In this document: positions 1-56,514 of the stretch, one piece after another
Layout: each line of letters opens with the position of its first letter
Numbering within the stretch: the first letter of the stretch is position 1
Assembly: GCF_030157465.1 (NCBI RefSeq)
Contig: NZ_JAOAUU010000069.1
Span: 1-56,514, forward strand
Direction of reading: 5' to 3'
Origin: Zoogloea sp.
GTDB lineage: Bacteria; Pseudomonadota; Gammaproteobacteria; Burkholderiales; Rhodocyclaceae
Length of the DNA stretch: 56,514 nt
Made by a program: the position numbers and the translations under genes
Notes under the pieces: model-generated
Databases searched by the model: none
Told to the model about the DNA's origin: nothing
Seen by the model: only the letters and a program-made list of their open reading frames with translations

Positions 1-222
1 AGAACGCGGTAATTTTACCAAGGCTGGGCGAGGCGAGGTTTTTCGAGGCGCCCTATAGGATTTGCCCTCCAGCATCACCTCGGAAGCCTTGTCCTGCTCC
101 AGCCCGTCCAGGTATTTCAGGAAGAGCAGCCATGAGGTCTGCTCGGTGTAGTCGAGTTCGGTGGTGCAACCACTCTCTTTCCAGAGCGAGTCGTCGATAT
201 TCTTAAAGGCTTGTTCAAACAT
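1..222 (-). pseudogene. hsdM: Type I restriction-modification methyltransferase HsdM, broken N-terminal fragment
   Basis: Read leftwards from an ATG at 222, the first 56 or so residues (MFEQAFKNIDDSLWKESGC..., then ELDYTEQTSWLLFLKYLDGLEQDKA) match the conserved N-terminus of HsdM, the adenine-methylating subunit of type I restriction systems. After the residues EGKSY, where family members go on into a YxxI...W.WAAPK-like stretch, the frame stays open but turns into Arg/Pro-rich sequence unlike HsdM. This suggests the gene is cut, probably by an inserted element whose end lies near base 55. The reading frame is open to the window edge. The N-terminal identification is from family knowledge; the insertion is inferred. 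No hsdS or hsdR is visible. Confidence 0.72.
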
Positions 223-904
223 GAGCTACTGGATTCCAGGCGGTGAAGCATGAGGGCGAAGGCGTTCATTTGCCCACTATCGTTTTGGCATTTTAATGCC
301 CATTCCCAATTAGCCCAAGCGTTACACTCAGCCAGACCAAGCAAGGTGTGAGGGGGCCATACGACGACACTGGTTGAGCCATGGGTGAAACAGTGGCCAG
401 TCATACGGCGCGTGCGGCCGAGAGATTGCGGCCCAGCCCCACGCTGCGGGGGAGCTCACGGCGACGATACGCAGCAATCCGTTCTCAAGCCTTGGGAGCC
501 TCAGTACAGCCGCAGTGAGGTGGTTCCTCTGCCTGAGCCGTAAGCCGATACGCTAGAACTGTTCCGGGCAGCCCTGTGGGGACTACGGGGGCTATGCCTA
601 CAAAAAAGTCGACGTGATGCAGGCGATGGACAGCATCAATGCACGATGAGGACGCGGGAGTCTGCGACTCTTGGCGACTGGATTTGATGCAAGTTGGACG
701 ATGCGCAGTGAAAAGCTCTCCCCGGCTTGGACCACACGGCAAGACGCCTTACAGAGGGTGACTGGCGAATCAAAGTGTCCCATCGAGACATCTCTGGGCC
801 GGATGTTCATCCCTCACGCCAACACGGGAAGATCAATCACGTCCAAAACCACTCAAATCGAGCCAACATGCCGTGGCAGGCTAAATGGCAGGCTATCGGA
901 GCAC
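223..904. other. Stretch without a supported gene, probably worn accessory DNA
   Basis: This stretch lies between the hsdM fragment and the tRNA terminator. Short open frames on both strands have no recognisable domain. One 3' remnant-like frame ends at the TGA at 647-649 with the tail GGYAYKKVDVMQAMDSINAR, but a stop codon lies about 30 codons upstream and I cannot assign it to a family. Because it abuts a tRNA 3' end, it may be the eroded edge of an island. Confidence 0.5.
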
Positions 905-937
905 AAAAACAAAAAAGCCCTTGATTTTCAAGGGCTT
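905..937 (-). terminator. Rho-independent terminator of tRNA-Ser
   Basis: A 10-bp perfect stem (915-924 with 928-937, 3-nt loop) is followed on the minus strand by a T-rich run (complement of the A run at 905-916). It lies 13 bp beyond the 3' end of the tRNA. Confidence 0.85.
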
Positions 938-949
938 ATTCGTTGTTAT

Positions 950-1039
950 TGGCGGAAAGGGTGAGATTCGAACTCACGGTACGCCTAAACGTACACCGGA
1001 TTTCGAGTCCGGCGCATTCGACCACTCTGCCACCTTTCC
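950..1039 (-). tRNA. tRNA-Ser (anticodon CGA)
   Basis: This is a 90-nt class II tRNA on the minus strand. The acceptor stem pairs GGAAAGG at the 5' end with CCTTTCC at the 3' end, followed by a G discriminator and an encoded CCA at 950-952. The anticodon loop reads CTCGAAA (anticodon CGA, for UCG codons). A long variable arm typical of serine tRNAs and a GTTCGAATC T loop are present. The seryl-tRNA synthetase gene lies 500 bp away on the same strand. Confidence 0.95.
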
Positions 1040-1086
1040 GCTCGAAGCCCACTATTATATAGAGGCTTTTAGGAAGATCAAGTTTT

Positions 1087-1452
1087 TTATGCAGGCTTTG
1101 CTGCACGCGCTGCGGTGAATTCATCGTAGGCCCGCACGGCTTCGGCAGCGTACATCAGGCTCGGGCCGCCGCCCATGTAGGTGCAGATGCCAAGGGTTTC
1201 CATCAATTGCTCGCGGGTGACGCCAAGGCGGATCAGTGCCTTGACGTGAAAGCCGATACAGCCGTCGCAACGAACCGACACCCCGATCGCAAGGGCGATC
1301 AGTTCCTTGTCGAGAGCGCTCAGGGCCCCCGCCTTCATCGCCTCCTTGGCCATGCTGCCAAAGCCCTTCATGGTGTCGGGAATTTCAGCGCGAAGGGCTT
1401 CCATGCCTTTGGTGAGGTCGGTGGTGATCTGGACGAAGGATTTGCTGCTCAT
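1087..1452 (-). CDS. Carboxymuconolactone decarboxylase / AhpD-like protein
   Basis: A 121-aa protein of the CMD/AhpD fold, the usual length for single-domain members. The family signature is plain in the middle (VRCDGCIGFHVKALIRLG), with two cysteines two residues apart and a histidine three residues after the second. In AhpD this arrangement forms a redox-active or proton-relay site. Members act in peroxide or thiol stress or on unknown substrates; the real substrate here cannot be read from sequence. A GGAG ribosome binding site sits at 1461-1464. A perfect AT-rich palindrome lies directly upstream and suggests control by a dimeric repressor. Confidence 0.85.
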   Translation of the reverse strand: MSSKSFVQITTDLTKGMEALRAEIPDTMKGFGSMAKEAMKAGALSALDKELIALAIGVSVRCDGCIGFHVKALIRLGVTREQLMETLGICTYMGGGPSLMYAAEAVRAYDEFTAARAAKPA

Positions 1453-1464
1453 GATATCGGCTCC

Positions 1465-1496
1465 GTATATTAGATTTATATAATAATCTAATATAC
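1465..1496. promoter_or_regulatory. Perfect 12-bp inverted repeat, probable operator
   Basis: The arms GTATATTAGATT and AATCTAATATAC match without error around an 8-nt AT-rich centre. The site begins 13 bases upstream of the ATG of the AhpD-like gene, just above its ribosome binding site, so a bound dimer would cover the promoter or leader. The regulator is unknown; the AT-rich ATTAG/CTAAT symmetry would suit an ArsR-, MarR- or TetR-type protein, but that is a guess. Confidence 0.6.
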
Positions 1497-1551
1497 ACGA
1501 TCACCGAATCACTGAAAACCGGGCGAGCAGCTGCTCGCCCGGCGTGGTCAC

Positions 1552-2850
<1,299 letters not shown>

Positions 2851-3096
2851 TCAAATCGGAAAACCGGTGTATCGATAGCGCCACGGCCCGGAAGTTGCTT
2901 TTCGCGGACCCGGCTTTCAGTTATATTGCACCGCAACATGCGGCAATCAGCCTGCATAGCAGAAATAATGAGAACCAGAAAGTCCATAGCTCACAAAAGC
3001 CAAAATTCTTCTTGATTTTCTCAACTTAAAAACCACACTAAGAGAAAAACGTCCGCAGACGACGTCATTTCTAATTTGACTTATCAGGAGACACCC

Positions 3097-3360
3097 ATGT
3101 TATCCATCCGCGACTGCCTGGATTACTGCGACCTGACCGACGAAGACGTCGCCATCATCGCCGAGCACCACGACATCCCCGATGCCGCCGCAGCCCAGAT
3201 TGCTTGCGGGCTGGTGCAGACTCGGGAAGGCACCTTGATGCTCACGCAATTCATGCTTGATCTCGTTGATGAAGCCGAAGAACGCGGTGACCGCGCAAAG
3301 GCCAAGCGCTTCCGCGAAGCCTGCCAGCGCTTCATCGCGAGCCACCCCGTCCAGCACTGA
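3097..3360 (+). CDS. Conserved small protein of unknown function
   Basis: An 87-aa acidic, helical protein (MLSIRDCLDYCDLTDEDVAIIAEHH...). I chose the ATG at 3097 because CAGGAG sits six bases upstream; an in-frame TTG at 3076 has no such site. The N-terminal CLDYCDLTDEDVAIIAEHE-like pattern resembles a small hypothetical family I associate with betaproteobacteria, with no known function. Its last 29 bases overlap the 3' end of rarA on the other strand, so the two genes converge tail to tail. No signal peptide or membrane segment is seen. Confidence 0.75.
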   Translation: MLSIRDCLDYCDLTDEDVAIIAEHHDIPDAAAAQIACGLVQTREGTLMLTQFMLDLVDEAEERGDRAKAKRFREACQRFIASHPVQH

Positions 3361-4684
3361 GTTCAGACTGCCCTGCGCGGGCTTCGGCCTGCCTGTCCAG
3401 TTCGCGCAGGCGCTCCAGCTTTTCGGCTATTTTGGCCTCAAGACCACGCCCAACCGGTTCATACCAGTTGGGCTTCGTCATTCCGTCAGGCAGATAGTTT
3501 TCACCGGCTGCGTAACCGTCGGGTTCGTCGTGGGCGTAGCGATAGGCCTTGCCGTAGCCCAGCTCCTTCATGAGCTTGGTCGGCGCATTGCGCAGATGGA
3601 TGGGCACCGGACGCGACACGTCGTTGGCCACAAACTTTCGCGCAGCATTATACGCCTTGTAAACCGCGTTCGATTTGGCCGCACAGGCCAGGAAAACCGC
3701 CGCCTGCGCCAGCGCCAGCTCGCCTTCCGGCGAACCCAGGCGCTCAAAGGTCGAACACGCATTGAGACAGATTTCCAGCGCCCGCGGATCGGCCAGGCCG
3801 ATGTCTTCGCTGGCCATGCGCACCAGCCGGCGGCCGAGATACAGCGGCTCGGCACCGCCATCCAGCATGCGGCACAGCCAGTAAAGCGTGGCGTCGGGAT
3901 CGGAGCCGCGCACGGATTTGTGCAGGGCCGAAATCTGGTCGTAGAAGGCTTCGCCGCCTTTGTCGAAACGGCGCAGGCTGCGTGACAGGGCCTCGTCGAT
4001 GAAATCGGGCCCCACCGGATTGACGCCGGCGGTTTCGGCCGCCGTCTGCACCTGCTCCAGCAAATTGAGCAGACGCCGGGCGTCGCCGTCGGCAAAGCCG
4101 GTCAGTCGATCGCGGGCATCATCCTCAAAAGCCAGTTCCGGGCAGGCATGGGCACGGGCTCGCTCGAAAAGCTCGGTGAGTTCTTCGGCCGACAGCGGCT
4201 GCAGCACGTAAACCGCAGCCCGCGACAGCAGCGCCGAGTTCACCTCGAACGACGGATTCTCGGTCGTCGCGCCGACCAGCGTGACCAGGCCCTGCTCCAC
4301 GAACGGCAGGAAGGCGTCCTGCTGGGCCTTGTTGAAGCGATGGACTTCGTCGACGAACAGGATCGTGTGGCGGCCGCGGGTACGGGCGGCTTCCGCCTGG
4401 GCGATCGCCTCGCGGATATCCTTGACGCCCGAGAACACCGCCGACAAGGCCGTGAAATCGGCATCGAAGGCCTTGGCCATGAGCCGCGCGAGGGTTGTTT
4501 TGCCAACCCCGGGCGGGCCCCACAGGATCATCGAATGCAGCTTGCCCGACTGGAAGGCCAGCGCCAGCGGCTTGCCCGGCCCGAGCAGGTGACGCTGGCC
4601 GATGACGTCGGCGATGTGCTGCGGGCGCATCGCCTCGGCCAGGGGAAGGCGCGGCGGGTCGAGAGAATCGAAGAGATCGGCCAT
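3332..4684 (-). CDS. rarA: Replication-associated recombination protein A (RarA/MgsA AAA+ ATPase)
   Basis: A 450-aa AAA+ clamp-loader-like ATPase that acts at stalled replication forks. The Walker A motif [11 protein letters not shown] is at residues 56-66 and Walker B is [18 protein letters not shown], with the sensor region [18 protein letters not shown]. The C-terminal MgsA-type domain is recognisable ([35 protein letters not shown]). The protein is full length. It starts 21 bp after the lolA stop and is probably cotranscribed with ftsK and lolA, as in other proteobacteria. Its 3' end overlaps the small gene on the opposite strand. Confidence 0.96.
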
Positions 4685-4705
4685 CAGTTGGAAGGCGGGC
4701 GCAAG

Positions 4706-5338
4706 CTACTCGCCGACCACATCGGCGCCCTTGGGCGGCACGAAGCGGAACTGCCCGGCGTCCAGCGCCGGGTTGCGCTCGATCTGGCCGAACAGCAGGG
4801 TCGTGGTCTGGCCGAAGTTGTCGTGGAGCACCATGGCCTTGAGCTGGCCTCCGGCAAAACCCATGCGGATGCGCTCGAAGCTGCTGTCCTCGGCCTTGGG
4901 GGTGGCCTCGACCCATTCCAGGCCTTCCGCGCTGCCGGCATCCTTCAGCACGAAATTCTTGTCGAGGGAATTGTCGCCGGCCAGGATGGCCGCCGGCGTG
5001 CTGCCGAGCGCCTGGCCGAGCTTTTTGGTGGTGACCTGGTTGAGCTCCTGGTCGTAGGCCCACAGCTTGCTGCCGTCGCCCACCAGCACCTGAGCGTAGG
5101 GCTTTTCGTAGACCCAGCGGAACTTGCCGGGGCGCGAGAAGGCAAAGGTGCCGCTGGCCTGCTGCGGCTTGCGGCCGGATTTGGAATAGACCTGCTGCGA
5201 GAACGTCCCCCGCGCCGTGCGGGTGCCGTCCATGAACTGCTTGAGCTGGGCCAGCCCGTCGGCGTGGGCCGAGCCAGCAGAAACCACCAGCGCCAGCCCG
5301 AGGGCACGCAGGATGTGGGCAGGTTTGCGAATCATCAT
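4706..5338 (-). CDS. lolA: Outer-membrane lipoprotein carrier protein LolA
   Basis: A 210-aa periplasmic chaperone that takes lipoproteins from LolCDE to the outer membrane. A Sec signal peptide covers about residues 1-26 (hydrophobic [11 protein letters not shown], cleavage after SAHA). The mature part has the LolA pattern [24 protein letters not shown] and the [17 protein letters not shown] strand. The ATG overlaps the ftsK stop (ATGA), and the GGAG serving it lies inside the end of ftsK, so the two genes are translationally coupled. Confidence 0.95.
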
Positions 5339-7785
5339 TCTCCTTCGCGGGGCGGCGTGACGACGTCCCGGTTGCCATTGCTACCCATCGGCGTCACGAG
5401 ACCGGCGCGCTCCATCTGTTCGATCAGGCGCGCGGCCCGGTTGTAGCCGATGCGCAGGTGACGCTGAACCAGCGAAATCGATGGCCGACGGGTCTTGACG
5501 ACGATTTCCACGGCCTGGTCGTAGAGCGGATCGGCCTCGCTGCCCTCCCCGCCGCCTTCGCCGCCACCGAGCAGGTCGCCGCCTTCTTCTTCATTGGGCG
5601 CAAGAATGCCCTCCACGTAGTCGGCCTCGCCGGTGGCCTTGAGGTATTCGACCACCTTGTGCACTTCATCATCGGCCACGAAGGCGCCGTGCACCCGCAC
5701 CGGCAGGCCGGTGCCCGGCGCCAGGTAAAGCATGTCGCCCATGCCCAGCAGCGCCTCGGCCCCCATCTGGTCGAGAATCGTACGGGAGTCGATCTTGCTG
5801 GAAACCTGGAAAGCCATGCGGGTCGGGATGTTGGCCTTGATGAGGCCGGTGATCACGTCCACGCTGGGGCGCTGGGTGGCGAGAATCAGGTGGATGCCGG
5901 CCGCCCGCGCCTTCTGGGCCAGGCGGGCGATGAGTTCTTCGATCTTCTTGCCGACGACCATCATCAGGTCGGCCAGCTCGTCGATGATCACCACGATGTA
6001 AGGCAGCTTGCCGAGGGGCTCGGGGCTTTCCGGGGTGATCGAGAACGGGTTCTTGAGCGGCGAGCCGGCCCGGGCCGCGTCGGCCACGGCCTTGTTGTAG
6101 CCGGCCAGGTTGCGCACGCCCAGCGCCGACATCAGCTTGTAGCGCTTCTCCATCTCGGCCACGCACCAGTTGAGCGCGTTGGCGGCGTGCTTCATGTCGG
6201 TCACAACAGGCGCCAGCAGGTGCGGAATCCCTTCGTAGATCGACAGTTCGAGCATCTTCGGATCGACGAGGATCAGGCGCACGTCGGTGGGTTCGGATTT
6301 ATAGAGCAGCGACAGGATCATCGCGTTGATCCCTACCGATTTGCCCGAACCCGTGGTGCCCGCCACCAGCAGGTGGGGTGTTTTTGCAATGTCGGCCACC
6401 ACCGGCTGACCGCCGATATCCTTGCCCAGCGCCACGGTGAGCGGCGAGTGCATGTCGTGGTAGGCCTTGGAGCCAAGAATCTCGGACAGGCGCACGGTCT
6501 GGCGCTTGGGGTTGGGCAGCTCGAGCGCCATGCAGGTCTTGCCCGGCACGGTTTCGACAACGCGAATGCTCACCACCGACAGCGCACGGGCGAGATCCTT
6601 GACCAGGTTCATCACCTGGCTGCCCTTGACGCCCACCGCAGGCTCGATCTCGAAGCGGGTAATCACCGGGCCGGGGTAAACCGCCAGCACCTTTACCTCG
6701 ACGCCAAAATCGGCGAGCTTGCGCTCGATCAGGCGGGAGGTGAATTCCAGGGTTTCGGGCGGCGGCGGTTCCACGTCGTGAGACGGCTCGTCCAGCAAGG
6801 CCAGCGGCGGCAACGGCCCGCCGGGGATTTCAGTGAACAGCGGCTTCTGGCGTTCCTTCTCGACGCGAGGAGATTTTTCGATCTCGATGTGAGCCGGCTC
6901 GACCCGCACATGCCGGTCGATCTCGACAATCGCCGGGTCGACGCGAACGGCTTTTTCAAGCGCACCGATCGTCGGCTCGGCGTGCACCGGGGTGTCGGCA
7001 TCGTCAAACACCGGCTCCTTGCGCACCGCCATCTCGACCTCGGTGAAAGCAGGCTCAATGCGCAGCGGCGAGGCCGGCTCGGCCTCTTCCTTCTTGCGCT
7101 TGATCTCGACGACCTCCTCACGCTTGTGGGCCACCTCGCGGCCGATGCGGCGGTCCTGCCAGCCCTGGTAGACATTGGTGACAACGGCCCACACCCTCTC
7201 GAGGACGGTGCCGAGGGCTTCGGAAGCCTCCACCCAGCTGATGCCCGAAAAAAGGCTCAAGCCGCCGGCGATCAGTGCCAAAAGCAGCAGGGTGCCGCCA
7301 GTGAAGCCGAGGTACTGGAAGATCAGCGTGCCCAGCTCCAGGCCAATCAGGCCGCCGGGTTCGAGAGGCAGGGTTGCCTTGATCGAATGGAAACGCATCG
7401 ACTCCAGCCCACTGCTCGCCAGCAGCACCATCACAAAGCCGATCACCACGATGACGAACGAGCGCCGGTCGGCGCCGAAGAATTTGTGCAGGCGCCGAAA
7501 ACCGACCGCCAGGCCGAGGCCCAGGAAAGCCACCCACCACCAGGCCGACAGGCCGAAAAGGTAGAGCAGCAGGTCGGACAGCCAGGCGCCGAAGCGTCCG
7601 CCGGGGTTGCTGACACGCTCCAGCTGCACGGCGTGGGACCAGCCCGGATCACCCTTCGAGTAGCCGAAGAGAATCATCGCGACATAGAGGGCCAGCACAC
7701 CGAGAAGCAGCCAGCGAGCTTCCTGCAGCAGGCTGGCGATTTTTTCCGGGAGGGGAAGCGGACGAGTGGAAGGACGATTGAGCAT
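5335..7785 (-). CDS. ftsK: DNA translocase FtsK
   Basis: An 816-aa inner-membrane and septal DNA pump that clears chromosome dimers at division. Four to five N-terminal membrane segments (about residues 20-190) are followed by a charged linker, the motor domain with Walker [11 protein letters not shown] and Walker [14 protein letters not shown], and a C-terminal winged-helix gamma domain ([31 protein letters not shown]) that reads KOPS sequences. I chose the ATG at 7785, giving [11 protein letters not shown]; the frame extends 14 codons further, but those residues are not family-like. The linker contains an unusual 13-residue tandem repeat, annotated separately. Downstream lolA overlaps the stop codon. 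Confidence 0.96.
6871..7065 (-). repeat. Five 13-residue tandem repeats in the FtsK linker
   Basis: Residues 241-305 of FtsK fall into five exact 39-bp periods: [65 protein letters not shown]. The shared pattern is hydrophobic, Arg/His, x, acidic, Pro, then an acidic-hydrophobic tail. A sixth partial unit begins with PRVEK. The linker tethers the motor to the membrane part. Confidence 0.85.
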
Positions 7786-7814
7786 GAGTTGGCGGTACAA
7801 GGCCTTGCAGGGCG

Positions 7815-7852
7815 CAGCAAAAAACAAAAGCGCGGTGAAGCACCGCGCTTTT
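7815..7852 (-). terminator. Rho-independent terminator after the Crp-type regulator
   Basis: A perfect 12-bp stem (7826-7837 with 7841-7852, 3-nt loop) is followed on the minus strand by a T-rich tract (complement of 7819-7829). It lies between the regulator gene and ftsK, so ftsK likely has its own promoter. Confidence 0.85.
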
Positions 7853-7926
7853 GATTATAAACCAGGGTCTCTGGTTGCCCCCTCCCCGTCTCTATCCGAA
7901 AGAGTGAGGAAGGATTTCCGGACCAG

Positions 7927-8598
7927 TCACAAATCGATGATTTTTTCCCGGAGGATGATGCCGCCGTCGGTTTCCTCGATGAGGCCGCGCAGGCCCAGAT
8001 CTTTCATGACCCGGCTGACCATCTCGCGGGAGGCGCCGATCATCTTGGCGATATCCTGCTTGGAGATCTTTTTCTTGACGACCTTGAGACCGTCGATTTC
8101 CTCGGACATTTCGAGCAGCAGACGGGCCACACGGCCATAAACATCCATCAGCGCAAGGCTTTCGATCTTGCGGTCGGCGTCGCGCAGACGGCGAGTGAGA
8201 TTGCACATCACGTGCCACGCGAGTTCGAAGTTATCCTGCATGAGGCGCTTGAAATCGGTTTTGGCGATGGTCACCAGATCGGACGGGGATACCGCAACCA
8301 CGGAAGCCGAGCGCGGGCTGTCTTCCAGCACACCCATTTCGCCGAACATCTCGCCCTGACCAAGAATGGTCAGGATGACTTCACGACCATCCTCGTCGCT
8401 CACCATTACCTTAAGGTTGCCGGTAAGAACGAAGTAAACGAAATCGGTGCGATCACCCTCGTGCACCACCGCGGCACCCCGCGGCACCCGTCGCATCATT
8501 GCGCAACGCGCAACGGCCGCCAGCCGGTCATCGCCCAGGCCCTGGAAGATGGGAAAAGTTCGCAGGGCGATCGTGGACACGGAGCTGGTAACGGTCAT
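7927..8598 (-). CDS. Crp/Fnr-family transcriptional regulator (Crp-like, no Fe-S cysteines)
   Basis: A 223-aa regulator with an N-terminal cyclic-nucleotide-binding fold (about residues 15-130; GQGEMFGEMGVLEDSPRSASVVA is the phosphate-binding-cassette region) and a C-terminal winged helix (ISKQDIAKMIGASREMVSRVMKDL). The ATG at 8598 was chosen because GAGGAGAGG precedes it by five bases. It lacks the N-terminal cysteine cluster of Fnr, so direct O2 sensing by an iron-sulfur cluster is unlikely. It occupies the slot that lrp holds between trxB and ftsK in E. coli. Whether it controls the nos genes cannot be told. Confidence 0.92.
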   Translation of the reverse strand: MTVTSSVSTIALRTFPIFQGLGDDRLAAVARCAMMRRVPRGAAVVHEGDRTDFVYFVLTGNLKVMVSDEDGREVILTILGQGEMFGEMGVLEDSPRSASVVAVSPSDLVTIAKTDFKRLMQDNFELAWHVMCNLTRRLRDADRKIESLALMDVYGRVARLLLEMSEEIDGLKVVKKKISKQDIAKMIGASREMVSRVMKDLGLRGLIEETDGGIILREKIIDL

Positions 8599-8725
8599 AA
8601 AGCCTCTCCTCAGCAAGAGCTAGATTGTTTCTTGGCGTCGTGACGAAATTGTCATGCGCTTACTACGGACAAGTATAAAGCAAACTTGAGGTTCTCCGGA
8701 CGGGAGGGGCCGTGGCCCGGCGTGA

Positions 8726-9772
<1,047 letters not shown>

Positions 9773-9886
9773 CAAGGTCGAACAGATCTACCGCGCGGCC
9801 AGATCCCGCACTCTCGTTGCAGGTTCGGGCCGCTCAATACGATTTCTTCGCCCTGTTCATCATTTGAAAAAACCAAACCGCGTTCC

Positions 9887-10921
9887 ATGAGCCATCGCAA
9901 GCAGCCTTCCGGGCTCGACGCCCTCAAGGCCATCCGGGACCGCGTCCCGAACAGCGTGCTGAAAACAGTCATCGGCCGCCCCGGGCCGGCAACCGGAACA
10001 GCGCCCGCCAAGACCTCCAAGTCACCCGCAACCACCGAGCCCGCCCCACCCGCCGAACCCGACGACGGCGCGCTGTTTCGCAGCCAGGTCGGCCGCATCC
10101 AGCCGCTCAAGACCGCGGCCCACGCCGAAATCGCACGCCCCAAACCGGCTCCGGTGCCGCGCCCGCGGCAGCTCGGGCCGGAACCCGAAGCGCCGCGGCG
10201 CGCCCCGCGCATCGACGAAAACGATCCCATGGCGCTGTTTCGCGCCTCCCTTGGCGACGTTGCCCCGATCCGCGACTTCAATCGCGTCGATCTCAGCGCC
10301 CAGCGCCAGCAGGTGCATCCCCAGGTCCGGGCAATGAGCCACGTGGAGCCGGCTCCGCTGGCCATCGACGAGCGCCTGCTGCACGACCCGCAGGCACTCT
10401 TCCGTCACGCCGCCGGCGAGGTGGCGCCGCTCAAGGACAAGAACCTGGCCAGCGTTGACCGGCCGCTGCCGGCACCGCTGCCGATCAAGCGCGAACAGGA
10501 CGAACGGAACGTGCTGCGCGAAGCCCTCGAATCGCCCATCAGCTTCGAGGATCGCCTCGACATGGGCGACGAGGCCGCCTATCTGCGCGTCGGCCTGCCC
10601 CGCCGCGTCCTCACCGACCTGCGCCGCGGGCGCTGGGTCGTGCAGGGCGAACTCGATCTCCACGGCCTGACCCGCGACGAAGCGCGCGCCAGCCTCTCCC
10701 GGTTCATTGCAGCCGCGCTCCAGCAGGGCCGCCGCTGCCTGCGCATCATCCACGGCAAGGGACATGGTTCGCCGGGGCGCATTCCGGTGCTCAAGCACCT
10801 TTCCCGCGGCTGGCTGGCCCAGCGCGAAGACATCCTCGCCTTCTGCCAGGCCCGCCCCCACGACGGCGGCGACGGCGCACTGCTGGTTTTGCTTCAGGCC
10901 GGCAGCGCCGGCAACGGCTGA
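9887..10921 (+). CDS. Smr-domain protein with three N-terminal LFR...G.V.PLK motifs
   Basis: A 344-aa protein whose C-terminal ~90 residues are a Smr (small MutS-related) domain: LDLHGLTRDEARASL (residues 256-270), then IIHGKGHGSPG (287-297) and a closing Gly-rich strand. Smr domains have nuclease or nicking activity in some families. Relatives in proteobacteria are about 180-220 aa and carry one N-terminal LFK/R...G.V.PI/LK element. Here that element occurs three times, near residues 63-75, 116-129 and 170-183, separated by proline-rich spacers, which accounts for the extra length. The substrate is unknown. It lies about 110 bp downstream of trxB. Confidence 0.88.
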   Translation: MSHRKQPSGLDALKAIRDRVPNSVLKTVIGRPGPATGTAPAKTSKSPATTEPAPPAEPDDGALFRSQVGRIQPLKTAAHAEIARPKPAPVPRPRQLGPEPEAPRRAPRIDENDPMALFRASLGDVAPIRDFNRVDLSAQRQQVHPQVRAMSHVEPAPLAIDERLLHDPQALFRHAAGEVAPLKDKNLASVDRPLPAPLPIKREQDERNVLREALESPISFEDRLDMGDEAAYLRVGLPRRVLTDLRRGRWVVQGELDLHGLTRDEARASLSRFIAAALQQGRRCLRIIHGKGHGSPGRIPVLKHLSRGWLAQREDILAFCQARPHDGGDGALLVLLQAGSAGNG

Positions 10922-11011
10922 AACCGGGCGCGTCCTGCGCCTGGCATTTGACGCAAAACGGGGTGCCCAACCCCGTCAATTGGCCTGTTTACAGGGGTAA
11001 ATCAGCAGTTC

Positions 11012-11025
11012 TTGTGCCTCGTCAA
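11012..11025 (+). promoter_or_regulatory. Candidate Fnr/Dnr-type box upstream of nosZ
   Basis: TTGTGCCTCGTCAA keeps the outer TTG...CAA of the Crp/Fnr-family consensus, with imperfect inner bases. If it sits at -41.5, transcription would start near 11060, and TAGAGT at 11048-11053 falls where a -10 box is expected. A box like this is common before nosZ in denitrifiers. The fit is only moderate. Confidence 0.4.
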
Positions 11026-11180
11026 TTTTTTTCCCGCCACCTGGATCTAGAGTGACCTGCGACAGATTGCCGCAGGGGCAAAGTGCCGCAGGGCGCGCTT
11101 TCCTCCCTGCCTGATCTTGGCGCCGCAGACTGAAGTTCGCGGCCTTATCGCTTTAGCCCAGGGAAGAACGGAGACCAATA

Positions 11181-13133
11181 ATGAGCACCGATGACATCAA
11201 GCACGACGACCAGACCCTCGTTCCGGGACGTCGCAAATTCCTGAACACCGCCGCCCTCGCCGGGCTGGCCGGTGCCGGTCTGTCCGTGGGCCTCTCGTCC
11301 TGCAAGCAGGAAGCCGCACCCACCGCTGCAGCGCCTGCCGCCGCCCCGGCCCCTGCCGCCCACACGGCCGGCGCGGGTGACCTGAACCTGCACCCGGCCC
11401 CCGGCCAGCTCGACACCTACTACGGCGTGTGGTCCGGCGGCCACTCCGGTGAAGTCCGCGTCCTCGGCCTGCCCTCCGGCCGCGAAATCAAGCGCGTGCC
11501 GACCTTCAACATCGACTGCATGAGCGGCTGGGGCATCACCAACGAATCGAAGGCCATCATCGGCACCAAGGCCGACGGCAGCCTCAAGTACAAGACCGGC
11601 GATACCCACCACATCCACGGCTCGTACGTCGACGGCACCTACGACGGCAAGTACTTCTTTGTGAACGACAAGATCCACGGCCGCATCGCCCGCGTCCGTG
11701 GCGACATCTTCGAGTGCGACAAGATCACCGAGATCCCGAACATCCAGGGCTTCCACGGCATCTTCCCCGACAAGCGCGACCCGGTCGACCAATCCATCAA
11801 CCGCACCACCCGCGTGTTCTGCGGCAACGAATTCCACATCCCGCACCCCAACGACGGGCGCGACATGGATGACCCGACCAAGTACAAAACGCTGTTTACC
11901 TGTGTCGATGCCGAGACCATGGAAGTGCGCTGGCAGTGCCGCGTCGATGGCAACATGGACCTCGTCGCCACCTCGTACAACGGCCGGCTGGCAGCCGCCA
12001 ACCAGTACAACGTCGAAGGTGGCGCCCACTACGAGGACATGATGTCCGCCGAAAAGGATGCCTGCGTGTTCTTCGACGTGGCGCGCATCGAACAGGCGAT
12101 CAAGGACGGCAAGTTCGTCACCATCGGCGACAGCAAGGTGCCCGTTGTGGATGGCACCAAGGACGCCAACAAGGATCCGAAGACCGCCCTCACCTGCTAC
12201 GTGCCGGTTCCCAAGAACCCCCACGGCGTCAATGCCAGCCCGGACGGCAAGTACTTCATCTGTTCCGGCAAGCTCTCGCCCACCGCCACCGTCATCGAAC
12301 TGACCAAGGTCGAGGAATTCCTCGACGGCAAGCTCGACGACCTGAACAAGAGCATCGTCGCCGAAGTGGAAATCGGCCTCGGCCCCCTGCACACCACCTA
12401 CGACGGCCGCGGCAACGCCTTCACCACCCTGTTCCTCGACAGCCAGATCGTCAAATGGAACATCGACGCCGCCATCAAGTTCCACGCCGGCGACAAGGCC
12501 GCCAAGTACGTGGTCGATCGCATCGACGTGCATTACCAGCCCGGCCACATCAGCGCGGACATGGGTGAAACCAAGGAAGCCGGCGGCCAGTTCCTCGCCG
12601 TGGGCTGCAAGTTCTCGAAAGACCGCTTCCTGCCGGTCGGCCCGCTGCACCCCGAGAACGAACAGCTCATCGACATCCGCGGCGAAAAGATGGTGATGCT
12701 GGCCGACCACCCGGTCTACCCCGAGCCCCACGACTTCGTCATCGTCAAGCGCGAGAAAATCAAGACCCGCCAGGTGTTCAACGTCGATGACTTCCCGCTG
12801 GCCATCAAGGATCCGAAGGATTCCGGCGTGTTCCGCACGGGCAACAAGGTCACCGTCAAGCTGGTGTCCCAGGCCCCGGCCTACAGCCTGCGCGAGTTCA
12901 AGGTGAAGAAGGGCGACGAAGTCACCCTGATCCTCACCAACCTGGACAAGGTGGAGGATCTGACTCACGGCTTCGCGATTCCGAAGTACGACATCAACTT
13001 CATCGTCAACCCGCAGGAAACCAAGTCCGTCACCTTCAAGGCCGACAAGCCGGGTGTGTACTGGTGTTACTGCACGCACTTCTGCCACGCGCTGCACCTT
13101 GAAATGCGCACGCGCATGATCGTCGAGAAGTAA
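11181..13133 (+). CDS. nosZ: Nitrous-oxide reductase, clade I (TAT-exported)
   Basis: A 650-aa periplasmic multicopper enzyme that reduces N2O to N2, the last step of denitrification. The N-terminus has a twin-arginine signal (PGRRKFLNTAALAGLAGAG), which with the nearby NosR marks clade I rather than the Sec-exported clade II. A seven-bladed propeller carrying the CuZ histidines fills residues of about 90-520 (for example THHIHGSYVDGTYDGKYFF). The C-terminal cupredoxin domain has the CuA ligands C631, C635, H639 and M642 in the WCYCTHFCHALHLEM segment. GGAG precedes the start. A strong terminator follows, so nosZ may be mostly monocistronic. Confidence 0.97.
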   Translation: MSTDDIKHDDQTLVPGRRKFLNTAALAGLAGAGLSVGLSSCKQEAAPTAAAPAAAPAPAAHTAGAGDLNLHPAPGQLDTYYGVWSGGHSGEVRVLGLPSGREIKRVPTFNIDCMSGWGITNESKAIIGTKADGSLKYKTGDTHHIHGSYVDGTYDGKYFFVNDKIHGRIARVRGDIFECDKITEIPNIQGFHGIFPDKRDPVDQSINRTTRVFCGNEFHIPHPNDGRDMDDPTKYKTLFTCVDAETMEVRWQCRVDGNMDLVATSYNGRLAAANQYNVEGGAHYEDMMSAEKDACVFFDVARIEQAIKDGKFVTIGDSKVPVVDGTKDANKDPKTALTCYVPVPKNPHGVNASPDGKYFICSGKLSPTATVIELTKVEEFLDGKLDDLNKSIVAEVEIGLGPLHTTYDGRGNAFTTLFLDSQIVKWNIDAAIKFHAGDKAAKYVVDRIDVHYQPGHISADMGETKEAGGQFLAVGCKFSKDRFLPVGPLHPENEQLIDIRGEKMVMLADHPVYPEPHDFVIVKREKIKTRQVFNVDDFPLAIKDPKDSGVFRTGNKVTVKLVSQAPAYSLREFKVKKGDEVTLILTNLDKVEDLTHGFAIPKYDINFIVNPQETKSVTFKADKPGVYWCYCTHFCHALHLEMRTRMIVEK

Positions 13134-13170
13134 TCGACGCCTCTGCAACAGATCGATAAGTGAAGTGATT

Positions 13171-13201
13171 GGGGGAGGCGCTTGCGTCTCCCCATTTTTT
13201 T
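13171..13201 (+). terminator. Rho-independent terminator after nosZ
   Basis: A GC-rich hairpin (GGGGAGGCG paired with CGTCTCCCC, loop CTTG, one mismatch) is followed by A and then a run of T. It lies about 40 bp after the nosZ stop and before the PilJ-domain gene. Confidence 0.85.
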
Positions 13202-13240
13202 ACAGCGCCCCACCGCCTACCGACGCCAGGAGATAGACCC

Positions 13241-14041
13241 ATGCGCCTTGCCCCTGTTTTTGCCACCGCCGCCACCGCGGCCTTTCTCGCCCTGGGCTGC
13301 GCCTCCACGGCCCTTGCCAGCACAGGCGCCGCCCACGAAGCGACGGCCGAACTCGCCGAGCAAGGCCGCATGCTCGGCCAGCGGGCCACCAAGGCCTACC
13401 TGATGACGCTGCAGGGCGTCAGCCCCGATGCCGGCCGCAGCATCCTCGCCGACTCGGTATCCCGCTTCGAGCGCAACCTGGCCGCACTCCGGGCCGGCAA
13501 GCTCGACGACAGCGCACGCGCCAAGCTCGCCGCCGTGGACAGCACCTGGATCGAAGTGCGCGCACTGCTCACCGCAGCGCCCAGCGCCAGCGGCGCCAAG
13601 GCGCTGTACGACAGCACCGCCGCCCTCGATCAGGCCAGCCAGCATCTCGTGATGGCGATCAACGACCGGGGGCCCGAAGAGTCACGCCGGCTGATCCTCG
13701 CCTCCCGGATGCGCATGCTGTCCCAGCGCATCGCCATGCATTACCTCTACCGCGCCAGCGGCCTGATGACGCCCAACGCCCCCCAGATGGAGCTGACCTA
13801 CGCCCGCAGCGAATTTGCAGCCAACCTCTCCCGCAGCACGCAGAACAACGCCTTCCCCGCCGAAACCCGCGAGGCGGTCGCCAAACTGGCCGGGATCTGG
13901 CCCGCCTACCAGGGCGCCGCCGGCAAGACCGGCGAACCCGTGGCCATGCTCAGGAACGCCCCGGCGGTGATGGAAATGAGCGAACAGGTTCTCGGCGCCA
14001 CCGATAAGGTCGTCGGCAGCCTGCTCGCCCCGGCCCGGTAG
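13241..14041 (+). CDS. Secreted PilJ/NarX-type sensor-domain protein without an output domain
   Basis: A 266-aa protein. The ATG at 13241 follows CAGGAG. A signal peptide covers about residues 1-26 (VFATAATAAFLALGCASTALAS). A cysteine lies inside it, but lipidation is uncertain. The mature part holds two helical units of the type found in the N-terminal sensor region of PilJ chemoreceptors and the NarX/NarQ family: LAEQGRMLGQRATKAYLM and, later, ASRMRMLSQRIAMHYLYRAS. The RMLSQR core is the P-box-like motif that binds nitrate or nitrite in NarX. No membrane anchor, HAMP, kinase or methyl-accepting part follows. It sits between nosZ and nosR, which suggests a periplasmic role in N-oxide respiration, but none is known to me. 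Confidence 0.8.
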   Translation: MRLAPVFATAATAAFLALGCASTALASTGAAHEATAELAEQGRMLGQRATKAYLMTLQGVSPDAGRSILADSVSRFERNLAALRAGKLDDSARAKLAAVDSTWIEVRALLTAAPSASGAKALYDSTAALDQASQHLVMAINDRGPEESRRLILASRMRMLSQRIAMHYLYRASGLMTPNAPQMELTYARSEFAANLSRSTQNNAFPAETREAVAKLAGIWPAYQGAAGKTGEPVAMLRNAPAVMEMSEQVLGATDKVVGSLLAPAR

Positions 14042-14134
14042 AAAAAAGCTTTCGCGGCGGATTGACTCAGCTTAAGGATAAGGCGACGCAGCTACATCAG
14101 AATTCCATGAAACGCTGATTTACCGGAGCACCCC

Positions 14135-16336
14135 ATGAGATTCGATCTTTTATCCCGCCTGCGCCACCGTGGCACCGCCCTGCTTGCGGCAACGCTGGCA
14201 GGACTCGCCATGAGCAGCGGCGCGCTTGCCGACACCTACGAAGTCAAGCTGCCGCCCGAGCTGTCATCCTCGCCAAAGATGTGCGACTACGCGCCGTGCA
14301 AGGACGTGATGCCCGGCGCCACGTCCTTCTCCGAGCGCAAGGGGCAGCCGCCCTTCGTGGAAGCCTACAAGGATGAAGCCGGGCAGAAAAAGCTCCTCGG
14401 CTACGTGATGCTGTCCACCGACATCACCGACACCCCGGCCTATTCCGGCAAGCCGGTGGTCACCCTGATCGGCATGGACACCACCGGCAGGTTCACCGGC
14501 GTCAAGATCCTCAAGCACTCCGAGCCCATCCTGCTGCTGGGCATTCCCGAGTCGGCACTGATCAAGTTCAACAACCAGTACCTCGGCCAGTTCGTCGGCG
14601 ACAACATCGAGATCGGCAAGTCACGCTCCGAAGAACACCTCATCGGCCTGGATGCCATTACCGGCGCCACCGTCACCGTCATCGCCCAGAACCAGGTGAT
14701 GATGACCTCGGGCAGCGCGGTGGCCAAACAGGTCGGCATCCTCAAACCGGTGATCCGCCCGCAGGCAAAATTTGCGGCCACCACCGCGGCGCCCACCTGG
14801 GCGCAACTGGTTGAAGACGGCAGCGTGCAGCGCCTTGTCGTAAAGGCCGAGGAAGTCGGCCTCAAGAGCGACGGCCGTCCCTACATGGATCTGTGGTTCG
14901 GCTACCTCAACCAGCCCACCATCGGCCAGGCCATTCTCGGCAAGGACGGCTACGCCGGCCTGATGGCCCGCCTCAAGGAAGGCGAGCACGCCATCTTCAT
15001 CATCAAAACCGCCGGCATGGACTCCTTCAAGGGCTCCGGCTTCGTGCGCGGCGGCATCTACGACCGCGTGCAGGTGCGCCAGGATTCCGACAGCTTCACC
15101 TTCCGCGACCTCGATTACGTCAACCTGTGGGGCGTGTCCGCCGCCGGCTCGCCGGCCTTCGACGAATCGGCCATCTTCATCATCCGCGGCAAGGGTTTCT
15201 CGGGCGCCTTTCCCTGGAAACTGGTTTTTCTCGGTAACAAGATCGACAAGGAAACCTCCACCAAAACCTTCGCCAACTTCGACAAGGAATACTGGCTCGA
15301 CGCCAAATATCTCGAAGGCGGCCGCCCGGTGGTCATCAAGCCCGACCCCACCTGGCTCAAGGTGTGGAAGGAGCGCGCGCTGGAGATCGGCGGCTTCATC
15401 GCCTTCCTGCTGGTCATTGCCGCCGCCTACGCCAGCCGCGACGCCCTGGTGCGCCGTTCGAGCCGCCACAACAAGTGGCCGGTCAATGTCTTCAAATACA
15501 CCGGCTGGGTGGTGAGCATCGGCTTCGTCGGCTTCTACGCCATGGCCCAGCCATCCATCACCCAGGTCCTCACCTGGTTCCACTCCTTGCTGTTCCAGTG
15601 GAAGTGGGAACTGTTTTTGTCCGATCCGCTGATCTTCGTGTTCTGGATATTCATCATCCTCAGCACCTTCCTGTGGGGCCGCGGGCTCTTCTGCGGCTGG
15701 CTCTGCCCCTTCGGCTCGCTCTCCGAACTGCTCTACAAGATCGGCGGCGCCATCGGCCTCAAGCGCTTCCAGTTCCATCTGCCGCAGGCCGTGCACGACA
15801 AGCTCAAGTGGGTGAAGTACGCGGTGTTCTTCGGGCTTCTGGCGGTGTCCTTCTTCAGCATGGGCCTGGCCGAAAAGCTCGCCGAAGTCGAACCCTTCAA
15901 GACCACCTTCCTCGTCGGCATCACCAACCGCAGCTGGCCCTACAGCCTATTTGCCGCCGGCCTGCTGGGCCTGGCGATCTTCATGGAGCGGCCCTTCTGC
16001 AAGTACCTCTGCCCGCTGGGCGCCGCGCTGGCCATGCCCACCACGTTCCGCTGGTTCGGCCTCAGGCGCAAAGACGAATGCACCAGCTGCAAGGCCTGCG
16101 CAAAGGGCTGCGGCTCGCTGGCCATCGACACCAAGGGCAACATCGACCAGCGCGAATGCATGCTCTGCCTCGACTGCATGGTGCTCTATTACGACGACCA
16201 CGCCTGCCCGCCGCTGGCCCAGGAGCGCAAGCGCCGCGACAAGGCCGGCCAGCCGCTCACCCCGATCAACGGCAAGGGCTACTTCATCCCGATCCACCCG
16301 GTTCCGGCCGACACAAAGAAAGGCGCCGCAGCATGA
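14135..16336 (+). CDS. nosR: NosR, membrane flavo/iron-sulfur protein for N2O respiration
   Basis: A 733-aa protein needed for nosZ expression and electron supply to NosZ. A signal peptide (about 1-32) leads to a periplasmic FMN-binding domain (residues about 60-210; GLDAITGATVTV carries the flavinylation-type Thr). Several membrane segments span about 420-640, and NapH-like cysteine motifs CGWLCP and CKYLCP lie among them. The C-terminus has two ferredoxin-type clusters (CTSCKACAKGCGS and CMLCLDCMV). The length is typical. A weak Fnr-like TTGACTCAGCTTAA lies at 14062-14075 upstream. The stop overlaps the ATG of the next gene. Confidence 0.96.
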   Translation: MRFDLLSRLRHRGTALLAATLAGLAMSSGALADTYEVKLPPELSSSPKMCDYAPCKDVMPGATSFSERKGQPPFVEAYKDEAGQKKLLGYVMLSTDITDTPAYSGKPVVTLIGMDTTGRFTGVKILKHSEPILLLGIPESALIKFNNQYLGQFVGDNIEIGKSRSEEHLIGLDAITGATVTVIAQNQVMMTSGSAVAKQVGILKPVIRPQAKFAATTAAPTWAQLVEDGSVQRLVVKAEEVGLKSDGRPYMDLWFGYLNQPTIGQAILGKDGYAGLMARLKEGEHAIFIIKTAGMDSFKGSGFVRGGIYDRVQVRQDSDSFTFRDLDYVNLWGVSAAGSPAFDESAIFIIRGKGFSGAFPWKLVFLGNKIDKETSTKTFANFDKEYWLDAKYLEGGRPVVIKPDPTWLKVWKERALEIGGFIAFLLVIAAAYASRDALVRRSSRHNKWPVNVFKYTGWVVSIGFVGFYAMAQPSITQVLTWFHSLLFQWKWELFLSDPLIFVFWIFIILSTFLWGRGLFCGWLCPFGSLSELLYKIGGAIGLKRFQFHLPQAVHDKLKWVKYAVFFGLLAVSFFSMGLAEKLAEVEPFKTTFLVGITNRSWPYSLFAAGLLGLAIFMERPFCKYLCPLGAALAMPTTFRWFGLRRKDECTSCKACAKGCGSLAIDTKGNIDQRECMLCLDCMVLYYDDHACPPLAQERKRRDKAGQPLTPINGKGYFIPIHPVPADTKKGAAA

Positions 16337-16755
16337 CCATCGCCGACAAGAACGAACTGCGCCAGCCCGCCTACGGCAACGCGAGCGGCCCTGGCTGGCT
16401 GATCGCCGAAATCGTTGATCACCTGTGGCCCTGGGCCGGCAAGGGTCAGCCGGCCAAAAAATCCATCCAGCTGGCGGGCTTCGCCCTCGCCATCGCGGCC
16501 ACCATCGCCTGGGTGCTGGCCGCCCTCGGCCGCCTCGAAGCCGGCGCCATCATCGGCTGGTGGTTCGGCTGGAGCGTCTTCGAAATCTTCGTTCGCCTCG
16601 ACGCCAAGCCCTACGTGAAGGAAGGTCCGTGGTGGGGCCACCTATACCGCCGCGCCACGGTCATGGACATGATCTGCTACGTGAGCTTCAAGAACCTGCT
16701 GATCGGCGCCGCGCTGTTCATCGGGCTCAGAACGCTGGGCATCGTTCAGGTGTAA
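16333..16755 (+). CDS. Small membrane protein coupled to nosR
   Basis: A 140-aa protein whose ATG overlaps the nosR stop (ATGA), so the two are very likely translated together. It has three hydrophobic segments: residues about 43-66 (FALAIAATIAWVLAALG), 72-88 (AIIGWWFGWSVFEIFVRL) and 118-137 (LLIGAALFIGLRTLGI). It has an aromatic loop EGPWWGHLYRRA and the N-terminal segment HLWPWAGKGQPAKKSIQLAG. No cofactor-binding motif is seen. Its place suggests a partner or assembly factor of NosR in the membrane. I do not recognise an established name. Confidence 0.8.
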   Translation: MTIADKNELRQPAYGNASGPGWLIAEIVDHLWPWAGKGQPAKKSIQLAGFALAIAATIAWVLAALGRLEAGAIIGWWFGWSVFEIFVRLDAKPYVKEGPWWGHLYRRATVMDMICYVSFKNLLIGAALFIGLRTLGIVQV

Positions 16756-16840
16756 GACACCCCGCCCCCGCTGCACCGCAGCATGTGTCGCCCGCCGGAC
16801 AGTCGTAAGATGAAGCACTGACTCTGCCGCGAGGCCACGC

Positions 16841-17869
16841 ATGGACCCCCTTCTGTGGCTCACCCTGTGCGCCGTGCTGACGGTGCTGCTCTTCGATTAC
16901 ACCAATGGTTTTCACGACGCGGCCAACGTGGTCGCAACGGTGATCGCGTCGCGGGCGATGAGCCCGGCGATGGCTGTCAGCGTGGTTGGCGTGTTCGAAT
17001 TTCTCGGCCCCCTGCTGGGGGGCACGGCCGTCGCCAACACCATCGGGGGCGTCGTCGATCTGGCGCCCCTGCCCCGCCCGCTGGCGCTGCTCGTGCTGGT
17101 ATCCGGGCTGCTCGGCGCAATCATCTGGAACCTGATTACCTGGTGGAAGGGAATTCCGTCCTCGTCGTCCCACGGCCTGGTGGGGGGGCTGGTCGGCGCG
17201 GTGCTGCTCGCTGCCGGCAGCGGTCACGTGGTGTGGGGCTGGCCGCCCGAAGGCCATCTCGTCGGCGTGGCAAAGGTGCTGCTGGCCCTGGTGCTCTCGC
17301 CGGTGCTGGGCTTCGTCGTGGGTTACACGGTGCATAAGCTGTCCCACCTGCTGACCCGCGCCGCCCACCCCCGCATCAACCAGAAGCTGCGCCTGGCCCA
17401 GTATGTAACCACCGCGGCCCTGGCGTTTTCCCACGGCGCCAACGACGCCCAGAAAAGCATGGGCGTGCTCACCCTCGTGCTGGTGCTGGGCGGCTTCATC
17501 CCCCGCTTCGAAGTGCCGTTCTGGGTGATGCTGGCCTGCGCCACCGCGATCACCGCCGGCATCCTGTCCGGCGGCTGGCGCATCGTGCGCACGCTGGGTT
17601 TTGCCGTCTTCAAGGTGCGCCCCCTGCACGCGCTGGATTCCCAGCTCACCTCCGGACTGGTCATCCTTTCCGCATCAATGATGGGCGCCCCGGTATCCAC
17701 CAGCCACGTGGTCGCGACGTCGATCATGGGCATCGGCGCCTCCGAGCGCCCCCGCCGCGTTCATTGGGGCAAGGCCGGCGAGATCGCAACAACCTGGCTG
17801 ATTACCCTGCCCGCCTCCGCGGCCATGGGTGCCCTGGTGCTGCTGGCCCTGCGCCCCTGGGTGGGCTGA
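16841..17869 (+). CDS. pit: Inorganic phosphate transporter, PiT family
   Basis: A 342-aa inner-membrane carrier for low-affinity phosphate (metal-phosphate/H+) uptake. The two inverted PiT signatures are both present: DYTNGFHDAANVVATVIASRAMSP near the N-terminus and FSHGANDAQKSMGVL in the second half. About ten hydrophobic segments can be counted. It is somewhat shorter than E. coli PitA, as usual for the type paired with a DUF47 protein. The PhoU-like gene follows after 23 bp, which supports a two-gene operon. Confidence 0.94.
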   Translation: MDPLLWLTLCAVLTVLLFDYTNGFHDAANVVATVIASRAMSPAMAVSVVGVFEFLGPLLGGTAVANTIGGVVDLAPLPRPLALLVLVSGLLGAIIWNLITWWKGIPSSSSHGLVGGLVGAVLLAAGSGHVVWGWPPEGHLVGVAKVLLALVLSPVLGFVVGYTVHKLSHLLTRAAHPRINQKLRLAQYVTTAALAFSHGANDAQKSMGVLTLVLVLGGFIPRFEVPFWVMLACATAITAGILSGGWRIVRTLGFAVFKVRPLHALDSQLTSGLVILSASMMGAPVSTSHVVATSIMGIGASERPRRVHWGKAGEIATTWLITLPASAAMGALVLLALRPWVG

Positions 17870-17892
17870 AGCTGCAAAACGGAGAGCAAACA

Positions 17893-18537
17893 ATGGACAA
17901 CAACCGCCACCGTTCCATCGTGCGCCGCGTGCTGGAACGCATCTTTCCCTCCGCGCCGGATTTCTACTCCCTGCTGGCCAGCCAGGCCCAGCAAGTGGAG
18001 CACACCGTCAATCTGCTGGTGGACTTCATGGAATCACCGGAGGCGGCCATTGCCAAACAGATCAAGAAGGACGAGCACACCGCCGACACCCTCAAGGTCG
18101 AAAACATCCACACCCTCAACGAAGCCTTCTCCACCTCCATCGACCGGGAGGACATCTACCGGGCGATCATGGCGCTGGACGAGGTGGTTAACTACTGCAA
18201 GACAACGGTCAACGAGATGGACATCCTCGGCGTCAAGCCCGACATCTACACCCACGAGATGGCGGTGTGCCTTGCCGAAGGCGTCAGGGCGCTGACGGCC
18301 GGCTACCACAAACTCGGCAAAGCGCCGCTCGAGGCCGCCACCCATGCGGACATCGCCCGCAAGGCCGAGCGACGCGTGGAAAAAATCTACCGCAAGGCCC
18401 TCGCCGCGCTGTTTCAGGGCGACGACTACCTCAACATGCTCAAGCGCCGGGAGATCTACCGCCACCTCTCCAACGCCGCCGACCGCATGGCCGCCTGCGC
18501 CAACACCCTGCACGACATCGTCGTCAAGCTCACCTGA
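17893..18537 (+). CDS. DUF47 / PhoU-like phosphate transport accessory protein
   Basis: A 214-aa all-helical cytoplasmic protein of the DUF47 (TIGR00153) family, distantly related to PhoU. GGAGAG at 17881-17886 fixes the ATG at 17893. Family features are the paired acidic helices that bind metals (IKKDEHTADTLKVENIHTLNEAFSTSIDREDIYRAIMALDEVVNYC and RREIYRHLSNAADRMAACANTLHDIVVK). Genes of this type regularly follow pit genes and are thought to modulate the transporter. Confidence 0.92.
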   Translation: MDNNRHRSIVRRVLERIFPSAPDFYSLLASQAQQVEHTVNLLVDFMESPEAAIAKQIKKDEHTADTLKVENIHTLNEAFSTSIDREDIYRAIMALDEVVNYCKTTVNEMDILGVKPDIYTHEMAVCLAEGVRALTAGYHKLGKAPLEAATHADIARKAERRVEKIYRKALAALFQGDDYLNMLKRREIYRHLSNAADRMAACANTLHDIVVKLT

Positions 18538-18599
18538 CCCAGGCGGCCTTGCGCGCCGGACATCGCAGGCCCGGTGGCCCGTGCGGTAAAGTGCCACCC

Positions 18600-19001
18600 A
18601 TGCGCTCCGCCCACCCCATCTCTGAAAACGAAGTCGAGCTCACCGCCATTCGCGCCCAGGGCGCCGGCGGACAAAACGTCAACAAGGTTTCCAGCGCCGT
18701 ACATCTGCGCTTCGACATCCTGGCCTCGTCCTTGCCCGAACACCTGCAGGAGCGCCTGCTCAAGCTGGGCGACCAGCGCATCAGCAAGAGCGGCGTCGTC
18801 ATCATCAAGGCCCAGGAATACCGCAGCCTCGAAAAGAACCGGGCCGAAGCCCTGTGCAGGCTGCAGGAGCTGATCGACAGCGTCTCGGTCGTACAAAAGG
18901 CCCGGCGTGCCACCAAGCCCACCCGCGGCTCGGTCACCCGTCGCCTCGAAGGCAAGGCCAGACGCAGCACCATCAAGGCCGGCCGGGGGCGTGTCGAATG
19001 A
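18600..19001 (+). CDS. arfB: Alternative ribosome-rescue factor ArfB (YaeJ)
   Basis: A 133-aa peptidyl-tRNA hydrolase that frees stalled ribosomes. It consists of a release-factor domain with the catalytic GGQ (G23-G24-Q25 in RAQGAGGQNVNKVSSAVHLRFD) and a basic C-terminal tail (KARRATKPTRGSVTRRLEGKARRSTIKAGRGR) that enters the empty mRNA channel. Both parts are needed in E. coli YaeJ and both are intact here. No strong ribosome binding site is seen. A hairpin made from the stop region (TGACAAGCTC...GAGCTTGTC) and an inserted repeat element follow at once. Confidence 0.94.
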   Translation: MRSAHPISENEVELTAIRAQGAGGQNVNKVSSAVHLRFDILASSLPEHLQERLLKLGDQRISKSGVVIIKAQEYRSLEKNRAEALCRLQELIDSVSVVQKARRATKPTRGSVTRRLEGKARRSTIKAGRGRVE

Positions 19002-19403
19002 CAAGCTCCAAGAGCTTGTCCCTGAATAGGAGGCCGAGGCCTGGGAGGTGAATCGCCGCCAATGCCAGGCGCGCTTTCGCAGCTTGGGTGGTGCCCAAGC
19101 AAGGAAGCGCAACAACGCAGTGGCGGTGATTCGGCCCCAGGCCGACGCCGGGTTATTTACGGACAAGCTCCACAAGGCCAGAACCCGGCCCGATAGGCGA
19201 TAATCACGGCCTCGGTTTTCAACTTGGCGCCCTCCGGCTTCACACCCGAACTCCCTGTTTCGCGCCCACCCGGCGCCCCTCGCCACGTCGGCCACCCCGA
19301 CAGGCGGTTTTCCCCTTCACGCCCTACCGGGCAGGAACATCACCGTGCTCCCAAAAACCCTGCTGGCCCTGGCCATCGGCGACGACAACGCAAACGCAAA
19401 CGC
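19002..19403. other. Intergenic stretch occupied by a MITE-like element
   Basis: About 160 bp of this gap is the palindromic element at 19012-19170. The remaining 230 bp before the RIO kinase gene has no domain-bearing frame; an open frame runs in from 19224 but its residues are not kinase-like. Confidence 0.6.
19012..19170. repeat. MITE-like imperfect palindrome with GAGCTTGTCC ends
   Basis: The element starts GAGCTTGTCC and ends GGACAAGCTC. The two outer ~50-bp arms are imperfect inverted copies (for example GGCCTGGGAGGTGAATCGCCGCCA against the complement of TGGCGGTGATTCGGCCCCAGGCC), and the centre folds as GCTTGGG-TGGTG-CCCAAGC. It codes for nothing. An extra inverted copy of the end (ACAAGCTC) lies just before it and overlaps the arfB stop region. 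Confidence 0.7.
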
Positions 19404-20279
19404 ATGAAAACACCTGAAAGACTCGAACCGCTGGTCACCGACGGCCTGGTGGACAGCGTCCTGCGCCAGCTCATGAGCGGCAAGGAAGCCACGGTATATG
19501 TCGTTCGCTGCGGCGACGACATACGCTGCGCCAAGGTCTACAAAGAGGCCAACAAGCGCGGCTTTCACACCGCGGTGGATTACACCGAAGGGCGCAAGAT
19601 CAAGAACAGCCGCCAGGCCCGCGCCATGGCCAAGCGCTCCCGCTACGGCCGCCAGGAACAGGAAGCCGCGTGGCAAAGCGCCGAGGTCGACGCCCTGCGC
19701 CGCCTTGCCGCGGCCGGAGTGCGCGTGCCCACGCCCTACAACTTCCACGAAGGCGTGCTGCTGATGGAGCTGGTGGCCGACGAGGACGGCGAACCTGCGC
19801 CGCGCCTCAACGACCTCTCCCTCAGCGAGGAAGATGCGCTGGCCTACCACGCCGTGCTCATCCGCCAGGTGGTGCGCATGCTGTGCGCCGGCATCGTCCA
19901 TGGCGACCTCTCCGAGTACAACGTGCTCGTGGATGCCGGCGGCCCGGTGATCATCGACCTGCCCCAGGCCGTGGATGCCGCCGCCAACAACAACGCCAAG
20001 CGCATGCTCGGCCGGGACGTGGACAATCTGGCCGACTACTTCGGCCAGTTCGCCCCGCAACTCCTGACCACCCGCTACGGCGACGAAATCTGGGCGCTCT
20101 ACGAATCCGGCGCGCTGCATCCGGATAGCGAACTCAGCGGCCACTTCGAGGAGGCCGCCGGCGACGTGAACCTGGACGAAGTCATGCAGGTCATCGAAGC
20201 CGCCGACGAAGAGGAGGAAGAACGCCTCGCCCGCCAGGCGGCTGCCCGGGCAGAGGGCGAATGGCGCGAAGGGGAATGA
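19404..20279 (+). CDS. RIO-family serine protein kinase/ATPase
   Basis: A 291-aa cytoplasmic RIO1-type protein. I chose the ATG at 19404 (MKTPERLEPLVTDGLVD), which matches how close proteobacterial relatives begin; a longer open frame upstream is not conserved-looking. Motifs are GKEATVYVVR (ATP loop), CAKVYKEANKRGFH (with the ATP-binding Lys), HGDLSEYNVL (catalytic loop) and IIDLPQAVD (metal-binding Asp). The tail is acidic (EEEEE). Bacterial targets are unknown; in eukaryotes and archaea the family acts in ribosome maturation. Confidence 0.92.
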   Translation: MKTPERLEPLVTDGLVDSVLRQLMSGKEATVYVVRCGDDIRCAKVYKEANKRGFHTAVDYTEGRKIKNSRQARAMAKRSRYGRQEQEAAWQSAEVDALRRLAAAGVRVPTPYNFHEGVLLMELVADEDGEPAPRLNDLSLSEEDALAYHAVLIRQVVRMLCAGIVHGDLSEYNVLVDAGGPVIIDLPQAVDAAANNNAKRMLGRDVDNLADYFGQFAPQLLTTRYGDEIWALYESGALHPDSELSGHFEEAAGDVNLDEVMQVIEAADEEEEERLARQAAARAEGEWREGE

Positions 20280-20295
20280 TTCAACCCTGACCCGC

Positions 20296-20324
20296 CGGCC
20301 GGGGGCATCCACAGCTCCCGGCCG
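20296..20324. terminator. GC-rich hairpin between convergent genes
   Basis: CGGCCGGG pairs perfectly with CCCGGCCG across a 13-nt loop. It lies between the tail-to-tail RIO kinase and LapA-like genes and could stop transcription from either side, but no T run follows. Confidence 0.45.
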
Positions 20325-20337
20325 CTGCAACGGGCAT

Positions 20338-20829
20338 TCAGTTGCCCGGTGCGCGCAGGCCGGCTTTGTCCAGACGATCTTCCAGCTCGCCCACACACGC
20401 GGCGAGACTGTTGGCAGACTGCTCGATCACGACCCGAAGATCCCGGTCGAGCTGCCCGACCCGTTCCAGCACCGCATCCTGCGACTCGCCCTTGTGGCCG
20501 CCCCGCCGTGCAAACTCCGCCTCCAGAAAGCTGCGCAGCTCGGTAAAGCGCGATGCCTCCGCCTGGTCCGCCAGCTCCCGGCTGGCCTTGATCTCGCGGG
20601 CCTGACGACGCGTTTCAAGCAGAACAGAAGTCTGCAGATACACCACGAACACCAGAAACAGCGCGGTAATCAAAACCAGCAAACCCACCAGCACCAGCCC
20701 CAGAGGCATCTTGACGATGGCGATGCCAATCGACAGATCAGCCGGCGCCACGACGGCTTCCCAGTTCAGCGTGACAAAGGCGGCCGTTGCGGCCAGAACC
20801 AGAAACAGTAAAAGCGTGCCAGCTTTCAT
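20338..20829 (-). CDS. LapA-domain (DUF1049-like) membrane protein
   Basis: A 163-aa protein with two N-terminal hydrophobic segments (residues about 3-22, and about 41-67 LGLVLVGLLVLITALFLVFVVYLQ) separated by a short polar stretch with TLNWEAVVAPADL, the layout of lipopolysaccharide-assembly protein A domains. A long charged helical tail follows (about residues 68-155) that is likely a cytoplasmic coiled coil. The role here is unknown; E. coli LapA works in LPS regulation. Confidence 0.75.
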   Translation of the reverse strand: MKAGTLLLFLVLAATAAFVTLNWEAVVAPADLSIGIAIVKMPLGLVLVGLLVLITALFLVFVVYLQTSVLLETRRQAREIKASRELADQAEASRFTELRSFLEAEFARRGGHKGESQDAVLERVGQLDRDLRVVIEQSANSLAACVGELEDRLDKAGLRAPGN

Positions 20830-20895
20830 GTCGGACTTCCTCGGAAAACTACGGTTGATCTACGGTTGATGAAAGCCTGGCCGTCAAGCCGGGCT

Positions 20896-21171
20896 TCATG
20901 CCTGTGCGTCGTAAGTCGACAGCGACACCCCCGACGCAGCAAGGCATTCACGCAGATGCTTGATCTCCGTCTTCGCAAATTCGTTGCCGTGGTGCGGGTG
21001 ATGCACAAAGAACTCGTGCTTGTTGAGCAGGACACGAAAACGGGCGCCATGGCTGGCTTCGACCGTGGCGCCCAGATGGGTCAGCAGGGATTCCACCTCG
21101 CGCCACTGGATGTTGCTGCTGACAGGGTCGCGAAAAATCGCTTCGAGAACATTCCGGTGCTTGTGGCTCAT
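20896..21171 (-). CDS. HicA-family mRNA interferase-like toxin (no HicB nearby)
   Basis: A 91-aa basic protein. The ATG at 21171 is preceded by GGGAGGATC. The pattern NIQWREVESLLTHLGATVEASHGARFRVLLNKHEFFVHHPH matches HicA-like double-stranded RNA-binding folds, with the histidine expected in the HHPHHGNEF region. HicA toxins cut mRNA and are normally held by a HicB antitoxin encoded next to them. No hicB-like frame flanks this gene, so it may be an orphan or serve another role. It diverges from the YdhR gene. Confidence 0.8.
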   Translation of the reverse strand: MSHKHRNVLEAIFRDPVSSNIQWREVESLLTHLGATVEASHGARFRVLLNKHEFFVHHPHHGNEFAKTEIKHLRECLAASGVSLSTYDAQA

Positions 21172-21359
21172 GGCTTGATCCTCCCGTTGATTGTCCCCGA
21201 CATTCTTGCACCATGACGGCAGCACAGGTATTGCCGCAACCAAAATTGAGCAAACTGTTGACCTGAAGCCAATCCAGTTCCGGCCCGTTCAGACTTTGCC
21301 CGCCCGCCCCCATCCGGGGTAGCCTTGGCGCCGACATTCACGCAACCGAGGACGCATCC

Positions 21360-21662
21360 ATGCCCGTACTCCTTCAAGTCGATTTTCCGTTTTCCGGCCC
21401 CTGGGGCGACGACATGACCCATACGCTCAAGGGCCTTGCCGAGTCCATCGCACAAGAGCCCGGCCTGATCTGGAAGATCTGGACCGAAAACGCCGCCACC
21501 CATGAGGCGGGCGGCATCTACCTGTTCACAGACCGCGCCAGCGCCGAGGCTTATCTGGCGATGCACACCGCACGGCTCAAGGGTTTCGGAGTGCCGCAGG
21601 TCAATGGCAAGCTGTTCGACGTGAATGCCGATCTATCGGCAATCGACCGGGCGCCGCTGTAA
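21360..21662 (+). CDS. YdhR-family monooxygenase-like protein
   Basis: A 100-aa ferredoxin-like alpha/beta barrel protein of the YdhR type. It begins [19 protein letters not shown] and has the conserved [26 protein letters not shown] core and [15 protein letters not shown]. Members dimerise and are suspected monooxygenases of aromatic compounds, without firm substrates. The length matches the family. Confidence 0.88.
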
Positions 21663-21790
21663 AGTTTTTTCTACCCGGCCTGGCGGGCGGGGCCGATCAA
21701 GGCCCATTCCGCCCGCCTCCCGGAAATATTCATAGGCCAGCCTCCCTCCGGTCGCTATCATGCTCGGTTCTCCGCAGCATTTCCCCGCTC

Positions 21791-23446
<1,656 letters not shown>

Positions 23447-23454
23447 GCGCAGCG

Positions 23455-23473
23455 CCCCCGGCTTGGCCGGGGG
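23455..23473. terminator. Hairpin between convergent genes
   Basis: CCCCCGGC-TTG-GCCGGGGG is a perfect 8-bp stem just after the ABC-F stop and before the 3' end of the response regulator gene. It has no T run, so termination is only probable. Confidence 0.5.
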
Positions 23474-23487
23474 CCGCTAAGGCCCCG

Positions 23488-24117
23488 TCACCCCAGGCGG
23501 TGCTCGACGACGTAGCGGGTCAATTCGGCATTCGATTGCAGGCCGAGCTTTTCGATGATGCGGGCCCGGTAAGTGCTCACCGTTTTGACACTCACGTGCA
23601 GAATTTCGCCGATGCGCGTCAGCGGGGTGCCCTTGCTGAGCATCAGCAAGACTTCGGTTTCGCGGCGGGACAGGGTTTCGTGGGCCAGCTTGCGACCGGA
23701 CGGCGCAACGCCCGCCAGCAGTTTTTCGGCCAGGGTCGGGCTGAGGTAGCGCGCCCCGCCCACCACCGTGCGAATCGCGGTAAGGATCTGGTTCGGCGGG
23801 CTGTCCTTGTTGAGGTAGCCGGACGCACCGGCCTCGAGGGACGGAATGGCGAATTCGTCCTCCGAGAACATGCTGAAGATCAGCACCGGCAGGTTCGGGC
23901 GCAGGCGCTTGATCTGCTTGAGCACCTCCAGCCCGTTGAGATCCGGCAACGCAATATCCAGCAGCACGAGGCTCCAGTCGCCGTCCTCGACCAGCGCCAC
24001 CGCCTCGAGCCCGCTCGCCGCTTCGGCCGTTATTTCCAGGTCGTCGGTGTCGGCAAGAAACTGCCGCAGCCCCCCACGCACCACCGCGTGGTCATCGACT
24101 ATCAGTACGGTCGCCAT
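23488..24117 (-). CDS. NarL/LuxR-type response regulator
   Basis: A 209-aa regulator. The receiver domain (residues about 1-118) has the acid pocket VDDH, the phosphoacceptor Asp in LVLLDIALPDLNG and the Lys in GYLNKDSPP. The DNA-binding helix-turn-helix is at about 145-205 (LSRRETEVLLMLSKGTPLTRIGEILHVSVKTVSTYRARIIEKLG). I chose the ATG at 24117 (MATVLIVDDH). It overlaps the end of the sensor kinase gene by 26 bp, so kinase and regulator are almost surely a cognate pair. Confidence 0.95.
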   Translation of the reverse strand: MATVLIVDDHAVVRGGLRQFLADTDDLEITAEAASGLEAVALVEDGDWSLVLLDIALPDLNGLEVLKQIKRLRPNLPVLIFSMFSEDEFAIPSLEAGASGYLNKDSPPNQILTAIRTVVGGARYLSPTLAEKLLAGVAPSGRKLAHETLSRRETEVLLMLSKGTPLTRIGEILHVSVKTVSTYRARIIEKLGLQSNAELTRYVVEHRLG

Positions 24118-27100
24118 CACCTGTTCTCCAGCCTTGTGCCCAGTCTTCAAGCGGAATGTGCAGGGTCAGGCACGTGCCCTCGCCCGGCTGGCTGCATATC
24201 GACAGCCAGCCGCCCAGATACTGGGCCCTTTCCTGCATTCCGATCAAACCAAAGGAATCGTGTTTGTAGCGTTCGCTCTCGGCCAGACCAATTCCGTTGT
24301 CCCGGATTTTTACGTCCAGCATGCCCTTGACGATTTCCATGCTGATCGAGGCCTTGCTGGCCCGGGCGTGCCGGGCGATGTTGGTCAGCGCCTCCTGGAC
24401 AATCCGGAACACCGCGGTGTCGCGGACCACCGAAAGCTTGAGGTGCTCCGGCATGCTGACTTCCGTCGCGATGCCGGTCATGCGTGAAAAATCAGCGGCG
24501 TACCAGTTTACCGTCGCCACCAGTCCAAGCGTGTCGAGCAGGGCCGGTCGCAGGTTGGCCGAAATGCGCTTCACGGTTTTCAGGGCGGAATCGACCTGTT
24601 CCAGCAATCGCTCGAAGCGTGCCTGCGTGTTTGGCGGCAATTCAAGCCCGCTCACCGTGGTGGCAAGGCCGAGCTTGAGCATGGTCAGTGTTCCGCCGAG
24701 TTCATCATGCACTTCGCGCGCGATGGTCGCGTTCTGTTCTTCGCGCACGGTTTCCAGGTGGGCGCCCAGCCGCTTGAGGCGCGCCGCACTCTCGGCCTGC
24801 TCTTCAGCCGAACGTTTGCGCTCGGAGATGTCCTTGTGCATGGCAACGACACGCAATGGCCCGCTCCCCGGAAAGCAGCTCAGGCTCAGGAGAAACCAGC
24901 GCCGCTGGGTTGGAGAGGAACATTCGTATTCAATCGAGATCTCCTCCCGGCTCCCGGCGCAGGCCGCACGAATCGCCGCCGCCACCTCGCCGGCAACCTG
25001 GCATTCGGCCTGCGCGGCCACATCGCAGACCGCCAGATAATTTGCCCCCTCGCTCACCCGCTCCGGAACTCCGCCATTGGCGAGGGCGAAGTCACGCCAG
25101 GCCTTGTTGACCGCAATGATCGTTCCGCCGGCATCGAGCACGCACAGCGGCACGTTGAGCGCATCGATCGTCGCCCGGGTGAAACGCTCGGACTCCAGCA
25201 ACGCACGGGCGCGCGCCTCAGCCTCGGAAGTCCGTTCGGCAACCTTCTCTTCGAGCGTGTCGTTCATGCGCAAGAGCGCGGCCTCGGCCTCCTTGCGGGC
25301 GCTGATGTCGGTCAGGCTGCCCACCAGGCGCACCACCCGCCCGGCGGCGTCCCGGATGATGCGGGCGCTGTCCGAAACGTGCACCCACTTTCCGTCATGG
25401 CGCCGCACCCGGTATTCCACGTGAATACGATCGCTGCGCGCCTTGAGACAGCGGACGACTTCCGGCCGGATCAGGCGCAGATCATCCGGATTGACCCGCG
25501 CGCGCCACCCGTGCCGGCCAAATTGCGCGTCCGGCCCGCCCTCCCCGAACACCTGCCTGAGCCCCGTCGAGCAATACACCGAATCGGCCTGCCGGTCCCA
25601 GTCGTAGACCACCCCCGCAACCGCCTCCATGGCCAGCCGGAAACGCGACTCGCTGGCCGCCAGGGCGGCATCGGCACGCTTCTTCTCGGTAATATCCTGG
25701 GTGCAGCCAAGACCCCCAAGCAGCGTGCCCTCGGCATCGAACTCCAGCTCGACCCGCTCCCTCACCCATCGAATCTCGCCATCGGCAACGACGCGATGCT
25801 CGATGTCGTAGGGCTCGCCACGCAGGGCGGCCTGCCAGGCTTGATCGACGAAGGCCCGGTCATCGGGATGAATCGTCGCCAAAAAGATTTCGTAAGTCAG
25901 CGGCACCCCTTTGGGAACGCCGAAGATGCGATGGCTTTCGTCCGACCAGTGCAGTTCGTTGCGCCTGACATCCAGCCGCCAGCTGCCTGTACGGGCAACG
26001 GCCTGGGCGCTCTGGAGTTCGGCCTCGCTGTCACGCAGCGACTGCTCAACCCGCTTGAGACGCCCGATGTCGAGGTTGATGCCGGCCCAGTGGGTGATCT
26101 CGCCGCGCTCGTTGCGCACCGGCACCCCTCGGGCCAGCACATCGTGCCAAAGTCCGTCGGCGCCGCGAAAGCGGTGTTCCACATCCCATACCGCGCCGTT
26201 CAGGACGCACTCCATCCAGGCCTTGAGGGTGCGCTCGGCATCGTCCGGATGCAGCAGGCTGGACCAGCCGAAATCCGAACACTTTTGCTGGCTCATCCCC
26301 ACCAGCTTGAGGAATGACTCACTGGCGTAAATGTTCCGGCCATCCGCGGCGCACACCCACACACCGTAATCGATCGACTCGCCAATGGCGCGATACAGGC
26401 GTTCGCTGTCGCGCAGGGCCGCCTCCATCCGCTTCCTCTCGGTCACATCCATGAGGAAGCCATGCCACAGGATGCTGCCGTCCGGCTCGCGTTGCGGCAT
26501 CGAATGGCCTTCGACCCACAGCGTCCCCTTGCGCGGATGCAGCACCCGATACTCCGCGCGCCAGGCGGTCATGCTCCTGGCCGACGCAGAAATCGTTTCC
26601 TGAACATAGCCGATGTCGCCGGAATGAATCCGTTCGAGCAAAGGCGTCGCGTCCTCGCACACGTCTTCCGGCCGCAGTCCGTAAAGCGCGTCCAGCGCCG
26701 CGGTGGCGTAGGGCATGGCCACGCTGCCGTCCGGCCGCAACTTGAACGAGCAGATCACGCCAGGCACCGTTGCGGCGATCTTGGTCAGCTGCCCCTGCAG
26801 GTCGAGGTTCTCGCGCGTCACCGCCTCGGCCTTCTTCCTGACGCTGATGTCCTGGATCACCGCAATCGTACTCAGCGGCCGGCCCTGCTCGTCGCGCAGC
26901 GCCTTCACCTGCACATTCACCCAGACGATTTCGCCGTTCTTGCGCAGGTAACGCTTGTCGCTGATGTAAACATCCAGCTTGCCTGCCACGAGATCGAGAA
27001 GGCCGCTCCAGCACGCCTGCCGGTCATCCGGGTGGGTGATCTCGATAATCGACTTCCCGAGCAGCTCGTCCGCGTCGTAGCCGGTGATCTCGCACAGCTT

Positions 27101-27370
27101 GCGGTTGACGTGCAGGAGACACCCGGTAAGTGGATCGGTTTGTGCGCTGCCCACCATCGACAGCTCGAACAGATTGCGGAATTCGGCTTCGCTGCGATGG
27201 AGAGCCCCTTCCGTCGCATTACGCTCGCCCTCTGCCTGACGCAAACCGGCGTTCTCGATCTCCAGCTCGGCCTGGCGCGCGCGCAGCGCATCCAGCACAC
27301 CGCCGGCCTCCCCGACGCCCGCCTCGAGAGCGTTTTTGTCAGGCTTGTCTTCCTTGGTCATTCTGCGCAT
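24092..27370 (-). CDS. Soluble multi-PAS sensor histidine kinase (NarX-type HisKA_3)
   Basis: A ~1092-aa kinase with no membrane segment. Six PAS repeats follow each other, beginning near residues 60, 200, 320, 450, 580 and 740, several ending in PAC-type tails (VIQDISVRKKAE, FLMDVTERKRME, CTQDITEKKRAD, SLTDISARKEAE). A coiled coil precedes the last PAS. The kinase core has the HisKA_3 phosphoacceptor histidine in IAREVHDELGGTLTMLKLG and an ATPase domain with QEALTNIARHA and IRDNGIGL. The signal is unknown; haem, flavin or redox cofactors are possible in PAS folds. Start uncertain: ATG at 27370 or 27361. Confidence 0.93.
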   Translation of the reverse strand: MRRMTKEDKPDKNALEAGVGEAGGVLDALRARQAELEIENAGLRQAEGERNATEGALHRSEAEFRNLFELSMVGSAQTDPLTGCLLHVNRKLCEITGYDADELLGKSIIEITHPDDRQACWSGLLDLVAGKLDVYISDKRYLRKNGEIVWVNVQVKALRDEQGRPLSTIAVIQDISVRKKAEAVTRENLDLQGQLTKIAATVPGVICSFKLRPDGSVAMPYATAALDALYGLRPEDVCEDATPLLERIHSGDIGYVQETISASARSMTAWRAEYRVLHPRKGTLWVEGHSMPQREPDGSILWHGFLMDVTERKRMEAALRDSERLYRAIGESIDYGVWVCAADGRNIYASESFLKLVGMSQQKCSDFGWSSLLHPDDAERTLKAWMECVLNGAVWDVEHRFRGADGLWHDVLARGVPVRNERGEITHWAGINLDIGRLKRVEQSLRDSEAELQSAQAVARTGSWRLDVRRNELHWSDESHRIFGVPKGVPLTYEIFLATIHPDDRAFVDQAWQAALRGEPYDIEHRVVADGEIRWVRERVELEFDAEGTLLGGLGCTQDITEKKRADAALAASESRFRLAMEAVAGVVYDWDRQADSVYCSTGLRQVFGEGGPDAQFGRHGWRARVNPDDLRLIRPEVVRCLKARSDRIHVEYRVRRHDGKWVHVSDSARIIRDAAGRVVRLVGSLTDISARKEAEAALLRMNDTLEEKVAERTSEAEARARALLESERFTRATIDALNVPLCVLDAGGTIIAVNKAWRDFALANGGVPERVSEGANYLAVCDVAAQAECQVAGEVAAAIRAACAGSREEISIEYECSSPTQRRWFLLSLSCFPGSGPLRVVAMHKDISERKRSAEEQAESAARLKRLGAHLETVREEQNATIAREVHDELGGTLTMLKLGLATTVSGLELPPNTQARFERLLEQVDSALKTVKRISANLRPALLDTLGLVATVNWYAADFSRMTGIATEVSMPEHLKLSVVRDTAVFRIVQEALTNIARHARASKASISMEIVKGMLDVKIRDNGIGLAESERYKHDSFGLIGMQERAQYLGGWLSICSQPGEGTCLTLHIPLEDWAQGWRTGDGDRTDSR

Positions 27371-27449
27371 CCGTCGTTCGCCCAATCGTAATTATCTCGC
27401 TGATTCGACTCCGATCGGTGGAACGCGCGGCCCGCGTGATGCAGCGCGC

Positions 27450-28829
27450 TCAGCTCGAGCAGGCCTCATGGCATAGCACCACCTTGTTGCGCCCTTCGTG
27501 CTTGGCCGCATAGCAGGCAGCGTCGGCGGCCTTCAAAACGGCGGCCGTGTCGGGCACGGTGTCGTTGATGACGGCCATGCCAAAGCTTGCGCTCACCTTG
27601 AAACACCGGCTTTCCCAGTTAAAGCACAATGCCGCGATCGCCTCGCAGAGCCCCTCGACAAGACGCCGTGCATCGTCGGCGCTGCAGGCTCGCAAAATGA
27701 TGGCGAACTCGTCGCCCCCGACGCGGCAGACCAGATCCTGGGCGCGCACCCCTTGCAGGATCAATTCAGAAACCTCGCACAGCAGGGCATCCCCTGCCGC
27801 ATGGCCCCCCACGTCATTGACGGTCTTGAAGTAGTCGAGATCGATGAAGCACAGCACGCCTTGATCCGACATGCGCCGCGCGTTCGACACCGCGTCGTCC
27901 AGCGCCCTGTCGAACGCGCGCCGGTTGGGCAGCCCGGTCAGGTGATCGTGCAGGGCCTCGTGGGCAAACCGGTCGGTCGCCTCTTCCATTCTGGCCTGCA
28001 TCGTCCGGCGCACCTCGTCGATGCCCCCGGCCAGCGTATTGAAGCCTTCCTGCAAGCTTCGCAATTCGCGGCTCGCGGCATCGACGGGCACCCGCGCCTC
28101 TTCCTGGCCGGCGCGGATGCGTCGCGCCGCTTCGGCCAGCCGCGCCACCGGGTCTCCCACCGCATGGGCCAGACGCAATGCGGCATACGCACCGCCAAGC
28201 AAGGTGGCAAAGGCGAAAAACAGATTGACCAGCACGAATTTATCGCCGTAAAGCGTCGTGGCGCCCGGATCGATTTCCAGATAAACCCAGCCAATGGCCG
28301 GCAAGGCCGCATACGTGCCGGGTGGCTCGTCGTGGCGGTCCAGCCTGGCAAGAAGAATCTGTCCGGGCTCCACGGGCGCGGCAAAGGCCAATCGCCCGGC
28401 CTGCTCGTGCAGGAACCCGGCGCTGCGAACGCTGGCAATGCGGCCCGGTGCCGGAAGATCCGGGTGCCCCCTGACCACCAGGGGTTCGCCCGATCGCTCG
28501 TAAATGGCTACGGCCGCCACGCCATCCAGCGCACGCACGGCTTCAACCATGTGCTCGAGCTGCCGCGGGCTTTTGAAATAAACGCCGGATTCGGCCGCCG
28601 ACGCCAGCAGGCGGACGGAGGCCAGGCCACGCTCCAGGTCGCCCTGCTCATGCGGGCGGGAACGCGCCATTTCGTGAAGCATGAGCAGCGCCGCCAGCAA
28701 AAAAGGCAGCGGCGCAAGCGCCATCAGCAGAAGGTGCTGGGTCAGCGAGCGCCCCTCTATCCATCGGGTGCAGACCGCAAGGAAAGTGCCGGGCCATTTG
28801 TCATCATGAACAAACTTGAGCAATTCCAT
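27450..28829 (-). CDS. Membrane diguanylate cyclase (HAMP-GGDEF)
   Basis: A ~459-aa protein that makes cyclic di-GMP. Two membrane helices (about residues 31-53 and 205-228, FVLVNLFFAFATLLGGAYAALRL) flank a periplasmic sensor part of about 150 residues. A HAMP-like linker (AVGDPVARLAEAARRIRAGQEE) follows, then the GGDEF domain with the intact active site RVGGDEFAII. An inhibitory I-site RAQD lies five residues before GGDEF, so product feedback is expected. The frame is open 48 codons upstream; I chose the ATG at 28829, preceded by GGAGG at a rather long 11-nt spacing. Confidence 0.92.
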   Translation of the reverse strand: MELLKFVHDDKWPGTFLAVCTRWIEGRSLTQHLLLMALAPLPFLLAALLMLHEMARSRPHEQGDLERGLASVRLLASAAESGVYFKSPRQLEHMVEAVRALDGVAAVAIYERSGEPLVVRGHPDLPAPGRIASVRSAGFLHEQAGRLAFAAPVEPGQILLARLDRHDEPPGTYAALPAIGWVYLEIDPGATTLYGDKFVLVNLFFAFATLLGGAYAALRLAHAVGDPVARLAEAARRIRAGQEEARVPVDAASRELRSLQEGFNTLAGGIDEVRRTMQARMEEATDRFAHEALHDHLTGLPNRRAFDRALDDAVSNARRMSDQGVLCFIDLDYFKTVNDVGGHAAGDALLCEVSELILQGVRAQDLVCRVGGDEFAIILRACSADDARRLVEGLCEAIAALCFNWESRCFKVSASFGMAVINDTVPDTAAVLKAADAACYAAKHEGRNKVVLCHEACSS

Positions 28830-29034
28830 CGCCTTCACGGCCTCCTGCAGCACTTCCGAAGCGCTCTGGGGAACTCCCGGCACGCGAGCGCGCACCTGGA
28901 GTGAGCCCGGCCCCGGGTTCGTCGATCGAGTAGAACCCTTGTTTGAAAGTAGCGCGACAACACGGGGCCTCACGCCCCTCGCATCACACGCCCCGGCCGT
29001 GCGCCGAGCCGTGTGACGCGACGATCTGGCGGTG

Positions 29035-29544
29035 TTACGCAGCCGCTCTGGTGTCGGAAGCCTGAGCCCGCCCTTTAGCCACGAGCGTGGTGCCGGAAAT
29101 CTGGCGAGAGGTGTCGATCACGTTCTCGCACGCCTTTTTCGCTGCATTCAATGCCGAATTCAGCACTTCCGAATACTTTGAAGGGTCTGCCGGCAGCACG
29201 TTGACCAGTTGCTCGAATTGCGCAGCCAGTTGCCGGGCAAACACTTCGGCATTGGCCGAACCTAGCGTAAAGACTTCGACCTGGGACTTGACCCAGACAT
29301 CGCTGATATCCCGAAAGTAAGCGCTGGCAAGCTCAAGCTGCTTGGCTTGTGCAGCAAACTGCTCCTGATAATTCGAGCCGCCTTGATGCGTCACGGCCCC
29401 TTCAAAAAAAGAACGGGCAAAATCAGTGTTCAGCGAAAAAACCTGTTCGCTCGCCTTCAGCGCCACTTCGTAAATGGACTTGAAGGCATTTCCGTGGCCG
29501 GCAGCAGCTTCGGAAAATTTTTGCAGGGTATCGGTGAGGTTCAT
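29035..29544 (-). CDS. Phasin family protein
   Basis: A ~169-aa amphipathic helical protein of the PhaP type that coats polyhydroxyalkanoate granules. It begins MNLTDTLQKFSEAAAGHGNAFKSIYEVALKASEQVFSLN and contains EQFAAQAKQLELASAYFRDISDVWVKSQVEVF, typical phasin repeats of Ala, Gln and Phe. I prefer the ATG at 29544 (GGAAAAG eight bases upstream) over an ATG six codons earlier. No other PHA genes are visible. An IS30-family element lies about 340 bp upstream and may have altered its promoter. Confidence 0.88.
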   Translation of the reverse strand: MNLTDTLQKFSEAAAGHGNAFKSIYEVALKASEQVFSLNTDFARSFFEGAVTHQGGSNYQEQFAAQAKQLELASAYFRDISDVWVKSQVEVFTLGSANAEVFARQLAAQFEQLVNVLPADPSKYSEVLNSALNAAKKACENVIDTSRQISGTTLVAKGRAQASDTRAAA

Positions 29545-29881
29545 ATTGCGGTTCTTTTCCATAAAAATGAAATAAATGCAGTTGTTTAAAGCAGGCCCAG
29601 AGCGCGTGCACTGGTCCGCATGAAACTCACTGCGTAACGGTTGCTATAAGGGCCGAACGCACACAATGCCGTCAAATTGGTGCCTCCTTTTTTCTGTTTT
29701 CGATGCTGGATCGGAAACAGGAAAAAATAACGGTTCAACACGCGTATATCAGACTCGTCGGGTAATTCATCGCCCATCATGGATGCGATGAAACCCATCT
29801 TCGGCACGCTGGCCACCGGATTGCCATGTGTGTGCAAGGCTGTCTCCTCCACCGTTCACATTTTTTGATCGGCGCGCTCTA
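29545..29881. other. Upstream region of the phasin gene, up to the IS30 end
   Basis: A minus-strand frame at 29586-29852 (88 aa, beginning MEETALHTHGNPVASVPKMGFIASMMGDELPDES) is open but has no family I recognise, and its later part (TALCAFGPYSNRYAVSFMRTSARALGLL) follows an internal GGAGG, so it may be two small pieces or chance. I see nothing else except a likely promoter region for phasin. Confidence 0.4.
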
Positions 29882-30926
29882 GACTGAAGTGCAACACCCC
29901 GATTTGGTAGGGTGTATGCATGGGAAATCACTACAGCCAGTTGTCGATGGACGAACGTAATCAGATTCATCGGTGCAGCAATGAGGGATTGAGTCTTCGG
30001 GCAATTGCCCGAAGACTCAATCGGCCGACCTCCGCAGTGTCGCGCGAAGTGGCGCGGAACACGGTGGGCAAGAGCTACGATGCCGCCCGTGCCGAGCGCG
30101 CGACGCTGGCGCGCAGGCGGCGCGGAACGATCAAGCTGAAGAGCGGTTCTGTGCTGCTCAACCGGGTTCGCGCGCTGATGGCCGAGGGCTGGTCGCCGGA
30201 GCAGGTTGCGGGCAGACTGCGCCGGATGAACCCTGACGATCCTGCCTTGCACGTCTCACACGAAACGATCTACTGCGCCATCTATGCCGTGCCACGGGGC
30301 GAGCTGCGCGCCGAACTCATCGCCCAGCTGCGCTTCGCCCACAAGGCACGCATGCCTCGCGCGCGAGGCCAGGACCGGCGCGGCACGCTGCCGAACATGA
30401 CCTCCATTCACCAGCGCCCGATTGAGGTGGCGGCCCGCCTCGTGCCAGGGCACTGGGAAGGCGATCACATCAAGGGGCCGGGCAACCGCAGTTCGGTGGG
30501 CACCCTGGTCGAGCGCAAGAGCCGCTACCTGATGCTGGTCAAGCTGCGTGACGGCTCGGCCGAGGCCACTCTGGAAGGCTTCACGCGCAAGTTCCGCCAT
30601 GTCCCGCTCGCCATGAAAAAGTCGCTGACTTACGATCAGGGCAGGGAGATGGCCCGCCACGAGATTCTCGCCAAGCGGGTCAAGATCGACGTCTATTTTG
30701 CCGACCCGCACAGCCCCTGGCAGCGGCCGACCAACGAGAATACCAACGGCTTGATCCGCGAGTATCTTCCCAAGGGCCTGGATTTGGCGCCGATCTCCCA
30801 AGGCTACCTCAACGCAATTGCCCGACAATTAAACAACCGCCCGCGCAAATGCCTCGACTTTGAAACACCGGCGGAGGTCTTTGCGAGGGAAATCATGAAC
30901 TTTCAACCCGGTGTTGCACTTCAGAC
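29882..30926 (+). mobile_element. IS30-family insertion sequence
   Basis: Near-terminal inverted repeats CTGAAGTGCAACACC (29884-29898) and its complement (30910-30924) bracket a single transposase gene; they extend imperfectly by two bases each side. About 1.05 kb is the normal size for IS30. The right inverted repeat lies inside the last codons of the transposase. I see no clear target-site duplication, so exact ends are uncertain by a few bases. Confidence 0.88.
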
Positions 30927-30930
30927 TTGA
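29920..30930 (+). CDS. IS30-family transposase
   Basis: A 336-aa DDE transposase, full length and uninterrupted, so probably active. The N-terminal helix-turn-helix (LSMDERNQIHRCSNEGLSLRAIARRLNRPTSAVSREVARN) binds the ends. The catalytic acids fall in GHWEGDHIKG, TYDQGREM and the ENTNGLIREYLPKG segment, the IS30 hallmark. It ends in the right inverted repeat. Confidence 0.95.
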   Translation: MGNHYSQLSMDERNQIHRCSNEGLSLRAIARRLNRPTSAVSREVARNTVGKSYDAARAERATLARRRRGTIKLKSGSVLLNRVRALMAEGWSPEQVAGRLRRMNPDDPALHVSHETIYCAIYAVPRGELRAELIAQLRFAHKARMPRARGQDRRGTLPNMTSIHQRPIEVAARLVPGHWEGDHIKGPGNRSSVGTLVERKSRYLMLVKLRDGSAEATLEGFTRKFRHVPLAMKKSLTYDQGREMARHEILAKRVKIDVYFADPHSPWQRPTNENTNGLIREYLPKGLDLAPISQGYLNAIARQLNNRPRKCLDFETPAEVFAREIMNFQPGVALQT

Positions 30931-31096
30931 AACCGCCATCCGAAACACCACGGAGTAAATGACACTCACGCTCCCGGCTTTCTGTGCGCCCTTGCTGGAG
31001 CCCGGTGATCTTATTTGTGGGACGAATAATCTCATTACGCAAATTAATAGTCTGTCGGCACCCTGCCCGATCTGCGTCGGAATTCGACAAGCCGTT

Positions 31097-31114
31097 TGTC
31101 AGAAATTTCTGACA
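31097..31114. promoter_or_regulatory. Perfect 18-bp palindrome before the HAD-nosD genes
   Basis: TGTCAGAAATTTCTGACA is fully self-complementary and lies 93 bp upstream of the HAD gene that leads into nosDFYL. The flanks add TT...CAA, so the extended site has a TTGTC/GACAA-like look. It is a good candidate operator for an unidentified dimeric regulator. Confidence 0.5.
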
Positions 31115-31206
31115 CAAGCCGGCACACACACTGGCGCCCCCCGGGCTGGCGCGCAGCAATCAAAAAAGCGATCCTTGCAGGCTACTTAGCAGTGCCTTTA
31201 TCCCCA

Positions 31207-31842
31207 ATGACTTGCAAGCTCGCCGTCTTCGATTTCGACGGCACCCTCGCCGACTCCTTCGACACGTTTCGCCGCTGTCTCAACGAGGCAGCGGCACATC
31301 ATGGCTTTCGCGGAATCGCCGACGGCGAGGACGACACGGTGCGCCGCATGTCGAGCCGGCAATTGATGGCCCACCTGGGCGTACCGCTCTGGAAGGTGCC
31401 GACGCTGGCCATCGACATGCGCCGCCGCATGCTGGCGCGCATCGACGAAATACGCCCCTTCGCAGGCGCCGGAGACACCCTGCAGCAACTGGCCGACCAG
31501 GGCATCCAGCTCGCCCTCCTGACCTCCAACACCCGCAATGCCGCACGCCAGGTGCTCGGCGACGCCACCCTGCGGCTGTTCCACCACGAACACTGCGGCA
31601 CCTCGATGTTCGGCAAGCGCTTCAAGCTGCGCGAGCTGCTGGGCACCACCCGCCTCAGGCCGGCCGAGCTGGCCTGCATCGGCGATGAAATCCGCGATGC
31701 CGACGCCGCCCGTGCGGTGGGCGTCGCCTTCATCGGCGTTGCATGGGGCTACACTCACCCCGCTGCCCTGCAGCCGCACAGTGCAAGGCCGCTGCTCCCC
31801 AGCCTTGCCGGGCTGCCCGGCGTGCTTGCCGACTTCACATAA
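31207..31842 (+). CDS. HAD-superfamily phosphatase (phosphoglycolate-phosphatase-like)
   Basis: A 211-aa HAD hydrolase. Motif I FDFDGTLADSF gives the nucleophile Asp, motif II is LLTSN, and motif III/IV are the Lys in MFGKRFKLRELL and IGDEIRDADAARAVG. A cap domain of about 60 residues lies between motifs I and II. The ATG at 31207 begins MTCKLAVFDFDG. It lies 62 bp upstream of nosD on the same strand. The substrate is unknown, and a link to nos function is only by position. Confidence 0.88.
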   Translation: MTCKLAVFDFDGTLADSFDTFRRCLNEAAAHHGFRGIADGEDDTVRRMSSRQLMAHLGVPLWKVPTLAIDMRRRMLARIDEIRPFAGAGDTLQQLADQGIQLALLTSNTRNAARQVLGDATLRLFHHEHCGTSMFGKRFKLRELLGTTRLRPAELACIGDEIRDADAARAVGVAFIGVAWGYTHPAALQPHSARPLLPSLAGLPGVLADFT

Positions 31843-31904
31843 ATCAAGGCTGGCTGCGGCATTTCGCCGCACACTGGCACGCATTCCGGATCCGCTCTCA
31901 CTTC

Positions 31905-33179
31905 ATGCATCCAAGCCGTTTTTCCCTTCGCCCGATCCTCGCCCTGCTCTTTGCCGGGCTGGCGGCAAGCGCCCACGGGGCCGAGTGGCAAATCAGGCCG
32001 GGCGAGTCGATCCAGGCGGCCATCAACAAGGCCGCCCCCGGCGACACGCTGCGCGTGGCCCGCGGCATCTACCCCGAAAACCTGCGCATCGAAAAGCCGC
32101 TGAAACTCATCGGCGAAGGCCGCCCGACCATTGACGCCGGCGGCAAGGGCGACACGGTGCGCATCGTGGCCACCGACGTCAGCTTCGAGGGCTTCATCGT
32201 CGCGGATTCCGGCGCCGACCTGGGTGCGCAAAATGCCGGCGTGTACATCCAGCCCGGCGCCCACCGCGCCCGGGTGGCCCATTGCGACTTCACCTACACT
32301 TTGTTCGGCCTGTGGATCGAAAAGGCCCAAGACGTGGTGATCGAAGGCAACCTCATCACCGGCAAGCGTGACCTCGGCTCGTCCCAGCGCGGCAACGGCA
32401 TCCAGCTCTACAACACCACCGGCGCGCAGATCATCGGCAACAACATCAGCTTCGTGCGCGACGCCATCTACGTGGATGTGTCCCACCGGGCGGTGTTTCG
32501 CGGCAACAAGATGCACCACAGCCGCTACGGCACCCACTACATGAACTCCTACCACAACCTGTGGGAGGACAACGACACCTACTACAACCGCGGCGGCCTC
32601 GCGCTGATGGAAGTGCGCGACCAGATCGTGCGCAACAACCGGGCCTGGGGCAATTCCGACCACGGCATCATGCTGCGCACCATCCAGGACGCGGTGGTCG
32701 AGGGCAATATCGTGGCCGGCAACGCCCGCGGCTTTTTCATCTACGACGCCGAATACAACGTGCTGCGCAACAACCTGGTGGTGGACAACCAGGTGGGCGT
32801 GCACCTGTGGGCCGGCTCGACCCGCAACGTGGTCGAGAAGAACGACTTCATCTCCAACCGCGAGCAGGTCAAATACGTGGCCTCGAAAGACGAACCCTGG
32901 GGCGTCAAGGAAGGCAACCACTGGAGCAACTACGTGGGCTGGGACCGCAACGGCGATGGCCGTGGCGACGTGCCCTACGAGGCCAACGACATGGTCGACC
33001 GGCTCTCCTGGCGCCACCCGATGGTCAAGCTACTGATGGCCAGCCCGGCCATCCAGACATTGCGCCTGATCGCCCAGCAGTTTCCGCTGCTGCGCGCGCC
33101 CAGCATCGTGGATAACAATCCGCGCATGCGCCCCGAACATTCCGACTGGAGAAAATGGCTTGGCAAGCAATATCGTTGA
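31905..33179 (+). CDS. nosD: NosD, periplasmic copper-site maturation protein
   Basis: A 424-aa exported protein with a Sec signal peptide (residues 1-25, LRPILALLFAGLAASAHGA). The rest is a right-handed beta-helix of CASH/parallel-beta repeats (IEGNLITGK, IIGNNISFV, IVRNNRAWGNSDHGI, VLRNNLVVDNQVGVHLW). NosD helps assemble the CuZ centre of NosZ together with NosF and NosY, likely supplying sulfur. I chose the ATG at 31905; the frame is open further upstream but without a signal. Its end overlaps nosF by 20 bp. Confidence 0.94.
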   Translation: MHPSRFSLRPILALLFAGLAASAHGAEWQIRPGESIQAAINKAAPGDTLRVARGIYPENLRIEKPLKLIGEGRPTIDAGGKGDTVRIVATDVSFEGFIVADSGADLGAQNAGVYIQPGAHRARVAHCDFTYTLFGLWIEKAQDVVIEGNLITGKRDLGSSQRGNGIQLYNTTGAQIIGNNISFVRDAIYVDVSHRAVFRGNKMHHSRYGTHYMNSYHNLWEDNDTYYNRGGLALMEVRDQIVRNNRAWGNSDHGIMLRTIQDAVVEGNIVAGNARGFFIYDAEYNVLRNNLVVDNQVGVHLWAGSTRNVVEKNDFISNREQVKYVASKDEPWGVKEGNHWSNYVGWDRNGDGRGDVPYEANDMVDRLSWRHPMVKLLMASPAIQTLRLIAQQFPLLRAPSIVDNNPRMRPEHSDWRKWLGKQYR

Positions 33180-34071
33180 AGCCCGCGGGGCGACCAAGGA
33201 TTTCGGCACCGTGCAAGCGGTAAAGGGTGTCGACCTCACCATCGCCGCGGGCGAGCTGTTCGGCCTCATCGGCCACAACGGCGCCGGCAAGAGCACCCTG
33301 TTCAAGATGATGCTCGGCCTCATCACTATCACCTCCGGCGACATCCTTCTGGACGGCGAAAAGGTGAATGGCCCGCGCTTTCGCGAAACCCGGCGCAAGA
33401 TCGGCTACCTGCCGGAAAACGTGGTTCTCTACGACAACCTCACCGGCATCGAAACCCTGTATTTCTTTGCCGACCTCAAAGCCGTGCCGCGCAAAGACTG
33501 CCCCGCGCTGCTCGAAAAAGTCGGCCTCAGCCACGCCGCCAGCCGGCGAGTGCGCGAATACTCCAAGGGCATGCGCCAGCGCCTCGGCTTTGCCCAGGCC
33601 CTGCTCGGCACGCCGCGCCTGCTGTTTCTCGACGAGCCCACCACCGGGCTCGACCCCGGCGCCATCCGCGACTTCTACCGCATCCTGCGCGAACTGCGCG
33701 ATGAAGGCGTGACGATGGTCCTCACCTCCCACATCCTCGCCGAAATCCAGGAACGCGTGGATCGCCTCGCCATCATGGAAGGCGGCCTGATCCGGGCCAC
33801 CGGCACCGTGCAGGATCTGCGCGAAGGCATGAACCTGCCGCTCACCCTCGAGATTGCCGGCGGCGCCGGCCTCGCCGAGCAGGTCACCCGCGTGCTCCAG
33901 GGCATTGCCATCGAAAGCATCGAGGAGGCCGGCAGCATTCTCCACATCCGCCTCTCCCGCGATTCCAAGATGCCTGCGCTGGCCCGCCTCGCCACCCTCG
34001 GCGACACCATGCGCGATCTCCACGTCCGCGAACCGTCCCTCGAAGACGTGTTCTTCGGCTACCGGAACTAA
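33160..34071 (+). CDS. nosF: NosF, ABC ATPase for NosZ maturation
   Basis: A 303-aa ABC ATPase. Walker A GHNGAGKSTLFKMM, signature YSKGMRQRLGFAQALLG and Walker B LLFLDEPTTGLDP are intact. The start is a TTG at 33160 (then Ala-Ser-Asn-Ile-Val), with GGAG eight bases upstream inside nosD; no in-frame ATG lies nearby. A C-terminal domain of about 80 residues follows the ATPase. It drives the NosDFY complex with the membrane subunit NosY. Confidence 0.94.
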   Translation: MASNIVEARGATKDFGTVQAVKGVDLTIAAGELFGLIGHNGAGKSTLFKMMLGLITITSGDILLDGEKVNGPRFRETRRKIGYLPENVVLYDNLTGIETLYFFADLKAVPRKDCPALLEKVGLSHAASRRVREYSKGMRQRLGFAQALLGTPRLLFLDEPTTGLDPGAIRDFYRILRELRDEGVTMVLTSHILAEIQERVDRLAIMEGGLIRATGTVQDLREGMNLPLTLEIAGGAGLAEQVTRVLQGIAIESIEEAGSILHIRLSRDSKMPALARLATLGDTMRDLHVREPSLEDVFFGYRN

Positions 34072-34075
34072 GCCC

Positions 34076-34900
34076 ATGCTCTCCATCGACTTCAGACAGA
34101 TCGGCATCATTGCCGGCAAGGAATTCTGGGACCGCATCCGCAACCGCTGGGTGCTCGCCGTGGCGGTCGTATTTACCGTGTTTGCGCTGGTCATCGCCTA
34201 CTTTGGCGCGGCCCAGCAGGGCGCGGTGGGGTTTCGCTCCATCGACGTCACCATCGCCTCGCTGGTCAGCCTGGTGATCTACCTCATCCCGCTGATCGCC
34301 CTGATCCTCGGCTTCGACGCCATCGTGGGCGAGCGGGAACGCGGCTCGCTGGACTTGCTGCTCACCCTGCCAATCACCCGCAAGGAACTCATCCTCGGCA
34401 AATACGCGGGCCTTGCCGGGGCGCTGGCCTTTTCCACCATCGCCGGCTTTGGCGCGGTGGGGCTGATCCTCTCGCCCCAGCTCAACCTCAACGCCCTCTT
34501 CCACTACGCCGGCTTCATGGGCTCGGCCATCCTGCTCGGCTTCGCCTTTCTGAGCATTGCGGTGATGCTCTCGGTGTTCGCCGCGGATCGCACCCGCGCC
34601 TCGGGCCTGGCCATCGGCACCTGGTTCTTCTTTGTGCTGGTCTTCGATCTGCTGCTGCTGGGCGCGCTGGTGGTTACCGCCGGCGACTATGGCGGCGCGA
34701 TCTTCCCCTACCTGCTGCTGGCCAACCCCGCCGATGTCTTCCGCGTGCTCAACGTGTTCAGCCTTGACGAAGTGCGCACCCTTTATGGCCTCGCCACCGT
34801 TTTCCCCGAAGCCCTGAGCAACCCCGCCACCCTCGGCGGCGTCATGCTCGCCTGGATCGTCGGCCCGCTCGCCGTGGCCATCTGGAGATTCGAACGATGA
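34076..34900 (+). CDS. nosY: NosY, ABC permease for NosZ maturation
   Basis: A 274-aa inner-membrane protein with six hydrophobic segments, the usual NosY topology. The ABC-2 type loop GFDAIVGERERGSLDLLLTLPITRKELILGK couples it to NosF. The start lies 4 bp after nosF, and its stop overlaps the nosL ATG. Confidence 0.94.
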   Translation: MLSIDFRQIGIIAGKEFWDRIRNRWVLAVAVVFTVFALVIAYFGAAQQGAVGFRSIDVTIASLVSLVIYLIPLIALILGFDAIVGERERGSLDLLLTLPITRKELILGKYAGLAGALAFSTIAGFGAVGLILSPQLNLNALFHYAGFMGSAILLGFAFLSIAVMLSVFAADRTRASGLAIGTWFFFVLVFDLLLLGALVVTAGDYGGAIFPYLLLANPADVFRVLNVFSLDEVRTLYGLATVFPEALSNPATLGGVMLAWIVGPLAVAIWRFER

Positions 34901-35421
34901 AAATTCCGCCGCTTGTTGCCCACACCGCCGCGCTGCTGCTGGCCGTCAGCCTGCTAACCGCCTGCGGCCAGAACACCGACACCCGCGTCGCCCCGGTCGA
35001 AATCGGCAAGGACACCTCCTGCTCCCTCGACGGCATGCTCCTTGGCGACTACCCCGGCCCCAAGGCGCAAATCCACTACGACGGCACGCCCGAGCCCGAA
35101 TTCTTCTGCGACACGATGGAAATGTTCTCCCTTTACCTCAAGCCCGAACAGGCCCGCAAGGTCAAGGCCATCTACGTGCAGGATCTCGACAAGACCACCT
35201 GGGAAGCCCCCACGGGCGCCTGGATCGACGGCAAAGCCGCCTTCTACGTGGTCGGCTCCAAAAAGCGTGGCGCAATGGGCCCGACGATTCCGTCCTTCGG
35301 CACCCGCGAAGGCGCGCAAAAATTTACCGAGAGCAACGGCGGCAAGGTCTACCCCTTTGCCGAAATCACCGCCGAAATGGCCCGCCTCGACGGCGGCGCC
35401 CTGCACGACCAAAGGATGTAG
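34897..35421 (+). CDS. nosL: NosL, copper-binding lipoprotein
   Basis: A 174-aa outer-facing lipoprotein with lipobox LTAC (Cys23 becomes the lipidated residue). NosL delivers Cu(I) to NosZ. The metal site is likely Cys42 and Met47 in SCSLDGM; the downstream CDTMEMF may also contribute. The family core AIYVQDLDKTTWEAPTGAWIDGKAAFYVVGS is clear. It is coupled to nosY (ATGA) and 2 bp from the following small gene. A second NosL-like protein is encoded 640 bp further on. Confidence 0.93.
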   Translation: MKIPPLVAHTAALLLAVSLLTACGQNTDTRVAPVEIGKDTSCSLDGMLLGDYPGPKAQIHYDGTPEPEFFCDTMEMFSLYLKPEQARKVKAIYVQDLDKTTWEAPTGAWIDGKAAFYVVGSKKRGAMGPTIPSFGTREGAQKFTESNGGKVYPFAEITAEMARLDGGALHDQRM

Positions 35422-35423
35422 TC

Positions 35424-35693
35424 ATGCACGTTTTCTACGAAAACCTGGCCACGGATGACGCCATCGAAATCGAACAACTGTCGCGCCTGATGTACGAAAT
35501 CCGCGTCTCCCGCGACGCGCTGCTGGCCCAGCTCGGCGCCGCAAGCCCCGAGCAAGCCCTCGCCCGCATCGCCGCTGGCGAGCTGCCCGAACACCCCGCC
35601 TACGAGCACTACCTGTCACTCCGCACCCTCGCAGAACTGCACGGCCAGGTTCGCGCCGACCTCGCCGAGCGGCTCAAGGAGACGAACACATAA
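35424..35693 (+). CDS. Small unknown protein in the nos operon (1)
   Basis: An 89-aa acidic helical protein (MHVFYENLATDDAIEIEQLSRLMYEIRVSRDALL...) without signal peptide, membrane segment or metal motif. It starts 2 bp after nosL and its stop overlaps the next ATG (TAATG), so it is certainly part of the operon. I do not recognise the family. A cytoplasmic role in the same pathway is inferred only from position. Confidence 0.75.
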   Translation: MHVFYENLATDDAIEIEQLSRLMYEIRVSRDALLAQLGAASPEQALARIAAGELPEHPAYEHYLSLRTLAELHGQVRADLAERLKETNT

Positions 35694-36064
35694 TGAGCAC
35701 CCACATCGACCTCGCAGCCCGCATCGAAGAAACTTTCGGTGAACACCTGGAAAGCCCGGTGGACGTGAAGCTCGACGCCCTCATCGTGCAGCTCGACAAC
35801 GGCGCCACCCTCGAAGCCCGCATCGCCGCCCCCGACGCCTACGCCATCGCCTGGGCCTGGGGCGAGGCCGAACTGCGCATCGACACCGCCCCGCTGCACG
35901 AACAACTGGAAACCTTCCCCAACCACCTCCACGCCGCCGACGGCAGCCTGCAGCGCGACCCGCTAACCCATTGCAACGCCGCCCCGTGGGACAACCTGCG
36001 CGCCGTCATCGAAGCCATCCTCATCGACCCGCTGCTCGAAAACCTCACCGGAGCCGCATCATGA
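35693..36064 (+). CDS. Small unknown protein in the nos operon (2)
   Basis: A 123-aa acidic protein (MSTHIDLAARIEETFGEHLESPVDVKLDALIVQLDNGATLEARIAAPDAYAIAWAWGEAELRIDTAPL...). The middle looks like beta strands, and a C-terminal helical part holds a single Cys (HCNAAPWDNLRAVIEAIL). It is coupled at both ends by overlapping start and stop codons. No signal peptide is seen and I do not recognise the family. Confidence 0.75.
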   Translation: MSTHIDLAARIEETFGEHLESPVDVKLDALIVQLDNGATLEARIAAPDAYAIAWAWGEAELRIDTAPLHEQLETFPNHLHAADGSLQRDPLTHCNAAPWDNLRAVIEAILIDPLLENLTGAAS

Positions 36065-36558
36065 TCCGCCGCCTGCTGCCCCTGCTCACCGCCGCGCTAA
36101 TGCTCGGCCAGCCCCTCACCACCAGCGCCGCCGATCTATCACCCCAATACGTACAGCGCTCGACCCGCTGCCCGGTGTGCGGCATGTACCCCTACCGCAC
36201 CCCCCAATGGACGGCCCAGATCGTCTTCAACGACCAAACCGCCAGCAGCTTCGATTCACCGGTAGACCTGTTCCGCTTCCTGAACAACATGGTGGTCTTC
36301 GACAAACAGCACAAGCCTGCCGACATCGGCGCCATCTACGTCGCCGACTACAGCACCAAAGCCTGGGTGGACGCCAAAAAAGCCTTCTTCGTGATCAGCT
36401 CGAAAGCCCTCGGCCCAATGAACGACCCCAACCTCCCCGCCTTCGCCACCCGCGAAGCCGCCGACGCCCACATCAAGGCACAAGGCGGCAAGGTGCTGCT
36501 GTTTGGGGAGGTGACGCGGGATGTCATCAAGAGCCTGGCGGGTGGGCACAATCATTGA
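36061..36558 (+). CDS. Second NosL-family protein, with CPVCGM metal motif
   Basis: A 165-aa exported protein with a Sec signal (residues 1-23, LLPLLTAALMLGQPLTTSAA) but no lipobox Cys, so it should be soluble in the periplasm. The metal motif is C37-PVC40-GM42, unlike the Cys/Met site of the first NosL. The family body is plain: VDLFRFLNNMVVFDKQ, AIYVADYSTKAWVDAKKAFFVISSKALGPM, GGKVLLFGEVTRDVI. It ends in GGHNH. It closes the operon before a strong terminator. It may be a second copper carrier or a copper acceptor for a different client. Confidence 0.88.
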   Translation: MIRRLLPLLTAALMLGQPLTTSAADLSPQYVQRSTRCPVCGMYPYRTPQWTAQIVFNDQTASSFDSPVDLFRFLNNMVVFDKQHKPADIGAIYVADYSTKAWVDAKKAFFVISSKALGPMNDPNLPAFATREAADAHIKAQGGKVLLFGEVTRDVIKSLAGGHNH

Positions 36559-36889
36559 GGTAGCAATGGCAGGCTGATGCGGTCGAGAAGGCGGTAAGTG
36601 GCTTTCTCTTCTCCGGGTGCGTTCGGAGAACCTGGCACTGAAAAAATAAAATCGGGCTGGTCATCCTTTAAGACAGGATGACCAGCCCGATTTTATTTTG
36701 GGGAATTAAAGAGGCTGATTGAGTGAGAGGTTATTTCGGCAGGGATTTGTGATGATGCAGACTGAAATTCCGCGACCCTAAGCGGAAGTAGCTGGTTTGA
36801 AGAAGCAGACGTTCAGGAAACGCAGAAGTGAGCGGACTGCGCGGCTTTTGTGCAGGTCCACTCGACTGCCGGGTTGGGCTTCAATCTGT
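36559..36889. other. Gap holding the nos terminator; border to low-G+C island
   Basis: Apart from the terminator I see no gene or repeat. Base composition drops just after this stretch, so it marks the left edge of the accessory segment. Confidence 0.6.
36643..36699. terminator. Very strong bidirectional terminator
   Basis: A perfect 24-bp stem (36643-36666 with 36676-36699, 9-nt loop) begins with an A/T-rich base and ends in TTTTATTTT, so it works on both strands. It closes the nos operon. Confidence 0.92.
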
Positions 36890-37678
36890 TCATGAGAGTT
36901 GCATCGCGGAACTTGCCTTTATCGCAGACGTAACGTCCGGGCGTCTCGGCGTAATAACTGCGTCGAACATCTCTTGGATAAATGGGGCAACCCAATACTG
37001 CGAATCCTCCTCCGGTTGCATGCCGCACTCAAGTGCATCCATGTGGTCACCGGACATCATGTAATGATCGTTCAAGAAGAAAATGTAGCCTAGGTGAAGA
37101 ATGAATAGGTCTTGCGCGTCCTCAGAAAAGCGGTCAAGCCACCAGCCCCGATTTTCTATGTACACTTCATTGTCATTCAGCATTGCGTGGCGATAAAAAT
37201 TGTAATGCGTGTGATCGTTACACCTGTCGCGGAGCCTCTTGTATCGATCATCGATACCAAACACGCCATTGATTGGTTTGAGGGCGTCGGAGGTCCTTAT
37301 GTATTGGGACATCACGCGGTATTCCGGTAGCTTCTCTTTTCCTTGGAGCCAGTTGCTTATCTTTTCGACGATGAAATTTTCGATGCTGAAATTATTGCGA
37401 AGATACAGATTCGAATAGATATTAATTACTGCGGAGTCGTGGTACTTCCGAAGCAATGTATAGGCGTCGTTGATGCGACCTGCGAGAAGAATTGTTCTCA
37501 TCGACTCCAATGTACCCTGCATTGAGGAATAAACGTAAGTGTCGATATTGCAGATGGCCTTTGTACCCATAGTCGCGAACGAGAAAACGGACATGGAAAA
37601 TTGCCCGTAGAAATCCATATAACGCTGAAGTTCAGCGAATACACGATGCTTTTGGTATGTTTTGTCTGTTACTTGCAC
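36890..37678 (-). CDS. Unknown 262-aa protein in the accessory island
   Basis: A soluble, helical, Tyr- and Asn-rich protein (MQVTDKTYQKHRVFAELQRYMDFYGQFSMSVFSF...). Features that can be seen are SMQGTLESMRTILLAGRINDAYTLLRKYHDSAVINIYSNLYLR near residues 50-95, a basic RYKRLRDRCNDHTHYNFYRH stretch near 140-165 and a hydrophobic LFILHLGYIFFLNDHYMM helix near 190. I recognise no domain. G+C is low here (about 37% in the line from 37381), unlike the flanking core genes, which points to recent transfer. A defence role is possible because of its neighbours but not shown. Confidence 0.7.
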   Translation of the reverse strand: MQVTDKTYQKHRVFAELQRYMDFYGQFSMSVFSFATMGTKAICNIDTYVYSSMQGTLESMRTILLAGRINDAYTLLRKYHDSAVINIYSNLYLRNNFSIENFIVEKISNWLQGKEKLPEYRVMSQYIRTSDALKPINGVFGIDDRYKRLRDRCNDHTHYNFYRHAMLNDNEVYIENRGWWLDRFSEDAQDLFILHLGYIFFLNDHYMMSGDHMDALECGMQPEEDSQYWVAPFIQEMFDAVITPRRPDVTSAIKASSAMQLS

Positions 37679-37714
37679 GGGTGATGCTCCGCATTAATTG
37701 AGGCCCAACAGTCC

Positions 37715-37745
37715 GTAGGTCGGGTTAGCGCAGCGTAACCCGACA
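37715..37745. repeat. REP palindrome, left of the RAYT gene
   Basis: GTAGGTCGGGTTAGCGCAGC followed by GTAACCCGACA folds into a GTCGGGTTA/TAACCCGAC hairpin. Its inverted partner lies at 38303-38333. Confidence 0.85.
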
Positions 37746-37759
37746 TCGCACCATCAGCC

Positions 37760-38296
37760 CTACTCATGCCCGACGCCTTCAAAGCACATTGAATCGCCCC
37801 CCCAATCCGACGCATAAACACCCGCTTTCACAAAGCGGCCGAAGCTGGAGTAAGGCCAATCCAGCGGTGATCGGGCCAGGCCGTGTTTGACCGGATTGTA
37901 ATGGATGTAATCGACATGGCGGGCAAAGTCGGTTTCATCGCGTATCTGATGTTCCCAATATCGATGTTGCCAGATGGCTTGTTCGCCTTTCTTCAGCCGC
38001 GTTGCGTCGGGTGTGCGCCGGAGTGTGTCCGGGCAATGTTTGGAAAACCAGGTTTTAATCAGGCGCCAACGGGTGGAGAAGTCGGTATCGTCAGGCGGTA
38101 AAGTCCAGATGCAATGAAGATGATCGGGCATGACGACGATAGCATCGATTTCGAATGGACGCGATTGACGAACAGATCGGAAAGCATTGCGCAGGACATC
38201 GACGGCTTCATCCGAAGCCAGAATGGGGCGGCAGCGATCCGTCACAAGAGTAAAGAAGAAGGTGCCGCCGGGAACGATAGAGCGCCGATATTGCAT
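37760..38296 (-). CDS. REP-associated tyrosine transposase (RAYT)
   Basis: A 178-aa Y1-type HUH nuclease. The HUH motif is in VVMPDHLHCIW, and the catalytic tyrosine is likely in DYIHYNPVKHG or the HRYWEHQIRD segment as in TnpA_REP proteins. Such single-copy domesticated transposases are thought to spread the REP hairpins that flank them, and here two REP copies sit in inverted orientation on each side. The frame is intact. Confidence 0.93.
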   Translation of the reverse strand: MQYRRSIVPGGTFFFTLVTDRCRPILASDEAVDVLRNAFRSVRQSRPFEIDAIVVMPDHLHCIWTLPPDDTDFSTRWRLIKTWFSKHCPDTLRRTPDATRLKKGEQAIWQHRYWEHQIRDETDFARHVDYIHYNPVKHGLARSPLDWPYSSFGRFVKAGVYASDWGGDSMCFEGVGHE

Positions 38297-38302
38297 GGGA
38301 AA

Positions 38303-38333
38303 TGTCGGGTTACGCTGCGCCAGCCCGACCTAC
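38303..38333. repeat. REP palindrome, right of the RAYT gene
   Basis: TGTCGGGTTACGCTGCGCCA followed by GCCCGACCTAC is an inverted, slightly diverged copy of the palindrome at 37715-37745. Confidence 0.85.
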
Positions 38334-38552
38334 TTAAAACTGTTGCATCCATCGGTTGAATCCACAACCCTAATGAGTCATTCGTCTTTCGACGCTATTA
38401 AGGTCGGCTATGCAACGAACCACTGACGTTAGGTTGCATGCATACAGAGTTGCTCGGAGCGATGAATCTGGGCGTCAGAGTGAAGTCCTGATAGTGCCCA
38501 GATTGTTTTCCAGAGACGGACAAAGATTAATATTGAGCGAGAGAGATACGCC

Positions 38553-39032
38553 CTAACCGTTCCGCTGCTTAATCGCAGCTTCTACCCAGCCCGACAGATT
38601 TGTCGCAATATCGTTGTAAGCATCGCTCGATTTTGGGTCATAGACCTTCGGCACAACCGCTTTGCCATCCAGCGTAAAATTGATCGCGTCAAATGGGTTT
38701 GTCCCCTTAGAGCTTTTTCCATTGTTCGGACAGGTCAGATTATGAATATGAATCCCCAACAGACCTTTTCCATCTTTCCATGCTTTTTTAATTTCGTAAT
38801 TGACCCAAGGTCGTTTGTGGGTATCGGTGCCTATCAAGACGATCACACATGACTTTCCAAACATGTTGTCATCGATCCACTTTTCGACGGCAGCATTGCC
38901 TTTTTTCTTCACTTCCTCCCAATTATTTGGTGATACCGGCGTATTGCCTTCAACAACCCCCATGTTTCTCACTTGTTGCACGCGCATAACGTCGTTATCA
39001 AAGTGAAAACTATAGAATATCTTTCGTGCCAT
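38553..39032 (-). CDS. thsB: Thoeris ThsB-like TIR protein (DUF1863 type)
   Basis: A 159-aa TIR-fold enzyme. It begins MARKIFYSFHFDNDVMRVQQVRN, the signature of the MTH538/DUF1863 TIR group used by Thoeris ThsB. The catalytic glutamate is likely E80 in KRPWVNYEIKKAW, matching the Glu in B. cereus ThsB (E85). On phage infection ThsB is known to make a cyclic ADP-ribose isomer from NAD+ that switches on ThsA. I chose the ATG at 39032, one base after the thsA stop; the frame is open eight codons further but those overlap thsA. Confidence 0.93.
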   Translation of the reverse strand: MARKIFYSFHFDNDVMRVQQVRNMGVVEGNTPVSPNNWEEVKKKGNAAVEKWIDDNMFGKSCVIVLIGTDTHKRPWVNYEIKKAWKDGKGLLGIHIHNLTCPNNGKSSKGTNPFDAINFTLDGKAVVPKVYDPKSSDAYNDIATNLSGWVEAAIKQRNG

Positions 39033-39033
39033 A

Positions 39034-40464
39034 TCATTTCCCCAGTCGTTGAACAATCTCGATCAGTTTTTTCACCAGCTCGGTTCGAGGGACGGCTGGA
39101 TTTGAAAGCTCTTGGATCATCGGCACAATCCATTCGACGCCTGTGTAGTACTCGTCTGGCGCTCCTAACACTTGAGCCGCAATTTTCTCGGCAGCGAATC
39201 CAGTGACTCCTACTGGTACGGGAATGCGGCCGTGGCTTACGGCAATCTCAAATTCCCGGATCATTCCATTTGCCACAACGATGCTTCCATCAGTCGCAGC
39301 TTTGTTGCCAAATATGAATATTGCGATGCCTGATAATGCGATCATCCTTTGGCGATACTCTTCCCACAAACTCGGGAGGTCTTGGTCTCTCGTGGGAAAT
39401 TGTGGAAAGGGGCGCATTACTAATTGCTCCTCCGAGTATTTTTCTGGATTTGCGTAAATCGCCTCCAAGGCACCATTGATCACTGCACTACCAATTCCCC
39501 ACCCGAACCCATTCACGACCCGCAGGTCGGATCGAATAAGACTTCCAGTAAGTGAGTGCACAAAATTTAGGGCTTCCTGGCGCTCCCAGGCGCCGTACGT
39601 CTCTGCGCTGCCAGCGATAAAGACTGTCTTCTTTAAAAACCTAGCTTTAATGGCTTCCAAGATTTTGGGGATATCAGAGTACTCGTCAATCAAAAGGGTT
39701 TGGATGCCGTATCGCTTTAAATCATCAACACGCAAGTCTTGCTTTCTTGCCCTGTATTTATTTAGCTCCTCGTCTTCCGCAGTATCGATTTTTTCCTTTC
39801 TCATGAAGCAATAGTGATTTCGCTTTGTGCTTGTATGAAGTCGACTGAGAACGTAATCGAGGTTGGGGTCGGTGAAACTAAAACCAATAAATAGGAAGGT
39901 TTTTGAAACCAAATCACCCATTAAGGCGGTTACAAACGGAGCGTGAGATTGGTAGTACTGCTCATACTGTTCCTTATACAGAATTGCTTTATTGGCGTGA
40001 TGCACATCGCCGTGCATCTTGTAAACGACCACATCTCTTTTCGGCCGGGTTGTACTTAGCTGGTCAACATCGTGCTTAACGTCCGGCACTTTGAAGGCCG
40101 CTTTGATCGCATCCTCAATTAGCGTGTCGTAATTGGTAGTCCAATATGTCCTTATCGGAAGTTGAGCCAGAATTTCGTGAGTGGGTGAGGATTCAGCTTG
40201 GTGAGAAAACTCCTCCACAATGCGCCGGGTGAGCTTTGCCGAGCCTCTCAATTGGTTGACGTGGAATTGAGCAAGAGAGATAAGGTCCTGCTCGCGGTCG
40301 ACATCGAGTCCAATTTCTGACGCGATATCACGCAGCAGCTCAGGCCAATCTACATAGCCCGAGCCCTTCGACATGCCCGCACCTGCGAATACGGCCGCAT
40401 TGCCAGCATCTAGATCTTTTGCAAAGTCTCTGATGAAGGCTTCGACTTCGTTAGAAAATGACAT
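39034..40464 (-). CDS. thsA: Thoeris ThsA-like NADase (SIR2 + SLOG/STALD)
   Basis: A 476-aa effector, the same length as B. cereus ThsA. The SIR2 domain (about 1-270) has FAGAGMSKGSGYVDW, the catalytic asparagine N111 in WTTNYDTLIEDA and histidine H151 in VYKMHGDV, equivalent to N112/H152 of the characterised protein. The C-terminal SLOG-type sensor (about 285-476) starts TVFIAGSAETYG and contains VNGFGWGIGSAVINGALEAI and IFIFGNK; it binds the ThsB signal, after which the SIR2 domain destroys NAD+ and the cell dies or stops growing. GGAGGCAGG precedes the ATG at 40464. Confidence 0.95.
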   Translation of the reverse strand: MSFSNEVEAFIRDFAKDLDAGNAAVFAGAGMSKGSGYVDWPELLRDIASEIGLDVDREQDLISLAQFHVNQLRGSAKLTRRIVEEFSHQAESSPTHEILAQLPIRTYWTTNYDTLIEDAIKAAFKVPDVKHDVDQLSTTRPKRDVVVYKMHGDVHHANKAILYKEQYEQYYQSHAPFVTALMGDLVSKTFLFIGFSFTDPNLDYVLSRLHTSTKRNHYCFMRKEKIDTAEDEELNKYRARKQDLRVDDLKRYGIQTLLIDEYSDIPKILEAIKARFLKKTVFIAGSAETYGAWERQEALNFVHSLTGSLIRSDLRVVNGFGWGIGSAVINGALEAIYANPEKYSEEQLVMRPFPQFPTRDQDLPSLWEEYRQRMIALSGIAIFIFGNKAATDGSIVVANGMIREFEIAVSHGRIPVPVGVTGFAAEKIAAQVLGAPDEYYTGVEWIVPMIQELSNPAVPRTELVKKLIEIVQRLGK

Positions 40465-40793
40465 CCTGCCTCCTGCCTTCCCGCGACCAAATAGCACGGG
40501 GATGCTATGAATATATGGAAAGAGACAAGGCTACGCGTTTTGCATCATTAATTCAATAAAAACTGCCCATAGCATTACCCCAAACGCATACTCTCAGTAG
40601 AGGGCTATGACAGTGACCGATTTCTGAAACGTCCGCTGCCTGTGGCCATGCTGACGTTCAAATGTATAGCTTCAGGGGGCCGGCGAGAGGCCGCTTCTGG
40701 CCGATAGCTATCACCCTCCTATCCGCCATCTATTCAATCCCAACCCCCGACCAGCCCAATCCGCACCGCCCGGGGTTCGCGACGCTTCATTTT
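40465..40793. other. Gap upstream of the Thoeris operon
   Basis: No supported gene. It should contain the minus-strand promoter of thsA-thsB; the AT-rich part at 40500-40575 is the likely place, but I see no convincing -35/-10 pair. Confidence 0.4.
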
Positions 40794-41168
40794 TTACCCC
40801 TCGCTCGCCCCCTTCTTCACCCCTCTATTCCCTGTCTTTTTCTCGGACTTCTTCTTCAGCCCCAGCGCCGCCAGCTCGTCGGAGTCTTCGCCGTAGATGG
40901 CGCGGACTTGGGTTTTGGCGCCGGTGATGGCGTCGTGGAAGGTGCTTTCGGTGATGGCGAGGGCGTCGCGGGCGGCGGCGAGGGCTTTTGCGGCGATGGC
41001 TTCGGCTTCGCGATGGGTGCGGTAGGCCTCGTAGGCGCGGGTGACGGCCTCGAGGGTGTAGGCGTCATTGGGCGGTTTGTAGCCGGTGATGGTCTTTAGG
41101 CCGAAGTAGGCATCTTCGTCGGCGCGAAGGACGGACGCGGGGACGCCTTTGAGCTGGATTTTCTGCAT
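40794..41168 (-). CDS. Conserved protein of unknown function (C-terminal LGLKKKSE motif)
   Basis: A 124-aa helical protein. I chose the ATG at 41168 (MQKIQLKGVPASVLRADEDAYFGLKTITGYKPPNDAYT). Similar hypothetical proteins are, to my knowledge, found in many bacteria; they share the SVLxADEDAY start, the FHDAITGAKTQVRAIYGEDSDELAALGLKKKSE end and a variable helical middle. The tail is basic. Function unknown. The longer frame upstream lacks family-like residues. Confidence 0.75.
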   Translation of the reverse strand: MQKIQLKGVPASVLRADEDAYFGLKTITGYKPPNDAYTLEAVTRAYEAYRTHREAEAIAAKALAAARDALAITESTFHDAITGAKTQVRAIYGEDSDELAALGLKKKSEKKTGNRGVKKGASEG

Positions 41169-41562
41169 GATGGTTTCCGTTGCGGGTTGAACGTGTCGTG
41201 GGCTACCACGCTCAAATCTTATAGTTGCATGACATTTTGTGAAATATGTCATTCGATATAGCAAGGCGGAAAAACCCCAAAAATATTCAGCATCTGGCAC
41301 GGGTGGCGCGGCTCGCGGATGACAGCGGCGGCTTGGGGGATTCTGCGGCAAACGGGCGAGCCCGGCGTGAGAACGCGCGGGGTTTGTGCGCTGACGCATG
41401 AACACGCTGTGCGGTGGTAGGGCTGTGTGCAGCTTGCGCAGCGCTTGTAGCGGGGTGGCAAGTTTTTCGCGCGGCGGGCGATTGCCTTATTCCTTGGCCG
41501 GAATGCCTTCTTTGGTGGGTGCGCGCGAACCTGTGAGGGGCGGATGGCTTTTGTTCAGCCCC
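41169..41562. other. Gap before the 21-bp repeat array
   Basis: No supported gene. A plus-strand frame opens at an ATG at 41398 and runs into the repeat array, but its first 58 codons show no domain and may be non-coding. Confidence 0.4.
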
Positions 41563-41793
41563 GAAATAAAGATGTTTGCACCCGAACATCTTCATTCTGG
41601 CCTCGAACATCTTTTGTTTGCATTCGAACATCTTCATTCGGGCAGTGAACATCTTTTGTTTGTGGCCGAAATGCTTTTACTCACCCAAGAAATGCTTTAT
41701 TCGAGACGCGAGCAGCTTCTACCTGGCCATGAGCAGCTTTATCTCAGCGCTGTACATCGTCTTTCGCGGCGCGGAATCTTTCATTCCAGATCA
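41563..41793 (+). repeat. Tandem array of eleven diverged 21-bp units
   Basis: Units start at 41563, 41584, 41605, 41626, 41647, 41668, 41689, 41710, 41731, 41752 and 41773, all exactly 21 bp. Most begin GAACATCTT, GAAATGCTT or GAGCAGCTT, followed by a more variable 12 bases in which units 1 and 3 (TCT/TCG GGC) and 2 and 4 (TTG TTT GYN) alternate. The first and last two units are weaker. Spacing is conserved more strictly than sequence, as expected if the reading frame matters. Confidence 0.88.
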
Positions 41794-41880
41794 CGCATTC
41801 GTGCTTTTTACGGCGAGGGCTTTTCTGAGACTTCTCGCGCCCTTTCCTCACGCATCTCACTGATGCAAGGATCTCCATGA
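41572..41880 (+). CDS. Possible heptad-repeat protein encoded by the 21-bp array
   Basis: From the ATG at 41572 a 102-aa frame reads the array as seven-residue units: EHLHSGL, EHLLFAF, EHLHSGS, EHLLFVA, EMLLLTQ, EMLYSRR, EQLLPGH, EQLYLSA. Glu in position 1 and Leu in position 3 are kept while the rest varies, the pattern of a helical repeat. The frame continues 40 residues past the array. The opposite strand is also open and reads MFTARMKMFECKQKMF..., so the coding strand is unsure. The ribosome binding site is weak, and an in-frame ATG at 41398 would give 160 aa. Confidence 0.4.
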   Translation: MFAPEHLHSGLEHLLFAFEHLHSGSEHLLFVAEMLLLTQEMLYSRREQLLPGHEQLYLSAVHRLSRRGIFHSRSRIRAFYGEGFSETSRALSSRISLMQGSP

Positions 41881-41983
41881 TGATCTGCTGCGGGAGCGCC
41901 GATGCGCCGTGGAGATCGGGCCACCGCTCCGCTCTTGTTCCCGCATGACCCACCGAAGGCGCCTGCCATCCCAGGCACCAGAC

Positions 41984-42014
41984 GAAAAAAACCCGGCCGC
42001 AATTGAGGCCGGGT
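41984..42014 (-). terminator. Rho-independent terminator after the cytochrome c gene
   Basis: ACCCGGCC (minus strand) pairs perfectly with GGCCGGGT around an 8-nt loop and is followed by a run of T. It lies 46 bp after the cytochrome stop. Confidence 0.9.
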
Positions 42015-42060
42015 GGTGGCGCGCGGGGGGATGCGCGCCGAGGTGAAACAGCAGTGAGGC

Positions 42061-42456
42061 TTATTCGGACTTGGCGACCATGAAGTCGACGATTTCCTTG
42101 ACTTCGTCGTCCTTGAGCGCGGGGTTGCCGCCCTTGGCCGGCATGGCGCCCTTGGCGCCGTTGTAGCCTTCGGTGGCGTGCTTGTAGAGGGTGTCCTTGC
42201 CCTGGGCGATGCGCGGGCCCCAGTCGGCCTTGTCGCCAAGCTTGGGCGCGCCGGCCACGCCGGTCTGGTGGCACATGGCACAGGTTTTCTTGAACAGCTC
42301 GGCGCCCTTGCCGGCGTCGACGGCAGCCTGGGCGACGGGAGCCGGGGCTGCCGCAGCGGGTGCAGGTGCCTGGGCTTCGGTCTTGGGGGGTTCGGATTTG
42401 CCGCAGGCCGCCAGGAGGCCAACGAGGATCAACGGGAGCAGTTTGCTTGCACGCAT
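42061..42456 (-). CDS. Cytochrome c5-type lipoprotein
   Basis: A 131-aa protein. The ATG at 42456 begins MRASKLLPLILVGLLAAC, a lipoprotein signal with Cys18 as the lipid anchor. An Ala/Pro-rich tether of about 30 residues leads to a single class I haem domain with C59-AMC62-H63 and the distal Met in GAMPAKGGNPAL. It is probably an electron carrier anchored to a membrane, facing the periplasm. The partner is unknown. Confidence 0.92.
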   Translation of the reverse strand: MRASKLLPLILVGLLAACGKSEPPKTEAQAPAPAAAAPAPVAQAAVDAGKGAELFKKTCAMCHQTGVAGAPKLGDKADWGPRIAQGKDTLYKHATEGYNGAKGAMPAKGGNPALKDDEVKEIVDFMVAKSE

Positions 42457-42773
42457 GGAATTTTCTCTTTTATCTGGATTGGGGGAGGCTTCGCCCATGG
42501 AGCGAAGCATGGGTTAATCGTAACCCGCCCCCCCGCCCGGCTCATTGACCCGAATCAAATTGCCGGTTTTGGGCTTCAATTCAGGCTCTGTCATCGTTGA
42601 ATATGGACATTCATCAAGCCGACGATGCGCCCTGTGCGGTACAGGGGCCATGTGGGGGCGACTTCAGTCGCCCATCCGCGCGTTGAATCACGACCATTCG
42701 TTGATCGGAGTCCGCGGGCGACTGAAGTCGCCCCTACAAGTCGCCCCCACATGAAGCGTGCCCGTAAAAGCCC
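42457..42773. other. Gap with a REP pair
   Basis: Apart from the cytochrome promoter region, this holds the first of five paired REP palindromes (42649-42753). Confidence 0.5.
42649..42753. repeat. Paired REP palindromes, copy 1
   Basis: Two palindromic units, GGGGCGACTTCAGTCGCCC near 42655 and its inverse ending in CCCCTAC at 42737, flank a spacer of about 42 bp. An outer perfect 16-bp inverted repeat (CATGTGGGGGCGACTT at 42649-42664, complement at 42738-42753) encloses the pair. Confidence 0.88.
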
Positions 42774-44120
42774 CTAGCGCGACCGGGCCAGATCCACGTC
42801 GGCGCCATTCTTCTCGTCGGTGTAGGGCGTTTGCGGCCGGGGCTGGCTGCCGGCGTAGCAGCTCACGATCACGTTGGAAAGCGGCTTGGCCTTGTGCAGC
42901 ACCTCGACGGCGCAGCGCCCGAAAACGCTGTCCAGCGTGGCCAGCAGGTTGCGGGCGTAAGGCGTTTCGAGGCGGCCGTCGAGGATCAGGTTGGCGAGCA
43001 GCACGCCGTCCGGCGCCAGTGCCCGGCGGGCATCCAGCCAGAATTCGCGGGTGACCAGATGACCGGGAATGGAGGTGTGGCTGCTGAACACATCCACCAC
43101 CACCCCGTCGTAGCGCCTAGCCGTGGTGCGCACGTAGCGGCGGGCGTCATCCACCACGAATTCGCCGCGGATTGGCGCCTTGAGAAAGCGCGTTTCAGCA
43201 ATCTCGCGGATCTGCGGATCGATATCCACGAAGGTGTAGCGGTTGGCCGGCTCCCGGTGCGACAGGGTGAAACCACCAGCGCCCAGCACAAGAATCTCGC
43301 GGTTCTTGAAGGCCAGCTCGTTCAGCAAAACGTGGCGCAGGTGCTGCACGTAGCGGGCATAGCGGGGCGGCTCGCTGTCGTCGATCAACGAGGCGAGCGA
43401 ATTGTTCACGAAGAAGGCGCGGGGGTCGACATGCCCGGCGAGCGCCACCGGCGCCACCGCGTAATCGGCATAGGCCGTGTCCTTGACCTCGGAAGGCGGA
43501 AACAGGTTGATCGCCAGCGCGGCGGCGCCCGTCAGCCCCAGCGCGCCCCAGCTGCGCCAGCCGCGTGCGGCAAGTCGCAGGCTGCCCAGCACCAGCAGCA
43601 GCGCGCAGATCACCACCGCGGCCGACACACCGAGCCACTGCATCACGCCCAGCGACAGGCTTACCGAACCGAGAAAGCTGCCCAGCGTGGACCAGTACAG
43701 CGCGTAGCCGCTCGCCTCGCCGGCACGCATGTGCTTCATCAGATTGGTGAGCACCGGCACGGTCTGGCCGAGCAGCCAGGCCAGCGGGCACAGCACGCCG
43801 CCGATGAACATCACGTAGGCGACGCCCACCGGCTGCAGGTGGGCGAACAGCCCATCCACCGTAAGCCGCGCCAGCCCGATGCCGGCAAGGAGCGCCGAAA
43901 TCAGGAAGTTGCGCGCCACCACGGCCGTGAAGCGTTCGCTCACCTTTGCCCCCGACGCATAACCCAGGGCCAGCGCCAGCAGAAAGAAGCCGATAGTCGG
44001 CGCCGTCACCACGATGGAGCTGCCCACATGGGGCACCAGCCGGCGCAGCGCGATGACCTCGGCGCCCAGCGAGCAGAAGCCTTCAATGAAAACGATCAGG
44101 TAGAGCAGGTGTCGGGGCAT
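42774..44120 (-). CDS. Membrane-fused spermidine-synthase-like protein
   Basis: A 448-aa protein. The N-terminal half (about 1-220) has seven or so membrane helices starting MPRHLLYLIVFIEGFCSLGAEVIALRRLVP, the usual start of such fusions. The C-terminal half is a spermidine synthase/methyltransferase fold with the nucleotide loop ILVLGAGGFTLSH, then YTFVDIDPQIREIAETRFL and DGVVVDVFSSHTSIPGHL. The product is not certain; many members have not been tested. I chose the ATG at 44120; a longer frame upstream is not family-like. The adjacent proline iminopeptidase gene lies 20 bp upstream. Confidence 0.88.
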   Translation of the reverse strand: MPRHLLYLIVFIEGFCSLGAEVIALRRLVPHVGSSIVVTAPTIGFFLLALALGYASGAKVSERFTAVVARNFLISALLAGIGLARLTVDGLFAHLQPVGVAYVMFIGGVLCPLAWLLGQTVPVLTNLMKHMRAGEASGYALYWSTLGSFLGSVSLSLGVMQWLGVSAAVVICALLLVLGSLRLAARGWRSWGALGLTGAAALAINLFPPSEVKDTAYADYAVAPVALAGHVDPRAFFVNNSLASLIDDSEPPRYARYVQHLRHVLLNELAFKNREILVLGAGGFTLSHREPANRYTFVDIDPQIREIAETRFLKAPIRGEFVVDDARRYVRTTARRYDGVVVDVFSSHTSIPGHLVTREFWLDARRALAPDGVLLANLILDGRLETPYARNLLATLDSVFGRCAVEVLHKAKPLSNVIVSCYAGSQPRPQTPYTDEKNGADVDLARSR

Positions 44121-44140
44121 GGTCGAATCTTTAAATGATT

Positions 44141-45049
44141 TCAGCAGGTGATGAGCAAGGCTTGCCGCCAGGCGCTGACCATTGCCGGGTGAAAGGCCTC
44201 GTGGCCGCAGCCCTCCACCCACACCAGCCGGCTGCCGGCGATGCGGGCGTGGATGCGCTCGGCGTTGGCCGGTGGGCAAACCTGGTCGAGGCGGCCGTGG
44301 ATCAGCGTCACCGGCAAACCGGCCAGCGTTTCGCAGGCAGAGAGAAAGGCGGCTTCGTCGAGAAAGCAACCGGCCCGCAGGTAATGGGCCTGAAGGCGGT
44401 ACTTGAGGACCAGCCGATCAAGCTCGGCGCTGCCCGGCAGCCAGTCGTCAAGCGGGGCCGAAGGCTCGGCGAGCGCGCGCTCGTAACGCGCCCAGGCCAG
44501 TGCGGCGGCGCGGGCGGCCGCGTGGTCGGCAGCGTTCAGGCGCACCTGCAGCGCCGCCAGCAGATCATCCCGCTCGCCCTCCGGCACCAAGGCCGCCAAT
44601 GCCTGCCAGGCGGCCGGGCTCACCTCGGCCAGATCTTGGAAAAACCAGCGCACATTGGCCGCGCCCGGCATGAAAGTGCTGCGCAGCACCAAGCCGGATG
44701 TGGCCAAAGGCGTGGCCGCCGCATACGCCAGCGCCAGCGTCGCCCCCCACGACCCGCCGGTAACACGCCAGCGGGCGATGCCCAGGTGGCGGCGCAACAG
44801 CTCGATGTCGGCGATCAGGTGGGCCGTGGTGTTGGCGCGGGTTTCGCCGGCAGGCGTCGAGCGTCCGGCCCCGCGCTGGTCGAACAGGATGACCCACTGC
44901 CGCGCCGTGTCGTACAGCTCGGCCAGGCGCGGGCTGCAGCCGCTGCCCGGCCCCCCGTGGAGCACCAGCACCGGCTCGCCGGACGGGTTGCCGAGGGTTT
45001 CGAAGTACAGCCGGTGCGTGTCCCCGGCGTCGATAAATCCGTTGCTCAT
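44141..45049 (-). CDS. pip: Proline iminopeptidase (alpha/beta hydrolase)
   Basis: A 302-aa cytoplasmic serine peptidase that removes N-terminal proline. The oxyanion region HGGPGSG, the DQRGAGRS motif, the nucleophile elbow GGSWGATLAL (Ser in GxSxG), and the acid and base in HGRLDQVCP and GCGHEAFHP are all present. The ATG at 45049 begins MSNGFIDAGDTHRLYFETLGN. The length is close to the family norm. It is likely cotranscribed with the spermidine-synthase-like gene. Confidence 0.92.
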   Translation of the reverse strand: MSNGFIDAGDTHRLYFETLGNPSGEPVLVLHGGPGSGCSPRLAELYDTARQWVILFDQRGAGRSTPAGETRANTTAHLIADIELLRRHLGIARWRVTGGSWGATLALAYAAATPLATSGLVLRSTFMPGAANVRWFFQDLAEVSPAAWQALAALVPEGERDDLLAALQVRLNAADHAAARAAALAWARYERALAEPSAPLDDWLPGSAELDRLVLKYRLQAHYLRAGCFLDEAAFLSACETLAGLPVTLIHGRLDQVCPPANAERIHARIAGSRLVWVEGCGHEAFHPAMVSAWRQALLITC

Positions 45050-45381
45050 CAAAAAAGGCGATGTAACCGTTAGCTGTGGAGTTTTTGCGTCGGTAGCAGG
45101 TGCGTTGCTGTGCCTGTGTGGGGGCGACTTCAGTCGCCCATCTGCGCGTGGAATCACAGGCAAGCCGTTATTCAGCCTCCGCGGGCGGCTGAGTTCGCCC
45201 CTACATGGCGCCTGCATTTCCACAGACAACGATGACAGAGCCTCAAAAAATGCCCACCCCGACCTGGCCCGAAAATCACGATTTTCGTGAGGCGCGAGTA
45301 TGCCGCCCTTTGCAACACTGTGCGCCACGGTCATGCCGCCCGGCAGGCCGACAACCGCAATCAAGAATACGGAGACTTCTC
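45050..45381. other. Gap with a REP pair before pqqA
   Basis: Contains the second REP pair at 45117-45205 and the promoter regions of the divergent pip and pqqA genes. No gene is seen apart from pqqA at its end. Confidence 0.5.
45117..45205. repeat. Paired REP palindromes, copy 2 (one arm worn)
   Basis: The first unit is GGGGCGACTTCAGTCGCCC; the second (GGGCGGCTGAGTTCGCCCC) has lost two matches. The spacer resembles that of copy 1 (CCCATCTGCGCGTGGAATCACAG here, CCCATCCGCGCGTTGAATCACGA there). Confidence 0.82.
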
Positions 45382-45456
45382 ATGACCTGGACCACCCCGC
45401 AAGCCTGCGACCTGCGTTTCGGCTTTGAAATCACGATGTACATCGCCGCCCGCTAA
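45382..45456 (+). CDS. pqqA: PqqA, precursor peptide of PQQ
   Basis: A 24-aa peptide beginning MTWTTPQACDLRFGF and ending EITMYIAAR. Glu16 and Tyr20 (EITMY) are the two residues that are cross-linked and become the PQQ skeleton; their spacing is exactly that of known PqqA. GGAG lies eight bases before the ATG. It is too short for most ORF callers and leads the pqqBCDE genes. Confidence 0.93.
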   Translation: MTWTTPQACDLRFGFEITMYIAAR

Positions 45457-45537
45457 ACCGGCGCTGGCCGTCACCACCCCCCTGGCGGCCAGCCAGGTTC
45501 AAAGGCCCGTCATTCACTCCTTGCCTCGCCCATCACC

Positions 45538-46455
45538 ATGCTCATCCGCGTTCTCGGTTCTGCCGCCGGCGGCGGTTTTCCCCAGTGGAACTGCAACTGC
45601 GCCAACTGCCGGGGTGTGCGTGCCGGCCAGCCCAATTACCGTCGCCGCACCCAGTCGTCCATCGCGGTGAGCGCCGACGGTGCCGCCTGGACACTCGTCA
45701 ATGCCTCGCCGGACATCCTGCAGCAGTTCGGGAATTTTGCCGGCAGCTGGCCGGCAAACGGGCTGCGCGGCTGCGGCATCGAATCGGTGGTGCTCGTGGA
45801 CGCCCAGATCGACCACACCACCGGCCTCTACATGCTGCGCGAAAAAGGCAGCCCGTGGCCCATCTGGACGACCGACCCGGTTCTTGAAGACCTGACCCGC
45901 GGCAACCCCATCCTGCACCTGCTCGAACACTACTGCGGCGTAGCCCGCCAGCCGGTGCCGCTCGACGGACGCAGCTTTCACCCGCAGGGCGCCGCCAGCC
46001 TCGATTGGCGGGCCATGCCGCTGCTGTCTGCAGCGCCGCCCTACTCGCCCCACCGGGGCAATCCGGTGCCCGGCGACAACATCGGCCTGACGATCCACGA
46101 CCCGGCCAGCGGCCGCCGCGTGTTTTACGCCCCCGGCCTGGCCGAAGTCGACGATGCGGTTTTCGACGCCATGGCCACGTCCGATTGCGTGATGGTGGAC
46201 GGCACCTTCTGGACCGACGACGAGATGATCGGCCTCGGGCTGTCAAAGAAGCGCGCCCGCGACATCGGCCACCTGGCCCAGAGCGGCCCCGGCGGCATGA
46301 TCGAGCAACTCGCCCGCCTGCCAAAGCACGTGCGCCGCATCCTCATTCACATCAACAACACCAACCCGATCCTCGACGAGGACTCGCCCCAGCGCGCAAT
46401 CCTCAGCGCCGCCGGCATCGAGGTGGCCTTTGACGGCATGGAGATCGAACCGTGA
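45538..46455 (+). CDS. pqqB: PqqB, PQQ biosynthesis hydroxylase-type protein
   Basis: A 305-aa metallo-beta-lactamase-fold protein. It begins [30 protein letters not shown] with the Cys pair that binds structural zinc, and continues [23 protein letters not shown], as in PqqB. PqqB hydroxylates the cross-linked Glu-Tyr intermediate. The stop overlaps the pqqC ATG. Confidence 0.95.
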
Positions 46456-47171
46456 TGGAACAACACGCCTGGACACCCGAAGAGTTCGAAGCCCAACTGC
46501 GCGACAAGGGCGCGGCCTACCACATCCACCACCCCTTCAACGTCATGCTCAACACCGGCAAGGCCACGCGGGAGCAGATTCAGGGCTGGGTGGCCAACCG
46601 CTATTACTACCAGATCATCATTCCGCAAAAGGATGGCGCGGTGCTTTCCAACTGCCCGGACAGGGAAGTGCGCCGCGAATGGATCCAGCGCATCCTCGAC
46701 CACGACGGCCACGGCGATGACGCCGGCGGCATCGAAGCCTGGCTGCGCCTCGGCCAGGCTGTGGGCCTCACCCGCGAGGAAATCGTCGACCAGCGCCACG
46801 TGATTCCCGCCGTGCGCTTCGCCTGCGACGCCTACCTCAATTTTTGCCGCCAGCGCCCGTGGCAGGAATCGGTGTGCTCCAGCCTCACCGAACTCTTCGC
46901 CCCCACCATCCACAAACAGCGCCTCGCCAACTGGCCCGAGCACTACCCGTGGATCGAAACCGACGGCCTGCAGTACTTTCGCAACCGCGTCACCCAGGCC
47001 CGCCGCGACGTGGAACAAGGCCTCGCCGTCACGCTCGCCTACTTCGACACCCGCGCGCAGCAGCTCAAGGCGCTGGACATCCTCAAGTTCAAGCTCGACA
47101 TATTGTGGTCGATGAACGACGCGATGATGCTGCGCTACGGCCTCGAAGGCAGCTGCAAGGGCAATGTGTAG
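46455..47171 (+). CDS. pqqC: PqqC, pyrroloquinoline-quinone synthase
   Basis: A 238-aa cofactorless oxidase that performs the final ring closure and eight-electron oxidation to PQQ. The core [45 protein letters not shown] and [17 protein letters not shown] carry the active-site histidines and tyrosines. I take the ATG at 46455; a GTG one codon earlier is possible. Confidence 0.96.
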
Positions 47172-47178
47172 GAGCGAT

Positions 47179-47247
47179 GTAGGGGCGACTTCAGTCGCCC
47201 ATCGGTGCCTGATCAACGAAAAGGCGGGCGACTGAAGTCGCCCCTAC
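47179..47247. repeat. Paired REP palindromes inside the pqq operon, copy 3
   Basis: Two perfect units, GGGGCGACTTCAGTCGCCC ending at 47200 and GGGCGACTGAAGTCGCCCC starting at 47226, lie between pqqC and pqqD. The 25-bp spacer (ATCGGTGCCTGATCAACGAA...) is almost the inverse complement of the spacer of copy 4. Confidence 0.9.
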
Positions 47248-47285
47248 AAGTCGCCTCTCCCCCATTGCACAAGAAGGCACCCGGC

Positions 47286-47561
47286 ATGACATCCTCACTC
47301 GCCCGCCCGCGCATCAACCGCCTGTTCCGCTTTCAGTGGGAGCCGGCCCAGCAGGCCCACGTGCTGCTCTACCCGGAAGGCATGGTCAAGCTCAACCAGA
47401 GCGCCGGCGAAATTCTCAAGCGCTGCGACGGCAGCACAAGCGTGGCCGAAATCGTCGCCGACCTGGAAAGTGCCTTCAACGCAAGCAACCTCGCCGCCGA
47501 CGTGGACGCCTTCCTGATCATGGCCGACGCGCAAAACTGGATCACCTGGAGCGAAACCTGA
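47286..47561 (+). CDS. pqqD: PqqD, peptide chaperone
   Basis: A 91-aa RiPP-recognition protein that presents PqqA to PqqE. The ATG at 47286 starts [49 protein letters not shown], a typical PqqD. It lies 114 bp after pqqC, a gap filled by the REP pair, and 1 bp before pqqE. Confidence 0.95.
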
Positions 47562-47562
47562 A

Positions 47563-48693
47563 ATGAACGCCCCGCTCCTGATCCCCCAGCGTCCCGGCCC
47601 CCTGTGGCTGCTCGCCGAAGTCACCTACCGCTGCCCGCTGCACTGCGCGTTTTGCTACAACCCGGTGGACTTCACCCAGGCCGGGCCGGAACTGAGCACC
47701 GACGACTGGCTCAAGGTAATCCGTCAGGCGCGCGAACTCGGTGCCGCTCAGTTCGGCATCTCCGGCGGCGAGCCGCTGCTGCGGGACGACATCGAAATCC
47801 TCGTCGCCGAGGCGCGCCAGCTCGGCTTCTACACCAACCTCATCACCTCCGGCGTCGGCCTCACCGAAGCCCGGCTCGCGGCGCTCAAGGCAGCCGGGCT
47901 CGATCACATCCAGTTGTCCTTCCAGGACGCCACCCGCGAAGCCAACGATCTCATCACCAACACCCGCACTTTCGATCTGAAGCGCAAGGTCGCGGCCATG
48001 ACCAAGGCCGCCGGCTACCCCACGGTGATCAACTGCGTGCTCCACCGCAGCAACATCGACCACCTCGACCGCATCATCGAAATGGCCGTCGAAATCGGTG
48101 CCGAATACCTCGAACTGGCCAACACCCAGTACCACGGCTGGGCCTTCCTCAACCGCCAGTCCCTGATGCCCACCGAAGCCCAGCTGGCCGAAGCCGAAGC
48201 CGTCACCGAACGCTGGCGCCAGCGCCTGGGCAAGACAATGCGCATTCTCTTTGTCACGCCCGACTATCAATCGAAAAAACCCAAAAAGTGCATGAACGGC
48301 TGGGGCGAAGTCTTCCTGTCCGTCACCCCCGACGGCCTCGCCCTGCCCTGCCACACCGCGCGCATGCTGCCGGGGCTGGAATTCCCCGACGTGCGCGAGC
48401 ATGACATCGACTGGATCTGGCACGAATCGCCGCTGTTCAACCGCTTCCGCGGCACCGCCTGGCTGCCGGAAACCTGCCAGAGCTGCGACGAAAAAGACAA
48501 CGACCACGGCGGCTGCCGCTGCCAGGCCTTCATGCTCACCGGCGATGCCGGCGCCACCGACCCGGTGTGCCCCAAATCCCCCGATCACGCCCTCATCGAC
48601 GCCGCGCTGGCCGAAGCCGAGCGCCCCGGCACGGTCAAACCCCTCGTTTTCCGCGACCCGAAAAACGCCGTCAAGCTGGGACGCGCCTTCTGA
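47563..48693 (+). CDS. pqqE: PqqE, radical SAM enzyme
   Basis: A 376-aa radical SAM protein that joins the Glu and Tyr side chains of PqqA. The SAM cluster motif is C24-PLHC28-AFC31. The C-terminal SPASM domain has further cysteines (CMNGWGEVFLSVTPDGLALPC and CQSCDEKDNDHGGCRC). Start just after the pqqD stop (1-bp gap). No pqqF or pqqG protease follows, so another peptidase must trim PqqA. Confidence 0.96.
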   Translation: MNAPLLIPQRPGPLWLLAEVTYRCPLHCAFCYNPVDFTQAGPELSTDDWLKVIRQARELGAAQFGISGGEPLLRDDIEILVAEARQLGFYTNLITSGVGLTEARLAALKAAGLDHIQLSFQDATREANDLITNTRTFDLKRKVAAMTKAAGYPTVINCVLHRSNIDHLDRIIEMAVEIGAEYLELANTQYHGWAFLNRQSLMPTEAQLAEAEAVTERWRQRLGKTMRILFVTPDYQSKKPKKCMNGWGEVFLSVTPDGLALPCHTARMLPGLEFPDVREHDIDWIWHESPLFNRFRGTAWLPETCQSCDEKDNDHGGCRCQAFMLTGDAGATDPVCPKSPDHALIDAALAEAERPGTVKPLVFRDPKNAVKLGRAF

Positions 48694-48749
48694 CAAGCAG
48701 ACGGCCGGGAGCGCCATGTTAAAATTGCCGGAAGTTCACCTCTACTTCC

Positions 48750-49238
48750 ATGCCTTTTTTCAGACTCCGCCCCACCCTGATTGCCGTCGCGGCAGCCCTT
48801 GCCGCCAGCGCATGCACCACGTCCCCCGTGGCCCCGGCAGCCCCCGCCACGCCAGCCCCCCAAGGCCCTGAAAAGCCGCCCAGCGCGGGCGCGCCCACCA
48901 GCCGTCCGCCCCCGGTTGCGCCGCCCAAGGCCAAAGCTGCGCGCAGCGACAAGTACATAACCCCACGACCGGACAAACCGGGCAGCCGCGCCGATTCGGC
49001 AGGCGACGACGACACCCCCGAGGCCCCGTTCCGCGGGCCGGCATGGCTGTCCCTGTGCATCAACCGGCAGACCGAAGCCGGCCTGGTTCGCTGCGACGCC
49101 AACGATCTCATCACCCAGCCGTCACCCCAGGTCAAGGTCTTCACCCGCGATCCGGCCGCCGCCATCCGCACCGCAAGCGGCACCATCCAGCTGCGCACCA
49201 ACCTCCCCTACAAGTACCGTTTCTTCGTCGTTCCCTGA
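48750..49238 (+). CDS. Proline-rich lipoprotein of unknown function
   Basis: A 162-aa exported protein with signal and lipobox-like LAASAC (Cys22). Residues 23-65 are Ala/Pro-rich, a probable periplasmic tether. The rest (SLCINRQTEAGLVRCDANDLITQPSPQVKVFTRDP...) holds two Cys that could form a disulfide and some beta structure. I recognise no family. Confidence 0.65.
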   Translation: MPFFRLRPTLIAVAAALAASACTTSPVAPAAPATPAPQGPEKPPSAGAPTSRPPPVAPPKAKAARSDKYITPRPDKPGSRADSAGDDDTPEAPFRGPAWLSLCINRQTEAGLVRCDANDLITQPSPQVKVFTRDPAAAIRTASGTIQLRTNLPYKYRFFVVP

Positions 49239-49277
49239 CACGCGCCGGCAACATGGCTGCAACACAGCGACGATTCA

Positions 49278-49772
49278 ATGGCATCGACACTTGGCCAGCT
49301 GCGCCAAAAGGGAGATGCCATCACGCACGAACTCAGCATTACCGCGCTCGAGCCCGGCGACGACGCCAGCCGGGATGCGGCCGCCCACATCCTGTTCGTC
49401 GCCTTCGACAACCCGGAACGCTACAGCCGGGCGCGCATCACCGAACAGCTGACGCCCGCCGTGCAGCCCTTCTACCGCCACTTCCTCATCGCCCGCCACG
49501 GTGACGAGGTCGTCGGCATCGGCGGCATCAAGGCCGCCGACTGGGCCAGCGACACCCACATCCTGTATCTCTCGGCCGTTACCGAACACGCCCGCGGCCA
49601 GGGCATCGCCCGCGCCCTGATCGCCGCACGCATTGCCTGGGCCATGGAAAACTTCACCGCTGGCCGCCTGCTGGTATCCACCGCCCGCCCGCGGCGCTTC
49701 GCCCGGCTCGGCTTCCGGCTGATGGGCAAACGGGAAGCCGCCGGACGCCGCCTGATGCTGATGGAGTTCTAG
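49278..49772 (+). CDS. GNAT-family N-acetyltransferase
   Basis: A 164-aa acyl-CoA-dependent acetyltransferase. Motif A, which binds the CoA pyrophosphate, is [28 protein letters not shown] (RGQGIA). A conserved beta strand [18 protein letters not shown] follows. The substrate is unknown. Confidence 0.85.
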
Positions 49773-49809
49773 CCCCCACAGCGAATTCCGGTGCTGCGCC
49801 AAGGCCTTG

Positions 49810-49815
49810 TATAAT
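49810..49815 (+). promoter_or_regulatory. Candidate -10 box of prfC
   Basis: A consensus TATAAT lies 34 bp before the prfC ATG; no clear -35 element is visible. Confidence 0.45.
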
Positions 49816-49848
49816 CGCGGGCTTTCCAGCAATCGCCGCACCCAAGCC

Positions 49849-51423
49849 ATGTCCGCAGCCGTCCAGCAAATCGCCCGCCGTCGCACCTTCGCGATCATCT
49901 CCCACCCTGACGCGGGCAAGACCACGCTGACCGAAAAGCTGCTCTGGTTCGGCGGCGCAATCCAGGTCGCCGGCGAAATCCGCGCCCGCAAGGCCGCCCG
50001 CCACGCCACCTCCGACTGGATGGAACTCGAAAAGCAGCGCGGCATCTCGGTCACCTCGTCGGTGATGCAGTTTCCCTACCGCGACTGCGTCATCAACCTG
50101 CTCGACACCCCGGGCCACGAAGACTTCTCCGAAGACACCTACCGCACCCTCACCGCCGTCGACTCCGCGGTCATGGTGATCGACTCGGTGAACGGCGTCG
50201 AAGCGCAAACCATCAAGCTGCTCGCCGTGTGCCGCCTGCGCGACACGCCCATCATCACCTTCATCAACAAGCTCGACCGCGAGGGCCGCGAGCCCATCGA
50301 CCTGCTCGACGAAATCGAATCCGTGCTGGGCATGCAGTGCGCCCCCATGACCTGGCCGATCGGCATGGGCAAGCGCTTCCGCGGCGTCTATCACCTCTAC
50401 AACGACACCATCCAGTTCTTCGACCCGCAGGCCGAAAAAGGCACCTCGGAAATCATCCAGGGCCTCGACAACCCGCGCCTCGACGAAGTGATCGGCGACC
50501 AGGCGATCGAGCTGCGCACCGACATCGAACTGGTGCGCGGCGCCTCCCACACCTTCGACCGCGAAGCCTACCTGGCCGGCAAGCAGTGCCCGGTGTTCTT
50601 CGGCTCGGCGGTCAACAACTTCGGCGTGCAAAGCCTCCTCGACGCCGTCGTCGATCTTTCGCCCGCGCCGCTGCCGCGCCCGGCCAAGAGCCGCAAGGTC
50701 GAGCCCATCGAGCCCAAGTTTTCCGGCTTCGTGTTCAAGATCCAGGCCAACATGGACCCGAAGCACCGTGACCGCATCGCCTTCATCCGCGTCTGCGCCG
50801 GCCGTTTCGAACGCGGCGGCAAGCTCAAGCAGGTGTCCACCGGCAAGAGCCTCGCCATCAACAACGCCATCACCTTCATGGCGCAAGACCGCAACACCAC
50901 CGACGAAGCCTGGGCCGGCGACATCATCGGCATTCCCAACCACGGCACCATCCACCTCGGCGACACCTTCACCGAAGGCGAAGACCTGCAATTCACCGGC
51001 ATCCCCAGCTTTGCCCCGGAATACTTCCGCCGCGCCCAGATCAAGAACCCGCTCAAGATGAAGCAGCTGCAAAAAGGCCTCGAGCAGCTCGCCCAGGAAG
51101 GCGCCACCCAGCTCTTCCGCCCCACCACCACCAACGAACTCATCCTCGGCGCCGTCGGCACCCTGCAGTTCGACGTGGTGGCCCACCGGCTCGAGTTCGA
51201 ATACGGCGTCGATGTCATGTTCGAATCCTGCAGCTACGCCACCGCCCGCTGGCTGCGCGGCTCCGAAGCCGACCTGCGCGCCCTGGCCGACAAATCCCCG
51301 GCCAACATGGCCTTCGACGGCAACGGCGACTACGTCTACCTCGCCCCCAACCGGGTCAACCTGCAAATGGCCCAGGAACGCTTCCCGAACATCAAGTTTC
51401 TGGAAACGCGCGAGATTTACTGA
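49849..51423 (+). CDS. prfC: Peptide chain release factor 3 (GTPase)
   Basis: A 524-aa translational GTPase that removes RF1 or RF2 from the ribosome after peptide release. The G motifs are [22 protein letters not shown] and NKLDREGR; the switch region [22 protein letters not shown] is typical of RF3. The ATG at 49849 was preferred over an ATG 14 codons upstream that lies across the -10 box. The C-terminal domain is full length. Confidence 0.97.
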
Positions 51424-51447
51424 AATCCCGGAAGCGGGCTACACCCT

Positions 51448-51514
51448 GTGGGGGCGACAGAAGTCGCCCCCTTTTCGTTGATCCGGCACCGATGGGCGAC
51501 GCAAGTCGCCCATC
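51448..51514. repeat. Paired REP palindromes after prfC, copy 4
   Basis: GTGGGGGCGACAGAAGTCGCCCC (51448-51471) and GATGGGCGACGCAAGTCGCCCATC (51491-51514) are variant units. The spacer is the inverted match of copy 3, so this copy has the opposite orientation. It may also act as the prfC terminator. Confidence 0.82.
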
Positions 51515-51700
51515 GCAAAAGCGTTGTTGCATAACTCTTGCGAAAGCAAAGTAGCCCCAACCCCATCACCGGCATGCCAAGCCGGTTGAACGTATTCAGA
51601 ATCGCGCAGCGCACATGCACCTCGGCAGCCTGCCCCTCCCCCAATAACTTGAAGCGCCGCAGTGTGGGATAGCTTGACGCTGGGCATCGGGAGAAAAACT

Positions 51701-52069
51701 GTGACACTTCATTACTTCACTTCAACCGAACGTCAGCAGCAACTCCGCACGCTGGCCGAGGCCCTGGAGCGATTCCTGGCTGAATTGGAGTTGTCCGGCC
51801 ACTATCAAGAGCAACTTTCCGCCTACCAGGCCTCTTTTGCGGAGGCACGGCGCCTGTTGGAAAATGGCTTCAATCAAGAAGACCTGAGTTCCCTCAGTCG
51901 CAATGTTCCGCGGCTATTCTGGTTACACAAGGATTGGTTGCCTCCGCTTGAAAAATCCAAAAACAAAGACGGCGGACTTTCAGAGCCCGCATGGTTTCAG
52001 CGGCTCGCCCCCGTTGAGGAGCAGGTCAGCGCTGCCGCAGAAAGACTGAGAGTCATCGGTGAGTATTGA
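51701..52069 (+). CDS. Conserved-looking small protein, unknown
   Basis: A 122-aa protein. I take a GTG at 51701 (then TLHYFTSTERQQQLRTLAEALERFLAELEL) with GGGAG eight bases upstream. It is helical, with ENGFNQEDLSSLSRNVPRLFWLHKDWLPPLE in the middle and a terminal RLRVIGEY. No signal or membrane part. I do not recognise a family. Confidence 0.65.
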   Translation: MTLHYFTSTERQQQLRTLAEALERFLAELELSGHYQEQLSAYQASFAEARRLLENGFNQEDLSSLSRNVPRLFWLHKDWLPPLEKSKNKDGGLSEPAWFQRLAPVEEQVSAAAERLRVIGEY

Positions 52070-52115
52070 AGGCTCAATGCCCAGCCCTCTAACTTCAAAA
52101 GGAACCCAAGCAATC

Positions 52116-52652
52116 ATGCACAACTCAGTTCTTGCATTCTGGTTTGAAGAAATCGAACCGAAGATGTGGTGGGTGGCGGATGCGGTGTTTGATGATCAGA
52201 TCCGACAGCGGTTTGGCTCACTGCTGGCTCAGGCTTCGCAAGGTGAGTTGTATGTTTGGCGCAATGAGGCAAAAGGTCGACTCGCGGAAATCATCGTGCT
52301 GGACCAGTTTTCCCGAAACATTCATCGCAACACTCCGGCTGCGTTCTCGCAGGATTCAATGGCGCTGGTTCTGGCTCAGGAGGCGGTCGCGGCGGGTTTT
52401 TATACGCAGCTATCCGAAACGGAGCGGGCATTCTTGTTGATGCCGTACATGCACAGTGAGTCAAGGCTCATCCATGTAGAGGCTGAACGCCTGTATCGCG
52501 AATACGCTCCGGCCGGCAACTATCAATTCGAGCTTAAACACAAGGCCATCATTGACCGTTTTGGACGTTACCCGCACCGCAACCAGATACTTGGCCGCGA
52601 ATCCACGTCAGAAGAAATCGAGTTTTTGAAACAGCCGGGCTCGCGTTTTTGA
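52116..52652 (+). CDS. DUF924 family protein
   Basis: A 178-aa helical protein with the DUF924 pattern: VLAFWFEEIEPKMWWVADAVFDDQIRQRF at the start, ILDQFSRNI-like VLDQFSRNIHRNTPAAFSQD in the middle, and FLLMPYMHSES and RFGRYPHRNQILGRES later. The fold resembles tetratricopeptide helices; function unknown. The ATG at 52116 (MHNSVLAFWF) fits the family start. Confidence 0.9.
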   Translation: MHNSVLAFWFEEIEPKMWWVADAVFDDQIRQRFGSLLAQASQGELYVWRNEAKGRLAEIIVLDQFSRNIHRNTPAAFSQDSMALVLAQEAVAAGFYTQLSETERAFLLMPYMHSESRLIHVEAERLYREYAPAGNYQFELKHKAIIDRFGRYPHRNQILGRESTSEEIEFLKQPGSRF

Positions 52653-52725
52653 GTGTCCGGTTTTTTTGTGGGTTTGACGCGGGCCAATCCCCTTACGCAC
52701 AGCACAGGCATCGTAAAAATCACCC

Positions 52726-53217
52726 ATGACCGGACTTGTTGTTTTAGCGCTCGCAGCGGCTTGGTTGTTCGTGTCCGCCAGGGTTGCGCGCTGCGTGGCT
52801 CGTGCGATCAGACGGCCATATGTCTCGTTCATCAGTGCCGTCTTCACCTTTCTTGCTCTTACAATACTTCCCTTTGTGGACGAAATAGTCGGCCGTTCGC
52901 AGTTTCAGCACCTTTGCGCACAAGAGGCAGCGGTATGGGCAAGCCCTGACGCTGCCAGGGTGATCGCGGCAAAGCAGCGCATTAGTTTTTCCGACCGCAA
53001 GGGATTGATTTTCCCGGTTCGGGAACAGACAAGCGCATACATCGATTCGGCGACCGGAATGGTCTTCTACTCCGTCACGTCCTTCCACACTCCGGGTGGA
53101 TTCTTGATGCGAGGGGGGCTCGGCATGGGGAATTCAAAGTCATGCTGGCCCGAAACCCGGAGTGAAAAGGAATTGGGCCTGGATATCGACGCGATGCTGA
53201 GGCGCGGCGAGCGGTGA
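52726..53217 (+). CDS. Membrane protein of unknown function
   Basis: A 163-aa protein with two hydrophobic segments near the N-terminus (about residues 3-18 and 33-52, VSFISAVFTFLALTILPFVD) and a soluble C-terminal part with ISFSDRKGLIFPVREQTSAYIDSATGMVFYSVTSF. No family is recognised. Confidence 0.55.
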   Translation: MTGLVVLALAAAWLFVSARVARCVARAIRRPYVSFISAVFTFLALTILPFVDEIVGRSQFQHLCAQEAAVWASPDAARVIAAKQRISFSDRKGLIFPVREQTSAYIDSATGMVFYSVTSFHTPGGFLMRGGLGMGNSKSCWPETRSEKELGLDIDAMLRRGER

Positions 53218-53378
53218 TGCGCAATATTTTCAACGATCAGATTTACGACCGCCCGGACGTTTCATTCGGCGATGACTGCGCCCACACCCGACAGGCGCCC
53301 CGAAAATCGGGGATCGCCGGCCGCAAGCGAAACCACGCTGCGTTGTTCCCCCTCACGGCCGGTGATGCCCCGCCCCGT

Positions 53379-54404
53379 TCAATTCGGCGCGGTCCCCTTG
53401 TCTGCTCCCGCACTATCTCCGCCGGAGGCGTCCACGAAGGGCGGGCTGTCCTGTAGCAGATCCGAGTAGTACACCTGCCCGGCATCGGTGCGATAGCCGT
53501 CGGCGGTCTTGATGGCCTGGGGTTCGACGCCGATCTTCAGCGACGGCACATACACGCCGGGCTTGTCCGGGTCGACCGGGCGCAGCACGACGGCCATGCG
53601 CACGCTTACCGGCACGCCGCGGGAATCATTGGCGATGCGCTTGGTGACATCGTCCAGCATGTCCTTCGGCGCGCGCAGCGCCCGCCCCGCTCCGTCTGCC
53701 AGTTGCACGCGGGGCCAGGTGGCTTTTACGAGGCTCATGCGTTTGGCGTCCGCCGAACTCACGCGCAGATAGCTGCCTTCGACCAGCACACCGCCCACCG
53801 CACGCAGCAAGGTGGTGGTGCCGCCTTCGGCCATGATCGGCGTGCCGGCGGCGGTGGCTGCCGTTGGGGTCGCCGCGCGGGGATCGGTCTTAGTGAGGAT
53901 CTCCCGGAAGTCGGTAAACATCACCTGCTCGGCCGGAATGCCGAGCTTTTGGGCCAGCGCGTCGTGGGATGCGCGGATGCTCTTGATGCGGCGCGTAAAG
54001 GTGCTCCGCGCAACGGGCTTCACGTCTGTCATGCGCCAGGCCACGTAGATGCGCCCGGCTTTCGGCTCGAACTTATAGACCGCGTCGCCCGCGTCGACGA
54101 AGTCGCCGGACTTGTCGGGGTCGCGGCTGCGCAAACTGAAAAATTTTTCAAGTTCGGCGCTGTTGGTGATCGCCAGCGGCTTTTCGTTGGCGGTAGCTGC
54201 GCGCACCCGCTCCATCACGCGGGCAAGCTCGGCGCTGTCGATGGGCGGCAAGGCCATGCGCACGGCCTCCGCGTAGTTTCTGGAAAACTTGCCGACCGCT
54301 GCGGCCGGCGTGCCCAGCGGGTTGTCCGGGCTTTGCGCCCACGCGGGTGCCCCGGCCGTCGCAAAGGCCAGCACCAGCAGGGATGCGATATATCGCGTTT
54401 TCAT
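53379..54404 (-). CDS. Secreted protein of unknown function (partner of the caspase-like protein)
   Basis: A 341-aa exported protein with a Sec signal (residues 1-23, SLLVLAFATAGAPAWAQ) after GGAGG. The mature part is rich in Ala, Arg and Asp, with stretches such as IYVAWRMTDVKPVARSTFTRRIKSIRASHDALAQKLG and VSVRMAVVLRPVDPDKPGVYVPSLKIGV. I recognise no domain. It lies 22 bp after the next gene upstream on the same strand, so the two should be one operon. Confidence 0.7.
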   Translation of the reverse strand: MKTRYIASLLVLAFATAGAPAWAQSPDNPLGTPAAAVGKFSRNYAEAVRMALPPIDSAELARVMERVRAATANEKPLAITNSAELEKFFSLRSRDPDKSGDFVDAGDAVYKFEPKAGRIYVAWRMTDVKPVARSTFTRRIKSIRASHDALAQKLGIPAEQVMFTDFREILTKTDPRAATPTAATAAGTPIMAEGGTTTLLRAVGGVLVEGSYLRVSSADAKRMSLVKATWPRVQLADGAGRALRAPKDMLDDVTKRIANDSRGVPVSVRMAVVLRPVDPDKPGVYVPSLKIGVEPQAIKTADGYRTDAGQVYYSDLLQDSPPFVDASGGDSAGADKGTAPN

Positions 54405-54426
54405 GACCAATCCTCCTGGTGTCGGG

Positions 54427-55272
54427 TCAGTTGGGCAGCGCCGGGCCGTCATCCGGGTTGCAGCCGGAATTCCAGCGCGTGTGCATCCAGTTGGGCGTGG
54501 GGTGGGCCCAGTGGCCGTTGTAGGTTTCGTCGTGGATGGCCTGGGCTGCCGCTGCCGTTGCGCCAAAGCCGACCGCAACCGGACAGATGGTCTTGTAGGA
54601 GTTGTACCAGTGGTCCACGTGGTGCATGTTGTCGAGCCAGGCGCGGGCAACGCCGCGGGAGTTCATGGCCTCGCTGGCCAGATCGCGGTATTCATCCACG
54701 TACGACGAGCCGATGTACATGAGGCCGTGAAAGCCTGTAACCACATGCACTCCGGCAGCCGCATCGAACCATTGGGTGCGCTGGTCGTAGCGGATGCTGT
54801 TGCACGACGAGAGGTGCATGAAGCGCAGCCAGCCGCCGGAACTCCAGCCCAGCCGCATCTTGCTGGAACTGGCCGAGCAGCTCCCGTCGGCGTCTTTGTC
54901 GTAGATCGTGCCGGTCCAGCGGCCCGAACCCCAGCCGCCGTGCAGGCACATCAGGCCGGCGTCGTTCCAGTCGATGCCGCTGCCGGTGTCGTCGATGCCC
55001 CAGGGCTTGGCACTGTTGTCGGCATAGCGGTTGCCCTGGACAAGATGGAAGTTGCGCCACCACTGCACCCATCCCTTGTCGCCCATCTTGTGGCGCCAGG
55101 CCATGCACATGTCGTCCCACCAGTCACGCTGGGATCCACTGCACTGCCCGCCCCAGGTGGTGATCGCCGACGACCCGGCATACTGGGCCCCCACATCGGG
55201 CGCCAGGCTCGCCGCCAGCAGGCAAACCATCCAGGCCCTTGCGCGCCGTGTCGATTTAGCTGTTGCTCGCAT
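54427..55272 (-). CDS. Secreted DUF6345-like protein with caspase-type His/Cys pattern
   Basis: A 281-aa exported protein (Sec signal about residues 1-29) preceded by GGAGGATG. Three segments recall clan CD (caspase/gingipain-like) folds and DUF6345: a strand ending in a His-Gly pair (LMCLHGGWG, H111), a strand ending in Cys (WLRFMHLSSCNSI, C157) and VHVVTGFHGLMYIG. Eight or more Cys suggest disulfides. The pattern is seen directly; peptidase activity is inference and not shown. Cotranscribed with the unknown secreted protein downstream. Confidence 0.7.
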   Translation of the reverse strand: MRATAKSTRRARAWMVCLLAASLAPDVGAQYAGSSAITTWGGQCSGSQRDWWDDMCMAWRHKMGDKGWVQWWRNFHLVQGNRYADNSAKPWGIDDTGSGIDWNDAGLMCLHGGWGSGRWTGTIYDKDADGSCSASSSKMRLGWSSGGWLRFMHLSSCNSIRYDQRTQWFDAAAGVHVVTGFHGLMYIGSSYVDEYRDLASEAMNSRGVARAWLDNMHHVDHWYNSYKTICPVAVGFGATAAAAQAIHDETYNGHWAHPTPNWMHTRWNSGCNPDDGPALPN

Positions 55273-55645
55273 GCTGCATCCTCCTTACAGATGCCCTCCA
55301 GCCGGCGGAGCTGCTGAGAGCAGGCGGTCAATACCGATGGTATCCGCCGGACCCCGGGCGCCTGCGTTCGACGCCTCTTCCTTGCTCGAACCTGGAAACA
55401 ACACCTGGCCTTCCACCGTCTGGCGGAGGGCATCGTCACGGGGTTTGCTGTCGTTAGCGGGGCTTTCCAGGTCGAATCAGCCCGTCATGTGACCCCGTTG
55501 CTTCCAGCATAGACCACACCAGAACACAAATTTGGCAGCCCGCAGGCCACGCCCACGGGCCTTGCCTTGTCGCATGCTGCGCGCGGCTTCTTTGTCGCCA
55601 AGGATGGCAAGCACGTGGCCATCGAATGGTCACGGATGATTTTGC

Positions 55646-55730
55646 GTAGGGGCGACTTCAGTCGCCCGCGGACTTCGATCAGAGGCATGCCGATGATTAA
55701 CGTGCGATGGGCGACTGAAGTCGCCCCTAC
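55646..55730. repeat. Paired REP palindromes, copy 5
   Basis: Two perfect units (55646-55667 and 55709-55730) of the GGGGCGACTTCAGTCGCCC family in inverted orientation, with a 41-bp spacer whose inverse resembles those of copies 1 and 2. Confidence 0.9.
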
Positions 55731-55884
55731 GGTTTGTCGTGTGCAATCACGGTCACTGGCGGGCCCGCCGGGCTTTGAGGGTCTTGCCTGTCGGTGGGAA
55801 AGCACTCTCCCGCTTTTGCGCTCGCCGGTAATTCGTTCGAGCTCGAACCGTTGAGCCTTGCTAGCTGGTTTTCCCGTATTTTGC

Positions 55885-56460
55885 GTAACGTTGGCCGGGG
55901 ACTCGCCCCCGGCGGGCGACATCCTTTCTTGTTGCACGACAAGAAAGGATGCAAAGAAGCGTGCCCCGCTGCCGCGCCCCCTTCGGGGGTTCCCGCCCAC
56001 GGTCGGATTTGCACATCCGACCGGCTACGGTGGCGCGGAGCATGCTCCGCGAAACCCCACCTCCGCCCTTCCGGGCGCGCCGGGCGGGGTCTTCGCAAAC
56101 TCGCCCTGCGGGCTCAAACATGCGAAGCCCTTCTTCCGCCCGTCCCACCCTCCAGTCGGCACGTCAGAGGGGACAGAAAAGGCAGGTGATCAACGATCAG
56201 TCGCCCAGCCCTGTATCAGTAAAGGCTCGGTGTCCGTGAAAGCCCGTCTGAACCTTTGATCCGCGCAGCAACGGGCGGGGAAGTCCGGCGCAGCTGTCTG
56301 AGCCCGCAGGGCGAGTTCTGCGCCGGCCGCCCGTTGTGAGCAGCGCAGGGGAGTCGGCCGAAGGCCGACCGGTGAAGCCGGGTCGCCTTCTTTGCCTACT
56401 TTCTTGGCGAAGCAAGAAAGTAGGGCGCCCGCGGGGGCGCGACCCCGCCAACGTCACGCC
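55885..56460. repeat. Large imperfect inverted repeat of extragenic modules
   Basis: Near each end lies a related module, in opposite orientation: GCGTAACGTTGGC...GGGG, then a hairpin with TTTCTTG and CAAGAAA arms (55921-55950: 12-bp stem; 56396-56423: 11-bp stem), then GCAAAGAAG. Further in, AACTCGCCCTGCGGGCTCA (56098-56116) is matched exactly by its complement at 56299-56317. The structure encloses about 350 bp of G+C-rich sequence without a gene. Confidence 0.7.
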
Positions 56461-56514
56461 AAACAACGGAACGCCGTTCAGTAACGGCAAACCCACCAAG
56501 TCTGGAGAGCCTTG

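What the first reader, a model, noticed from the sequence alone, without database searches (positions are those of the whole stretch)
38553..40464. Complete two-gene Thoeris anti-phage system on a low-G+C segment
ThsA is the canonical 476-residue SIR2-SLOG protein with N111 and H151 in place. ThsB is a DUF1863-type TIR with its glutamate (E80) and starts one base after the thsA stop. The surrounding DNA is clearly less G+C-rich than the core genes and is bordered by a transposase with its REP hairpins. The system is known in principle; its presence inside a denitrifier chromosome next to the nos cluster is notable, as is the question of which cyclic ADP-ribose isomer it uses.
Basis: partly seen in the sequence, partly recalled or inferred. 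Interest (0 to 1): 0.75.

Follow-up and report, generated by a model that had tools for sequence, protein, structure and literature searches.

The report
Thoeris defence pair in swappable slot
The window carries an ordinary, intact Thoeris anti-phage system; what is unusual is where it sits, right behind a small unknown gene and a 21-base repeat array that recur at many sites in this bacterial genus where foreign DNA, often defence genes, differs between species.

Summary
Confirmed: 38553-40464 (minus strand) holds an intact two-gene type I Thoeris system. ThsA (476 aa, SIR2+STALD) and ThsB (159 aa TIR) hit the PADLOC models at E 2.3e-198 and 2.2e-71. Catalytic N111/H151, ligand residues R371/K388/E404 and TIR glutamate E80 are kept, so 3'cADPR signalling is the best guess. 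As a system this is ordinary.

The new part is the setting. The pair is cargo (about 36700-40809) behind a 124-aa gene of no known family (40794-41168, "marker") that follows a 21-bp tandem array. This module recurs up to 8 times per genome in 15 of 23 genomes of the genus. Arrays precede 47 of 55 copies (31 of 280 control windows). DNA behind the marker is low-G+C in 23 of 52 copies (6 of 240 controls). In 26 of 29 comparisons of matching markers, homology stops at the marker's end. Cargo includes Gabija, PtuA, Cas9, bSEFIR, a DRT and a second Thoeris. Raw PADLOC enrichment is weak (p 0.09); counting only specialised systems, p 0.002. How cargo is exchanged and what the marker does are unknown.

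The parts
39034..40464 (-). thsA, 476 aa: SIR2-like NADase (N111, H151) + C-terminal STALD/SLOG sensor (R371, K388, E404)
   Evidence: PADLOC ThsA E 2.3e-198; Pfam STALD 2.2e-72 and SIR2_2 5.5e-29; PDB 8wc0 E 1.1e-191 and 6lhx E 7.2e-138; residue mapping
38553..39032 (-). thsB, 159 aa: ThsB-type TIR with F6 and E80; starts 1 base after the thsA stop
   Evidence: PADLOC ThsB E 2.2e-71; Pfam ThsB_TIR 1e-24; PDB 8wcf E 3.6e-63, 6lhy E 4.3e-19
37760..38296 (-). REP-associated tyrosine transposase (RAYT), 178 aa
   Evidence: NCBIfam NF047646 E 1.5e-60
37715..37746 (.). REP arm, inverted partner at 38302-38333
   Evidence: 94% complementary 32-nt arms
38302..38333 (.). REP arm, inverted partner at 37715-37746
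36890..37678 (-). 262-aa ORF of unknown function, distal cargo gene
   Evidence: no PADLOC, Pfam or NCBIfam hit at E 0.01; relatives on two plasmids, Acidithiobacillus caldus 74% (two pieces) and Ca. Megaera 47%
40794..41168 (-). 'marker' gene, 124 aa, C-terminal GLKKKSEKK motif, multi-copy in the genus
   Evidence: 63 rows in 15 of 23 genus genomes; alignment of 56 copies; no PADLOC, Pfam or NCBIfam hit at E 0.01
41573..41785 (.). degenerate 21-bp tandem array upstream of the marker
   Evidence: TRF periods 21/42/63; direct-repeat family with 21-nt spacing
36700..40809 (.). approximate span of the exchangeable cargo at this site, from comparison with genome G003
   Evidence: homology to L115 ends 15 bases before the end of the marker stop and resumes at the hairpin beside the nosL-like gene
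36643..36699 (.). perfect 25-bp inverted repeat with 7-nt loop, terminator-like, at the far edge of the cargo
   Evidence: similar sequence in G003
36061..36558 (+). NosL-type gene, conserved neighbour of the slot
   Evidence: Pfam NosL; found in 20 of 23 genus genomes
42061..42510 (-). cytochrome c gene, conserved neighbour of the slot on the other side
   Evidence: Pfam cytochrome c; match in 22 of 23 genus genomes, two of them only at 44-48% identity and one cut by a contig end

Best explanation
This is an intact type I Thoeris abortive-infection system. Inferred from the characterised family: on phage infection ThsB, a TIR enzyme, makes a cyclic ADP-ribose isomer (most likely 3'cADPR); this binds the STALD pocket of ThsA, whose SIR2 domain then destroys cellular NAD+ and stops phage production. 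Shown here: the pair is part of about 4.1 kb of low-G+C cargo placed directly behind a small gene of unknown family that is preceded by a 21-bp tandem array. That array-plus-marker module recurs at many sites in the genus. Where matching markers of different species were compared, the module is similar while the DNA behind the marker usually differs, and it is often a different defence gene. Inferred: the module marks sites that tolerate and exchange cargo, most simply by homologous recombination between the conserved module on one side and core genes on the other, since no integrase or flanking direct repeat was found around this cargo.
For: Thoeris: PADLOC/Pfam/PDB matches; catalytic and pocket residues kept (against residues named in PMC10022894 and PMC7272460, passages); thsB lies within about 0.7 kb of thsA in 16 of 17 related loci elsewhere (the exception, L008, ends 268 bases past thsA). 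Acquired: ThsA is in only 2 of 100 genomes searched (own included) and the other (G005) is 48% identical, whereas other genera have up to 76%. Slot: the NosL-like and cytochrome c neighbours are 251 bp apart in G009 but 5.5 kb here. Module: best lag 21 or 42 in 47 of 55 upstream regions against 31 of 280 control windows, with at least 50% identity in 38 against 1; both copies in another genus also have the array. Cargo: downstream 2 kb below 0.56 G+C in 23 of 52 against 0 of 120 plus 6 of 120 controls. Homology ends -34 to +167 bases from the marker stop in 26 of 29 comparisons of matching markers. Cargo includes Thoeris twice, bSEFIR, DRT UG17, PDC-S06, a SIR2 protein matching the Argonaute-associated models, HEC-01B, Cas9, PtuA, GajA+GajB and PDC-S20. 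Both ThsA genes found in the genus lie behind markers.
Against: No activity was tested. Raw PADLOC counts at E 1e-20 do not separate cargo from control well (at least 12 of 52 loci against about 10 of 80 regions, p 0.09); the clearer figure (11 of 52 against 3 of 80, p 0.002) rests on my setting aside housekeeping-like matches in the controls, and the 20 cargo proteins scanned singly were picked by eye from 136. 29 of 52 marker sites do not have low-G+C DNA behind them. In 13 of 29 comparisons homology also stops just upstream of the array, so the module is not a clean one-sided boundary. TIR_2 domains are hardly concentrated at markers (2 of 119). 8 of 23 genus genomes have no marker. RAYT genes are also concentrated behind markers (6 of 52 against 0 of 80 controls), so another mobile feature shares these sites.
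Confidence: 0.85

Rival explanations
1. The array-plus-marker module is itself part of a mobile unit: array, marker and cargo jump together into a site.
For: At the nosL-cytochrome c site 12 of the 13 other genomes with both neighbours on one contig have no marker. In 13 of 29 comparisons sequence differs on both sides of the module. The window's marker and the G003/G014 markers at the same site are only 54-56% identical while the NosL-like gene is 80-81%, and a G003 marker at another place is 62% identical.
Against: In the tree, most supported small groups join single copies from different genomes rather than several copies of one genome, and a shared far flank was seen for 11 of 16 groups. 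The window's marker groups with the G003/G014 markers of the same site and with the G003 copy L113 (support 99/94). No end repeats at this site.
Confidence: 0.2
2. The RAYT/REP element next to thsB, or relatives of it, moved the Thoeris genes; the marker is incidental.
For: A RAYT with inverted REPs lies about 0.26 kb downstream of thsB. RAYT matches stand behind 6 of 52 markers, against 1 of 55 upstream stretches and 0 of 80 control regions; a REP 13-mer occurs behind 12 of 56 markers and in 0 of 40 controls.
Against: The RAYT and REPs lie on one side of thsAB only and do not enclose it. The other Thoeris of the genus (L165) and 46 of 52 markers have no RAYT match behind them.
Confidence: 0.08
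3. Low-G+C DNA simply collects at permissive intergenic sites, and the marker/array is just another accessory repeat family tolerated there, with no role in exchange.
For: Raw PADLOC enrichment is weak (p 0.09); 29 of 52 marker sites lack low-G+C DNA; RAYTs share the sites; homologous recombination through core flanks would suffice without any marker.
Against: Low-G+C DNA is one-sided, behind the marker (23 of 52) rather than far upstream (3 of 51); breakpoints cluster at the marker stop in 26 of 29 comparisons.
Confidence: 0.45

Closest known systems
Type I Thoeris of Bacillus cereus MSX-D12 (ThsA 6lhx/8bto, ThsB 6lhy/9b7d)
   Same: SIR2-STALD ThsA (219 of 463 aligned residues identical) with N112/H152, R371, K388, E403 equivalents; DUF1863-type TIR ThsB with F6 and E85 equivalents; adjacent genes
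   Different: Short ThsB (159 aa against 193-194 aa in the solved chains); a single thsB here, the only other ThsB_TIR match in the own genome being weak and on another contig
ThsA/ThsB pair of PDB 8wc0 / 8wcf
   Same: Closest solved relatives of both proteins by sequence (E 1.1e-191 and 3.6e-63)
   Different: I found no paper describing that structure: a search for these PDB codes returned one paper, on human FAM118 sirtuins (listing only)
Core defence hotspots of Pseudomonas aeruginosa (cDHS1, cDHS2; PMC10250203, abstract read)
   Same: Conserved flanks enclosing many different defence systems across strains
   Different: Two loci in one species (median 26 and 6 kb). Here many small slots per genome share a paralogous marker gene and repeat array. 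I did not read the full text, so a similar module there is not excluded
Escherichia coli defence-island integration hotspots (PMC10121019, passages read)
   Same: Fixed sites, variable defence cargo, many empty sites
   Different: That paper ties islands to mobile elements, and 18 of its 41 hotspots lie in tRNA loci. Here no integrase was found among the cargo genes of this site
RAYT/REP elements
   Same: The window's transposase and its inverted REPs; RAYT matches behind 6 of 52 markers
   Different: Lies inside the cargo and does not enclose thsAB

Membership tests
Type I Thoeris | ThsA with SIR2-like domain and STALD/SLOG sensor domain | tested here: met
   PADLOC ThsA full length 2.3e-198; Pfam STALD 243 bits (cut-off 24), SIR2_2 101.5 bits (cut-off 24.5)
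Type I Thoeris | SIR2 NADase catalytic residues (N112, H152 of B. cereus ThsA) | tested here: met
   N111 and H151 aligned; residues named in PMC7272460
Type I Thoeris | ThsB of the ThsB TIR family with catalytic glutamate (E85 of B. cereus ThsB) | tested here: met
   Pfam ThsB_TIR 87.3 bits (cut-off 21.2); E80 aligns with E85 (E85Q described in PMC10022894)
Type I Thoeris | thsA and thsB adjacent | tested here: met
   1 base apart, same strand; thsB near thsA in 16 of 17 related loci
Type I Thoeris | cADPR-isomer pocket (R371, K388, E403) | tested here: met
   R371, K388, E404 conserved; reported to coordinate 3'cADPR
Type I Thoeris | NAD+ depletion and protection from phage | not testable with these tools
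   needs plaque and NAD+ assays
RAYT | REP-associated tyrosine transposase with inverted REP copies | tested here: met
   NF047646 over its cut-off; 32-nt inverted arms on both sides
Integrative element (integrase plus att repeats) | integrase gene in the cargo | tested here: not met
   none among the five proteins scanned, which are the four cargo genes and the marker; cargo at other sites was not searched for integrases
Integrative element (integrase plus att repeats) | direct repeats at both cargo ends | tested here: not met
   the only direct-repeat family in 36500-42150 is the 21-bp array (seeds of 10, length 18 or more)
Defence hotspot | same flanks, different cargo in related genomes | tested here: met
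   nosL-cytochrome c site; of 16 further groups of matching markers, 11 show a shared far flank in the fetched stretch, and in 8 of these 11 homology also breaks at the marker
Defence hotspot | defence genes more frequent than elsewhere in the genome | tested here: inconclusive
   raw p 0.09; specialised systems only p 0.002 (11 of 52 against 3 of 80), which needs judgement about cross-matches

The most novel reading that the evidence does not exclude
The 21-bp array and the 124-aa marker protein form a dedicated, previously undescribed chromosomal module that makes and maintains cargo-exchange sites. The protein binds the self-complementary array next to its own gene and thereby fixes, silences or promotes exchange of the foreign DNA behind it, giving one genus several interchangeable 'plug-in' defence slots per genome.
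Probability: 0.25. Interest if true: 0.85.

Novelty: new variant of a known kind. Interest (0 to 1): 0.55.

Why it matters
The Thoeris pair itself adds one more member. The setting could matter more: the defence hotspots in the two papers I looked at are recognised by core flanking genes or tRNA sites. Here a recognisable sequence module (small protein plus 21-bp array) points to cargo sites across a genus, and the module also occurs in one other genus, so the unknown genes behind the other markers become candidates for new defence systems. It also makes a mechanism testable: whether a chromosomal protein and its array help to keep, silence or exchange foreign DNA.

Tried and rejected
Integrase or att-type integration: no integrase among the cargo genes here and no direct repeats at its ends. 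Rfam families in 36-42.5 kb at gathering threshold: none. A shared motif near the left junction (about TCGGCCAGAAGCGG): 9 hits in the first 400 bp behind 56 markers against 3 in 280 kb of control, but I made the pattern by looking at those junctions, so it is only a lead. Conserved promoter upstream of the marker: only a ribosome-binding site stands out. Tandem Repeats Finder as array test: periods near multiples of 21 in 51 of 56 upstream stretches but also in 56 of 160 control windows at these lax settings, so the lag test is the one to trust. Structure of the marker: AlphaFold model with a long helix (pLDDT 87.5, pTM 0.60), no Foldseek match in the PDB. SIR2_2 domains: 4 of 45 in the genus lie behind markers, p 8e-6; leaving out the two ThsA genes that prompted the test, 2 of 43, p 0.0065; the test was chosen after seeing SIR2 cargo. 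TIR_2: 2 of 119. Literature: searches for the C-terminal motif, Accumulibacter defence hotspots and RAYT with defence returned no paper; searches on marker/tandem-repeat hotspots returned 7, 15 and 32 papers, of which I saw 7, 10 and 8 titles and abstract beginnings, none describing the module. These cover open-licence PMC papers only. The organism was not identified by any search; Accumulibacter is a recalled guess only.

Rows dropped: 7 short or partial marker rows of 63 were left out of the 56 copies; the array test used 55 of 56 (600 or more upstream bases), the cargo tests 52 of 56 (1500 or more downstream bases), and the marker tree 54 of 56. The groups of matching markers were drawn up by me from sequence similarity. 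Loci L213-L215 were fetched and not analysed.

Full report
Observation. thsA (40464-39034) and thsB (39032-38553) are open, intact and on the minus strand, with one base between the thsA stop and the thsB ATG. G+C over the pair is about 0.46-0.48, against about 0.63-0.66 in the genes on either side. The window is an entire 56,514-base contig of a 4.7-Mb, 174-contig draft genome.

Identity. ThsA matches the PADLOC ThsA model over its full length (E 2.3e-198) and Pfam STALD and SIR2_2. ThsB matches PADLOC ThsB (E 2.2e-71) and Pfam ThsB_TIR. The closest solved proteins are 8wc0 (ThsA) and 8wcf (ThsB), followed by the B. cereus proteins. Mapping the printed alignment onto B. cereus numbering gives N112=N111, H152=H151, R371=R371, K388=K388, E403=E404, and 219 of 463 aligned residues identical. 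ThsB E80 aligns with E85. PMC7272460 (passages read) shows N112A and H152A abolish NAD+ cleavage. PMC10022894 (passages read) states that R371, K388 and E403 coordinate 3'cADPR, and uses E85Q as the dead ThsB. So an active NADase effector and an active TIR are expected, and 3'cADPR is the most likely signal. None of this was tested biochemically.

How it got here. Among 100 genomes searched (own included) only the window's genome and one other of the same genus (G005) have a ThsA at E 1e-30, and the G005 protein is 48% identical. The 17 related loci found in named genomes, by a search that reaches close relatives only, include Aquimonas (76%), Methylomonas (67%), Burkholderiales, Pseudomonas and Bacteroidota. 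Of these 17, 16 have thsB within about 0.7 kb of thsA, the exception ending 268 bases past thsA, and none has the marker described below in the stretch held. Horizontal acquisition is the simplest reading.

The slot. The genes on either side are a NosL-type gene (36061-36558), matched in 20 of 23 genomes of the genus, and a cytochrome c gene (42061-42510), matched in 22 of 23, two of them only at 44-48% and one cut by a contig end. They are convergent neighbours on one contig in 13 of the other genomes: 251 bp apart in G009, about 1.5-2.8 kb in 11 genomes, where the DNA is G+C-rich, and 7.1 kb in G003. G003, and G014 whose site appears split over two contigs, carry low-G+C DNA (about 0.41) of other content there and a marker; the other 12 linked genomes have no marker there. 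Comparing the window with G003, homology stops 15 bases before the end of the stop codon of a 124-aa gene (40794-41168) and resumes at a perfect hairpin (36643-36699) beside the NosL-type gene. The cargo at this site is therefore about 36700-40809: thsA, thsB, the RAYT with its REPs, and a 262-aa ORF with relatives on two plasmids.

The marker module. The 124-aa protein has no match in PADLOC, Pfam or NCBIfam at E 0.01. It is repeated in the genus: 63 rows in 15 of 23 genomes, 0 to 8 per genome. The 56 near-complete copies align well and share a C-terminal Y-G-x-D/N-S ... G-L-K-K-K-S-E/D type of motif; in an alignment of 30 copies Y30, G93, G103, K105, K106 and S108 are invariant. In 249 genomes of the family, 9 have it: 7 of the genus and 2 of one other genus. 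In 369 genomes of the class only the own genome and one weak partial match appear. One 32% match with no listed gene lies on a Nostoc plasmid.

Upstream of most copies is a degenerate tandem array with a 21-bp period. The best lag in the 1 kb upstream is 21 or 42 in 47 of 55 copies against 31 of 280 control 1-kb windows from the same genomes; with at least 50% identity it is 38 against 1. Tandem Repeats Finder with lax settings reports periods near multiples of 21 in 51 of 56 but also in 56 of 160 control windows. Both copies in the other genus have a clear array. The arrays are self-complementary: of 38 strong arrays, 25 fold with z below -2, against 0 of 40 controls. Unit sequences differ from site to site. 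Sites for a dimeric DNA-binding protein are one reading; hairpins are another.

What lies behind the marker. The 2 kb downstream is below 0.56 G+C in 23 of 52 copies, against 3 of 51 far-upstream stretches, 0 of 120 first-control stretches and 6 of 120 second-control stretches. I compared markers that match across genomes, 28 pairs in 16 groups plus the window with G003. Homology ends between -34 and +167 bases from the marker stop in 26 of the 29; in the other three it ends at +273, +1163 and +1413. A shared far flank lies within the fetched stretch in 11 of the 16 groups. On the other side homology also ends just upstream of the array in 13 of the 29, continues in 12, is mixed in 3, and is cut by a contig end in 1. 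In the marker tree most supported small groups join copies of different genomes. So, where it could be followed, the module is mainly shared while the DNA behind it changes. The clearest example is G005 and G009: closely related markers and the same far flank, with Thoeris in G005 and an unrelated 749-aa protein in G009. RAYT genes are another recurrent feature: 6 of 52 downstream stretches, 1 of 55 upstream, 0 of 80 controls.

Cargo content. I picked 20 of 136 cargo ORFs by eye for single scans. They gave bSEFIR (L120), DRT UG17 (L133), PDC-S06 (L137), a SIR2 protein of the Argonaute-associated models (L140), HEC-01B (L147), Cas9 (L150), PtuA (L152), GajA and GajB side by side (L157), PDC-S20 (L163), a type II helicase model (L155), a weaker PDC-M40B match (L142) and a weak ThsA-model match to a SIR2 protein (L113). 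Seven gave nothing at E 1e-8: L115, L141, L158, L161, the first protein of L163, L166 and L123. Pfam adds SIR2 with a STAND NTPase (L113), a patatin (L141), a PLD/NgoFVII-like nuclease (L161, borderline) and DUF4365 (L123). With the two Thoeris systems, at least 11 of 52 loci hold a specialised defence protein at E below 1e-60. Controls are less clean than this sounds. In batch scans 136 cargo ORFs (52 loci) matched 420 PADLOC families at E 1e-5 and 100 control ORFs (40 regions) matched 31. A second control of 98 ORFs (40 more regions) matched 7 families at 1e-20. Counting any match below 1e-20, cargo is at least 12 of 52 loci and control about 10 of 80 regions, from family counts since distinct control proteins are not listed (p 0.09). 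Counting specialised systems only (control: Cas1 and two DpdF matches), it is 11 of 52 against 3 of 80 (p 0.002); I judged ShosA, PsyrA, dGTPase, RtcR, MzaA and mad2 matches to be housekeeping-like or weak, from recall.

Mechanism. Thoeris: infection, then ThsB-made cADPR isomer, then ThsA activation, NAD+ loss and abortive infection; every step is inferred from the family. Slot: I favour exchange by homologous recombination between the conserved module and core genes beyond the cargo, because no integrase or terminal repeat was found at this site. What the marker protein does is open. Its model is mostly one long helix (residues 39-92) with a low-confidence basic tail and no PDB match, which would suit a dimeric DNA-binding protein but does not show it.

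Verdict. The repeated array-plus-marker module with changing cargo behind it is the part worth following.

Noticed in passing
window 36890-37678 (-): 262-aa ORF with no family match in PADLOC, Pfam or NCBIfam; relatives on an Acidithiobacillus caldus plasmid (74%, two pieces) and a Ca. Megaera plasmid (47%). Possibly another cargo gene with a role in defence.
   Followed up: partly
L150:3091-6564: A 1157-aa Cas9 lies behind a marker copy in genome G018; whether Cas1/Cas2 and a CRISPR array are there was not checked.
   Followed up: no
L165:3150-5970 (G005): A second, unrelated Thoeris in the genus, order thsB-thsA plus an extra TIR gene, behind another marker copy.
   Followed up: partly
L166:4137-6386 and L115:3989-5347: Large low-G+C cargo proteins (749 and 452 aa) behind markers with no PADLOC or Pfam match: candidate unknown defence genes.
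   Followed up: partly
L154, L130, L159, L139, L161 (downstream of the marker): RAYT genes or fragments recur behind markers (6 of 52 with the window, 0 of 80 controls); why these two features share sites is unexplained.
   Followed up: partly
window 35693-36064 (+): Small gene inside the nos region with a borderline Pfam TumE (toxin) match, 23.9 bits against a cut-off of 23.4; its neighbour at 35424-35693 has no Pfam match.
   Followed up: no
G000:C22:12404-12727 (L082:3352-4737): A second TIR-domain protein in the own genome (461 aa, N-terminal TIR), on a contig with no thsA or marker match.
   Followed up: partly
window 29920-30930 (+): Transposase-like gene (HTH_38 + rve domains) upstream of the nosD end of the nos genes; none of the ORFs scanned at 31.1-36.6 kb is nosZ, though not every ORF there was scanned.
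   Followed up: no
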